This document shows, one piece after another, positions 1 through 44,422 of a stretch of 44,422 bases of DNA; position 1 is the first letter of the stretch, and each line of letters opens with the position of its first letter. The notes beneath the pieces were generated by a model that saw nothing but the letters and a program-made list of their open reading frames with translations, was not told the origin of the DNA and searched no databases. The DNA lies in contig JAFUPV010000071.1 of assembly GCA_017472605.1 (NCBI GenBank), forward strand, positions 1-44,422. Reading direction: 5' to 3'. Made by a program: the position numbers and the translations under genes. The stretch is from Lachnospiraceae bacterium (GTDB lineage: Bacteria; Bacillota; Clostridia; Lachnospirales; Lachnospiraceae).

Positions 1-1
1 G

Positions 2-91
2 GGCAGAGAAATCTGCATGGAACGCATCAAGAACAAGATTTGGGAGCGGTTGGGATTTTTGTTGCAGACTGCATGGCATGGAATCAGATAA
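2..91 (+). CDS. possible C-terminal end of an upstream gene (partial)
   Basis: Reading frame 2 is open from the window edge to a TAA at 89-91 and gives about 29 residues rich in basic and aromatic positions (contains MERIKNKIWERLGF). A hairpin terminator follows ten bases later, which is what one expects after a real gene end. The family is not recognisable and frame 1 is also open here, so the call rests mainly on the terminator. Confidence 0.25.
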   Translation, partial: GREICMERIKNKIWERLGFLLQTAWHGIR

Positions 92-100
92 GGATTTATG

Positions 101-123
101 CACGCTTCGGCGTGTTATTTTTA
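101..123 (+). terminator. putative Rho-independent terminator with UUCG loop
   Basis: Stem CACGC / GCGTG closed by a TTCG tetraloop is followed by TTATTTTTA. The stem is short but the loop is a very stable type. It would end transcription of the gene whose stop is at 89-91. From 124 to 263 I see no gene or structure. Confidence 0.5.
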
Positions 124-263
124 TGCCCAAACACGAGCATGACTTAAAACTCTGCATGACCGGAGACAGTGATGACAATGGATTCAATAGGGCAGTACTC
201 TTAAAACAGAGAATTACAATAATAAGAAACAATTTGATGCCATCTGATAACCGGAAAGACAAC

Positions 264-290
264 AAAAAAGCACTTCAAACGAAGTGCTTT
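264..290 (-). terminator. terminator of the tRNA-Asn/tRNA-Arg transcript
   Basis: On the minus strand a 10-bp stem AAAGCACTTC / GAAGTGCTTT with loop GTTT runs into a T stretch, six bases beyond the 3' end of tRNA-Arg. It is a classic intrinsic terminator for the two-tRNA unit. Confidence 0.75.
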
Positions 291-295
291 CGACA

Positions 296-369
<74 letters not shown>

Positions 370-438
370 ATTTACATAAAAAGAACCGGTATACTTGTTT
401 TGCATTCCCGGTTTGATGTTCTGTAAACCGAACATCAG

Positions 439-510
439 CTCCCCGAGTAGGGCTCGAACCTACAACAACTCGGTTAACAGCCGAGTGCTCTACCATTGAG
501 CTATCGAGGA
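439..510 (-). tRNA. tRNA-Asn (anticodon GTT)
   Basis: Minus-strand cloverleaf with acceptor TCCTCGA / TCGGGGA, D stem GCTC / GAGC, anticodon stem CTCGG / CCGAG around loop CTGTTAA, T arm GTAGG / CCTAC and discriminator G. CCA is not encoded. It is first in a two-gene unit with tRNA-Arg 69 bases downstream. Confidence 0.95.
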
Positions 511-540
511 AGATTTGCTGTTGTCTCATCGACAAGTGCT

Positions 541-568
541 ATTATAGCAGGTTTCGTGGAATTGTCAA
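541..568 (-). promoter_or_regulatory. consensus sigma-A promoter of the tRNA-Asn/Arg unit
   Basis: On the minus strand TTGACA and TATAAT are separated by 16 bp, ending about 30 bases before tRNA-Asn. Both hexamers match the consensus exactly, as expected for a stable RNA promoter. Just upstream (578-600) lies an A/T-rich inverted repeat GAAACTTTTT / AAAAAGTTTC-like, of unknown use. Confidence 0.85.
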
Positions 569-769
569 GCAGAATTTGAAACTTTTTCAAAAAAGTTTTC
601 AATGGGCATTATTATTTTTCAGTTGCATTCCACAGGGGATTGAATTATGATGGAAATATTAAACGGCGTGGATGAATGATGAGGATTGCGCTTGCATGTC
701 TGAGCGGATGTTTCTGCGAAACAGGGATTTCCGTTACGGATAAAACGGTTATGTTACGGAGTGAATGAA

Positions 770-1483
770 ATGAACGAGCAGCTGATGAGAGGCATATGGA
801 TTGACTGGACGCGGATTGATTCGCACAGTTATTTAAGAAGAATGAAAGCGATTTCCGGCCTGGAACGCCTGGAATTTAAGAAGCCGGTCACGTTTCTGGT
901 GGGAGAAAACGGAACTGGAAAATCAACCTTACTGGAAGCGGTTGCCATTGCTTCCGGCTTCAATCCGGAGGGAGGAACGAGAAATTACCGGTTTTCAACC
1001 TATGATTCCCATTCGGAGCTTTGTCAGGCGATGACAGTTTCAAGGGGATATCGAAAGGCAGAATGGGGATATTTTCTGCGGGCGGAAAGCTTCTATAATG
1101 TGGCGACGAAGGAAACGGAATATGCGGATATCGCTCATCCGTCTGCCGGGTATCATGAGAAGTCTCACGGAGAAAGCTTTCTGGCAGTTGTCCAGAACCA
1201 ACTGAGACCAAACGGTTTATACCTGTTTGATGAGCCGGAGGCCGCCCTGTCTCCCCAGCGGCAGCTGACCCTTCTGATGGAAATCGCGGAATGCGCAAAG
1301 CGAGGTTCCCAGTTTCTGATCGCGACCCATTCACCGATTCTTCTTGGACTTCCGGGAGCGGAAATACTGAGCTTTGATGGCGGAACGATTCATCCATGTA
1401 AATATGAAGAGACAGAAAGCTATCAGGTAACGGAAATGTTCATTAATAACAGAAAGCAGTTGCTGGAACAATTGCTTTCGTGA
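770..1483 (+). CDS. AAA/ABC-type ATPase (RecF/SMC-like fold), function unknown
   Basis: A 237-residue soluble ATPase of the AAA_21-like class. Visible motifs in order are Walker A GENGTGKST near residue 45, a degenerate signature HGESF near 150, Walker B LYLFDEPEAALSP near 165, and an H-loop ATHSP near 190. This is the minimal head domain of RecF/SMC-type ATPases with almost no coiled-coil insert. I chose ATG 770 because GGAG at 758-761 sits 8 bases before it; a GTG at 761 in the same frame overlaps that site. It stands alone between the tRNA promoter and purL, so context does not show a partner. Similar stand-alone proteins are often called predicted ATPases, and substrate and role cannot be deduced. 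Confidence 0.85.
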   Translation: MNEQLMRGIWIDWTRIDSHSYLRRMKAISGLERLEFKKPVTFLVGENGTGKSTLLEAVAIASGFNPEGGTRNYRFSTYDSHSELCQAMTVSRGYRKAEWGYFLRAESFYNVATKETEYADIAHPSAGYHEKSHGESFLAVVQNQLRPNGLYLFDEPEAALSPQRQLTLLMEIAECAKRGSQFLIATHSPILLGLPGAEILSFDGGTIHPCKYEETESYQVTEMFINNRKQLLEQLLS

Positions 1484-1572
1484 ATTGGCAGTCAGAGAAG
1501 GAAACGGTAAAAAGTGCCAGTAATTATTGAAAAAAATCCGTATATTTCTCCAACGGAAAATAAAAGAATCAG

Positions 1573-1602
1573 TTGCCATTCTGTGAAAGAATATGTTATA
1601 GT
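1573..1602 (+). promoter_or_regulatory. putative purL promoter with extended -10
   Basis: TTGCCA, 18 bp, then TATAGT preceded by TG one base upstream (extended -10). The purL start is about 95 bases downstream. The leader contains GTGGA...TCCAC at about 1609-1637, which could form a weak stem, but it has no recognisable purine riboswitch core. Confidence 0.55.
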
Positions 1603-1695
1603 AGCAATTGTGGAATCCTGTGGTTCGGAAGAATCCACAAAAATGTTCCGCAGAGGCAACTACAGACCGATAAGTATTCCGAGTTGGAGGACGTT

Positions 1696-4600
1696 ATGAG
1701 CGTTAGAAGAATCTATGTTGAGAAAAAGGCTCCCTATGCAGTAAAGGCACAGGAGCTGATGGAAGAGCTTGGCAGCTATCTGAGCATCGCAGGCGCAACG
1801 GCAGTCCGTGTGCTGATCCGCTATGACATTGAAAACCTGTCAGACGAGACATATGAAAAGGGAAAAGGAACCATTTTCTCTGAACCGCCGGTGGATGATC
1901 TCTATGAGACCAGCTTTCCGCATGCAGAAAATGATATCATTTTCTCTGTTGAGTATCTGCCTGGTCAGTTCGATCAGAGAGCAGATTCTGCGGAGCAGTG
2001 TGTCAGACTGTTAAATGAGAACGAGAATCCGATCATCCGTTCCGCAACTACATATGTGATTTCCGGCACTCTGACAGAGGAGGAAGTCACAAAACTGAAG
2101 AACCACTGCATCAACCCGGTGGACTCCAGAGAAGCCTCCAACGAAATTCCGGAAACGCTGAACACGGTGTTCGAGGATCCGGCTGACGTGAAGATCATGG
2201 ATCGTTTTACCGTAATGCCGGAAGGGGAATTGAAAGAACTGTATGCTTCCCTTAATCTGGCAATGACCTTCAAGGATTTCCTCCATATCCAGAACTATTT
2301 CGCAGAGGAAGAGAAGCGTGATCCGTCCATGACAGAGATCCGTGTTCTGGATACCTACTGGTCCGATCACTGCCGTCACACCACCTTCCAGACCGAATTA
2401 AAGAATGTTACCTTTGAAGACGGATACTATCGTCAGGTGCTGGAAGAGACCTACCAGAACTATGTAAAGACCCATGGTGAGATCTTTGCAGGCCGTTCCG
2501 ACAAGTTTGTCTGCCTGATGGATCTTGCCCTGATGGCAATGCGCAAGCTGAAAAAGGAAGGCAAGCTGGAGGATCAGGAAGAATCCGACGAGATCAATGC
2601 ATGTTCCATCGTTGTTCCCATTGAGGTGGACGGAAAGACAGAAGAGTGGCTGGTGAACTTCAAGAACGAGACCCACACCCATCCGACCGAGATCGAGCCG
2701 TTTGGAGGTGCTGCTACCTGTCTTGGCGGTGCGATCCGTGACCCGCTGTCAGGCCGTACCTATGTGTATCATGCAATGCGTGTGACTGGTGCTGCTGACC
2801 CGACCAAGTCCCTTGCTGAGACGCTCAAGGGCAAGCTGCCGCAGAAGAAGCTGGTTCGCACGGCGGCTGCCGGCTACAGCTCCTACGGAAACCAGATCGG
2901 TCTTGCAACCGGTTATGTAAAGGAAATCTACCATCCGGACTATGTGGCAAAGCGCATGGAGATCGGTGCTGTCATGGGTGCTGCTCCGAGACGTGCCGTT
3001 GTCCGCAAGAACTCCGATCCGGGCGATATCATCATTCTCCTGGGCGGACGTACCGGCCGTGACGGCTGCGGCGGCGCAACCGGTTCCTCCAAGGCTCATA
3101 CCACCTCCTCCATCGAAACCTGCGGTGCAGAGGTTCAGAAGGGTAATGCGCCGACTGAGCGTAAGATCCAGAGACTGTTCCGCCGTGAGGAAGTAAGCTA
3201 CCTGATTAAGAAGTGTAACGACTTCGGTGCAGGCGGCGTTTCTGTAGCCATCGGTGAGCTGGCACCTGGTCTTGTTGTCGAGCTGGACAAGGTTCCGAAG
3301 AAGTATGCAGGTCTTGACGGAACGGAAATCGCCATTTCCGAGTCTCAGGAGCGTATGGCAGTTGTTGTAGATCCGAAGGATGTGGATACCTTCCTCGGCT
3401 ATGCGGCAGAGGAGAATCTGGAGGCAACGGTTGTTGCAACGGTTACAGAGGAGCCGCGTCTTGTTCTTCGCTGGAGAGGAAAGGACATTGTAAACATCAG
3501 CCGCGCATTCCTGGATACAAACGGCGCGCATCAGGAAACCGATGTTACCGTTGAGATTCCGGCGAAGGAGGACTGTTTCTTCAACGAGACTCCGGTAGCT
3601 GATGTAAAAGATGAGTGGCTGAAGATGCTGGCGAATCTGAATGTCTGCTCCCAGAAGGGTCTTGTTGAGATGTTCGACAGCTCCATCGGTGCAGGTACGG
3701 TTGTGATGCCTTACGGCGGTAAGTACCAGCTGACAGAGATTCAGACTATGGTAGCAAAGATTCCGGTAGCAACAGGCAAGTCAGACGCAGTGACCATGAT
3801 GAGCTATGGTTTCAATCCCTATCTGTCTTCCTGGAGCCCCTATCATGGCGCTGTTTACGCAGTTCTGGAATCCATTGCCAAAATCGTTGCGGCTGGCGGA
3901 GACTATTCAAAGATCCGCATGACCTATCAGGAGTACTTCAAGCGCATGACTGCCGATCCGCACACCTGGGGACAGCCGTTTGCAGCTCTTCTTGGTGCCT
4001 ATGCGGCGCAGCTGGGATTTGGTCTTCCGTCCATCGGCGGTAAGGATTCCATGTCCGGCACCTTCGACCAGATCAGCGTTCCGCCGACACTGGTATCCTT
4101 TGCGGTAGACGTTGCTTCCGATAAGCATGTGGTAACTCCGGAGCTGAAGGCGGCAGGAAACAAACTGGTTCTCTTCCGCATTGCGAAGGATGCCTATGAT
4201 TTGCCGGTTTATGAGCAGGTAAAGGAACTCTACGGAGAGATTTTCGATGCGGTAAAGAAGGGACAGATTCTGTCTGCCTATGCCGTTTGCGGCAAGGGTG
4301 TTGCTGAGGCTGTCAGCAAGATGGCATTCGGTAATGGTTTCGGTGTTGCGCTGACTGACGCGGTAAGCAGAGAAGAACTGTTTGCTGCCGGCTATGGAAA
4401 CATCATCGCCGAGGTTTCCGAAGAGGGTCTGGAGGATCTGAAGGTTCCGTGTACCGTAATCGGTGAGGTGACTGCAGATGCGGTATTTACCTACCACGAT
4501 GTAACGGTAACCATGGAAGAGGCGGTATCCGCATGGAAGGCAACGCTGGAGAAGGTATTCCCGTCCGTATCCGGCAAGGAATCTCCAAAGCCACAGCCGT

Positions 4601-5448
4601 CCATCTACAAGGCTGACAGCATCTATGTATGCCGCAATAAGATCGCGAAGCCGAAGGTATTCATTCCGGTATTCCCGGGTACCAACTGTGAGTATGACAG
4701 TGCAAAGGCCTTTGCCCGTGCCGGTGCGGAGCCAATCGTTAAGGTTGTCCGCAACATGACCGCAGAAGACATCCGTGATTCCGTTGATGTGTTCACGAAA
4801 GCAATTAACGAGTCTCAGATCATCATGTTCCCGGGCGGATTCTCTGCCGGTGACGAGCCGGACGGCTCTGCGAAGTTCTTCGCGACGGCGTTCCGTAATG
4901 AGAAGCTGAAGGAAGCAGTCATGGATCTGTTAAATAAGCGTGACGGTCTTGTACTTGGTATCTGTAACGGATTCCAGACCATCATCAAGCTTGGTCTTGT
5001 ACCGTACGGCGAGATCATCCCGGCACAGCTGAGCGATTCTCCGACACTGACAACCAACTCCATCGGCCGCCATATCTCCAAGATGGCTTACGTGAAGGTA
5101 ATGACAAACAAGTCTCCGTGGCTGCAGAAGGCTGAGCTTGGCGGTGTATACTGCAATCCGGCTTCCCACGGAGAGGGTCGTTTCGTAGCAAGTCAGGAAT
5201 GGATTCAGAAGCTGGCTGCCAACGGACAGATCGCAACCCAGTATGTGGATGCAGACGGAAATCCGGCTGTGGATGAGGAGTGGAACATCAATGGCTCCTA
5301 TGGCGCAATCGAAGGTATCACCAGCCCGGACGGACGTGTTCTCGGTAAGATGGCACATTCCGAGCGCCGCGGTGATTCCGTTGCAATCAACATCTATGGT
5401 GAGCAGGATCTGAAGCTGTTTGAATCCGGTGTTGAGTATTTCAAATAA
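1696..5448 (+). CDS. purL: phosphoribosylformylglycinamidine synthase, single-chain
   Basis: Catalyses the fourth step of purine synthesis: FGAR + glutamine + ATP to FGAM. The 1250-residue chain is the long, fused type in which the synthetase and the glutaminase (PurQ-like) lie on one polypeptide. An N-terminal PurS-like part is followed by two synthetase halves (DTYWSDHCRHTTF, NFKNETHTHPTEIEPFGGAA, DFGAGGVSVAIGEL) and by a class I glutaminase from about residue 990 with FPGTNCE, GGFSAGDEPDG and the nucleophile Cys1090 in GICNGFQ. The open frame extends upstream to 1573, but ATG 1696 follows GGAGG (1687-1691) at the right distance and begins with MSVRRIYVEKK. It is alone, not in a pur operon. 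The terminator at 5479-5528 closes it. Confidence 0.97.
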   Translation: MSVRRIYVEKKAPYAVKAQELMEELGSYLSIAGATAVRVLIRYDIENLSDETYEKGKGTIFSEPPVDDLYETSFPHAENDIIFSVEYLPGQFDQRADSAEQCVRLLNENENPIIRSATTYVISGTLTEEEVTKLKNHCINPVDSREASNEIPETLNTVFEDPADVKIMDRFTVMPEGELKELYASLNLAMTFKDFLHIQNYFAEEEKRDPSMTEIRVLDTYWSDHCRHTTFQTELKNVTFEDGYYRQVLEETYQNYVKTHGEIFAGRSDKFVCLMDLALMAMRKLKKEGKLEDQEESDEINACSIVVPIEVDGKTEEWLVNFKNETHTHPTEIEPFGGAATCLGGAIRDPLSGRTYVYHAMRVTGAADPTKSLAETLKGKLPQKKLVRTAAAGYSSYGNQIGLATGYVKEIYHPDYVAKRMEIGAVMGAAPRRAVVRKNSDPGDIIILLGGRTGRDGCGGATGSSKAHTTSSIETCGAEVQKGNAPTERKIQRLFRREEVSYLIKKCNDFGAGGVSVAIGELAPGLVVELDKVPKKYAGLDGTEIAISESQERMAVVVDPKDVDTFLGYAAEENLEATVVATVTEEPRLVLRWRGKDIVNISRAFLDTNGAHQETDVTVEIPAKEDCFFNETPVADVKDEWLKMLANLNVCSQKGLVEMFDSSIGAGTVVMPYGGKYQLTEIQTMVAKIPVATGKSDAVTMMSYGFNPYLSSWSPYHGAVYAVLESIAKIVAAGGDYSKIRMTYQEYFKRMTADPHTWGQPFAALLGAYAAQLGFGLPSIGGKDSMSGTFDQISVPPTLVSFAVDVASDKHVVTPELKAAGNKLVLFRIAKDAYDLPVYEQVKELYGEIFDAVKKGQILSAYAVCGKGVAEAVSKMAFGNGFGVALTDAVSREELFAAGYGNIIAEVSEEGLEDLKVPCTVIGEVTADAVFTYHDVTVTMEEAVSAWKATLEKVFPSVSGKESPKPQPSIYKADSIYVCRNKIAKPKVFIPVFPGTNCEYDSAKAFARAGAEPIVKVVRNMTAEDIRDSVDVFTKAINESQIIMFPGGFSAGDEPDGSAKFFATAFRNEKLKEAVMDLLNKRDGLVLGICNGFQTIIKLGLVPYGEIIPAQLSDSPTLTTNSIGRHISKMAYVKVMTNKSPWLQKAELGGVYCNPASHGEGRFVASQEWIQKLAANGQIATQYVDADGNPAVDEEWNINGSYGAIEGITSPDGRVLGKMAHSERRGDSVAINIYGEQDLKLFESGVEYFK

Positions 5449-5478
5449 GGAACAAATAAAATATCCGACAGGATAAAG

Positions 5479-5528
5479 GAAATCGCCCTCAAAGGTTAGA
5501 AGAAAATCTAACGCTTGGGGGCGATTTC
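5479..5528. terminator. long hairpin between convergent purL and penicillin-binding protein genes
   Basis: GAAATCGCCC (5479-5488) pairs with GGGCGATTTC (5519-5528), and an inner arm AAGGTTAGA / TCTAACGCTT continues the stem with one bulge. It lies between two genes that face each other, so it may stop transcripts from both sides. The T tract is poor on both strands, so it may instead be a 3'-end protecting hairpin. Confidence 0.6.
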
Positions 5529-5575
5529 GGTCGTTTAACAGTCGTTTTTACAATTTAAAAAGAATGCTTTGGCTG

Positions 5576-8395
5576 TCAGGCATCTGGCGAAATGGTTTCC
5601 AGAGGAACCAGGCCTGAGCCGGATGCGTCGGACGGTTCTGTCGGCTGGTTTTGTGCATCCGTCGTGGCCGTTGGTTGGCTTTGTGCATCCGTCGTGGCCG
5701 TTGGTTGGCTTTGTGCATCAGTCGGAGCCGTCGGCTGGTTTTGTGCGTCAGTCGGAGCTGTCGAATCAGTTTGCGCATCCGTCGGAACTGCCGGTTCGTT
5801 GGGAACCGATCCGACTGTCTGCTGCGGAGGCTGGGTGTGGATCGTGCAGCTCTGCAGAGCAGACGGAGCAAGGAAGGAGGTATCCAGGGTGGCCACGGAG
5901 GATGCCAGGTCGGAATCGTCAATGCGGAAGAAGACCTTCTGCAAAACAGAGGCGTCAGGACAGTAGATGCCGGCGCTCTGACCGGATTCCTGGCAGATCC
6001 ACAGCGTATAGTGGCGGTTGCAGTATTCGGTGGGTTCTGTTCCCGGAGCAAACGCCTCCTGATAGGTGATGGCGTTGCTTCCTTCACAGTTGCAGACGCT
6101 GTCGATGGCGAGAAGACCGGATTTGCTGCAGATGGTGTAGTATTCCAGCTCCTCACTGAATACAAATTCCCGGTTTTCTTTTCCCTCATGGATCCTCGTC
6201 ATGATTTTCTGCCAAAGATCCTTGTGATAGACCTGGCCGGTTCCAAGCGCCTTGGAAGAGTCGTAGCCGGACCAGATGGAGCAGGTGTAGTAAGGGGAAT
6301 AGCCGACAAACCAGACATCATTGGAGTCGGTGGTGGATCCGGATTTACCGGCGACGGTCATGCCTTCCACCTGGCATCTGGCACCGGTCGGCTCAATTCC
6401 GTACTGATTGTAAATTCCCTCGTTGGAAACGGTATCCACCATAGCATCGGTCAGCAGAGCGGCAGTTGTGCTTTTCAGAATCCGTGTTCCCTCTGTCTTG
6501 TTTTCCAGGATCACCTGACCGGAGCGGTCCAGCACTTTTGTATAGAAGACCGGCTCATTGTAGATTCCGTCATTGGCAATGGAAGAATAGGCGGCTGCCA
6601 GTTCCAGATTGTAAACACCATAGGTAATTCCGCCAAGGGCGATGGAAGGAACCTTATCGCTGTCCACCAGGGTAGTGATTCCGAAATTCTCCACATAGCT
6701 GTAACCGACAGCAGGGGAAACAAGGGACTGGAGGCATTTTACGGCAACCACATTCATGGAATATTTAATTCCCTGACGGATGTTGTTATAGCCCAGGTAC
6801 TGGGTACCCCACCAGTTCATGATCTGCTGATCATTTGCCGTGTACGGCGCGTCATAAAACGTAGTGGCAAGCGTGGCGCCTCCATTATCAATTGCCGGAG
6901 CGAAGTCGGCAAGAATTTTAAAGCAGGATCCGGGCTGTCTGGCGGAATCTGTGGCGCGGTTCAGTGTCAGGCTTCCCGTTTTCTCTCCGCGTCCGCCGGC
7001 AATCGCCAGCACATGGCCGCTGTAGGGATCCATGACAACCAGGGAGGCCTGAGGCTGGAGGATGACCTGGATGGTTTCGTGATTGATCACATCGTCCGCG
7101 CCCACTGCGTAGTTCCGAAAGACTTCGACCGCCTGATTCAGTTCTTCTCTGGTCCGGAAGATGTTCTTAAAAGCCGGTTTGTCAAGGTCATTTTTGTGGT
7201 AACTGGTAACATCGTTTTCGTTATAGGTAACAACCGTTCCGTCTCCTTTTGTCACAGAAAGGTTGTATGCCAGCGAGTACTCCTCAAGGGATTCTCCGGT
7301 GGCGAGATAGTAGTTTTGCGGATTATTAATCTCTTCATCAACGATTGTCTGGATCGTGGGATCCATGGTGGTGATGATCTCCAGGCCGCCGCTGTAAAGA
7401 AGGGTGTTGGCCTGAGACGCGGTATAGCCGTAGACCTCCTGAAGATCTTCTGACACCGCCTGGAACACAGCGTCTTCAAAATAGGAAAAGACATCGGTGG
7501 AGCTGGTTGATGTCACCGTTTCATTGATTTGCTGAATGCGGGAATAAACATCGTCGCCCAGTGCAAGATTCATTTCCTCCTGTGAAATGCTTCCCTGTTC
7601 CACCATGTTGGAGAGAACGATCTGGCGGCGTCTGGCATTGTTTTCCGGGTGTGTGATCGGATTGTAGGCGGTTGGGTTGGAAGTAATCGCAGCCAGCACG
7701 GTGCATTCAGACAGGTTCAGGTCGGAGACAGACTTTCCGAAATACCGCCTGGATGCCACCTGAACGCCGAGACAGTTGCTTCCCAGATTAATTGTGTTCA
7801 GATAGTCCTGAAGAATCTGCGTTTTGCTGCTGATTTTTTCCAGCTCCATGGCAAGATACTGCTCCTGAAGCTTGCGTTTGAACTTTTCGGACAACGTTCG
7901 TTCATAGCCGCCCTCCAGCAGATTGTTCTTGATCAGCTGCTGGGTGATGGTACTTCCTCCTTCGGAAAAACGTCCGGTCGTCAGCGCGACAAATCCGGCA
8001 CGGAGAATTCCTTTGACATCAATGCCGTTATGGTACCAGAAGCGGCTGTCTTCGATGCCGATAAACGCATTGACCAGATCGGTGGGAAGCTGATCATAGG
8101 TCACTTCCTCCCGGTTTGTTCCTGCCATGACCAGCTCCTGCATCAGATTTCCTTCTGCGTCGTAGATTTTTGAGGAATATCCCTGGGGCTGGACGTTTGT
8201 CAGCGTCAGCTCCGGTGTATTGTCGAGAATCCCGCGGATCACGCCAAGACCGACGGTGACAGCGGCAATGACGGCAATCAGCACAACAAGCAGGAGCAGT
8301 TTCAGCGCCGCGACACCGGCGATGCGGCTCTTGTCTGCCGTGCCGGACTGACGTTTCTGCGTCATCCGCTCCAGATCACGAAAGCCTAATTTCAT
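5576..8395 (-). CDS. class A penicillin-binding protein (PBP1A type)
   Basis: Bifunctional cell wall synthase: polymerises lipid II and cross-links the stem peptides outside the membrane. The 939 residues show a cytosolic basic start, one membrane helix at about 28-52, then a GT51 glycosyltransferase domain with Glu115 in IEDSRFWYHNG, GGSTITQQLIKN and KTQILQDYLNT. A transpeptidase domain follows with Ser490 in PGSCFK, SMN in YSMNVVAVK, and Lys684 in GKSGST (KSG in place of the usual KTG). The last about 70 residues are a low-complexity tail of TDAQ-x-QPTA repeats. An AGGAGG box 9 bases before ATG 8395 sets the start; 15 codons further upstream are also open but unlikely. It is monocistronic. 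Confidence 0.95.
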   Translation of the reverse strand: MKLGFRDLERMTQKRQSGTADKSRIAGVAALKLLLLVVLIAVIAAVTVGLGVIRGILDNTPELTLTNVQPQGYSSKIYDAEGNLMQELVMAGTNREEVTYDQLPTDLVNAFIGIEDSRFWYHNGIDVKGILRAGFVALTTGRFSEGGSTITQQLIKNNLLEGGYERTLSEKFKRKLQEQYLAMELEKISSKTQILQDYLNTINLGSNCLGVQVASRRYFGKSVSDLNLSECTVLAAITSNPTAYNPITHPENNARRRQIVLSNMVEQGSISQEEMNLALGDDVYSRIQQINETVTSTSSTDVFSYFEDAVFQAVSEDLQEVYGYTASQANTLLYSGGLEIITTMDPTIQTIVDEEINNPQNYYLATGESLEEYSLAYNLSVTKGDGTVVTYNENDVTSYHKNDLDKPAFKNIFRTREELNQAVEVFRNYAVGADDVINHETIQVILQPQASLVVMDPYSGHVLAIAGGRGEKTGSLTLNRATDSARQPGSCFKILADFAPAIDNGGATLATTFYDAPYTANDQQIMNWWGTQYLGYNNIRQGIKYSMNVVAVKCLQSLVSPAVGYSYVENFGITTLVDSDKVPSIALGGITYGVYNLELAAAYSSIANDGIYNEPVFYTKVLDRSGQVILENKTEGTRILKSTTAALLTDAMVDTVSNEGIYNQYGIEPTGARCQVEGMTVAGKSGSTTDSNDVWFVGYSPYYTCSIWSGYDSSKALGTGQVYHKDLWQKIMTRIHEGKENREFVFSEELEYYTICSKSGLLAIDSVCNCEGSNAITYQEAFAPGTEPTEYCNRHYTLWICQESGQSAGIYCPDASVLQKVFFRIDDSDLASSVATLDTSFLAPSALQSCTIHTQPPQQTVGSVPNEPAVPTDAQTDSTAPTDAQNQPTAPTDAQSQPTATTDAQSQPTATTDAQNQPTEPSDASGSGLVPLETISPDA
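5641..5790. repeat. 30-bp tandem repeats coding the penicillin-binding protein tail
   Basis: About five 30-bp units code for a ten-residue motif (P/T)TDAQ(N/S)QPTA near the C terminus. Units at 5651-5680 and 5681-5710 are identical base for base, and the flanking ones diverge. Whole 30-bp changes keep the frame, so the tail length could vary between strains without loss of the gene. Confidence 0.85.
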
Positions 8396-8448
8396 ATGGT
8401 AACGCCTCCTTACTGCGTAAATAACAAATGGATGATTCAATCAGTCTC

Positions 8449-8454
8449 AGTATA
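8449..8454 (-). promoter_or_regulatory. probable -10 of the penicillin-binding protein promoter
   Basis: On the minus strand TATACT is preceded by TG and one base (extended -10), about 55 bases before the gene start. No good -35 box is seen at 17 bp. It lies back to back with the promoter for the yigZ-like gene. Confidence 0.45.
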
Positions 8455-8495
8455 ACAAATAATTCCCATATTTACCAGTAAAAATTCAAAGGGGA

Positions 8496-8524
8496 TTGTA
8501 ATGCGCGGAAAAATCGGTTACAAT
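8496..8524 (+). promoter_or_regulatory. sigma-A promoter for the yigZ-like gene
   Basis: TTGTAA, 17 bp, TACAAT. The expected start of transcription is near 8531, about 58 bases before the ATG at 8589. Confidence 0.6.
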
Positions 8525-8588
8525 AGCTGAATATGAAAGCGCGGACCGTGAAGAAAAAGACGGTGCCGGCGAAGAGGGGTGCAGATCA

Positions 8589-9245
8589 ATGATAGAATCC
8601 TATAGAACGGTATATGAAGGGAAACAGGGGGAAATCGAAGAAAAGAAATCCCGCTTCATCGCCTCCGTTGCCCATGTGGAGACAGAAGAAGAAGCCGTTT
8701 CGTTTATCGAGGCGACAAGAAAACGATACTATGATGCAAGGCATAACTGCTATGCCTACTGTCTGGGAAAGAAGGGCGATCAGATGCGGTGCAGTGACGA
8801 CGGTGAACCATCACAGACAGCCGGAAAGCCGATGCTTGACGTGATCGTGGGGCAGCAGCTTTGTGATACCGTTGTTGTTGTAACCAGATATTTCGGAGGA
8901 ACGCTTCTTGGAACGGGAGGACTGGTCCGCGCCTACACGGCGGCAACCCAGGAGGGTCTGCGCAACAGCGTCATTATCGAAAAAAAGCTGGCAGACCAGC
9001 TGTGGGTAACGGTTGATTACAACGGAATCGGAAAGCTTCTCTATCTGATCGGTCAGAAGGGCTATACCCAGCTGGACAGTGACTATGGGGAGCAGGTCAC
9101 GCTTGTTATTCTGGTTCCAGTGCAGGAATCGGAACGCTTTCAGAACGAACTGGTGGAGTGCTTCAGCGGAAAAGCCGGGATCAGCGTGGAAGGTCAGATC
9201 TGGTATGCAAAGATCGAAAAAGAGCTGGTCCTGTTTGAGAATTAG
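8589..9245 (+). CDS. YigZ/IMPACT family protein
   Basis: A 218-residue member of the YigZ/IMPACT (UPF0029) family. The N-terminal domain has the typical KKSRFIA, ARHNCYAY, SDDGEPSQTAGKPML and VVVTRYFGGTLLGTGGLVRAY blocks. The C-terminal about 75 residues are the smaller ferredoxin-like second domain (DUF1949 type). Eukaryotic IMPACT modulates Gcn2; the bacterial role is unsettled, with links to ribosome or translation control suggested. The start at ATG 8589 is preceded by a GAGGGG box. Only 11 bases separate it from the response regulator that follows, so the three genes to 10958 are probably cotranscribed, although the family does not predict a link with signalling. Confidence 0.93.
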   Translation: MIESYRTVYEGKQGEIEEKKSRFIASVAHVETEEEAVSFIEATRKRYYDARHNCYAYCLGKKGDQMRCSDDGEPSQTAGKPMLDVIVGQQLCDTVVVVTRYFGGTLLGTGGLVRAYTAATQEGLRNSVIIEKKLADQLWVTVDYNGIGKLLYLIGQKGYTQLDSDYGEQVTLVILVPVQESERFQNELVECFSGKAGISVEGQIWYAKIEKELVLFEN

Positions 9246-9256
9246 AGGGGAATCCG

Positions 9257-9979
9257 ATGATTGGAATTGGTGTATGTGATGACAGCATCACGTTTACGGA
9301 AGAAATGCATCGCCTGCTTTGCGCCTATGAAAAGGAACATGGACTGGATTTTGAGATCAGGCTCTACAATTCGGCAGAAGAGCTTCTGCGTGCCATGGAA
9401 GAAAAAGAAAGTTTTGAGCTTCTGTTTCTGGACATCGAGATGGGAGGTATGGATGGAATCACGCTGGGGAAAAAACTGAGGGAAATGGTGAACCGCGTCC
9501 TGATCGTCTATGTTTCCGGATATGACCAGTATCTGCGTCAGCTGTTTGAGGTGGAGCCATTCCGTTTCTGTTCCAAGCCGGTAAAGAAAGAGGAACTGTA
9601 TGACATCCTAGAGAGAGCGATGGAACGGATCCGGTCATCGATCCGGGAAACCTTCCGTTTTCAATATGGAAAGAATGTGGTAAATCTGCTCTGCCGTGAC
9701 ATTCTCTATCTGGAGAGCAGCGGAAGAAAGGTTGTCGTCCACACGGCAAACGGAAGCTATGAGTACTATGACAAGCTGGATCATGCCCAGGCGCTGCTTC
9801 CTTCCCGAAGCTTCGCCCGGATCCACAAAGCCTATCTGATCAACATGGAACATGTGGAGGCGTTTCAATATGAAAAAGTCGCCATGAGAGACGGGACGAT
9901 TCTGAACATCAGCGAAAAGAACCGGGCGAATGTGCGAAGTCTCTTCTGGGACTACCTGAAGGAGAAGGAACATGGATGA
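9257..9979 (+). CDS. LytTR-family response regulator
   Basis: A 240-residue regulator of the AgrA/LytR class. The receiver domain (about 1-125) has the acidic pair Asp8-Asp9, the phosphoacceptor Asp59 in LFLDIEM and the conserved Lys in FCSKPV. The LytTR DNA-binding domain (about 135-235) shows ILYLESSGRKVVVHT and FARIHKAYLIN. These proteins bind pairs of short direct repeats upstream of their targets. Its stop overlaps the start of the histidine kinase gene by 8 bases, so the two are translationally coupled. No agrB or peptide precursor gene is found next to them. Start ATG 9257 follows GAGGGGA. Confidence 0.95.
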   Translation: MIGIGVCDDSITFTEEMHRLLCAYEKEHGLDFEIRLYNSAEELLRAMEEKESFELLFLDIEMGGMDGITLGKKLREMVNRVLIVYVSGYDQYLRQLFEVEPFRFCSKPVKKEELYDILERAMERIRSSIRETFRFQYGKNVVNLLCRDILYLESSGRKVVVHTANGSYEYYDKLDHAQALLPSRSFARIHKAYLINMEHVEAFQYEKVAMRDGTILNISEKNRANVRSLFWDYLKEKEHG

Positions 9980-10958
9980 TATCATTTTACTGGTAGTTCT
10001 GAATCTGTTTCCCGCCTACATGGGAATTCACTATGCGAGAATGACAGGAAAACAGAACCATCCGTCCCGGTCGCTGACAGAGGAAGTCAGGCAGGATGTT
10101 TCCATCGGGATTTCATTCCGGATGAGAAGACGTCTTGTCCTGATCGCCTGGTTTTTGCTCTGGATCATGATCAACGTGGTGTATTTCGCGCTGCAGAGAG
10201 GAAATGATACGGTGCGGGTGGCAGGAATGCTGTTCATTGCCTTTGCTCTTGTTCTGGAAACATTGTTCCTGATCCAGGAGGAGGAAGCATTGAAACAGGA
10301 TCAGGAGCTGAGCGCACGGATCCTGCGAAGTCAGGCAGATTACTATGAACGGCAGTACCGCACCATTGCCGCCTGGCAGGATGCGGCGAGACGGCAGCGC
10401 CATGAACGGAAAAATCAGGCGCTGTACCTGCTGAGTCTGGCAGAAAAAGGGGATTGTCAGGCAATCATCCGCCATCTGGAGCAGGAACAGCAGGGTGAGT
10501 CCATGCGGGGCAAGTCAAAGGTGACGACCGGCAATTTCACCGTGGATGCCGTGCTGAACTACGAACTGGAGGAGGCAGATAAGCTTGGCATCCGTGTATC
10601 CTCAACGGTGTCCGTACCAGGCGACCTTGACATCAGCGGCACAATTCTCTGCGGAATTCTTGGCAATGCGCTGGACAATGCCATGGAGGCCTGTGCCCGT
10701 CTGGACCAGGATGAGAGACAGATGGAAATCTGGATGAAGGTGGAAAAGCTGAATCTGATGATCGAGGTAAGGAACCGGTATGACGGAGTGGTGAACGTCA
10801 GAGAAGGAAGGCTGCTGAGCAGAAAGGAAGACAGACAGAATCATGGAATCGGAATCCGTGTGATGGAGGAGATGATCCGCCAGACCAATGGAACGCTGGA
10901 AACAGACTGGGATGAAAACTGGTTTACCCTGCGGATCGTGGTGTACCATGTAATATAG
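9972..10958 (+). CDS. GHKL sensor histidine kinase with short membrane region
   Basis: Partner kinase of the preceding LytTR regulator. The 328 residues contain about three hydrophobic segments (about 4-22, 52-73, 80-102), then a helical linker with RHERKNQ near residue 143, the place of the H-box in AgrC-type (HPK10) kinases, and a C-terminal HATPase domain with GNALDNAMEAC (N box) and NHGIGIRVM (G box). AgrC-type kinases usually have six or seven membrane passes, so the sensing part is clearly reduced. The H-box reads RHE rather than the common RHD. The signal is unknown. The gene ends at the terminator 11009-11033. Confidence 0.9.
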   Translation: MDDIILLVVLNLFPAYMGIHYARMTGKQNHPSRSLTEEVRQDVSIGISFRMRRRLVLIAWFLLWIMINVVYFALQRGNDTVRVAGMLFIAFALVLETLFLIQEEEALKQDQELSARILRSQADYYERQYRTIAAWQDAARRQRHERKNQALYLLSLAEKGDCQAIIRHLEQEQQGESMRGKSKVTTGNFTVDAVLNYELEEADKLGIRVSSTVSVPGDLDISGTILCGILGNALDNAMEACARLDQDERQMEIWMKVEKLNLMIEVRNRYDGVVNVREGRLLSRKEDRQNHGIGIRVMEEMIRQTNGTLETDWDENWFTLRIVVYHVI

Positions 10959-11008
10959 GAATGCGAGCATACCGTTTCGGGATTCCGATAACGATGCAGA
11001 AGGAATGA

Positions 11009-11033
11009 GCCGGGAGAGAATCCCGGCCTTTTT
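11009..11033 (+). terminator. intrinsic terminator after the LytTR two-component genes
   Basis: Stem GCCGGGA / TCCCGGC with loop GAGAA, followed by CTTTTTG. Strong GC stem and T tract, 50 bases after the kinase stop codon. Confidence 0.85.
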
Positions 11034-11147
11034 GTGCCATAAAACGCAAAAATGACAAAAACATCCGGCAGTTTTGACATCAGGAACACAAAACCGGAAT
11101 CCTGTGATATCATCATGCCATAAGATGAAAGGAAGGAGGGAACATTA

Positions 11148-11630
11148 ATGGAAATTATTGCCTGGTTGATCGCATTTATCGTTTTTGTTGTGATCGAGAT
11201 GCTGACATTTCAGCTCCTGACCATCTGGTTTGCCTTTGGGTCGCTGGCAGCCATGGCAGCAGCTATGCTGAATCTGTCGGTGGAAGTGCAGCTGACGCTG
11301 TTCCTTGTGATCGCCTTTATTCTGCTGGCAACGATCCGTCCTGCAGCAGGAAGATACATAAAGGGCCATGTCACAAAGACCAATGTGGACAGTCTGATCG
11401 GTATGACGGCAAAGGTTACAGCACAGATTAACAACAGGGAAGGCTTCGGTACGGCAGTGGTACGCGGTCAGGAATGGACAGCAGCCGCAGAGGATGACGA
11501 TGCGGTAATTCCGGAGGGAGCCATGGTAACGATTGTGCGCATCAGCGGTGTAAAGCTGATCGTACGCAGAGAAGCTTCGGAAAAAGAGATTCCGGCAAAA
11601 AAGGATCCGGTAAAACAGGAAACGTTATAA
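11148..11630 (+). CDS. NfeD family membrane protein
   Basis: A 160-residue protein of the short NfeD type. Two or three hydrophobic helices (about 3-25, 28-45 and 48-62) precede a soluble OB-fold domain (about 80-140) with GMTAKV and GQEWTA, the usual beginning of that domain. The tail is charged and rich in Lys and Glu. NfeD proteins partner with SPFH/stomatin-like proteins in membrane microdomains, and the SPFH gene follows here. The start has a good AAGGAGG box. The 93-base gap to the next gene repeats the 13-mer GGATCCGGTAAAA from the 3' end of this gene (copies at about 11605 and 11634), a small local duplication. Confidence 0.92.
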   Translation: MEIIAWLIAFIVFVVIEMLTFQLLTIWFAFGSLAAMAAAMLNLSVEVQLTLFLVIAFILLATIRPAAGRYIKGHVTKTNVDSLIGMTAKVTAQINNREGFGTAVVRGQEWTAAAEDDDAVIPEGAMVTIVRISGVKLIVRREASEKEIPAKKDPVKQETL

Positions 11631-11723
11631 CAGGATCCGGTAAAAGAAGGAAGCAGAAAGCTTCCGTGAAACAGAAAGAAAGCAGTAACCGGGAAACCGG
11701 ACGATTAAAAGGAGGAAATTTCT

Positions 11724-12701
11724 ATGTTAGCAGCGACGATTAACGTACAGTTTGTTGCAATTGCCGTAGTTGCGGTTGTGATCCTGCTGATTCTTGTATC
11801 CAGCATTCGCATCGTTCCCCAGGCTCATGCCGTGATCATCGAGCGTCTTGGCGGATACCTGGCAACCTGGTCCGTTGGCATACATTTCAAAGTGCCGTTC
11901 ATTGACCGCATCACAAAGAACATTATCTTAAAAGAGCAGGTTGTTGACTTTGCGCCGCAGCCGGTAATCACGAAGGATAACGTAACCATGCTGATCGATA
12001 CCGTTGTATTCTTCCAGATCACCGATCCGAAGCTTTTCACCTACGGTGTGGAGAATCCGATCATGGCAATCGAGAATCTGACCGCTACCACGCTTCGAAA
12101 CATCATCGGTGAACTGGAGCTGGACGAAACACTGACTTCCCGTGAGACCATCAATACCAAGATGAGAAGTTCTCTGGACACGGCACCGGATCCGTGGGGA
12201 ATCAAGGTAAACCGTGTGGAGCTGAAGAACATCACACCGCCGGCTGACATTCAGGGCGCGATGGAGAAGCAGGCAAAGGCAGAGCGTGAAAAGCGTGCGG
12301 CAATCCTGACTTCTGAAGGTGTGAAGCAGTCCGACATTCTCCGTGCGGAAGGTAAGAAGCAGGCAGCCATCCTTGACGCGGAGGCAGAGAAACAGGCGGC
12401 AATCCTTCGTGCGGAAGCAAAGAAGGAAGCAATGCTCCGTGAGGCAGAGGGTGAGGCAGAGGCAATCCGCCGTGTGAAGGAAGCCGATGCGGAAGGTATC
12501 CGTCTTCTCCGTGAAGCAGGAGCGGATGCGGCAGTTCTGCAGCTGAGAAGTCTGGAGGCGTTTGAAAAAGCGGCGGACGGCAAGGCGACAAAAATCATCA
12601 TTCCGAACGATATTGCCGGTCTGGCAGGAACGCTTCAGGCGCTGGCAGCAGTGGTGGAGAAGTCGGCAGAGAGCAATGCAGACGCGGATCCGCAGGCATG
12701 A
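11724..12701 (+). CDS. SPFH/Band 7 protein (QmcA/stomatin-like)
   Basis: A 325-residue membrane scaffold of the SPFH superfamily. It has one N-terminal membrane helix (about 8-28), then the SPFH domain (IRIVPQAHAVIIERLG, GIHFKVPFIDRI, RNIIGELELDETLTSR). From about 190 to 270 there is a long alanine/glutamate-rich coiled coil with repeated AAIL-x-AE-x-KKQ units. These proteins oligomerise into cage or raft structures on the membrane, sometimes guarding FtsH-type proteases. The preceding gene codes for the expected NfeD partner. The start follows AAAGGAGG. The repeats in the coiled coil are normal for the family. Confidence 0.95.
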   Translation: MLAATINVQFVAIAVVAVVILLILVSSIRIVPQAHAVIIERLGGYLATWSVGIHFKVPFIDRITKNIILKEQVVDFAPQPVITKDNVTMLIDTVVFFQITDPKLFTYGVENPIMAIENLTATTLRNIIGELELDETLTSRETINTKMRSSLDTAPDPWGIKVNRVELKNITPPADIQGAMEKQAKAEREKRAAILTSEGVKQSDILRAEGKKQAAILDAEAEKQAAILRAEAKKEAMLREAEGEAEAIRRVKEADAEGIRLLREAGADAAVLQLRSLEAFEKAADGKATKIIIPNDIAGLAGTLQALAAVVEKSAESNADADPQA

Positions 12702-12778
12702 GATGAGATGCGGCAGATAAGCTGACGCTCCGGCAGAAAAAAACTGCCGGAAATCGTGAAAAAATGAATGTTTTCTAC

Positions 12779-12808
12779 TTGAAATTGATAAATAGGTTAT
12801 GTTAATAT
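12779..12808 (+). promoter_or_regulatory. probable typA promoter
   Basis: TTGAAA, 18 bp, TAATAT with a TG one base upstream. It leaves a leader of about 150 bases before the typA start, in which I see no known riboswitch. Just upstream, at 12729-12751, a stem TCCGGCAG / CTGCCGGA without a T tract may mark the 3' end of the SPFH transcript. Confidence 0.5.
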
Positions 12809-12966
12809 AAAAGGGTTGCTGTGAGCATGGAAATGCCGCAGGAACCTTTTTATCAGTTAAGAAACAGGGAAGGTGTGAAGACGCGTTGCTGCGTTTGGAC
12901 ACGGACCGCTGTTGATACATTCAGGCGGATGTGACATAATTTATTTGGAAAGAAGGACAGAATCCG

Positions 12967-14799
12967 ATGATAAGAGAAGATGTAAGAAACATTGCAATTA
13001 TCGCTCACGTTGACCATGGCAAAACAACCCTGGTTGATGAACTGCTGAAGCAGAGCGGTGTGTTCAGAGCGCATCAGGAGGTGCAGGAACGTGTCATGGA
13101 CTCCAATGACATTGAGCGGGAGAGAGGAATCACCATCCTGGCAAAGAACACTGCAGTTACCTATAAAGATACAAAAATCAACATTATTGATACACCAGGA
13201 CATGCGGATTTCGGTGGTGAGGTTGAGCGTGTACTGAAAATGGTAAACGGCGTAATCCTCGTGGTGGATGCCTTTGAGGGTCCGATGCCGCAGACAAAAT
13301 TTGTTCTGCGCAAGGCGCTGGAGCTTGACCTTTCCGTCATCGTCTGCGTCAATAAGGTGGACCGTCCGGAAGCAAGACCGGATGAGGTTGTGGACGAGGT
13401 TCTGGAACTGCTGATGGATCTGAACGCCAGCGATGAGCAGCTGGAGTGCCCGTTCATCTTTGCTTCCGCAAAGGCCGGCTTTGCCGTGAAGGATCTGGAG
13501 GATCCGAAGGTAAACATGGTTCCGCTGTTTGAAACGATCATTGACCATATCCCGGCACCGCAGGGTGATCCGGAGGCACCGCTCCAGATTCTTGTCAGCA
13601 CCATCGACTACAACGAATATGTGGGAAGAATCGGTGTCGGCAAGGTGGATAACGGTGTTGTCAAGGTGAATCAGGAATGCCTTCTGGTGAATGCCCATGA
13701 CGAGGATAAGAGAAAGCGTGTAAAGATCAGCAAGCTCTATGAGTTTGACGGACTGAACAAGGTGGAAGTGGCAAGTGCCCAGATCGGCTCCATTGTTGCG
13801 ATTTCCGGTATCGCGGATATTCACATCGGAGACACGCTCTGTTCGCCGGAGAATCCGGAACCAATCCCGTTCCAGAAGATTTCCGAGCCGACCATTGCCA
13901 TGCAGTTCATGGTAAATGACAGCCCGCTGGCAGGCCAGGAAGGTAAGTTTGTGACCTCCCGTCATTTAAGAGACCGTCTTTTCCGTGAGCTGAACACAGA
14001 CGTGTCCCTTCGTGTAGAAGAGACAGAAAATACCGACAGCTTCAAGGTTTCCGGCCGTGGAGAGCTTCATCTGTCCGTCCTGATCGAAAACATGCGCCGT
14101 GAGGGCTATGAATTTGCAGTCAGCAAGGCAGAGGTTCTGACAAAGAGAGATGAGAGAAACCGTCTCTTAGAGCCGATGGAGCTGGTTTATGTGGATGTAC
14201 CGGAGGAGTTTTCCGGTACGGTTATTCAGAAACTGAGCAGCCGTAAGGGTGAGCTTCAGGGAATGGGATCCGCGCAGGGCGGCTACACAAGACTGGAGTT
14301 TTCCATCCCGTCCCGCGGACTGATCGGATACCGCGGCGAATTTATGACCGATACCAAGGGTAACGGAATCATGAACACGATCTTTGACGGATATGATCTG
14401 TACAAGGGCGACATTCAGTACCGCAAGCAGGGCTCTATCATCGCTTTTGAGGGCGGCGAGGCAGTCACCTATGGTCTGTTCAATGCCCAGGAGCGCGGAA
14501 CGCTGTTCATCGGAGCGGGAGAAAAGGTATACGCGGGAATGGTCATCGGTCAGACAGGAAAGACAGAGGACGTTGAGGTAAATGTCTGCAAGACAAAGCA
14601 TCTGAGCAATACCCGTGCGTCCGGTTCCGACGATGCCCTTCGTCTGGTAACGCCGAAAATCATGAGTCTGGAAGAGTGTCTGGACTTTATTGATACCGAT
14701 GAGCTTCTTGAGGTAACGCCGAAGACATTGAGAATCCGCAAGAAGATTCTGGATCCGACGATGCGTAAGCGTGCAGCATTCCGCAGCAGCGGCAAATAA
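12967..14799 (+). CDS. typA: ribosome-associated GTPase TypA/BipA
   Basis: Translational GTPase that binds the 70S ribosome at the EF-G site and aids ribosome assembly and stress growth. The 610-residue length is usual. G1 AHVDHGKTTL is at about residue 14-23, the switch region ERGITI near 57, G3 DTPGHADF near 75, and G4 NKVDRPEARP near 129. EF-G-like domains III and V and the TypA-specific C-terminal domain follow (GRGELHLSVLIENMRREGYE, SRGLIGYRGEF). The start follows GAAGGA. It is a single gene with its own promoter and a long leader. Confidence 0.98.
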   Translation: MIREDVRNIAIIAHVDHGKTTLVDELLKQSGVFRAHQEVQERVMDSNDIERERGITILAKNTAVTYKDTKINIIDTPGHADFGGEVERVLKMVNGVILVVDAFEGPMPQTKFVLRKALELDLSVIVCVNKVDRPEARPDEVVDEVLELLMDLNASDEQLECPFIFASAKAGFAVKDLEDPKVNMVPLFETIIDHIPAPQGDPEAPLQILVSTIDYNEYVGRIGVGKVDNGVVKVNQECLLVNAHDEDKRKRVKISKLYEFDGLNKVEVASAQIGSIVAISGIADIHIGDTLCSPENPEPIPFQKISEPTIAMQFMVNDSPLAGQEGKFVTSRHLRDRLFRELNTDVSLRVEETENTDSFKVSGRGELHLSVLIENMRREGYEFAVSKAEVLTKRDERNRLLEPMELVYVDVPEEFSGTVIQKLSSRKGELQGMGSAQGGYTRLEFSIPSRGLIGYRGEFMTDTKGNGIMNTIFDGYDLYKGDIQYRKQGSIIAFEGGEAVTYGLFNAQERGTLFIGAGEKVYAGMVIGQTGKTEDVEVNVCKTKHLSNTRASGSDDALRLVTPKIMSLEECLDFIDTDELLEVTPKTLRIRKKILDPTMRKRAAFRSSGK

Positions 14800-14886
14800 C
14801 CGGTTGCGGATGCGGCTGAAACCGTGTATCATGAGGGTAAAGACTTTTTGTCCCTTACATCATTTCTAATATAAGGAGGAATTACT

Positions 14887-15750
14887 ATGGAACTTCGTAC
14901 CGCTGCAAGTCCAAAGGACGTAAAGCATTACACAACTGAGAGACTGAGAGAGGAATTCCTGATTCAGAATCTGTTCATTCCGGGTGAGATCAAGCTGGTT
15001 TACAGCCACATCGACCGCATCATCACCGGCTCTGCCACACCGGCAGAAAGCGAGCTGGTTCTGACAGCAGGAGATGAGCTGCGCGCAAAGTATTTCTGCG
15101 AAAGAAGAGAGCTTGGCGTGATTAACATCGGCGGCAAGGGAACCATCACCATCGACGGAAAGGCATATCCGGTTGACTATAAAGAAGGTATGTACATCGG
15201 CATGGGTGCACAGGACATCCGTTTTTCCAGCGATGACGCTTCCAGACCGGCTAAGTTTTACTTAAACAGCGCACCGGCTCACCACAGCTATCCGACCGTT
15301 CTGATTAAACCGGAAGGAACACCGGAGGACGGCGTAGTCATCGTTAAGCCGGAGAATAAGGTTGAGCTTGGATCCCTGGAGCAGTCCAATCACCGCACCA
15401 TCTGTAAATACATCCTGCCGGGTCAGGTGGAAAGCTGTCAGCTGGTAATGGGCATGACAAAGCTGGAGCCGGGCAGCGTATGGAACACTATGCCCTGCCA
15501 CACCCATGACAGACGCATGGAGGTTTATCTGTATTTCGACATTCCGGAAACTGCGTTCGTTATGCATTACATGGGAGAGCCGCAGGAGACCCGCCACATC
15601 GTAATGAGAAATGAAGAGGCAGTAATTTCTCCCAGCTGGTCGATCCACAGCGGTGTAGGTTCTCAGGCATATACCTTCATCTGGGGTATGGTTGGTGAGA
15701 ATCAGGACTTCGATGACATGGACGGCGTTGCAAACACAGACATCATGTAA
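14887..15750 (+). CDS. kduI: 5-dehydro-4-deoxy-D-glucuronate isomerase
   Basis: KduI converts the unsaturated-uronate product 5-keto-4-deoxyuronate to 3-deoxy-D-glycero-2,5-hexodiulosonate, a step of pectin and glycosaminoglycan breakdown. The 287-residue length is close to the family's usual 276-280. The double cupin fold is marked by NLFIPGEIKLVYSHIDR, the zinc-site block CHTHDRRMEVYLYF and the end region SPSWSIHSGVG. AAGGAGG lies just before ATG 14887. It is a single gene between typA and a terminator; the next enzyme, KduD, is coded 27 kb away at 42445-43206. Confidence 0.95.
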   Translation: MELRTAASPKDVKHYTTERLREEFLIQNLFIPGEIKLVYSHIDRIITGSATPAESELVLTAGDELRAKYFCERRELGVINIGGKGTITIDGKAYPVDYKEGMYIGMGAQDIRFSSDDASRPAKFYLNSAPAHHSYPTVLIKPEGTPEDGVVIVKPENKVELGSLEQSNHRTICKYILPGQVESCQLVMGMTKLEPGSVWNTMPCHTHDRRMEVYLYFDIPETAFVMHYMGEPQETRHIVMRNEEAVISPSWSIHSGVGSQAYTFIWGMVGENQDFDDMDGVANTDIM

Positions 15751-15770
15751 TCCAATTGATACAGGCAAAG

Positions 15771-15795
15771 GGGCTTTCCGAAGGGAAGCCCTTTT
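15771..15795 (+). terminator. intrinsic terminator after kduI
   Basis: Stem GGGCTTTCC / GGGAAGCCC (one G-T pair), loop GAA, followed by TTTTC, 20 bases past the kduI stop. Confidence 0.85.
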
Positions 15796-15983
15796 CTGCT
15801 CATTTCCGTGTGCGGATTGTGAGGAAGGCGGCGATGCAGAGCACGTCACGATCCGGCCGTAAATTCACAGTTTCACCATAATTGCCTGATAGAATGAAAT
15901 CAGAAAACGCTGCGGCCCTTTTTGGGGAAACATGCAGGCGGGGAACCGCAGAAAGCCGCTGCGATGGATACAGGAGGTATGAC

Positions 15984-16676
15984 ATGGAAGGTGCAAAAAT
16001 ACTGGTAGTTGATGATGAGAGCAGAATGAGAAAGCTGGTTAAGGACTTTCTTGTGCGTCAGAAATATGAGGTGCTGGAGGCGGGAGACGGAGAAGAAGCA
16101 GTTGAGCTGTTTTTCCGCCACAAGGATGTGGCACTGATCCTGCTGGATGTGATGATGCCGAAAATGGACGGATGGGATGTGGTCCGGACTATCCGGGAGC
16201 ATTCGGCAGTTCCGATTATCATGCTGACGGCAAAAGGCGATGAGCAGGATGAGCTGCGCGGATTTGATCTTGGTGTCGATGAATATATCAGCAAACCGTT
16301 CAGTCCAAGGATCCTGGTAGCCCGCGTGGATGCAGTGCTGCGGCGCAGCGGTCAGGCGAAGGAAAATGTGCTGGAGTGCGAGGGGATTGTGATTAATAAA
16401 TCGGCTCATCAGGTGACAATTGATGAAAAGACCATTGATTTGAGCTATAAAGAATTTGAGCTTCTTACCTATTTTGTCGAGAACCGCGGACTGGCTCTTT
16501 CCCGGGAAAAGATTCTGAACAATGTCTGGAACTACGATTATTTCGGGGACGCGAGAACCATCGATACCCATGTAAAGAAACTGAGAAGTAAGATGGGGGA
16601 GAAGGGAAACTATATCCGTACCATCTGGGGAATGGGATACAAATTTGAGCCGGCGGAAACGGGAAAAGACGAGTAG
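15984..16676 (+). CDS. OmpR/PhoB-type response regulator
   Basis: A 230-residue two-component regulator. The receiver domain has Asp10-Asp11, phosphoacceptor Asp55 in LLDVMMP, and Lys near 105 in YISKPFSP. A winged-helix DNA-binding domain (about 130-225) ends with the usual IRTIWGMGYKF. The open frame runs back to 15882, but AGGAGG directly before ATG 15984 and the normal beginning GAKILVVDDES fix the start. A possible extended -10 TAGAAT with TG lies at 15890-15895. The kinase gene follows after 14 bases, so they form one operon, which seems to continue through to hisF or beyond. Confidence 0.95.
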   Translation: MEGAKILVVDDESRMRKLVKDFLVRQKYEVLEAGDGEEAVELFFRHKDVALILLDVMMPKMDGWDVVRTIREHSAVPIIMLTAKGDEQDELRGFDLGVDEYISKPFSPRILVARVDAVLRRSGQAKENVLECEGIVINKSAHQVTIDEKTIDLSYKEFELLTYFVENRGLALSREKILNNVWNYDYFGDARTIDTHVKKLRSKMGEKGNYIRTIWGMGYKFEPAETGKDE

Positions 16677-16690
16677 GGAATGGAGCGGAC

Positions 16691-18193
16691 ATGAAACATT
16701 CGATAAAGATACAGCTGATTTCCGTTTTCATCGGAATCATCGCATTTACGATCATTCTCTGCTGGGGAATGAATAACTTTTTCCTGAAAACGCTGTATTT
16801 CCGGGATAAGCAGGATGCGCTGCGTGAGAGCTACACAGCGATAACGCAGATGATGGAGCGTGAGGATTATGATGGTCTGAACGCGGAAATGGGACGGATG
16901 CGCTACGCAGACAACATTTCTTTTATCATGGCGATCCCGGTATCCTGGCAGTTTGTGGAAACAAGTGCGAACTTTACTTCAGTAATCGAAAAAAAAGAAA
17001 TGCTGAGCCGCCTGCAGGAGAATTTCAATGAGACGGCCGGGGAGCCAAGGCAGGTAAAAGTGCTTGAGACAACTTCTTACTATGTCATCCAGGAAAAGAT
17101 GTACCCGGCATCCAACACATCCTACATGGAATGTTATGGAACGCTGAAGAACAATAATCTGTTTCTGATGTCAATACCTCTTGCTCCGGTGGAGGAAAGT
17201 GTACGGATTGCAAACAGCTTTCTTCTGATCACATGTATGGTCGGCATGGTGATGGCAATTATTCTTGTATCGTTTATTACTCAGGGAATCACCCGCCCAA
17301 TCTATCAGCTGGCCGATCTGTCCAAACGGATGGCCAATCTGGATTTTGAGAGCCGCTATGACGGCGATCAGGAAAATGAAGTGGGAATTCTCGGAAACAG
17401 CATGAATCAGATGGCGGATCAGCTGAAAAAGACTATTGAAGAGCTGCAGGAGGCAAATAAGCAGCTGGTAAAGGATATCGAGGAAAAAATTCAGATAGAC
17501 GAGCTGCGCAAGGAATTCCTGTCCAATGTTTCTCACGAACTGAAGACACCGATTGCTCTGATTCAGGGCTATGCGGAAGGACTGCAGGATGTGGTCAATG
17601 AGGATCCGGACAGCAGAAATTTCTACTGCGAGGTAATCATCGATGAAGCAGACAAAATGAACACCATGGTAAAGAAGCTTCTGACGCTGAATCATCTGGA
17701 GTTTGGACAGGACGCGCTGACACCGGAAGTGTTTGATCTGACGGAAATGCTGGATACGGTGATTTCGTCAAACAAACTGATTGGTGAAAAACAGGATATC
17801 CGGATTGTTAAGAATTACAATTCTCCATGCATGGTCTATGCGGACGAGTTCAAGATCGAGGAGGTATGTACCAACTATCTGAGCAATGCCATGCACCATG
17901 CAGAGGGCCAAAAGCTGATAACAGTTTCTGTTGCGGATGAAGGAAAGAATGTTCGCGTCACGGTAGTCAACACAGGAAAGCCAATTCCGCAGGAAGACCT
18001 GGAAAACGTGTGGATTAAGTTCTTTAAGGTTGACAAAGCGCGCACAAGAGAGTATGGTGGTAGTGGGATCGGTCTGTCCATTGTGAAAGCAATCATGGAA
18101 GCTCATGATCAGCCCTGCGGCGTCTATAACACGTCGGAAGGCGTGGCATTCTGGTTCTGTCTTGAAAAAGCGAAGGGGGACATGATTGGATGA
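16691..18193 (+). CDS. membrane sensor histidine kinase (HAMP-HisKA-HATPase)
   Basis: Cognate kinase of the preceding regulator. The 500 residues hold a first membrane helix (about 9-31), an extracytoplasmic sensor region of about 150 residues, a second helix (about 178-200), a HAMP domain, a coiled linker, HisKA with His282 in NVSHELKTPIALIQGYAEG, and HATPase with N box NYLSNAMHH and G box GGSGIGLSIVKAIMEAH. The architecture is that of sensors for envelope or environmental signals, but the ligand cannot be told. The stop overlaps the next start by four bases (ATGA), so the dehydrogenase that follows is translationally coupled to a signalling gene, which is an unusual pairing. Confidence 0.95.
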   Translation: MKHSIKIQLISVFIGIIAFTIILCWGMNNFFLKTLYFRDKQDALRESYTAITQMMEREDYDGLNAEMGRMRYADNISFIMAIPVSWQFVETSANFTSVIEKKEMLSRLQENFNETAGEPRQVKVLETTSYYVIQEKMYPASNTSYMECYGTLKNNNLFLMSIPLAPVEESVRIANSFLLITCMVGMVMAIILVSFITQGITRPIYQLADLSKRMANLDFESRYDGDQENEVGILGNSMNQMADQLKKTIEELQEANKQLVKDIEEKIQIDELRKEFLSNVSHELKTPIALIQGYAEGLQDVVNEDPDSRNFYCEVIIDEADKMNTMVKKLLTLNHLEFGQDALTPEVFDLTEMLDTVISSNKLIGEKQDIRIVKNYNSPCMVYADEFKIEEVCTNYLSNAMHHAEGQKLITVSVADEGKNVRVTVVNTGKPIPQEDLENVWIKFFKVDKARTREYGGSGIGLSIVKAIMEAHDQPCGVYNTSEGVAFWFCLEKAKGDMIG

Positions 18194-19149
18194 AAATTGT
18201 ACTGTTGGACGGGTATACGTTAAATCCGGGCGATCTGAGCTGGGAACCGCTGGAAAAGCTGGGTGAGTTTGTTGTTTATGACCGGACGGCACCGGAGGAG
18301 ACGCTGGAGCGGATGAAGGATGCGGAGATCGTCATTTCCAATAAGACGGTCATTACGAGAGCGCACATCGAAGCCTGCGAGAAGCTTCAGTATCTGGGCG
18401 TCACCGCAACCGGCTACAATGTCATTGACATTGAGGCAGCGAAGGAGAAAGGGATTCCTGTGTGCAATGTTCCGGGATACAGCACCGATGCGGTTGCCCA
18501 GATGACCTTTTCCCTGCTTCTGGAGCTGACAACCAACGTGGCTCTGCACAGCGCATCCGTTTATGACGGTCAGTGGTGCCGTTCCAGGGATTTCTGCTAC
18601 TGGAAAGCGCCTGTTGTTGATCTGGCAGGAAAGACCATGGGACTGATTGGTTTCGGAAGCATCGGACAGAAGGTGGCACAGATCGCTGTGGCGTTTGGCA
18701 TGAACGTGCTTGTGTACAGCCGGACAAGAAAACCATGGCTGGAAACGGACAGGATTCATTTTACCGACCTGGATACGCTTCTTTCTTCTGCCGATGTGGT
18801 ATCGCTTCATTGTCCCCTGTTCCCGGAAACAAAGGAACTGATTAATAAGAATACGATTGCAAAGATGAAGGACGGCGCATATCTGCTCAACACAGCAAGA
18901 GGAGCCTGCATCAACGAGGCAGATGTGGCAGAAGCGCTGAAAAATGGAAAGCTTGCCGGCGCGGGAGCCGATGTGGTTTCCGTGGAACCGATGAGAGCGG
19001 ACAATCCGCTATTGAAGGCACCGAACATGGTGATCACGCCTCACATTTCCTGGGCATCCAACGATTCCAGAAAACGGCTGATGCAGATCGTGGCAGACAA
19101 TATCGAAGCGTTCCAGAAAGGAAGCCCGGTCAACAATGTCTGGGCATGA
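18190..19149 (+). CDS. D-2-hydroxyacid dehydrogenase
   Basis: NAD-dependent oxidoreductase of the glycerate/lactate/phosphoglycerate dehydrogenase group, 319 residues. The nucleotide site GLIGFGSIGQKVA is near residue 155. The catalytic Arg lies in LLNTARGACINEADV, the Glu in DVVSVEPM and the His in ITPHISWAS. Sequence pattern and length fit the HprA-like hydroxypyruvate/glycerate dehydrogenases best, but substrate is not safely read from motifs. The gene starts inside the stop of the kinase gene (ATGA overlap) and is followed six bases later by the sirtuin-like gene. Confidence 0.93.
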   Translation: MKIVLLDGYTLNPGDLSWEPLEKLGEFVVYDRTAPEETLERMKDAEIVISNKTVITRAHIEACEKLQYLGVTATGYNVIDIEAAKEKGIPVCNVPGYSTDAVAQMTFSLLLELTTNVALHSASVYDGQWCRSRDFCYWKAPVVDLAGKTMGLIGFGSIGQKVAQIAVAFGMNVLVYSRTRKPWLETDRIHFTDLDTLLSSADVVSLHCPLFPETKELINKNTIAKMKDGAYLLNTARGACINEADVAEALKNGKLAGAGADVVSVEPMRADNPLLKAPNMVITPHISWASNDSRKRLMQIVADNIEAFQKGSPVNNVWA

Positions 19150-19155
19150 TAAGTG

Positions 19156-19650
19156 ATGGAAAGAAAAGAAACAATCGAACGGATCCTTTCCGAGGCGGAA
19201 ATGCTTCTGATTGGAATTGGTTCCGAGCTGGAAATCAATGAAACAAACCGGGATGCCGTGGATGAAGCCTATCGGCGGATCGCATCCTATGTAAAAGGAA
19301 GACCATATTTTGTTCTTACCGGGAATACCGATGGGAAAATTCTTGATGGAACATTGTTCCATGGCCTTGTTTCGGCGCCGAATCTGGAAGGACAGGAGAA
19401 AAGCTGGCAGAGTTACATGAACTGGCTGACCTGTACGCTGAATCACCGGCTGGTGATCCTGGAGATCGGTGAAGGCTTTCGCCAGCCGCAGCTGATGCGA
19501 TGGCCGTTTGAAAAGGTAGTTATGTACAATAAAAAAGCGGTGCTGATCCGTGTGGGAAAGAGCTTTCCTCAGGTTCCGAAGGAACTGGGAGAGCAGGCAG
19601 TTTCTCTGGCAATGGACGGGTGCAGCTTTATTGAGGAGGTACTTCGTTGA
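19156..19650 (+). CDS. small sirtuin-like (SIR2-related) protein, apparently degenerate
   Basis: A 164-residue protein without a standard name. The pattern follows a shortened SIR2 Rossmann fold: AEMLLIGIGSEL (15-25) at the place of the GAG motif, YFVLTGNTDGKI (51-62) where sirtuins have T-x-N-x-D, and LVILEIGEGFRQPQLMRWPF near 105-125, which resembles the LELGVGF-x-TP...RFPFE block of SirTM-type sirtuins. There are no zinc-binding Cys pairs, the GAGxS glycine/serine motif is altered, and the protein is about half the usual length. Catalysis is therefore doubtful. ATG 19156 is more likely than the adjacent GTG 19153, and there is no strong ribosome binding site, so coupling to the gene before is probable. 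The stop overlaps hisH. Confidence 0.6.
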   Translation: MERKETIERILSEAEMLLIGIGSELEINETNRDAVDEAYRRIASYVKGRPYFVLTGNTDGKILDGTLFHGLVSAPNLEGQEKSWQSYMNWLTCTLNHRLVILEIGEGFRQPQLMRWPFEKVVMYNKKAVLIRVGKSFPQVPKELGEQAVSLAMDGCSFIEEVLR

Positions 19651-20270
19651 TCGCGATTATTGATTATGATGCAGGAAATATAAAAAGCGTGGAAAAGGCG
19701 CTGGCTGCCCTGGGAGAAGAGACGGTTCTGACGAGAGATCCGGAGACGATTCTTGCGGCCGAAAAGGTGATTCTGCCGGGAGTCGGATCCTTTGGCGATG
19801 CGATGCAGAATCTGCGTCAGTTTGGACTGGTTGAGGTGATCCGCGATGTGGTGAAAAAGGGGACTCCTTTCCTTGGGATCTGTCTCGGTCTTCAGCTGCT
19901 GTTTGAGCGAAGCGATGAAACACCTGGTGTGGAGGGGCTTGGCATTCTGGAAGGTGAAATTCTTCGGATTCCGGATCAGGAAGGTCTGAAAATTCCGCAT
20001 ATGGGCTGGAATTCCCTGGATGTAACAGAGAATGCAACATTGTTTCACGGTCTGGAAGAACATCCTTACGTTTATTTTGTCCATTCCTACTATCTGAAAG
20101 CAAAGGATCCGTCCATTGTTGCGGCAACAACGGAATATAGCACCCACATCCATGCGTCGGTAGAAGCGGGAAATGTGTTTGCCTGCCAGTTCCACCCGGA
20201 GAAAAGCTCCCGTGTCGGCCTGACAATCCTTCGCAATTTTGCTGCTATCGGAAGAAAGGGGGAGGCATAA
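19647..20270 (+). CDS. hisH: imidazole glycerol phosphate synthase, glutaminase subunit
   Basis: HisH frees ammonia from glutamine and passes it to HisF in histidine synthesis. The 207-residue class I amidotransferase shows the oxyanion region [11 protein letters not shown], the nucleophile in [13 protein letters not shown] and the His-Glu pair in CQFHPEKSS. The start is TTG at 19647, with GAGGAGGT six bases before it, and overlaps the previous stop by four bases (TTGA). HisF follows directly. No other his gene is nearby, although HisA and HisI normally accompany this pair. Confidence 0.95.
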
Positions 20271-20271
20271 C

Positions 20272-21033
20272 ATGTTTACAAAGCGAATTATTCCCTGTCT
20301 GGATGTCCATGGAGGACGTGTGGTCAAGGGTGTGAATTTTGTGAATCTGCGCGATGCCGGCGATCCGGTGGAAATCGCCGCCGCCTATGACAAAGCCGGT
20401 GCGGATGAACTGGTATTCCTCGACATTACCGCGTCTTCTGACGCGAGAAACATTGTTGTGGACATGGTTCGCCGTGTTGCGGAGACGGTTTTCATTCCCT
20501 TTACCGTTGGCGGCGGAATCCGCACGGTCGAGGATTTCAGGGCACTGCTTCGGGAAGGCGCGGATAAAATTTCCATTAACTCGTCTGCAATCAACACACC
20601 GCAGCTGATCAGCGATGCGGCAGACAAGTTTGGCAGTCAGTGCGTAGTTGTGGCCATTGATGCCAGAAGACGCGCAGATGGAAGCGGCTGGAATGTTTAC
20701 AAAAACGGCGGACGGATCGATACCGGCCTCGACGCGGTGGAATGGGCGATGAAGGCAAACCGGATGGGCGCGGGAGAGATCCTGCTGACCAGCATGGACT
20801 GTGACGGAACAAAAGCCGGCTATGATCTGGAACTGACACGTCAGATTTCAGAAAATGTGTCCATCCCTGTAATCGCTTCCGGCGGAGCAGGTACAAAAGA
20901 TCATTTTTATGATGCACTGACGGAAGGAAGGGCGGATGCGGCGCTGGCTGCCAGCCTGTTCCACTATAAAGAACTGGAAATTGCCGATCTGAAGCAGTAT
21001 CTGAGTGAGAGAGGCATCTCTGTCAGAAAGTGA
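20272..21033 (+). CDS. hisF: imidazole glycerol phosphate synthase, cyclase subunit
   Basis: HisF uses ammonia from HisH to turn PRFAR into imidazole glycerol phosphate and AICAR. It is a (beta/alpha)8 barrel of 253 residues, with the two catalytic aspartates in [14 protein letters not shown] and VVVAIDARR and the phosphate-binding loops VGGGIR and ASGGAG. The frame is open upstream to 20239, but ATG 20272 follows GGGGGAGG and starts with the normal [12 protein letters not shown]. Two bases separate it from hisH, so the two subunits are made together. Confidence 0.97.
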
Positions 21034-21054
21034 TGTGCGGAATAGGAGGAAACT

Positions 21055-21738
21055 ATGGGTGCGATTGCAAATGACTGGCTGAAGCCGCTTAGTCCTGAGT
21101 TTAAGAAGCCTTATTATGCGAAATTATATAAAACGATCCTGGAGGAGTATCAGAATCATCAGGTGTTTCCGCCGTCGGATGACGTGTTCAATGCGTTTTC
21201 GCTGACTCCGCTGTCGGAGGTAAAAGTGGTAATTCTCGGACAGGATCCCTACCATGGAGACGGCCAGGCCCATGGACTTTGCTTTTCGGTGAAGCCGGAT
21301 GTGGAGATTCCGCCGTCGCTGGTGAACATTTACCAGGAACTGAAAGATGACCTGGGCTGTTACATACCGGACAACGGATATCTGGTCAAATGGGCAAAAC
21401 AGGGTGTTCTGCTTCTGAACACAGTTCTGACGGTCCGCGCGCACCAGGCCTATTCCCACCGCGGAATCGGCTGGGAGGAATTTACCGATGCGGCAATCCG
21501 TGTGCTGGCAGAACAGGATCGTCCCATGGTGTTCATTCTCTGGGGGCGTCCCGCTCAGGCGAAAAAGGCGATGCTTCACAACCCGAAGCATCTGATTCTG
21601 GAGGCACCCCATCCGAGTCCGCTGTCTGCCTACCGCGGTTTCTTCGGCAGCAGACCATTCAGCCGGACAAATGAATATCTGGAGCAGAACGGACTGGCGC
21701 CCATTGACTGGCAGATTGAGAATGTGAGACAGGTCTGA
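21055..21738 (+). CDS. ung: uracil-DNA glycosylase
   Basis: Removes uracil from DNA as the first step of base excision repair. The 227 residues match family 1. The water-activating Asp is in GQDPYHGDGQAHGL near residue 65, and the leucine-loop motif HPSPLSAYRGFFG near 185 holds the catalytic His. An AGGAGG box precedes ATG 21055. It comes 21 bases after hisF and probably shares its transcript. Confidence 0.97.
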   Translation: MGAIANDWLKPLSPEFKKPYYAKLYKTILEEYQNHQVFPPSDDVFNAFSLTPLSEVKVVILGQDPYHGDGQAHGLCFSVKPDVEIPPSLVNIYQELKDDLGCYIPDNGYLVKWAKQGVLLLNTVLTVRAHQAYSHRGIGWEEFTDAAIRVLAEQDRPMVFILWGRPAQAKKAMLHNPKHLILEAPHPSPLSAYRGFFGSRPFSRTNEYLEQNGLAPIDWQIENVRQV

Positions 21739-21770
21739 CCGGAAATGCTGGTGGTGCATAGCAGAGTGAG

Positions 21771-21776
21771 TATAAT
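21771..21776 (+). promoter_or_regulatory. possible -10 box before uppP
   Basis: A perfect TATAAT lies about 57 bases before the uppP start. The -35 position shows only CTGGTG-like sequence, so this promoter would be weak or need help; read-through from ung is also possible. Confidence 0.4.
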
Positions 21777-21832
21777 AAAAGAGCTGCGTGCAGAAGTTGA
21801 AAACTGTGTGCGCCGCTCATGCAGGAGGATAT

Positions 21833-22681
21833 ATGAATTTAATTGAATGGATCCGGGTCATTGTACTTGGTATCATTGAGGGAATTACAGAATGGCTGCC
21901 GGTCAGCAGTACCGGACATCTGATTCTTGTGGAGGAATTCTGGAAGACAAACGCAACCGAGGTGTTCACAGAAGAATTCAGCAGCATGTTTGATGTGGTG
22001 ATCCAGCTGGGAGCGATCCTTGCCGTTGTCACGGTTTTCTTTAATAAGCTGAATCCGTTTTCTTCCCAGAAGGACAGCAGACAGAAGCGCCACACCATCG
22101 AGCTGTGGAAAAAGGTAATCATCGGCTGCATTCCTGCCGGTGTAATCGGCATTCTTTTTGATGATCTGATTGAAGCATATCTGATGAAATGGTATGTGGT
22201 AGCAGCAATGCTGATCCTCGTCGGTATTGTGATCATTATCGTAGAGACAGGAAACCGGGGAAAAAATCATTCCATCGTCAAGTTCTCCCAGATGAGCTAC
22301 AAGACAGCTTTTCTGATCGGTGTATTCCAGATTTTATCCATGGTTCCGGGAACGTCCCGCTCCGGTATCACCATTATCGGCGCGCTTCTTCTTGGCTGTT
22401 CCCGCTACATTGCAGCAGAGTACACCTTCTATCTGGCGATTCCGGTCATGTTCGGTGCAAGTGCGCTGAAGATCGTGAAATTCCTTCTGAATTCGCCGCA
22501 GGTAAGCTCGGAGCAGTTCTTCGTGATGCTGCTTGCAATGGCAGTGGCTTACGGTGTCTCCCTTCTTGTCATCAAGTTCCTGATGCAGTATATCAAGAGA
22601 CATAACTTCAACATCTTTGCCCTTTACCGCATTGCCCTTGGAATTGTCGTGATTATTGCGGGAATTGCGTTCGGACTGTAA
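21833..22681 (+). CDS. uppP: undecaprenyl-diphosphatase (BacA type)
   Basis: Integral membrane phosphatase that recycles undecaprenyl diphosphate to the monophosphate carrier used for peptidoglycan and other wall polymers; also gives bacitracin tolerance. The 282 residues have about eight hydrophobic segments and the two conserved active-site blocks GITEWLPVSSTGHLIL near the N terminus and PGTSRSGITI near residue 175. The frame is open 15 codons further upstream, but ATG 21833 follows GCAGGAGGA. It is the last gene of the rightward run that starts at 15984, before the tRNA-Leu pair. Confidence 0.96.
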   Translation: MNLIEWIRVIVLGIIEGITEWLPVSSTGHLILVEEFWKTNATEVFTEEFSSMFDVVIQLGAILAVVTVFFNKLNPFSSQKDSRQKRHTIELWKKVIIGCIPAGVIGILFDDLIEAYLMKWYVVAAMLILVGIVIIIVETGNRGKNHSIVKFSQMSYKTAFLIGVFQILSMVPGTSRSGITIIGALLLGCSRYIAAEYTFYLAIPVMFGASALKIVKFLLNSPQVSSEQFFVMLLAMAVAYGVSLLVIKFLMQYIKRHNFNIFALYRIALGIVVIIAGIAFGL

Positions 22682-22747
22682 AAAGAGGGCGGTTTACCGG
22701 CATTGTTGTCGGCCAAAAAAGAAATTAAAAATATTTTTGAAAAAGTG

Positions 22748-22776
22748 TTGACAAATCGAACTTCATGTGTTATTAT
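22748..22776 (+). promoter_or_regulatory. sigma-A promoter of the tRNA-Leu pair
   Basis: TTGACA, 17 bp, TATTAT, ending 25 bases before the first tRNA-Leu. Good match to the consensus, as for other stable RNA promoters in the window. Confidence 0.8.
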
Positions 22777-22800
22777 ATGACTCGTTGGTGAGAACAACAA

Positions 22801-22883
22801 GCAGTTGTGGCGGAATTGGCAGACGCGCAAGACTAAGGATCTTGTGATATTACATCGTACGGGTTCAAGTCCCGTCAACTGCA
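22801..22883 (+). tRNA. tRNA-Leu (anticodon TAA)
   Basis: Class II tRNA with long variable arm. Acceptor GCAGTTG / CAACTGC with discriminator A, anticodon stem CAAGA / TCTTG around loop CTAAGGA, T arm CGGG-TTCAAGT-CCCG. CCA is not encoded. It is followed by a second leucine tRNA 44 bases downstream. Confidence 0.95.
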
Positions 22884-22927
22884 CTGACGAGTCAGATGCA
22901 GTTTGGCTTGTCAACAAAACTAAATAT

Positions 22928-23011
22928 GCAGTTGTGGCGGAATTGGCATACGCGCATGATTCAGGTTCATGTCCATGTACTTGGGTAGGGGTTCAAGTCC
23001 CCTCAACTGCA
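22928..23011 (+). tRNA. tRNA-Leu (anticodon CAG)
   Basis: Class II tRNA with the same acceptor stem as its neighbour (GCAGTTG / CAACTGC), anticodon stem CATGA / TCATG around loop TTCAGGT, a long variable arm and T arm GGGG-TTCAAGT-CCCC. The two differ in the anticodon and variable arms, so they are isoacceptors and not a fresh duplication. The A+T-rich island begins just beyond it. Confidence 0.95.
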
Positions 23012-23022
23012 TCTCGAAAGTT

Positions 23023-23058
23023 ACCTCTCTTGTCTGGAAAGACAAGGGAGGTTTTCTT
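23023..23058 (+). terminator. strong terminator after the tRNA-Leu pair
   Basis: A 13-bp stem ACCTCTCTTGTCT / AGACAAGGGAGGT (one T-G pair) with loop GGAA, followed by TTTCTTGTGTTTG. It ends the tRNA transcript 12 bases after the second tRNA. Confidence 0.85.
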
Positions 23059-23229
23059 GTGTTTGTGGATTGGATGAATACTTGTGGGAAGGAACCTTCT
23101 TTTGTCTCAGTGGGCAGGAGAGGGTTCTTTTGTTTATTAACAATAGGTGTGGAAGGACAATCGCAGCTATATGAGGGGAGGACTTGGAGCTGTGACGAAA
23201 ATGCTGTGACGAAAAAGGATACGAAAAAC
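23059..23229. other. non-coding A+T-rich stretch at the left edge of the defence island
   Basis: No convincing gene. A second imperfect hairpin (AAGGAACC near 23089 with GGGTTCTTTT near 23126) runs into TTTTGTTT and may be another terminator. The frame that is open here from 22969 begins inside the tRNA and has no ribosome binding site, so I treat it as chance. Confidence 0.5.
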
Positions 23230-23258
23230 TTGTATCATTCGACATATTGTGCTACAAT
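23230..23258 (+). promoter_or_regulatory. promoter of the mcrBC remnant operon
   Basis: TTGTAT, 17 bp, TACAAT with TG one base upstream (extended -10). It is the only good promoter between the tRNA terminator and the mcrB-like gene. Confidence 0.6.
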
Positions 23259-23349
23259 ACTTTGTAAATCGATGTTATTTTGCAGGAATACCAACCGTGG
23301 GGAACAATGGCGAAGGAAAATTGCCAGAAAACAGAGCATTTATAACGGT

Positions 23350-23511
23350 ATGAGCTTTGAGGGCAATGGGGAAGGTGCAGGTCAGCCAGACTTTCGGGAG
23401 ATAAAGATTCCAGTTCGGAAGCAGACGAGAATTGCTTCATCGAATGAAATGATTGAGGGATACAGAAGAAAAGCAGCAATGCTGCAAAGGAGCGGAGAGA
23501 TAGAGTTATGA
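23350..23511 (+). CDS. small unknown ORF overlapping the original mcrB start
   Basis: Codes for 53 residues, charged and probably helical, rich in Glu, Arg and Lys, ending in RSGEIEL. I do not recognise a family. The strongest support is its stop, which overlaps ATG 23508 by four bases (ATGA), the arrangement of coupled operon genes; ATG 23508 in turn lies in frame with mcrB. There is no clear ribosome binding site before ATG 23350, and the frame stays open far upstream, so the true start is uncertain or the 5' part is damaged. It could be a short partner of McrB or the remains of a longer gene. Confidence 0.4.
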   Translation: MSFEGNGEGAGQPDFREIKIPVRKQTRIASSNEMIEGYRRKAAMLQRSGEIEL

Positions 23512-23549
23512 TTAATAAGAATATTTAGAAACGTGCGGAAGAAGCATAT

Positions 23550-25547
23550 ATGAGGTGTTTACCGAAGCGCTTCACAGGTAATGAGGATTTTAAATGGAAG
23601 GCAATCGCGTATTTTCGGAAGCATTGGGATATTGAGGCATCTGACTTTGCAGCAATGCTTGATCTTGCTCTTGATAAAACGAGTCTTCTTCTTGCGGGTG
23701 GGCATTATTTCGCCAGAAAGATGATAGTTAGCTTTGCGAAGAAGGATCCGGAAGGTGTACGTGAACTATTCCGAACACTTTATGATGAGACAAGGGATTT
23801 AACTCAAAGGATTGATTTTTTTACTGCCTATGCAGAGAAACGAAAGCAGAATCATAACGACTCTGATTGGAAGAATACATTTCATGATATGCGGGCAATC
23901 AGTGTATATCTTTGGCTGAAATATCCGGACAAATACTATATATTCAAATATCAGGATGTAAAAACTGCGGCAGAGAAGCTAGAAAGCAGTTTTATGCCGA
24001 AAAAGTTTGCCGGAGTTTACAATCTGATAGAAGCGATCGAATTTTACAATGAGGTACACGATAGTATCATCAAAAATCAGGAAATGATTGATGTATTTCA
24101 TAGTCTTTTAACAGATGACTGCTATCCGGATCCGGAATACCGGACATTAACTTTTGATGTTGTGTTCTACATCAGTAATTATTTTCAGAAAGATGAATGG
24201 TACCCAAGCGATTATAATCCGGGGATTTCCGTAGATGAATGGGTTGAACTTTTACAGAATAAGGAGATCTTTACGGAGGGCAGCCTTGCTATCATGAAAA
24301 GGATGAAGGATATCGGTGGACAGGCTACCTGCACTGAGCTTTCAGAAAAATACGGTGGAACAATAAATTTTTACAATAGGGGCTCATCTTGTCTTGCTGA
24401 ACGTATTGCTACGTACAAAAAATGTCCCGTGCCACAAAGGGATTCTGGAGAACTTTGTTATTGGCCGGTACTCTATGTGGGAAAAGATGCTTCAAAGGAA
24501 AGCAAAGGTTCTTTTATCTGGAAATTACGAGAGGAACTGGGTGAAGCTCTTAACAAGATTGATTTATCGGACGTCCCATTATATGTTAGAGAATCCGAAG
24601 CAACTGTGGAGGAATCATTCAAAGTAGAAACAGAACAGGTGAAGACAACACTGGTAATGGAGTATGAGTGTTATACGAAAGAAGATTTCCTTTCTGAGGT
24701 ATTTATGAAGGAAGACGAGTATGGTAAGCTGGTCAGTCTTCTGCGCAGAAAGAAAAACGTCATCCTTCAGGGACCGCCTGGGGTTGGAAAGACATTTACT
24801 GCCAGGAGGCTTGCCTATTCCATGGTTGGAAAGAAGGATTATTCGAGAGTCGAAATGGTCCAATTCCATCCGAATTATGCATACGAAGACTTTATTATGG
24901 GATATAAGCCGGATGGTGCGGATTTCAAGTTGCGGGAAGGTATCTTTTATAACTTCTGTGAAAGGGCAAGGAAAAATTCAGATCAGGACTTCTTTTTTAT
25001 CATTGATGAGATTAACAGAGGAAATCTCAGCAAGATTTTTGGCGAATTACTGCAGCTGATAGAAGTGGATTACAGGGATGAGGAAACGTTGCTTGCATAT
25101 GATCATAAGCCATTTTCAGTCCCGAAAAATCTGTATCTGATTGGCATGATGAATACAGCAGACAGGAGCCTTGCATTGATTGATTATGCTTTGCGCCGCA
25201 GATTCAGTTTTTATGAAATGATGCCCGGTTTTGGCTCTAATGGCTTTATTAAGTATAAGAACACTATTCATGACAAGATGTTTGACACATTTATAGAAAA
25301 GATTGTGGAGCTGAATGAAGAAATTCATAATGACCCCGCTCTCGGAGACGAGTTTAAGATCGGACACAGCTATTTTTGCCTGAAAAAGAATGAAGTCTAT
25401 ACTGTAGAATGGCTTCAGTCCGTCTTGGAATATGATATTCTTCCTACTCTAAAAGAGTACTGGTTTGATGACAAGGACAGGCATGAGCGTTGGGAGAAAA
25501 AGTTGTGGAGTGTATTTAATGAACGAACCGACCATATTGATTCATAA
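23550..25547 (+). CDS. mcrB: McrB-like GTPase subunit of a type IV restriction system, with an early in-frame stop upstream
   Basis: McrB-type AAA+ motor that binds modified DNA with its N-terminal part and drives the McrC nuclease by GTP hydrolysis. The 665 residues hold an unrecognised N-terminal recognition region (about 1-370), Walker A GPPGVGKTFTA at about 408, Walker B FFFIIDEINRGNLSKIFGEL and the McrB signature GMMNTADRSLALIDYALRRRF. The natural start is probably ATG 23508, which overlaps the previous ORF, but codon 7 there is TAG (23526-23528). Translation could restart at ATG 23550, which has only a weak GGAAG box, and would lose 14 residues. The motor is otherwise intact, yet its McrC partner is destroyed, so restriction is not expected. 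Base composition is more A+T-rich than the flanks. Confidence 0.85.
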   Translation: MRCLPKRFTGNEDFKWKAIAYFRKHWDIEASDFAAMLDLALDKTSLLLAGGHYFARKMIVSFAKKDPEGVRELFRTLYDETRDLTQRIDFFTAYAEKRKQNHNDSDWKNTFHDMRAISVYLWLKYPDKYYIFKYQDVKTAAEKLESSFMPKKFAGVYNLIEAIEFYNEVHDSIIKNQEMIDVFHSLLTDDCYPDPEYRTLTFDVVFYISNYFQKDEWYPSDYNPGISVDEWVELLQNKEIFTEGSLAIMKRMKDIGGQATCTELSEKYGGTINFYNRGSSCLAERIATYKKCPVPQRDSGELCYWPVLYVGKDASKESKGSFIWKLREELGEALNKIDLSDVPLYVRESEATVEESFKVETEQVKTTLVMEYECYTKEDFLSEVFMKEDEYGKLVSLLRRKKNVILQGPPGVGKTFTARRLAYSMVGKKDYSRVEMVQFHPNYAYEDFIMGYKPDGADFKLREGIFYNFCERARKNSDQDFFFIIDEINRGNLSKIFGELLQLIEVDYRDEETLLAYDHKPFSVPKNLYLIGMMNTADRSLALIDYALRRRFSFYEMMPGFGSNGFIKYKNTIHDKMFDTFIEKIVELNEEIHNDPALGDEFKIGHSYFCLKKNEVYTVEWLQSVLEYDILPTLKEYWFDDKDRHERWEKKLWSVFNERTDHIDS

Positions 25548-26143
25548 TATTTTTTATATGCTTTGCTATGCATTCCGCGTTCTTCGTCAAACAAATTTTG
25601 CAGACATTCTTGCGGAGGAATTTGATCATGTGGAGGATTTGATGGCAGCTATCCTCTCACGTGGGATTGCCATGCAGTTAAAGCAGGGGTTGTGCAAGTC
25701 TTATGTGGAGAAGAAAGAGCAGACAGAAGCTCTGAGAGGTAAACTGCACCCATGCGAGACAAAACGTCTTCATTCCATGAAAATACCGAAAGTGGAATGT
25801 TCGTTTGATGAGCTGACGGAGAACAATGAACTGAACCGGATTCTCAAGGCGACTGCACAGAAGCTGACAGCTTGTCCTGAAGTATCAATCAAATACAGAA
25901 AGGAACTCCGCAACAAGCTATATGGGCAAACAGATGGTACACAGCAACAATATTTATCAGATTTACGCCTATGTAAAGAATGAAGATAAGCACCATACCG
26001 GCAATGTCAGTGGTATGTTACTATATGCTAAGACAACGGAAGACGTCTTACCCTCCCTTTCTGTTACGATTGGAGGTAATCAGATATCAGCAAGAACCCT
26101 GGACTTGAACAGGGACTTTAAGGAAATCGCATGTTCGCTGGAT
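25519..26143 (+). pseudogene. mcrC: mcrC remnant: nuclease core deleted, reading frame shifted
   Basis: McrC supplies the PD-(D/E)xK nuclease of the McrBC complex. The N-terminal part starts at ATG 25519 (GGAG 8 bases before, 29-base overlap with mcrB) and runs to about 25915 (ILIHNIFYMLCYAFRVL ... KYRKELRNKL). The last part of the family then resumes in the +1 frame from about 25916 (GKQMVHSNNIYQIYAYVKN, GNQISARTLDLNRDF). The whole middle, where McrC has its PD and D-x-K residues before the SANLYQI-like block, is missing. The two pieces give about 210 residues against 350-450 in intact proteins. So this is an internal deletion that also broke the frame. The right end passes into an unrelated ATPase fragment at about 26132-26146. 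Confidence 0.8.
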
Positions 26144-26461
26144 GCAAAGCTCCATCCAAAGCTTTTAAGATATGTGATTTCGTTATTTAAGAATCCGAGG
26201 ATTAACCGGCATGGAGCGCAGTTACTCTTTACATCTCATGATATGTCTACAATGAAGAATACTGTATTCAGAAGAGATGAAATATGGTTTGCGGCATTGA
26301 ATGAGAAGAGAAGCAGTGAGATTTATTCGCTTTATGAAATTCGCCATGAGGATAACGAAAGGGTTAAGAGCACAGCAGCTTTCGATAAGCAGTATCTGGA
26401 AGGCAGATATGGGGCAGACCCATATCTGCAGAATATGCTGAGCGGAGGTGATTGGCTTTGA
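26132..26461 (+). pseudogene. C-terminal fragment of an AbiLi/RloA-type AAA ATPase, fused in frame to the mcrC end
   Basis: From about 26144 the frame that carries the mcrC tail continues into a different family: DAKLHPKLLRYVISLF, AQLLFTSHDMSTM (H-loop of SMC-like ATPases), FRRDEIWFAAL and KQYLEGRYGADPYL. These blocks are typical of the end of the ATPase that pairs with RloB (AbiLi of the AbiL phage-defence system). Walker A, signature and the first about 300 residues are missing. LDAKLHP would be the Walker B/D-loop side, and the shared Leu-Asp codons (CTGGAT) may have served as the joining point. The chimeric ORF 25922-26461 could make about 179 residues but has no ribosome binding site. 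The gene ends by a four-base overlap with rloB. Confidence 0.7.
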
Positions 26462-26637
26462 GTTTAAAACCTCCGAAAAAGAGTGATTTAAATAAGCCGT
26501 GGATGAAGAAACCGGACAGAGAAATCAAAATCCGTCCGGAATACCATTTGATTGTGACGGAAGGAACGGATACGGAACCGGCATATTTTGGAGCAATTCA
26601 GGATATCATCAATAGAGATTATCCAGAGAAAATACAA
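26458..26637 (+). pseudogene. rloB: rloB (AbiLii-like) truncated at the 3' end
   Basis: The first about 60 residues of an RloB-family protein (PF13707 type), the effector that pairs with the AbiLi/RloA ATPase. The start is TTG 26458, seven bases after GGAGGTG, overlapping the ATPase stop (TTGA). IRPEYHLIVTEGTDTEPAYF is the characteristic N-terminal block with the acidic EG-x-x-TEP residues. The similarity ends at about 26637, exactly where the stop codon of the convergent S8 protease gene lies. The frame stays open beyond, but only as the antisense of the protease. Intact RloB proteins are about 200 residues, so two thirds are lost. It cannot work. Confidence 0.75.
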
Positions 26638-28341
26638 TCAAACAATCCCCTCCAAACAAAGCGCCCCATAACCGGTCAACGGATTGGGCGTCACAGGGAA
26701 CCCGGGCAGCTGTCTGGCAGAACGAGCCAGCGCTGCCTTAATTTTTTCCCCGTAAAGATACGGATCATTTCCTCTCACAATCCCCCATTCCATCAAAAGG
26801 GCAGCGCTTCCGGTGACAAACGGTGCCGAAAAAGAGGTGCCGCTGAAGGTCTGGTAAGTGGCAGGCGAAGCAGGAGCGGTAATGTTGACGCCGGGAGCAA
26901 CCAGGTCCGGCTTGCGGATGGGATCCAGAGAACCTCTGCCGGAAAAATCGGCCAGCTGCCTCGTTGCTGTGGAATAGGCGCCGACCGTGATGGCGCTGGA
27001 AGCGGTTGAGGGGATCGTCAGCGTGTTGTCCGGCGAAGGGGTGAGAAAGCGGGTGGAAGAACCAAGAACACCGCCGCCCGGCAGCCACATGGAGAAGGAA
27101 CCATTCTTGATGGAAACCGGTTCCAGAAGAATCCGCCAGATGCCGGAAGGCAGATAGGAGGAATCCGGGATCAGATCCAGAAAAATTTCCTGAAGAAACT
27201 GGTAGGGTCTGGGCTTGCCGTAATAGACAAGAAGAGTGGCTCCCGGAATCTTCCAGCGCTGCGGCCCCTCGGTGGAAGGAAAGGGACCGACTGAGGTCTG
27301 GGACGGGGTGACAAGACGGATGGTGAAATCATCGGCATAGTTCTTCCAAAGCTGCAGATCCAGTGCAGGCTCTCTTGGACCGACAGAAAATTCGACTACA
27401 GTCTGCCTGCCGGGGATGACAGTGCCAGATGTGTGGATGGGACTGGCGCCCTCATTTCCGCTTCCGGCAACGATTGTCGTCTGACCAAGAAAAGAAGCCT
27501 GATCCAGAAAAGTTTCCACAAGGGAGGTTCCAGTGTGGCAGCCGTAATTATTGCCGAAGCTCAGGTTGAGCGCAAGGGGCATGCGCAGGCGGATTGCCTG
27601 ATTGACACAGTAATTGATTCCCATCATCAGTTCCGCGGTTCGCGGAAAGGAATTGGGGAGAGAAGGGCGCATTTTCACAACAATCAGATCAGCGTTTGGA
27701 GCAACGCCGCGGTACTGACCGTCGGATGCCCTTCCGTTTCCTGCGGCAATTCCAGCAACCGCTGTGCCGTGACCGGTGGGATCGACAGACACGCGCTTTC
27801 CTTCCCGCAGTGCGGCGGTAATCTGCTCCTGGTCATATTCCGTTCCGACGGAATAGCCTTCGGGTGGATTTCCTTCGAGCGACTGATCCCAGAGGAAACG
27901 GATCCGGCTGGTTCCATCCGCCGTCAGAAAATCCGGATGCGAGGAATCAATGCCGGAGTCAATGATTCCGACCAGTGTGCCCGTTCCGTCAAGGGAGAGC
28001 GGCGGACTGGAAACCGGACGGATGCAGGAAGCAAGAATCCCCTGAGAGACGGAGAAAAAGAGACGTTTTGGCATTTCCACATAGATCACTTCCTCCAGAG
28101 AAGCGACATAGGGGATCAGTTCTTTTGGCAAAGTCAGAATCGCATAGTTCTGGATCAGACTGGTTACGCGGATCTGGGGATGGGTCTGGGACAGAAAGGA
28201 AAGATCACAGCAGCCTTTCACAATGATCTCCCAGAGTCCGTTCGGATTAACTGCAGAATCCAGAACAAGAGACCGGGTACGCTGGAAATCCGGTGTGTTG
28301 TAGGCCAGATTCAGCAGATTTTCCGCTTTTTGTGTATCCAT
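26638..28341 (-). CDS. subtilisin-like S8 protease, Csp-like cytosolic type
   Basis: A 567-residue serine protease of the clostridial Csp-like group (relatives process the spore cortex lytic enzyme SleC during germination). There is no signal peptide; a prodomain-like start (about 1-110) precedes the catalytic domain with Asp128 in GIIDSGIDSSHPDF, His191 in GHGTAVAGIAAGNG, the oxyanion Asn in AGSGNEG and Ser503 in FSGTSFSAPF. A beta-rich insert of about 130 residues (about 310-440) is like the jelly roll of Csp proteins. The start at 28341 has GGAGG five to six bases before it; ATG 28362 is nearly at the transcript start. The C terminus ends GALCLEGIV, perhaps a little shortened at the island junction. 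The full triad suggests activity. Confidence 0.9.
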   Translation of the reverse strand: MDTQKAENLLNLAYNTPDFQRTRSLVLDSAVNPNGLWEIIVKGCCDLSFLSQTHPQIRVTSLIQNYAILTLPKELIPYVASLEEVIYVEMPKRLFFSVSQGILASCIRPVSSPPLSLDGTGTLVGIIDSGIDSSHPDFLTADGTSRIRFLWDQSLEGNPPEGYSVGTEYDQEQITAALREGKRVSVDPTGHGTAVAGIAAGNGRASDGQYRGVAPNADLIVVKMRPSLPNSFPRTAELMMGINYCVNQAIRLRMPLALNLSFGNNYGCHTGTSLVETFLDQASFLGQTTIVAGSGNEGASPIHTSGTVIPGRQTVVEFSVGPREPALDLQLWKNYADDFTIRLVTPSQTSVGPFPSTEGPQRWKIPGATLLVYYGKPRPYQFLQEIFLDLIPDSSYLPSGIWRILLEPVSIKNGSFSMWLPGGGVLGSSTRFLTPSPDNTLTIPSTASSAITVGAYSTATRQLADFSGRGSLDPIRKPDLVAPGVNITAPASPATYQTFSGTSFSAPFVTGSAALLMEWGIVRGNDPYLYGEKIKAALARSARQLPGFPVTPNPLTGYGALCLEGIV

Positions 28342-28372
28342 GGAATCCTCCGGCAAATGCATAGCTGTTCCT

Positions 28373-28402
28373 ATTTTATACAGAGATCGAAAAAAATATG
28401 AC
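28373..28402 (-). promoter_or_regulatory. sigma-E-like sporulation promoter of the S8 protease
   Basis: On the minus strand GTCATATT, 14 bp, TATAAAAT. This fits the sigma-E pattern (KMATATT, 13-15 bp, CATACAMT) with the -35 matched and six of eight -10 bases. A sigma-A reading needs the poor -35 TGTCAT. The transcript would start about 25 bases before ATG 28341. Confidence 0.5.
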
Positions 28403-28462
28403 ATAAAAACAGCATGAGATGCATATGTTAAGAAAAGCAACCGGATAAATATCAGAAACAGG

Positions 28463-28491
28463 TAGAAATTTTGTTCGATTTATGTTATACT
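28463..28491 (+). promoter_or_regulatory. extended -10 promoter of dgt and the dnaG-rpoD cluster
   Basis: TATACT with TG one base upstream at 28486-28491 and a weak -35 (TAGAAA) 17 bp before it. It is about 50 bases ahead of the dgt start and divergent from the protease promoter. Confidence 0.5.
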
Positions 28492-28542
28492 CTCTTTAAT
28501 TACATACCTTCGGCTGTGCCGGAGAAGAAGAAGGTGATTGGA

Positions 28543-29559
28543 TTGACAATTCGTGAACGGGATGAGATCAGAGAGAAACAGATATTAAGTCCCTATGCGG
28601 CATTCAGTGCCGAGTCCAGAGGAAGAGAGCGGACAGAAGAGCCATGTGAGATCCGGACCTGCTACCAGAGGGACCGCGACCGGATCATTCACTGCAAATC
28701 CTTCCGGCGGATGAAACACAAAACCCAGGTATTTCTGGCTCCTTTCGGCGACCATTACCGGACAAGACTGACCCATACGCTGGAGGTGGCCCAGACAGCC
28801 AGAACCATAGCGAGAGCTCTGATGCTCAACGAAGATCTGACGGAAGCCATTGCCCTTGGCCATGATCTTGGCCATACTCCGTTTGGACACAGCGGAGAAT
28901 ATGCCCTGAACCGTGCCCTGGAGGGAAGCGGCTACGAATTTTACCACTACCGTCAGAGCATCCGTGTGGTGGAATGTCTGGAAAAAGACGGAAAGGGACT
29001 GAATCTGACCTGGGAAGTAAAGGACGGAATTCGAAACCATGGGACCGATGGACATCCCCAGACGCTGGAAGGACGGATTGTGCAGCTCTGTGACAAGGTT
29101 GCCTACATCAACCATGACATTGATGATGCGATCCGTGGAAAGGTTCTGAAAGAACAGTCCCTTCCCTCCGAATATACCGACATTCTTGGCCACAGTGTCA
29201 GAGAGCGGCTGGACCGGATGATCAAAGACATCATCAAAAACAGCATGGGCCGTGAATGGGTGTTCCAGTCCCAGGAGATGGAATGGGCAATGCGGGGACT
29301 GCGCTCCTTCATGTTCGAACGGGTCTACAACGATCCGGTGGTAAAAGCGGAAGATAAGAAGATTGAAGATATGCTGATCCAGATGTACCGGTATCTCTAT
29401 GACCATGTGGAGCTTCTTCCAAAGGAATCCATCGAGATGGTTCTTGGCGGCAGTGTTCCCCGTGAGATTGCGGTCTGCGATTACATTGCCGGTATGACGG
29501 ATCAGTTTGCGATTGCCAAATATGAAGAACTGTTTGTTCCGAAATTCTGGTCAAGATAG
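28543..29559 (+). CDS. dgt: deoxyguanosinetriphosphate triphosphohydrolase-like protein
   Basis: HD-domain dNTPase that splits dNTPs into nucleoside and triphosphate and so controls dNTP pools. The HD-type metal site is seen in RTRLTHTLEVAQTARTIA and LGHDLGHTPFGHSGE, with the later Asp in INHDIDDAIRG. The best start is TTG 28543, six bases after AAGGTG, giving 338 residues beginning MTIRERDEI, as in clostridial relatives. The longer ATG-started frame from 28471 has no ribosome binding site and overlaps the promoter. The gene heads the cluster with dnaG and rpoD, as is common in Clostridia. Its stop lies at the first copy of a tandem repeat. Confidence 0.93.
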   Translation: MTIRERDEIREKQILSPYAAFSAESRGRERTEEPCEIRTCYQRDRDRIIHCKSFRRMKHKTQVFLAPFGDHYRTRLTHTLEVAQTARTIARALMLNEDLTEAIALGHDLGHTPFGHSGEYALNRALEGSGYEFYHYRQSIRVVECLEKDGKGLNLTWEVKDGIRNHGTDGHPQTLEGRIVQLCDKVAYINHDIDDAIRGKVLKEQSLPSEYTDILGHSVRERLDRMIKDIIKNSMGREWVFQSQEMEWAMRGLRSFMFERVYNDPVVKAEDKKIEDMLIQMYRYLYDHVELLPKESIEMVLGGSVPREIAVCDYIAGMTDQFAIAKYEELFVPKFWSR

Positions 29560-29597
29560 TCTGTTTTCAATAGTCTGTTTTCAATAATCTGTTTTCG
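29556..29597. repeat. three 14-bp tandem repeats at the dgt stop
   Basis: ATAGTCTGTTTTCA occurs twice without change (29556-29569, 29570-29583) and a third time as ATAATCTGTTTTCG (29584-29597). The first copy contains the dgt stop codon TAG. Probably a slippage product; effect on dnaG expression unknown. Confidence 0.85.
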
Positions 29598-29680
29598 ATA
29601 ACCGGATCGAAGCGGAAGCCGGAAAAAAGGAAAGATGTGTAACTGCCTGAGTCATCTGCAGTTGCAGAAAGGATAAAAAC

Positions 29681-31438
29681 ATGCGGTATTCAGAAGATAT
29701 CATTGAGGAAGTACGTCAGCGCAACGACATCGTGGATGTGATCGGAAGCTATGTCCGTCTGCAGAAGAAGGGCGGAAACTATTTTGGGCTCTGCCCGTTT
29801 CACAACGAAAAATCGCCTTCCTTTTCCGTGTCCGGCATGAAGCAGATGTACTATTGTTTTGGATGCGGCAAGGGCGGAAATGTCATCACGTTTCTGATGG
29901 AATATGAAAACGATACCTTTGCGGAAGCAGTTGCCCATCTTGCCAGCCGGGCAGGAATCAGCCTTCCGGAGCAGTCAGAGGACAGAGAGGCAAGAAGAGC
30001 TTCCGAATATAAAGCCATCCTTCTGGAGATTCAGAAGCATGCGGCAAAATATTACTTCTATCAGCTCAAAAGCGAGCGCGGAAAGATTGGCTACGACTAT
30101 CTGAAAGGCAGAGGACTGTCGGATGAGACCATTCTCAAATTCGGACTCGGTTATTCTGTGCCGGCAGCCAACGAAATGTACCAGTATTTGAAAAAGAAGG
30201 GCTACACGGATGAACAGCTGAAAGATTCCGGTCTTGTCCGGATTGAAGAACGGGGCGTTTATGACAAGTTCTGGAACCGTGTCATGTTTCCGATCATGGA
30301 CATCAATAACCGCGTCATCGGCTTTGGCGGAAGAGTCATGGGCGATGGGACCCCAAAGTACCTCAATTCACCGGAAACACCGATCTTTGATAAGAGCCGC
30401 AACCTCTACGGACTGAACATCGCAAGAAGAACGAGACAGCCCTATCTGCTGATCTGTGAGGGCTATATGGATGTGATTTCGCTTCATCAGGCCGGATTTA
30501 CCAACGCGGTTGCCGCTCTCGGAACGGCGTTTACCGCCCAGCACGGTCTGCTGATCCGCAGGTACACAAAGGATGTGGTACTGACTTTTGACAGTGACGG
30601 TGCGGGAATCAAAGCGGCGCTGCGTGCCATTCCGCTGGTGCGGGAAGCGGGTCTGAACTGCCGTGTCCTGACCATGGAGCCCTACAAAGATCCGGATGAG
30701 TTCATCAAAAACATGGGAGCCGAAGCCTATCAGGAACGGATCGATCAGGCGATGAACGCTTTCATGTTTGAAATCAAAGTGCTACGGAAAGACTATGATT
30801 TCAGGGATCCGGCGAAACGGACAGAGTTCATTGAAGAGGCAAGCAGGCGGCTTGGTGTCTTTCGGGATGAACTGGAACAGGACAGCTACATTCAGGCAGT
30901 GGCAAAGGAATATGGAATTGATTACGGCATGCTTCGGAATAAAGTGCTGTCGATTCCTCTTTCTGCAGCTGTTCCTGTGACAGAAAAGCCAAAGGAAGCA
31001 AGCGGAAGGAAACGGGAAAAAGACGAGGGAATCCGCGCTGCCCAGCGGATGCTTCTGACCTGGCTGGCAGAGGAACCGCGGATCTATGAACGGATCGCGG
31101 ACATCATCGCGCCCGATGATTTTACCGATTCTCTGTATCGGCAGACGGCTGTGCTTCTGTTTGAACAGATCACAAAGGGAACCGTAAATCCCGGTGAGAT
31201 CCTGAATCACTTTATTGATGATGAGGGAAGCTACCAGGAAATTGCCAGAGTCTTCCATACCGGGCTTAACGAAGATGCCACAAAAGAAGAGCGGAACCGG
31301 GCGTTTCGTGAATGCGTGATCCGCGTGCGCAGAAACAGTCTGGAAAAAATGGCGGATACAGCAGAAGATTTTAAGCAGCTTCAGCAGATCATGCAGGAGC
31401 AGAAAGCGCTGGAGCAGCTGAATATATATTTGGATTAG
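29681..31438 (+). CDS. dnaG: DNA primase
   Basis: Makes RNA primers at the replication fork with the DnaB helicase. The 585 residues include the CHC2 zinc-binding domain (CPFHNEKSPSFSVS and YYCFGCGKGGN, residues about 38-65), the catalytic core, the TOPRIM motif LICEGYMDVISLHQAG and TFDSDGAGIKAA, and a C-terminal helicase-binding region (about 450-585). ATG 29681 follows AGAAAGGA. It lies in the conserved dgt-dnaG-rpoD order, 122 bases after dgt and 57 before rpoD. Confidence 0.98.
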   Translation: MRYSEDIIEEVRQRNDIVDVIGSYVRLQKKGGNYFGLCPFHNEKSPSFSVSGMKQMYYCFGCGKGGNVITFLMEYENDTFAEAVAHLASRAGISLPEQSEDREARRASEYKAILLEIQKHAAKYYFYQLKSERGKIGYDYLKGRGLSDETILKFGLGYSVPAANEMYQYLKKKGYTDEQLKDSGLVRIEERGVYDKFWNRVMFPIMDINNRVIGFGGRVMGDGTPKYLNSPETPIFDKSRNLYGLNIARRTRQPYLLICEGYMDVISLHQAGFTNAVAALGTAFTAQHGLLIRRYTKDVVLTFDSDGAGIKAALRAIPLVREAGLNCRVLTMEPYKDPDEFIKNMGAEAYQERIDQAMNAFMFEIKVLRKDYDFRDPAKRTEFIEEASRRLGVFRDELEQDSYIQAVAKEYGIDYGMLRNKVLSIPLSAAVPVTEKPKEASGRKREKDEGIRAAQRMLLTWLAEEPRIYERIADIIAPDDFTDSLYRQTAVLLFEQITKGTVNPGEILNHFIDDEGSYQEIARVFHTGLNEDATKEERNRAFRECVIRVRRNSLEKMADTAEDFKQLQQIMQEQKALEQLNIYLD

Positions 31439-31495
31439 GGCAATAATAAAGTCAGATTATCAGGCAGTCAAATGCAGAAAGCAGAGGCATGCTAT

Positions 31496-32539
31496 ATGGA
31501 AATGAACCAGATATTATCTGACAAAAGATTAAATGAGCTGGTTGACCGGGCGAAAAAGCAGGGAAACCGGCTGGACTATCAGGAGATCGTCGATCTGTTT
31601 TCGGAAGAAGAGATTTCAGAGGACGGAGTCAATGCTATGATCGACTATCTGGAAAAGAATCACATCGAGCTGCAGCAGGACGAGGGCATCGAGCTGGAAC
31701 AGGAATCCTTCACCGATGATGATCCGGTGCGGATTTACATGAAGGATATCGGAAAAGTCCGGCTCCTGTCATCTCAGGAGGAGACGGAACTGGCAAAACG
31801 GGCGGCCGACGGCGAGGAAGAAGCCAAGCAGCGTCTGGCGGAAGCCAATCTGCGTCTGGTGGTAAGCGTTGCAAAGCGGTACATCGGAAGCGGGATGCCG
31901 CTCCTTGATCTGATTCAGGAGGGAAATCTCGGACTGATGAAGGCAGTCGATAAGTTTGACTATAAAAAGGGCTTCAAGTTCAGCACCTATGCGACCTGGT
32001 GGATCCGCCAGGCGATTACGAGAGCAATTGCGGATCAGGCAAGGACGATCCGGATTCCGGTTCACATGGTGGAAAGCATGAACCGCATCACCAGAACCTC
32101 CCGGAACATGGTACAGGAACTGGGACGGGAGCCGACGGCGAGAGAGCTGGCACAGCGGCTGGACATCCCGGAAGAAAAGGTCACAGAAGCTATGAAAATG
32201 ACGCAGGAGCCGGTGTCTCTGGAATCCCCGGTGGGAGAGGAGGATGAGACGCATCTTGCTGATTTCATCCAGGATTCCCGTGTTGCCGTTCCGGTGGAGG
32301 AAACCACCCGGGTGATGCTTGGAGAGCAGATTTCCGAGGTTTTGCGGACGCTCTCGGAGCGGGAAGAAAAAGTGCTTCGCCTCCGCTATGGCCTTGGAGA
32401 CGGACAGGCAAGGACGCTGGAGGAAGTGGGACGGGAGTTCCATGTAACAAGAGAGCGGATCCGTCAGATTGAGGCGAAAGCGCTGCGGAAGCTGAAACAT
32501 CCCACAAGAAGCAGAAAATTAAGAGACTATCTGGAGTAG
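31496..32539 (+). CDS. rpoD: principal RNA polymerase sigma factor (sigma A)
   Basis: Housekeeping sigma factor. Region 1.1 is short; region 1.2 has [14 protein letters not shown], and region 2 the -10 recognition helix ([36 protein letters not shown], split here over residues about 140-180). Region 3 ([12 protein letters not shown]) and region 4, with the -35 helix-turn-helix ([19 protein letters not shown]), follow. ATG 31496 has AGAGG eight bases before it and gives 347 residues; the upstream ATG 31472 lacks a ribosome binding site. It follows dnaG in the usual macromolecular synthesis arrangement. Confidence 0.97.
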
Positions 32540-32544
32540 AGACT

Positions 32545-33237
32545 ATGGAACTTTCAAAACGTTTACATGGGATCGCGTCCCTGGTAACGCCGGGAAACCG
32601 TGCAGTTGATGTGGGATGTGATCATGGATATACACCGATCTGGCTGGTGGAACGGGGGATTTCACCGGCTGCCATTGCGGCTGATGTAAGACCCGGTCCC
32701 CTGTCACGGGCAGAGGAGCATATCCGGGAAGCCGGATTGGAGGAGCAGATTGAGACAAGATTAAGTGACGGCCTTGCTCAGATCCGTCCGGGTGAAGGGG
32801 AAAGCCTGATCATGTCCGGCATTGGCGGACTTCTGATGATCCGGCTTCTGAGTGACCAGAGAGAGACTGCCCACAGTTTTCGGGAACTGATTCTTTCTCC
32901 CCAGTCTGACTTGGATCAGGTACGGCGTTTTCTGAAGGAAGACGGCTACACAATCCTGCGGGAACGTCTGTGCAGAGAAGATGGAAAATACTACTTCATT
33001 TTCCATGCAGTTCCGATCCGCGATGAACGGACCTGGACAGAAGGGGAATTTACATATGGACGGGATCATGAACCGGAGAGCCGACCGCTTGTGCGGGAAT
33101 ACCTCCAGCACATGTTAAGCAAACAGGAAGGGATTCTGGAAAAGCTTCTTGCCAATCTGGCAGAAGACAATGAACGGATCCGGGAACTGAGAGATGAGAT
33201 CAATCGAACAAAGGAGTATTGCCATGAAATGCAGTGA
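32545..33237 (+). CDS. trmK: tRNA (adenine22-N1)-methyltransferase
   Basis: SAM-dependent enzyme that methylates N1 of A22 in the D-loop of certain tRNAs. The 230 residues show the Rossmann SAM motif DVGCDHGYTPIWL near 23-35, the family block MSGIGGLLMIRLL and a helical C-terminal end. It starts five bases after rpoD and overlaps the Nif3-like gene by 14 bases. The order rpoD-trmK-nif3 is common in Firmicutes, and all three are probably cotranscribed. Confidence 0.95.
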   Translation: MELSKRLHGIASLVTPGNRAVDVGCDHGYTPIWLVERGISPAAIAADVRPGPLSRAEEHIREAGLEEQIETRLSDGLAQIRPGEGESLIMSGIGGLLMIRLLSDQRETAHSFRELILSPQSDLDQVRRFLKEDGYTILRERLCREDGKYYFIFHAVPIRDERTWTEGEFTYGRDHEPESRPLVREYLQHMLSKQEGILEKLLANLAEDNERIRELRDEINRTKEYCHEMQ

Positions 33238-34069
33238 TATCATGAAACAGCTTGAAAAGCTGGCACCGCAGGAGCTTGCCTGTGAGTGGGATAATGTGGG
33301 ACTTCTGCTGGGAAGAACCGATAAGAATATTTCAAAGATTCTGATTGCGCTGGAGCTGTCAGAGGAAGTGGTGGATCAGGCGATATCCAGTCAGGCGGAT
33401 ATGATCATTACTCACCACCCGCTGATTTTTAAGCCGCTAAAGCGGATCAACAGCGAGGATTTCATCGGACGCTGGATTCTGAAGCTGCTGCGGAGCGATA
33501 TTTCATACTATGCCATGCATACCAATTTTGACCGCAGCGCGCAGGGAATGGGCGTTCTGGCGGCGGAGAAGCTGGGACTTTGCGGACAGCGGATGCTGGA
33601 TGAGACGACAAGCTATCGGGACGGCGACGGAAACGAGCAGACGGCAGGCATCGGATGCTTCGGCAATCTGCCAAAAGCAGTGACGCTGGAGGAACTTTGC
33701 CAGCGGATCAGCAAGACGTTTGAAAATGAAGGAATCCGCGTCTATGCGCCTGCAGACGCAAAGGAACGGATGATTTCCGAGATAGCAGTAGTTCCGGGAT
33801 CGGGAGGCGACTACGTGAAGGTGGCAGCGGAATGCGGTGCGGATGTGCTGATCACCGGCGATGTATCACATCACGAGGGCAGTGATGCAGTCAGCCAGGG
33901 GATGATCGTGATTGATGTCGGACATTACAGTCTGGAATATCCATTTGTTGAATATATGGAACGTTATCTGACCGAACGGGTCAGTGCGGGAATTGAGATT
34001 GAAACGGTATCCTACCGTTCCCCTTACTATCAAACAGGAGGAATGAATGATAACAATCTATTATCGTGA
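33224..34069 (+). CDS. Nif3-like dinuclear metal centre protein
   Basis: A 281-residue member of the Nif3/YqfO (DUF34) family, short form without the PII-like insert. Metal ligands are seen in MIITHHPLIF near residue 65, the aspartate of HTNFDRS, and GDVSHHEGSDA near 220. Proposed roles include GTP cyclohydrolase-like or metal-insertion functions, but none is settled. The frame is open upstream to 33194; AAAGGAG before ATG 33224 fixes the start. It overlaps trmK by 14 bases and the nucleoside kinase by 23. Confidence 0.94.
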   Translation: MKCSDIMKQLEKLAPQELACEWDNVGLLLGRTDKNISKILIALELSEEVVDQAISSQADMIITHHPLIFKPLKRINSEDFIGRWILKLLRSDISYYAMHTNFDRSAQGMGVLAAEKLGLCGQRMLDETTSYRDGDGNEQTAGIGCFGNLPKAVTLEELCQRISKTFENEGIRVYAPADAKERMISEIAVVPGSGGDYVKVAAECGADVLITGDVSHHEGSDAVSQGMIVIDVGHYSLEYPFVEYMERYLTERVSAGIEIETVSYRSPYYQTGGMNDNNLLS

Positions 34070-35702
34070 TCAGGTGTTTCGCTATGCGGAGCATACCAGA
34101 TATCTGGAGCTGGCAAGACAGGTTCAGAAGGAATATCCAAATCAAATCATACTTGCACAGGCGGATGGGAAACTGCAGGAACTGAATAAGTACATGAAGG
34201 ATCAGGCGCAGGTGCGCTTCGTCACGACGGCAGAGCCGATCGGGATCATGACCTATCGAAGAAGCACGGAGTTTCTTCTGATGAAAGCACTCTATGATGT
34301 GATTCCGGCGAAAGAGCTGGAACGCGTGATTGTGGACTTTTCTCTGAGCAAGGGCCTGTTCTGCCGTCTGGTTGGATCTGTTTCTGTTTCCGATGAGCTT
34401 CTGCAGAAGGTGGAAGAGCGGATGTACGAGCTGGCAAAAGGAAATCTTCCCATTGAAAAAGAAACGGTAAGCACGGATGAAGCCATTGAACGGTTCCATA
34501 AGCACCGTATGTACGATAAGGAAAACCTGTTCCATTACCGCCGCGTGTCCAGAGTAAATCTGTACCGGATCAATGAGTTTGAAGATTATTACTATGGATA
34601 CATGGCACCGTCCACCGGCTATCTGAAGTATTTTAAGCTGTACCGCTATGAAGACGGATTTGTTCTGCAGATGCCGATGAAGGAAGCACCGGATGTGGTG
34701 CCGCCCTTTGAACCGCAGCACAAAGTGTACCGTGCGCTCCGGGAATCGGCGGACTGGGGAGAAAAGCTTGGTGTTCCAACAGTTGGAAAGCTGAACGACC
34801 GGATCACGCAGGGGGGCATTACGGAGCTCATCCTTGTTCAGGAAGCGCTGATGGAAAAGAAGATGGGTGAGATTGCGGAAGCGATTCTGAAGAATCCGGA
34901 TAAGCGGATTGTGATGATTGCAGGACCATCTTCCTCCGGAAAAACAACCTTTTCCCACCGACTGAGCATCCAGCTTCGTGCCCAGGGGCTGATTCCCCAT
35001 CCGATTCCTGTCGATAATTACTTTGTAAATCGGGTAGACAGTCCCCGCGATGAAAACGGAGACTACAACTATGAAGATCTCGAATGCATTGACGTGAAGA
35101 AGCTCAACGAGGATCTGAATGCGCTTCTTCGCGGCGAGACAGTGGCGATGCCTACCTACAATTTTGTAAAAGGCGAGCGGGAATACCGCGGAGATACGCT
35201 GACGCTTGGAGCAAATGAGATTCTGGTGCTGGAGGGAATCCACTGCCTGAACGATAAGCTGACACCGCAGATCCCGCCGGAAACAAAATATAAGATCTAT
35301 ATGAGCGCGCTGACTCAGCTGAATGTAGACGAACATAACCGTGTTCCGACGACAGACGGACGTCTGATTCGCCGGATGGTCCGGGATGCGAGAACGCGCG
35401 GTGCTTCGGCAAGCGAGACGATCAACCGCTGGCAGAGCGTGCGCAGGGGAGAGGAAAAGAACATTTTCCCCTATCAGGAGACTGCGGATGTTGTGTTCAA
35501 TTCTGCGCTGATCTATGAACTTGGTGTATTGAAAACCTATGCGGAGCCGCTTCTGTTCGGGATTCAGAGGAATGCGCCGGAATATGTGGAAGCAAAGCGC
35601 CTTCTGAAATTCCTGGACTATTTTGTCGGAATCCCGGGAGAGGAGATTCCGAAGAATTCGATTTTGAGGGAGTTTATCGGGGGAAGCTGTTTCCATGTCT
35701 GA
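34047..35702 (+). CDS. nucleoside kinase with threonyl-tRNA-synthetase-like N-terminal domains
   Basis: A 551-residue protein of the uridine kinase/PRK class. The N-terminal about 230 residues resemble the TGS and second additional domains of threonyl-tRNA synthetase. The C-terminal kinase starts with Walker A AGPSSSGKTTFSHRL near residue 292, followed by PVDNYFVNR, LEGIHCLNDKL and RLIRRMVRDARTRGASA. Such fusions are widespread in Clostridia and are usually named uridine or nucleoside kinases; the true substrate has not been read from sequence. ATG 34047 has AGGAGG nearby and the gene overlaps the Nif3-like gene. The next gene, a nucleoside-hydrolase-like protein, begins 18 bases later, which suggests a link through nucleosides. 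Confidence 0.92.
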   Translation: MITIYYRDQVFRYAEHTRYLELARQVQKEYPNQIILAQADGKLQELNKYMKDQAQVRFVTTAEPIGIMTYRRSTEFLLMKALYDVIPAKELERVIVDFSLSKGLFCRLVGSVSVSDELLQKVEERMYELAKGNLPIEKETVSTDEAIERFHKHRMYDKENLFHYRRVSRVNLYRINEFEDYYYGYMAPSTGYLKYFKLYRYEDGFVLQMPMKEAPDVVPPFEPQHKVYRALRESADWGEKLGVPTVGKLNDRITQGGITELILVQEALMEKKMGEIAEAILKNPDKRIVMIAGPSSSGKTTFSHRLSIQLRAQGLIPHPIPVDNYFVNRVDSPRDENGDYNYEDLECIDVKKLNEDLNALLRGETVAMPTYNFVKGEREYRGDTLTLGANEILVLEGIHCLNDKLTPQIPPETKYKIYMSALTQLNVDEHNRVPTTDGRLIRRMVRDARTRGASASETINRWQSVRRGEEKNIFPYQETADVVFNSALIYELGVLKTYAEPLLFGIQRNAPEYVEAKRLLKFLDYFVGIPGEEIPKNSILREFIGGSCFHV

Positions 35703-35720
35703 GACGGAAAGGAGAAGGAT

Positions 35721-36653
35721 ATGAGATACGATGGATTTAACTATAAGGTACCGGCAGAAAAGCAGGTGCGTGTGATTCTTGATTCGGACGCAAAAAACGA
35801 GGCAGACGATCAGTTCGCGCTGGTTCAGGCGCTGCTGACTCAGAAATTTGATGTGGTGGGCATGGTTGCCGCGCATTTCGGAACGAGAGTTTCCGACAGC
35901 ATGGAACAGAGCTATCGGGAGATGGAGCTGATTCTTGACAAGATGGGTTTTGAGAAAGAGGGCCTTGTTTTCCGCGGATGCAGTCAGGCGCTGGATGTGA
36001 CCGGAGAGCCGCAGGAGTCGGAAGGTGTCCGTAAAATCATCGATGAGGCAATGAAGAACGATGAACGTCCTCTGTACATCACCTTAATGGGTCCACTGAC
36101 AGATATCGCAGCCGCCTATCTGATCGAACCGCGGATTGCAAAGCGGATCACGGTTATCTGGATCGGAGGCGGTCCCTATCCGGACGGCGGCGATGAGTTT
36201 AACCTTGGCAATGATATCAAAGCGGCCAATGTGGTATTCGGATCACCGATGGAGGTGTGGCAGGTTCCGAAGAATGTCTATGAAATGATCCCCGTTTCCA
36301 TGGCCGAGCTGGAATACCGCGTCCGTCCCTGCGGAGAGATCGGCAGATATCTGTTTGATCAGCTGATGGAGCATGCGTTCACGGAAACGGCGAGAAAGAG
36401 TCCCTTCCGTACCGGTGAATCCTGGGTGCTTGGCGACTCTCCGTCCATCGGCCTTCTTCTCTATGAGCACCGCTTTGAATTTGACTGGATCCAGGCGCCG
36501 AGGATTACGGCTGACATGCACTATTTCCATGATCCGCGAAACCGCCCGATCCGTGTGTACCGCAGAATTGATCCAAGGCTGATTCTGGAAGACATGTATG
36601 CGAAGCTTGCTCTGTTTGCCGCAGGAAAAAACGAGGGAGGGAACGCACAGTGA
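35721..36653 (+). CDS. divergent nucleoside-hydrolase (IUNH)-like protein
   Basis: A 310-residue protein with the fold signature of inosine-uridine nucleoside hydrolases. The calcium-binding N-terminal motif, normally DTDPG-x-DDA, reads DSDAKNEADDQFAL (residues about 21-34), with two extra residues between the aspartates. The later block EFNLGNDIKAANVVF matches the family's EFN...DP-x-AA. The variant N-E-x-DD motif marks a side branch whose substrate is unsure; some members sit with sugar genes. GAAAGGAG precedes ATG 35721. Its stop overlaps the GTG start of the rhamnosidase (GTGA), so the two are translationally coupled and possibly work on the same compound. Confidence 0.85.
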   Translation: MRYDGFNYKVPAEKQVRVILDSDAKNEADDQFALVQALLTQKFDVVGMVAAHFGTRVSDSMEQSYREMELILDKMGFEKEGLVFRGCSQALDVTGEPQESEGVRKIIDEAMKNDERPLYITLMGPLTDIAAAYLIEPRIAKRITVIWIGGGPYPDGGDEFNLGNDIKAANVVFGSPMEVWQVPKNVYEMIPVSMAELEYRVRPCGEIGRYLFDQLMEHAFTETARKSPFRTGESWVLGDSPSIGLLLYEHRFEFDWIQAPRITADMHYFHDPRNRPIRVYRRIDPRLILEDMYAKLALFAAGKNEGGNAQ

Positions 36654-39424
36654 AAATTACCGGACTGAAGACAAATCACATCGACCGTCCTCTTGGCTTT
36701 GCCATGGAGGAGGCGCGGATTTCCTATCTGATGGAAGAGAGCACCGGAAAACGACAGAAGGCGGCTCGTGTGCTGGTGGCGCTGGATCCGTGTTTTGATA
36801 CGGTTGTTTATGACAGCGGACTTGTCGAAAATGAATATGACGGAGAACAACAGTTGATTTCCGGCATTAATCCTGCCGGTTCTGTTCTTCCAGTGGAGCT
36901 GCTGCCGAGAACCAGATATTACTGGAAAGTGTTCTGCTGTACCGATGACGGAGAAGAAGCATGGAGTGACAGTACCTGGTTTGAGACGGCAAAAGGGAAG
37001 GATGAGGCCTGGGCTGGCTGCTTTATCCGGGCGGATTTTGAACAGAATGTCCATCCGGTTCTGTCCCGTCGGTTTCTGATCGGAAAAGAAGTGAAGCAGG
37101 CGCGCATTTACATCCTTGGACTTGGCGTTTATGAACTCTATGCCAACGGTAAAAAGGTTGGAGACGAATATCTTCTTCCGGGTCTTCATTCCTATGACTG
37201 CTGGCTTCAGTACCAGACCTTTGCGCTGGATCTGAAGGCTGGGGAAAACTGTCTGGAGGTCATGCTTGGTGACGGCTGGTATAAAGGTCCATATGGCCTG
37301 AAAAGCCGCCTGCCCCGATATGGAAATGAATATGCGCTGCTGGCAGAGGTTCACATCGCTTATTGTGACGGAACAGAAGAAATCATCGCAACAGACAGTC
37401 AATGGACGGCCCGAAAGGGAAATGTCACCTTTGACTCAATCTATAATGGAGAGAATATCGATGATTATACACCGGCAGACGAAACGGTATATGGAGTTAC
37501 AGAAGCCGAAGCAGACATGACTCTCCTTCAGCCGCGAAAGAGCCCATATCTGAAGATTCAGGAAACGCGAAAGCCAAAACTGCTTTGTACACCGGCGAAG
37601 GAACAGGTGCTTGATTTTGGACAGAACATGACCGGATGGGTTCAATTTCAGAATTTCCTTCCGGCCGGAGCAAAAATCAGGCTCTGTTACGGAGAAATCC
37701 TTCAGAACGGCAATTTCTACCGGGGCAATCTGCGCAATGCCCGCTGTGAGATGGAATATGTCTCCGATGGACACGAGAAGATAATCCGTCCCCATTTTAC
37801 CTTCTTTGGATTCCGGTATGTGAAAGTGGAGGGATGGGACCAGCCACTTGATCCGTCCCTGTTTACCGGATGCGCAATTTATTCGGAAATGGAACAGACC
37901 GGATGGATCACTACCTCCGATGAAAAAGTAAATAAGCTGTTTGAAAACATTGTCTGGGGACAGCGCGGCAATTTCCTGGATGTTCCGACCGACTGTCCCC
38001 AGAGGGATGAGCGCATGGGCTGGACAGGAGATGCTCAGGTGTTTGCGGATACGGCATGCTTCAACATGAATACTTATGCGTTTTATCGGAAGTTTGGCCA
38101 GGATGTGTATCTGGAACAGAAGAAGTTTGACGGAAGCGTTCCCTATGTTGTGCCTACCTCCGCATACATTCTGAATGGAGCGACAACCTGGGGAGATGCG
38201 GCAACGATTATTCCGTGGCAGACCTATGTCCACTTCGGCGATCCCAAGATTCTGGAAGAGCAGTATGACAGCATGAAGATATGGGTGGATTACATCGGAA
38301 GGAAGGCAGAGGGAAAGCGTCTCTGGAAGACCGGCCAGCATTTTGGCGACTGGCTAGCACTGGACGGACGTGTTCCGGGCGGCGTGTATGGAAGAACCGA
38401 CTTCTTCTACATAGCTACGGTCTTCTACTACTATTCTGCGCAGCTTCTGGCGAAAGCAGCGGTGATTTTGAAGCGGGAAGCGGATGCTTCGTTCTACGGA
38501 ACGCTTGCCGAAGAAATCCGTGATGCATTCTGGGAGGAATATTTTACTCCGTCCGGCCGTCTGGCCGTTGATACACAGACCGCCTATGCGCTTGCCGCTT
38601 ACATGGAACTGGTGCCCGTGCGGGCAAAGGAGCGGTTTGCTTCCGATTTCCGGAATAAGATGCAGGAATCCGGATTTGCGCTGGAAACCGGCTTTGCAGG
38701 AACTCCATATCTTCTGATTGCCCTGTCCAAGTGGGGGATGGATGATGTGGCATACCGTCTGCTTCTGCGCGAAGAATTCCCCGGCTGGCTCTATGAAGTC
38801 AACATGGATGCGACAACCGTCTGGGAACGCTGGAATTCTGTAATGCCGGATGGCTCGATGAACCCGGACGGTATGAATTCTCTTAACCACTATGCCTATG
38901 GATCCGTAGGTGCATGGATGTACCGGTACATGTGCGGAATCCAGCCGATGGAGGACGCGCCGGGATTTGCCAGAGTGCGGATGAACCCGCATCCGGGCAG
39001 AAAACTGCAGCATGCAAAAGCTGCCGTAGATACCTCATACGGCCGGTATGCCTGCGGCTGGAGCTGGCAGGGGGAGCAGCTGGTGATTGAAGTAACGGTA
39101 CCCTTTGGCGGATCTGCGGATCTGATGTTCCCTCCCAACAGAGAAGGGCTGTCTGTAATTCGGATCGAAGCCGGTTCCCGCCAGTTCGTGTGTACACCTG
39201 TGATTGCTTCGGAACCGAAATACAGTCTGGAGAGCGACTGGCGTCTGCTTCTTCAGGAACCGGAGGCAAGGCGTGTCGTAGAGGAACTGTTCCCACGCGC
39301 AGTCAATGGAATCGCGTTTCAGAATGAGATGACTACAATGGCGGAAGTAACGAGATCGCCGTTTTCAGAACTGGATCCGGCAGATGCAATGAAGCTGGAT
39401 GAAGCGCTGAGAGCGCTTGGCTGA
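36650..39424 (+). CDS. family 78 alpha-L-rhamnosidase
   Basis: Glycoside hydrolase that frees terminal L-rhamnose from plant glycosides or pectic side chains. The 924 residues have beta-sandwich N-terminal domains (about 1-390) and an (alpha/alpha)6 barrel with the hallmark VPTDCPQRDERMGWTGDAQ carrying the likely general acid Glu454. GDWLALDG follows, and WERWNS carries the likely base Glu726; a C-terminal beta domain ends the protein. No signal peptide is present, so it acts inside the cell on imported oligosaccharides or glycosides. The start is GTG 36650 with GAGGGAGGG seven bases before it. No rhamnose transporter or isomerase is next to it. Confidence 0.94.
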   Translation: MKITGLKTNHIDRPLGFAMEEARISYLMEESTGKRQKAARVLVALDPCFDTVVYDSGLVENEYDGEQQLISGINPAGSVLPVELLPRTRYYWKVFCCTDDGEEAWSDSTWFETAKGKDEAWAGCFIRADFEQNVHPVLSRRFLIGKEVKQARIYILGLGVYELYANGKKVGDEYLLPGLHSYDCWLQYQTFALDLKAGENCLEVMLGDGWYKGPYGLKSRLPRYGNEYALLAEVHIAYCDGTEEIIATDSQWTARKGNVTFDSIYNGENIDDYTPADETVYGVTEAEADMTLLQPRKSPYLKIQETRKPKLLCTPAKEQVLDFGQNMTGWVQFQNFLPAGAKIRLCYGEILQNGNFYRGNLRNARCEMEYVSDGHEKIIRPHFTFFGFRYVKVEGWDQPLDPSLFTGCAIYSEMEQTGWITTSDEKVNKLFENIVWGQRGNFLDVPTDCPQRDERMGWTGDAQVFADTACFNMNTYAFYRKFGQDVYLEQKKFDGSVPYVVPTSAYILNGATTWGDAATIIPWQTYVHFGDPKILEEQYDSMKIWVDYIGRKAEGKRLWKTGQHFGDWLALDGRVPGGVYGRTDFFYIATVFYYYSAQLLAKAAVILKREADASFYGTLAEEIRDAFWEEYFTPSGRLAVDTQTAYALAAYMELVPVRAKERFASDFRNKMQESGFALETGFAGTPYLLIALSKWGMDDVAYRLLLREEFPGWLYEVNMDATTVWERWNSVMPDGSMNPDGMNSLNHYAYGSVGAWMYRYMCGIQPMEDAPGFARVRMNPHPGRKLQHAKAAVDTSYGRYACGWSWQGEQLVIEVTVPFGGSADLMFPPNREGLSVIRIEAGSRQFVCTPVIASEPKYSLESDWRLLLQEPEARRVVEELFPRAVNGIAFQNEMTTMAEVTRSPFSELDPADAMKLDEALRALG

Positions 39425-39469
39425 TGATACATGAAATCATGAAAAAACAATGAAATGGGCCGTGGTTTC

Positions 39470-39498
39470 TTGACAGAAACGGGAAACTGTGATAGAGT
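39470..39498 (+). promoter_or_regulatory. rnpB promoter
   Basis: TTGACA, 17 bp, TAGAGT. Transcription would start near 39505, matching the 5' end of the RNase P RNA. Confidence 0.75.
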
Positions 39499-39507
39499 CT
39501 AAAATTG

Positions 39508-39880
39508 GTGACGGCTGAGCCGGACAAGTGGTCGCGGCTGCAGAAACGAAAGGCTGCAGGTGAGGAAAGTCCGGGCTTCAAAGGGCAGGATGCCGGATAA
39601 CGTCCGGTGGAGGTGACTCCGAGGATAGTGCAACAGAAATAAACCGCCGTTTTTACGGTAAGGGTGGAAAGGCAGTGTAAGAGACTACCGCCTGGCTGGT
39701 AACAGACAGGGCTCTGTAAACCCCATCCGAAGCAAGACCGAGCAGAAGGCATAAGGCGGCCCGTCTGCCTTCGGGTAGGTCGCTTGAGCCTGGTGGCAAC
39801 ATCAGGTCTAGATAGATGATCACTCGTTCGTACAAAGTACGTCTGACATAACCCGGCTTATCGTCCGACTCAGTCGCCGC
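39508..39880 (+). ncRNA. rnpB: RNase P RNA (class A)
   Basis: Catalytic RNA that trims the 5' leader of tRNA precursors. The conserved blocks are in order: GAGGAAAGTCCGGGCT, GGGCAGGATGCCGGATAACG, CAGAAATAAACCGCC, GGTAAGGGTGGAAAGGCAG, AACCCCATCCGAAGCAAGACC and TAGATAGATGATCAC. Helix P1 closes the molecule: GGCTGAGCCGGAC (39513-39525) pairs with GTCCGACTCAGTC (39863-39875). The size, about 370 nt, fits class A rather than the Bacillus class B form. Open frames seen on the other strand here are chance. No strong terminator follows, only a weak AAATC / GATTT stem with TTTTAT near 39889-39905. Confidence 0.97.
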
Positions 39881-39908
39881 TGTAAAGAAATCGCAAGATT
39901 TTATAGTA

Positions 39909-39937
39909 TTGACAAGGGATTTGTTAAGAGCTATACT
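39909..39937 (+). promoter_or_regulatory. promoter of the cpsB-wzz-BY-kinase operon
   Basis: TTGACA, 17 bp, TATACT. Transcription would begin near 39943, leaving a leader of about 120 bases before the CpsB start at 40064, which has no recognised structure. A short open frame from 39950 passes through the leader in frame with cpsB. Confidence 0.75.
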
Positions 39938-40063
39938 ATCTGTGTATTTATGTTTGAAATAATAGAAAAATTGAGTGAGGAGAATCAGTCTCTTGAAATA
40001 TGGTGTTCAGTTGACAATGGCCTGCGCCTGCTGTCTGAACGGATGCGGAAAGGATGGCAGCGT

Positions 40064-40786
40064 ATGAACGATCTCTTTGACATACACTGTCACATACTTC
40101 CGTGTGTAGATGATGGTGCAAAAAGCATGGAAATGGCATTGCAGCTTCTTCGTATGGAGTGGCAGGATGGTGTCAGAACAGTAATTCTGACGCCGCATTA
40201 CCGTCTGGGAATGTTTGAAACTTCCATGGAGCGAATCTGGGATGCCTATGACGAACTGCTGTATCGCGCAAGAGGGATTGGAATGGATCTCCATCTGGGC
40301 TGTGAGTTTCATGCGAACATGGACATGGCAGATACACTGGAAGCAAGAGAACGTCCCACGATGGCGGGATCCAATTATGTACTTTGCGAGTTTTCCGAGA
40401 GTTCGGATCTTGCTTTCATCCAGGAACGTGGCTACCATCTGATCAGCCGTGGATTTATCCCGATTTTTGCGCATATTGAACGGTACACAAAACTGACAGA
40501 GGATTTTGACCTGATTGCAGAACTGGTTGATATGGGCTGCCGTATGCAGGTAAACGCCGGTTCCATTTTGGGAAAAGACGGAGCAGCAACGAAAAAGTTC
40601 TGCCGAAAGCTGATAAAGGAGGATCTGCTTCATTTTATTGGAAGCGATGCTCACGATGTGAAAACAAGAATACCGCTGATTGGATCCTGTTCCGAGTATC
40701 TGAAGAAAAAAGCGGGAAGAGTTTATACGGGTAAGATCCTTCGGGATAATCCGTCTATGATTTTAACTGAAAAATACAGGCGCTAA
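40064..40786 (+). CDS. CpsB/YwqE-type tyrosine-protein phosphatase (PHP family)
   Basis: Manganese-dependent phosphatase that removes phosphate from the BY-kinase coded two genes downstream. The 240-residue PHP fold has the metal-binding blocks DIHCHILPCVDDGAKS (residues about 5-20), GCEFHAN, FAHIERY and GSDAHD. I chose ATG 40064, nine bases after AAAGGA, because the protein then begins MNDLFDIHCH as in relatives; 38 more codons are open upstream. It is first in a three-gene module with a chain-length regulator and a tyrosine kinase. Confidence 0.93.
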   Translation: MNDLFDIHCHILPCVDDGAKSMEMALQLLRMEWQDGVRTVILTPHYRLGMFETSMERIWDAYDELLYRARGIGMDLHLGCEFHANMDMADTLEARERPTMAGSNYVLCEFSESSDLAFIQERGYHLISRGFIPIFAHIERYTKLTEDFDLIAELVDMGCRMQVNAGSILGKDGAATKKFCRKLIKEDLLHFIGSDAHDVKTRIPLIGSCSEYLKKKAGRVYTGKILRDNPSMILTEKYRR

Positions 40787-40902
40787 GCCGTTTCCATAGA
40801 GTTGTGCAAGTGGCAGCGAATGGTTTGGGTGAGTGAAAATTCTCCGAGTGAACTGCTGTCAGAACAGAATGGGAAAAATGAAAAATTGAAAAGGGGAAAG
40901 AA

Positions 40903-41640
40903 ATGGATACAAGAGAAAAAGAGAGTATGGAGATGGAAATTGATATTCTCGAAGTTGCCAGATATCTGCTTCGAAAAGCGTGGCTGATCGCACTGGTCGG
41001 ATTTGTCTGTGCAGTCGTTGCCTATGCGTACACAAAGGTTCTTGTGGTTCCGCAGTATAAATCAACCACCCGCATGTATGTGATCAACAGACAGAACGAA
41101 TCGACAGTTACCAGCAGTGATCTGCAGAGCAGTAACTACATGGCAAAGGATAATGTTGCTCTGTTGACTGGACGTACGGTCATTGAAGGTGTCATTGAGG
41201 AAATGAACCTTGACATGACTTACGAGCAGATGCTTTCCAAGATCAGCGTATCAAATCTGACAGATACCCGTCTTGTTGTAGTCAGTGTGAGTGATGCGGA
41301 TCCGCTGATGGCAATGAATATCGCAAATAAAGTGTGCGAGCTTGGTGCAAAGCATATTGAAAATGTGGTGAAAGTAGCCGCAGTCAGTGTGGCAGATGAA
41401 GCAAATCTTCCGAAGGAACCATACAGTCCGAGCACATTGAAGAATGTAATGCTTGCTGCACTTCTTGGTGCGTTTGCCGTGGCTGCAGTCCTCGTTGTAA
41501 AGATGCTCTTAAACGATAAGATAGTGACAGCGGAAGACGTTGATAAGTATCTTGGAATCAGTGTTCTTGGAATTCTGCCGATTGATGAAGAGATTGCAAA
41601 GGCAAAGAAGGCAAGAAAGAGAAATAAGCGTCGCAAGTAA
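40903..41640 (+). CDS. chain-length determinant / kinase-activating membrane protein (Wzz, CpsC/YveK type)
   Basis: A 245-residue membrane protein that sets polysaccharide chain length and activates the cytosolic BY-kinase. It has two membrane helices (about 27-48 and 186-207) around an extracytoplasmic part, with the proline-rich signature LPKEPYSPS before the second helix. The tail is short and strongly basic (KKARKRNKRRK). GAAAGGGGAAAG precedes ATG 40903. The gap of 116 bases from cpsB holds no gene of note. It works with the next gene. Confidence 0.93.
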   Translation: MDTREKESMEMEIDILEVARYLLRKAWLIALVGFVCAVVAYAYTKVLVVPQYKSTTRMYVINRQNESTVTSSDLQSSNYMAKDNVALLTGRTVIEGVIEEMNLDMTYEQMLSKISVSNLTDTRLVVVSVSDADPLMAMNIANKVCELGAKHIENVVKVAAVSVADEANLPKEPYSPSTLKNVMLAALLGAFAVAAVLVVKMLLNDKIVTAEDVDKYLGISVLGILPIDEEIAKAKKARKRNKRRK

Positions 41641-41676
41641 CTTGAACCATAGAGAACAAAGATAAAGGTGAGTATC

Positions 41677-42360
41677 GTGAAAAAGATTGAAATTACTAAG
41701 CCGGTTCTGAAATACTACAGTGCCGAAGCGTTTAAAACATTGCGTACCAATCTGCAGTTTTGCGGTGCGGATAAGAAAGTAATTGTATTTACAAGCTGTA
41801 CAGAAAATGAAGGAAAAACTCAGGTTGTGCTGAATCTTGGCATTTCTCTTGCTGAAATCGGAAAAAAGGTTCTCATGATTGACGCGGATCTTCGAAAATC
41901 CGTGCTGCTTGGTCGTGTCAAAGCAACGGCAGAGATTAAAGGCCTGACTCATTTCCTGTCCAGACAGGAGTCACTGAACGATGTGATTTATACAACGAAC
42001 ATTCCCTATTTCAACATGATTTTTGCCGGACCTGTTCCGCCAAATCCTGCTGAACTGTTAAGCGGTAATTATTTTTCTCAGATGATTGAAACACTGAGAG
42101 ACAGCTGCGACTATATCCTGATTGATTCTCCGCCTCTTGGCAGTGTAATAGACAGTGCTGTCATCGCCAAGCAGTGTGATGGTGCAGTTCTTGTCGTTGA
42201 ATCCGGATGGAACAGCTGGCGATTTGAACAGGAGATCAAGGATCAGCTTGAAAAGGCCGGATGTCCGATTCTTGGCGCGGTTTTGAATAAAGTAGATATT
42301 AAGAAAAACGGCTATGGAAAATATGGAAAATACGGGAAGTATGGAAAATACGGAGCGTAA
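41677..42360 (+). CDS. BY-kinase (CpsD/CapB family tyrosine kinase)
   Basis: Bacterial tyrosine autokinase that controls capsule or exopolysaccharide assembly. The 228 residues have a Walker A in SCTENEGKTQVVLNL (the usual Ser/Thr after GK is Thr, the loop is NEGKT rather than GEGKS), Walker A' VLMIDADLRKSVLLG and Walker B YILIDSPPLGSV. The end is a tyrosine cluster, YGKYGKYGKYGKYGA, the site of autophosphorylation. Start GTG 41677 lies six bases after AAGGTG; the in-frame GTG 41668 overlaps that box. No polysaccharide genes follow: a terminator and kduD on the other strand close the module. Confidence 0.94.
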   Translation: MKKIEITKPVLKYYSAEAFKTLRTNLQFCGADKKVIVFTSCTENEGKTQVVLNLGISLAEIGKKVLMIDADLRKSVLLGRVKATAEIKGLTHFLSRQESLNDVIYTTNIPYFNMIFAGPVPPNPAELLSGNYFSQMIETLRDSCDYILIDSPPLGSVIDSAVIAKQCDGAVLVVESGWNSWRFEQEIKDQLEKAGCPILGAVLNKVDIKKNGYGKYGKYGKYGKYGA

Positions 42361-42400
42361 AAAGAGGGAATAAATCGAATGCAGTAAGCGTGCATTTGCC

Positions 42401-42437
42401 AAAAAAAGCAGATCCTGAAAATGGATCTGCTTTTTTT
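42401..42437. terminator. bidirectional terminator between the BY-kinase gene and kduD
   Basis: A perfect 15-bp inverted repeat, AAAAAAAGCAGATCC / GGATCTGCTTTTTTT with loop TGAAAAT. It has a T tract on both strands and serves the two converging genes. Confidence 0.93.
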
Positions 42438-42444
42438 GAAGTTT

Positions 42445-43206
42445 TTATCGAGCCAGCCAACCGCCGTCGACTGCCAGTGTGAATCCATTGACATAGTCTG
42501 ATGCATGAGAGGAAAGATAGACTGCGGCGCCCATGATATCTTCTGCCTTTCCCCAGCGGCCGGCTGGAATGCGTTCAAGAATCGACTGGCTTCGTTCGCT
42601 GTCTGTTCGAAGCTGAGTGGTGTTGTTTGTTTCCATGTATCCTGGAGCAATCGCATTAACCTGAATGTTTTTTGATGCCCATTCATTTGCCAGCGCTTTG
42701 GTTAAACCAACAATTGCGCTTTTGCTGGCAGTATAAGCCGGTACACGAATTCCGCCCTGAAAGCTGAGCATCGAAGCAATGTTAATAATTTTGCCGCTTT
42801 GCTGAGGAAAAAAGAATTCCCTTGCAATTGACTGAGAGAGAAGGAAGACAAAGGTTTGATTCAGATAGATTACCCGGTTCCAATCATCGGGAGACACATC
42901 AACTGCATCCTCGCGGAGGATGATTCCGGCATTGTTAACCAGGATGTCAACATGATCTGTCAGCCGCTTTGTCTGTTTCAGAATGATCTCTGCTGCATCC
43001 AAAGAATTCAGATCAACAGTGATTTCATGGAAACATCCGTGATCATTGTTGATCATTTGTGCGGTCTCCTCACAGCTTCTTCTGGCAATACCGATGACAT
43101 GAGCTCCCGCCTGGGCAAGCGCGATGCTGATCGCCTGACCAAGTCCGGTATTCGCTCCGGTAACAAGTGCTGTTTTGCCTGAAAGACGAAAGAAATCTAA
43201 AATCAT
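42445..43206 (-). CDS. kduD: 2-dehydro-3-deoxy-D-gluconate 5-dehydrogenase (SDR)
   Basis: KduD reduces 3-deoxy-hexodiulosonate to KDG, the step after KduI in uronate breakdown. The 253 residues have the SDR cofactor motif TGANTGLGQAI near residue 16, NNAG near 90, the catalytic Ser (IASMLSF) and Tyr-x-x-x-Lys (YTASKSA). The end matches KduD closely: NNTTQLRTDSER, RIPAGRWGKAEDI and VNGFTLAVDGGWLAR. AGGAGG lies eight bases before ATG 43206. It is divergent from an AraC-type regulator, which is its likely controller. Confidence 0.92.
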   Translation of the reverse strand: MILDFFRLSGKTALVTGANTGLGQAISIALAQAGAHVIGIARRSCEETAQMINNDHGCFHEITVDLNSLDAAEIILKQTKRLTDHVDILVNNAGIILREDAVDVSPDDWNRVIYLNQTFVFLLSQSIAREFFFPQQSGKIINIASMLSFQGGIRVPAYTASKSAIVGLTKALANEWASKNIQVNAIAPGYMETNNTTQLRTDSERSQSILERIPAGRWGKAEDIMGAAVYLSSHASDYVNGFTLAVDGGWLAR

Positions 43207-43248
43207 ATGAAAACCTCCTGAGTAATTGCTGTTTGAATTTATGAGGTA

Positions 43249-43254
43249 ATTATA
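43249..43254 (-). promoter_or_regulatory. -10 box of kduD
   Basis: TATAAT on the minus strand, 43 bases before the kduD start. The -35 position shows only TAGCAT at 17 bp, so the promoter looks activator-dependent, which suits control by the divergent AraC protein. The two promoters overlap. Confidence 0.5.
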
Positions 43255-43284
43255 TTGCTAAAATCAATGAAATGCTATTATAAT
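43255..43284 (+). promoter_or_regulatory. promoter of the AraC-type regulator gene
   Basis: TTGCTA, 18 bp, TATAAT, 41 bases before ATG 43326. It lies back to back with the kduD -10 box, so binding at one can affect the other. Confidence 0.6.
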
Positions 43285-43325
43285 AGAAGCAGAAAGTAGC
43301 ACAATCGTAGCGAAAGGACAGAAAG

Positions 43326-44255
43326 ATGGAGAAATTCGAAAGAAAAAAAGAACGGACTGTTGTCAATCAGAATCTTCAGGAAGTCAGAAAACATGGAAGG
43401 AATGGATTTCCTTTTGTAATCTATGAAGACGACTTCGCGCATTTTGAACAGGGATTGATCTGCTGGCATTGGCATGAAGAAATGCAGATATCCGTTGTGA
43501 AGGAAAAGGCAATTGAGTTTTCTGTTGCCGGTCGTTCCTTTGTGCTGATGCCAGGGGATGCAGTTTTTATTAATTCACAGGCACTTCATCAGATAAAACC
43601 ATGTGTTCCGTCGGACGGCGTGATCTATTCCTACATCTTTAAGGATACATTTCTTGAATCCGATAAATTGTCTGAAGTCTACCAGGAGTGTATGTTTCCC
43701 ATTCTGAAAAATCGGGAACTCTGTATGGTAATAAAGAAATCGGAAATGCTTGGAGAAATCCTGACCTGCTATCAGAAAAAAGAGTTTGGATATCAGCTGA
43801 AAGTAAAAGCATTGTTATTGGAACTCTTTCATCAGGTGATCAGGGACGGTGTCGAGCAGACAGAATTACATACGGCGCAGGAAGAACGTGATATTCAGCG
43901 TGTAAAAGATACAATCTGTTATATTGGTCAGAACTATTTCGAAAAGCTGACACTGGAAGAAATGGCTTCTCATGTACATATCAGCAAAAGCGAATTGTGC
44001 CGCTGCTTTCGGCGTGTTATGAAAACAACTCCTGGAGAATATCTGATTCACTATCGGATTCAGGAAGCAGCAAGACAGCTGACTGCAACAAGCCAGTCGA
44101 TAACAGAGATTGCAGCAATGTGCGGATTTGACAGTGCGGGACATCTGGGACGTTTCTTTCGAAGATATCTTGGAAAATCGCCAGGTGAGTTTCGAACAGA
44201 CAGGAAGAGAATGCAGGAAAATGAAGAATGGACAGTGAACGAAGAAGAACAGTAA
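43326..44255 (+). CDS. AraC-family transcriptional regulator
   Basis: A 309-residue regulator. An N-terminal cupin sensor (about 25-165, with WHWHEEMQISVV and MPGDAVFINSQALHQI) precedes two helix-turn-helix motifs at about 205-300 (LTLEEMASHVHISKSELCRCFRR and ITEIAAMCGFDSAGHLGRFFRRYLGKSPGEF, shown here across positions about 210-235 and 253-285). The sensor pattern is that of sugar-responsive members. The start follows AAAGGACAG. It is divergent from kduD and lies before a promoter with an operator-like palindrome, so it probably governs uronate or pectin use. The inducer is unknown. Confidence 0.93.
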   Translation: MEKFERKKERTVVNQNLQEVRKHGRNGFPFVIYEDDFAHFEQGLICWHWHEEMQISVVKEKAIEFSVAGRSFVLMPGDAVFINSQALHQIKPCVPSDGVIYSYIFKDTFLESDKLSEVYQECMFPILKNRELCMVIKKSEMLGEILTCYQKKEFGYQLKVKALLLELFHQVIRDGVEQTELHTAQEERDIQRVKDTICYIGQNYFEKLTLEEMASHVHISKSELCRCFRRVMKTTPGEYLIHYRIQEAARQLTATSQSITEIAAMCGFDSAGHLGRFFRRYLGKSPGEFRTDRKRMQENEEWTVNEEEQ

Positions 44256-44282
44256 AAAAGTGAAAAAAAGTGAAAAAAGTGG

Positions 44283-44311
44283 TTGACAAAACGTTTTGCT
44301 GGTGGTATTAT
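44283..44311 (+). promoter_or_regulatory. promoter with LacI/CcpA-like operator in its spacer
   Basis: TTGACA (44283-44288), 17 bp, TATTAT (44306-44311). The perfect palindrome CAAAACGTTTTG (44287-44298) starts in the -35 box and fills the spacer. Its centre, ACGT with A/T arms, is of the LacI-family or cre type. The gene it drives lies beyond the window, with a leader of at least 100 bases. Confidence 0.65.
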
Positions 44312-44348
44312 AACGAAGTCGCTTGAAACAAAGCACAAACAATTAAAA

Positions 44349-44389
44349 CAACTTAGAAACAATTCAGAAGATTGTTAGAAAATAAGTTG
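44349..44389 (+). repeat. nested inverted repeat in the leader at the window end
   Basis: CAACTTA (44349-44355) pairs with TAAGTTG (44383-44389), and inside it ACAAT (44359-44363) with ATTGT (44371-44375). Low GC and no T tract, so a leader stem or protein-binding site is likelier than a terminator. A second TTGACA follows at 44410. Confidence 0.4.
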
Positions 44390-44422
44390 AAAAATAATTA
44401 AAAAAGTGCTTGACAAGCTTGA

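Follow-up and report, generated by a model that had tools for sequence, protein, structure and literature searches.

A probable decaying remnant of McrBC and AbiL defence genes behind a tRNA-Leu pair in a Lachnospiraceae genome

The island that lies between tRNA-Leu(CAG) and the S8-Dgt-DnaG genes in the Lachnospiraceae genome studied here is very probably the decaying remnant of neighbouring McrBC and AbiLi-AbiLii systems that were acquired at this place. An earlier note, made from the letters alone, had read the locus as pieces of two systems, McrBC and AbiL/RloAB, and family matches bear this out in order, with McrB, the N- and C-terminal parts of McrC, the end of AbiLi and the start of AbiLii/RloB all on the plus strand (Table 1). 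The window, that is, the whole stretch of 44,422 nucleotides that was analysed, is one entire contig (G000:C45); the draft genome measures 3.68 Mb in 75 contigs and is 95.24% complete, with 2.58% contamination. The locus is an ordinary, well-preserved case of defence-gene decay or turnover and holds no new system.

Table 1. Features of the island and its borders, in window coordinates
Feature	Position	Strand	Remarks
tRNA-Leu (aag)	22801..22884	+	ARAGORN, Rfam
tRNA-Leu (cag), left border of the island	22927..23013	+	ARAGORN, Rfam
Terminator-like hairpin 3' of the tRNA	23023..23052	+	pattern scan
53-aa ORF	23350..23511	+	stop overlaps the McrB start (ATGA)
mcrB	23508..25547	+	stop TAG at codon 7 (23526-23528); open from ATG 23550
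mcrC, N-terminal part	25519..25944	+	about 136-142 codons; frame continues to a stop at 25983
mcrC, C-terminal part	25928..26137	+	frame differs from that of the N-terminal part
abiLi (RloA), last quarter	26138..26461	+	in-frame fusion to the mcrC tail; junction 26137-26141
abiLii (rloB), first ~59 codons, cut off	26458..26636	+	AbiLii/RloB profile match
S8 (CspB-type) protease gene, full length, right border	26638..28341	-	stop codon abuts the rloB stump

Results

The island sits directly behind the tRNA-Leu pair, as the earlier note had it: identity to the same-genus genome G001 ends at the 3' end of tRNA-Leu(cag), at position 23013. On the other side, the S8 gene looks intact, judging by an alignment that reaches residue 563 or 564 of 567 in its six nearest relatives outside its own genome, and the flanks are ordinary chromosomal genes, including ORFs conserved in relatives that we take to be HisF, UNG, UppP, Dgt and DnaG. 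The A+T-richness of the island, also claimed from the start, is confirmed by a G+C of 0.408 over 23014-26637 versus 0.500 in the rest of the window. No stretch of the island's length fell below 0.408 (408 stretches, taken every 100 bases), and the lowest value among those that do not overlap the island was 0.430. Elsewhere in the window, close to the contig end, positions 761-1480 encode a 240-aa ATPase of the AAA_21/AAA_15 type.

The earlier note began its interval at 23060. The island itself is real; its recognisable gene content begins at 23508, with mcrB. The 5' stretch (23060-23507) had no match in Pfam, PADLOC, NCBIfam, PHROGs, plasmids (protein) or phages (DNA), and a pattern scan counted three terminator-like hairpins in 1 kb, versus a mean of 0.7 in shuffles. 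The ATG of its 53-aa ORF overlaps the stop of another short frame, and a search of 299 genomes returned the ORF itself and one match at E 0.09 (G112), taken as chance, given that the frame overlaps another ORF. As DNA, the stretch found itself and six pieces of ~30 bp in 397 genomes; the two pieces inspected (G433 and G164) lie just 5' of a gene that we would call TetR-like and look like shared promoter sequence.

The empty site that the earlier note had proposed as a check is found in G001, which carries tRNA-Leu(aag), tRNA-Leu(cag), 306 bp, Dgt and DnaG, with neither island nor S8 gene. Absent from the same place in this near relative, the island reads as an acquired insert; the comparison covers the island and S8 jointly and rests on G001 as the sole informative same-genus genome, since in G002, also of the genus, the contig breaks off shortly behind the first tRNA and gives no information on the site. 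In G009, S8 stands divergent from Dgt just as in the window, so the placing of S8 next to Dgt may predate the island. Insertion driven by the tRNA, which the earlier note had suggested in calling the site a common insertion place, is not supported. Specifically, no stretch of at least 13 bp within 22951-23074 is found again as a direct repeat before 28600 (though erosion of the far end could conceal one), and no integrase or transposase occurs among the island pieces or 24 other window ORFs scanned with Pfam. The idea that tRNA-Leu is a general hot spot was likewise rejected: a tRNA-Leu was seen in 5 of 20 regions 5' of Dgt, several of which were ended by contig ends, and none of these five held a McrB, McrC or AbiLi match. 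The ORFs of the tRNA-Leu intervals in G005 and G021, read by eye, included nothing recognised as defence.

The largest piece, McrB, matches NCBIfam PRK11331 at E 6e-86 with 289 bits, below the model's own cut-off of 637, and PADLOC labels it 'REase_II' only; several family matches in the island fall below curated cut-offs, as expected of divergent proteins and stumps. Its Walker A (G408-K414), Walker B (D486-E487) and MNxxDR loop (M534-R539) are all present and invariant in 11 homologues, which marks it, as far as motifs can tell, as a McrB GTPase. An AlphaFold2 model built with 11 homologues (mean pLDDT 76.4, pTM 0.45) is good for the GTPase part only. Foldseek ranks E. coli McrB chains first for it (E 1.5e-23, with 48% identity across ~290 columns), with which the sequence search agrees, while the N-terminal half gave no Foldseek match that could be named. 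The TAG at codon 7 is read as a lesion because McrB homologues start ~20 residues 5' of a conserved W..EKYKWEA stretch, just as the interrupted frame does.

A restart at ATG 23550 would cost 14 codons of McrB only, and this bears on an unlikely yet credible alternative, namely that McrB is alive and persists as a solitary GTPase, useless or reused, while the rest decays. The restarted frame is open for 665 codons, has GGAAG 5' of its ATG and keeps the invariant GTPase motifs, and the restart would remove little of the predicted fold, because the model has low confidence for residues 1-11 and its first helix begins at 13. However, cutting should be absent without the McrC nuclease, and no orthologue close enough for a selection test was found: identity to the 10 homologues in the alignment is 33-55%.

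A further lesion in McrB was considered and dropped. Some ~290 extra residues between ~350 and 373 in G030, G061, G017 and G015 had suggested an internal deletion; this is ruled out by L064 and L065, which run through that point gap-free, and by the G187 McrB (656 aa), which is of about the same length. The McrB homologues of L064, L084, L085 and L086 differ from one another by large inserts in the N-terminal half, with the sequence on either side of the insert alike; the inserts look like interchangeable modules.

The N-terminal part of McrC covers positions 3-135 of PRK09736 (E 6e-34, below the model's cut-off) and matches Pfam McrBC above the cut-off, and its C-terminal part covers positions 273-346 of 353 (E 1e-19); PADLOC gave no McrC match for the island, nor for the intact McrC of G187. 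Relative to 17 of 17 relatives with full-length McrC, 129-137 residues are absent between the two parts, and the PD-(D/E)xK nuclease stretch is deleted. The missing stretch includes I(I/V)D(A/T)KYY, presumably part of the nuclease motif. On its sequence, then, the island McrC is a remnant and not a working member of its family.

The McrC tail runs into AbiLi. The AbiLi piece covers positions 204-290 of 326 in its PADLOC profile (E 2e-32), and the N-terminal three quarters are gone, leaving no complete AbiLi ATPase. The joint frame, 25922-26461, is McrC up to about residue 73 and AbiLi thereafter. DNA identity to AbiLi begins at the junction in 9 of 9 close genomes among the matches listed (G146, G170, G404, G252, G305, G077, G396, G138 and G078), with the AbiLi end 76-89% identical in these nine. 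At the junction, the codons read ELDAK in 7 of 7 AbiLi relatives printed, and the corresponding tail reads QLD in 6 of 6 McrC relatives printed (elsewhere, McrC tails have QLN or another sequence), so that perhaps a deletion between short shared stretches (the LD codons) joined the two genes.

Could the rearranged set be a working new system, in which the nuclease-less McrC fragment and the chimera act with McrB? We regard this as barely credible. The chimera keeps one open frame for 179 codons, and passages of one study describe McrC homologues of a variant McrB branch as often lacking the nuclease (PMC11090510), so that nuclease-less forms are natural in one branch. The chimera nevertheless has neither the N-terminal ATP-binding part of AbiLi nor the nuclease stretch, and the N-terminal part of McrC ends in a frameshift. 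The MNTADR loop of the island McrB also speaks against it, in that this loop, set beside the NxD wording, presumably marks the canonical and not the variant branch. Nor does the chimera recur. At E 1e-8, 151 of 397 family genomes match it, and among the matches listed only its own spans more than 70% of it; no plasmid record reaches 80% coverage. Several listed matches cross the junction by up to ~50 residues from either side; four on the McrC side (G252, G260, G245 and G362) belong to McrC genes that come to a stop or to their end at this point, and those on the AbiLi side sit in frames of typical AbiLi length. Thus, conservation of the same fragments in many distant genomes, which the earlier note had named as evidence against its account, was not seen among these listed family matches. 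It is also highly improbable that McrB from ATG 23550 is kept as a non-cutting, GTP-driven DNA-binding device in company with either the chimera or the McrC remnant that lacks the nuclease.

Returning to decay, the last piece is the start of RloB (E 9e-6 in PADLOC; E 6e-4 in Pfam, below its cut-off). It is in place, overlapping the AbiLi stop, but has ~59 residues versus 224 aa in G146, where AbiLi (408 aa) and RloB are both intact and overlap. Its identity to the G146 rloB can be followed as far as 26636 and is lost at the S8 stop codon. Among the matches listed, an RloB start lies 3' of the AbiLi end in six of the nine close genomes (56-72% identical); G252 and G077 have none, and G305 has the first 16 residues only. 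This inconstancy of the AbiLi-RloB pair counts against the main reading. In G146 itself, C33 holds three AbiLi matches within ~16 kb (122308-137911, partly in L204). Further, L190 (G009:C54, 6158-7417) has AbiLi followed by weak RloB-like sequence with no RloB frame of at least 120 aa, perhaps another pair that is eroding.

The early stop, internal deletion and end truncation counted as three lesions in the earlier note all stand, but the count is four: the stop at McrB codon 7, the McrC deletion with its frame change, the loss of the AbiLi N-terminal part and the truncation of RloB. That some of these are sequencing or assembly errors is improbable. The genome is a draft with the fragmentation, completeness and contamination given above, and the single nonsense codon could be an error; however, base-calling errors do not typically take the form of two large deletions and a truncated end, and the AbiLi junction is sharp against nine genomes among the matches listed.

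The frames that are left, with 1,056 sense codons, hold one nonsense codon. A random change would create a stop in 5.1% of cases, or in 3.5% if transitions are favoured, so that one stop fits ~19-28 substitutions if all frames have been neutral since inactivation; the 95% upper bound of ~92-134 substitutions, or 3-4% per site, is rough and assumes that McrB is neutral. This suggests that the decay, if neutral, is recent.

Intact counterparts exist in the family. In G187:C112 (L211, 3372-8298), full-length frames for AbiLi (E 3e-90), RloB (E 6e-35), McrB and McrC (E 5e-37) follow one another on a single strand, with overlaps among the last three genes, and its McrB is 45% identical to that of the island over residues 11-658. 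This set, a possible combined defence operon, answers the earlier note's call for an intact McrBC-AbiL set in related strains, but at another locus and in reverse order. Elsewhere, no AbiLi was found beside McrB within the short fetched flanks of 27 other McrB-bearing loci (29 loci tested). McrB was matched in 37 of 98 genomes and at E <1e-90 in 13, the genome itself included in both counts, a patchy spread of strong relatives; viral contigs gave one distant McrB. The genome itself has no second McrB and no second island copy; it has two other long AbiLi matches, on C11 (437 aa from ATG) and C36 (454-aa frame). In L092 (G015:C6), the McrB match is divided between two frames and the McrC N-terminal match stops at 68 residues; another McrBC of the family may be decaying there.

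Discussion

In the ancestral insert, as we propose, an McrBC operon for type IV restriction would have stood 5' of an AbiLi-AbiLii (RloAB) pair. An intact McrB would bind modified DNA through its N-terminal part, hydrolyse GTP as a hexamer and bring in the McrC nuclease to cut the DNA, with AbiL acting separately as an abortive-infection pair, a name and role that we presume in line with the PADLOC label. The sequence itself shows McrB interrupted by a nonsense codon at codon 7, McrC stripped of its nuclease motif by an internal out-of-frame deletion, the McrC tail joined to the AbiLi end by a second deletion, and RloB truncated at the S8 stop codon. McrC and AbiL would thus be dead and restriction lost, through losses that were probably recent and mainly by deletion. 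Two further points weigh against this account. First, McrB is open over 665 codons with every GTPase motif, and one part of the island may still be made. Second, McrBC was found beside AbiL just once elsewhere, in G187.

Our search of the literature, mostly by titles and the starts of abstracts, recognised no published account of this locus, and most papers listed for AbiL together with RloA/RloB dealt with other subjects. In the parts of the literature consulted, R-M genes are described as passing through cycles of relaxed selection with frequent total loss, solitary R-M genes as seldom arising by degradation (PMC4176335), and McrC as a PD-(D/E)xK endonuclease (PMC7680126). The locus illustrates how anti-phage genes can be lost by large deletions plus one nonsense codon, and not by slow point decay, in a case for which the empty site and intact relatives are both at hand. 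It is also a warning for annotation: single-gene profile matches could pass here as McrBC and AbiL, neither of which is whole.

Relative to known systems, the island resembles the McrBC of E. coli in the GTPase part of its McrB, which is 48% identical to E. coli McrB (6ut6) with an rmsd of 2.6 A, in McrC pieces that match PRK09736, and in the overlap of mcrB and mcrC, also found in L064 and others. It deviates in the N-terminal part of McrB, which has no recognised counterpart, in the stop at codon 7 and in a McrC without the nuclease stretch. With AbiL (AbiLi/AbiLii, RloA/RloB), it shares the AbiLi end and RloB start already described among the matches listed, but of AbiLi it has lost the N-terminal three quarters, and of RloB the greater part. 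The nearest likeness to the whole is the G187 set, where the same four genes are adjacent on one strand, but with full-length frames, with AbiL first and at another chromosomal place.
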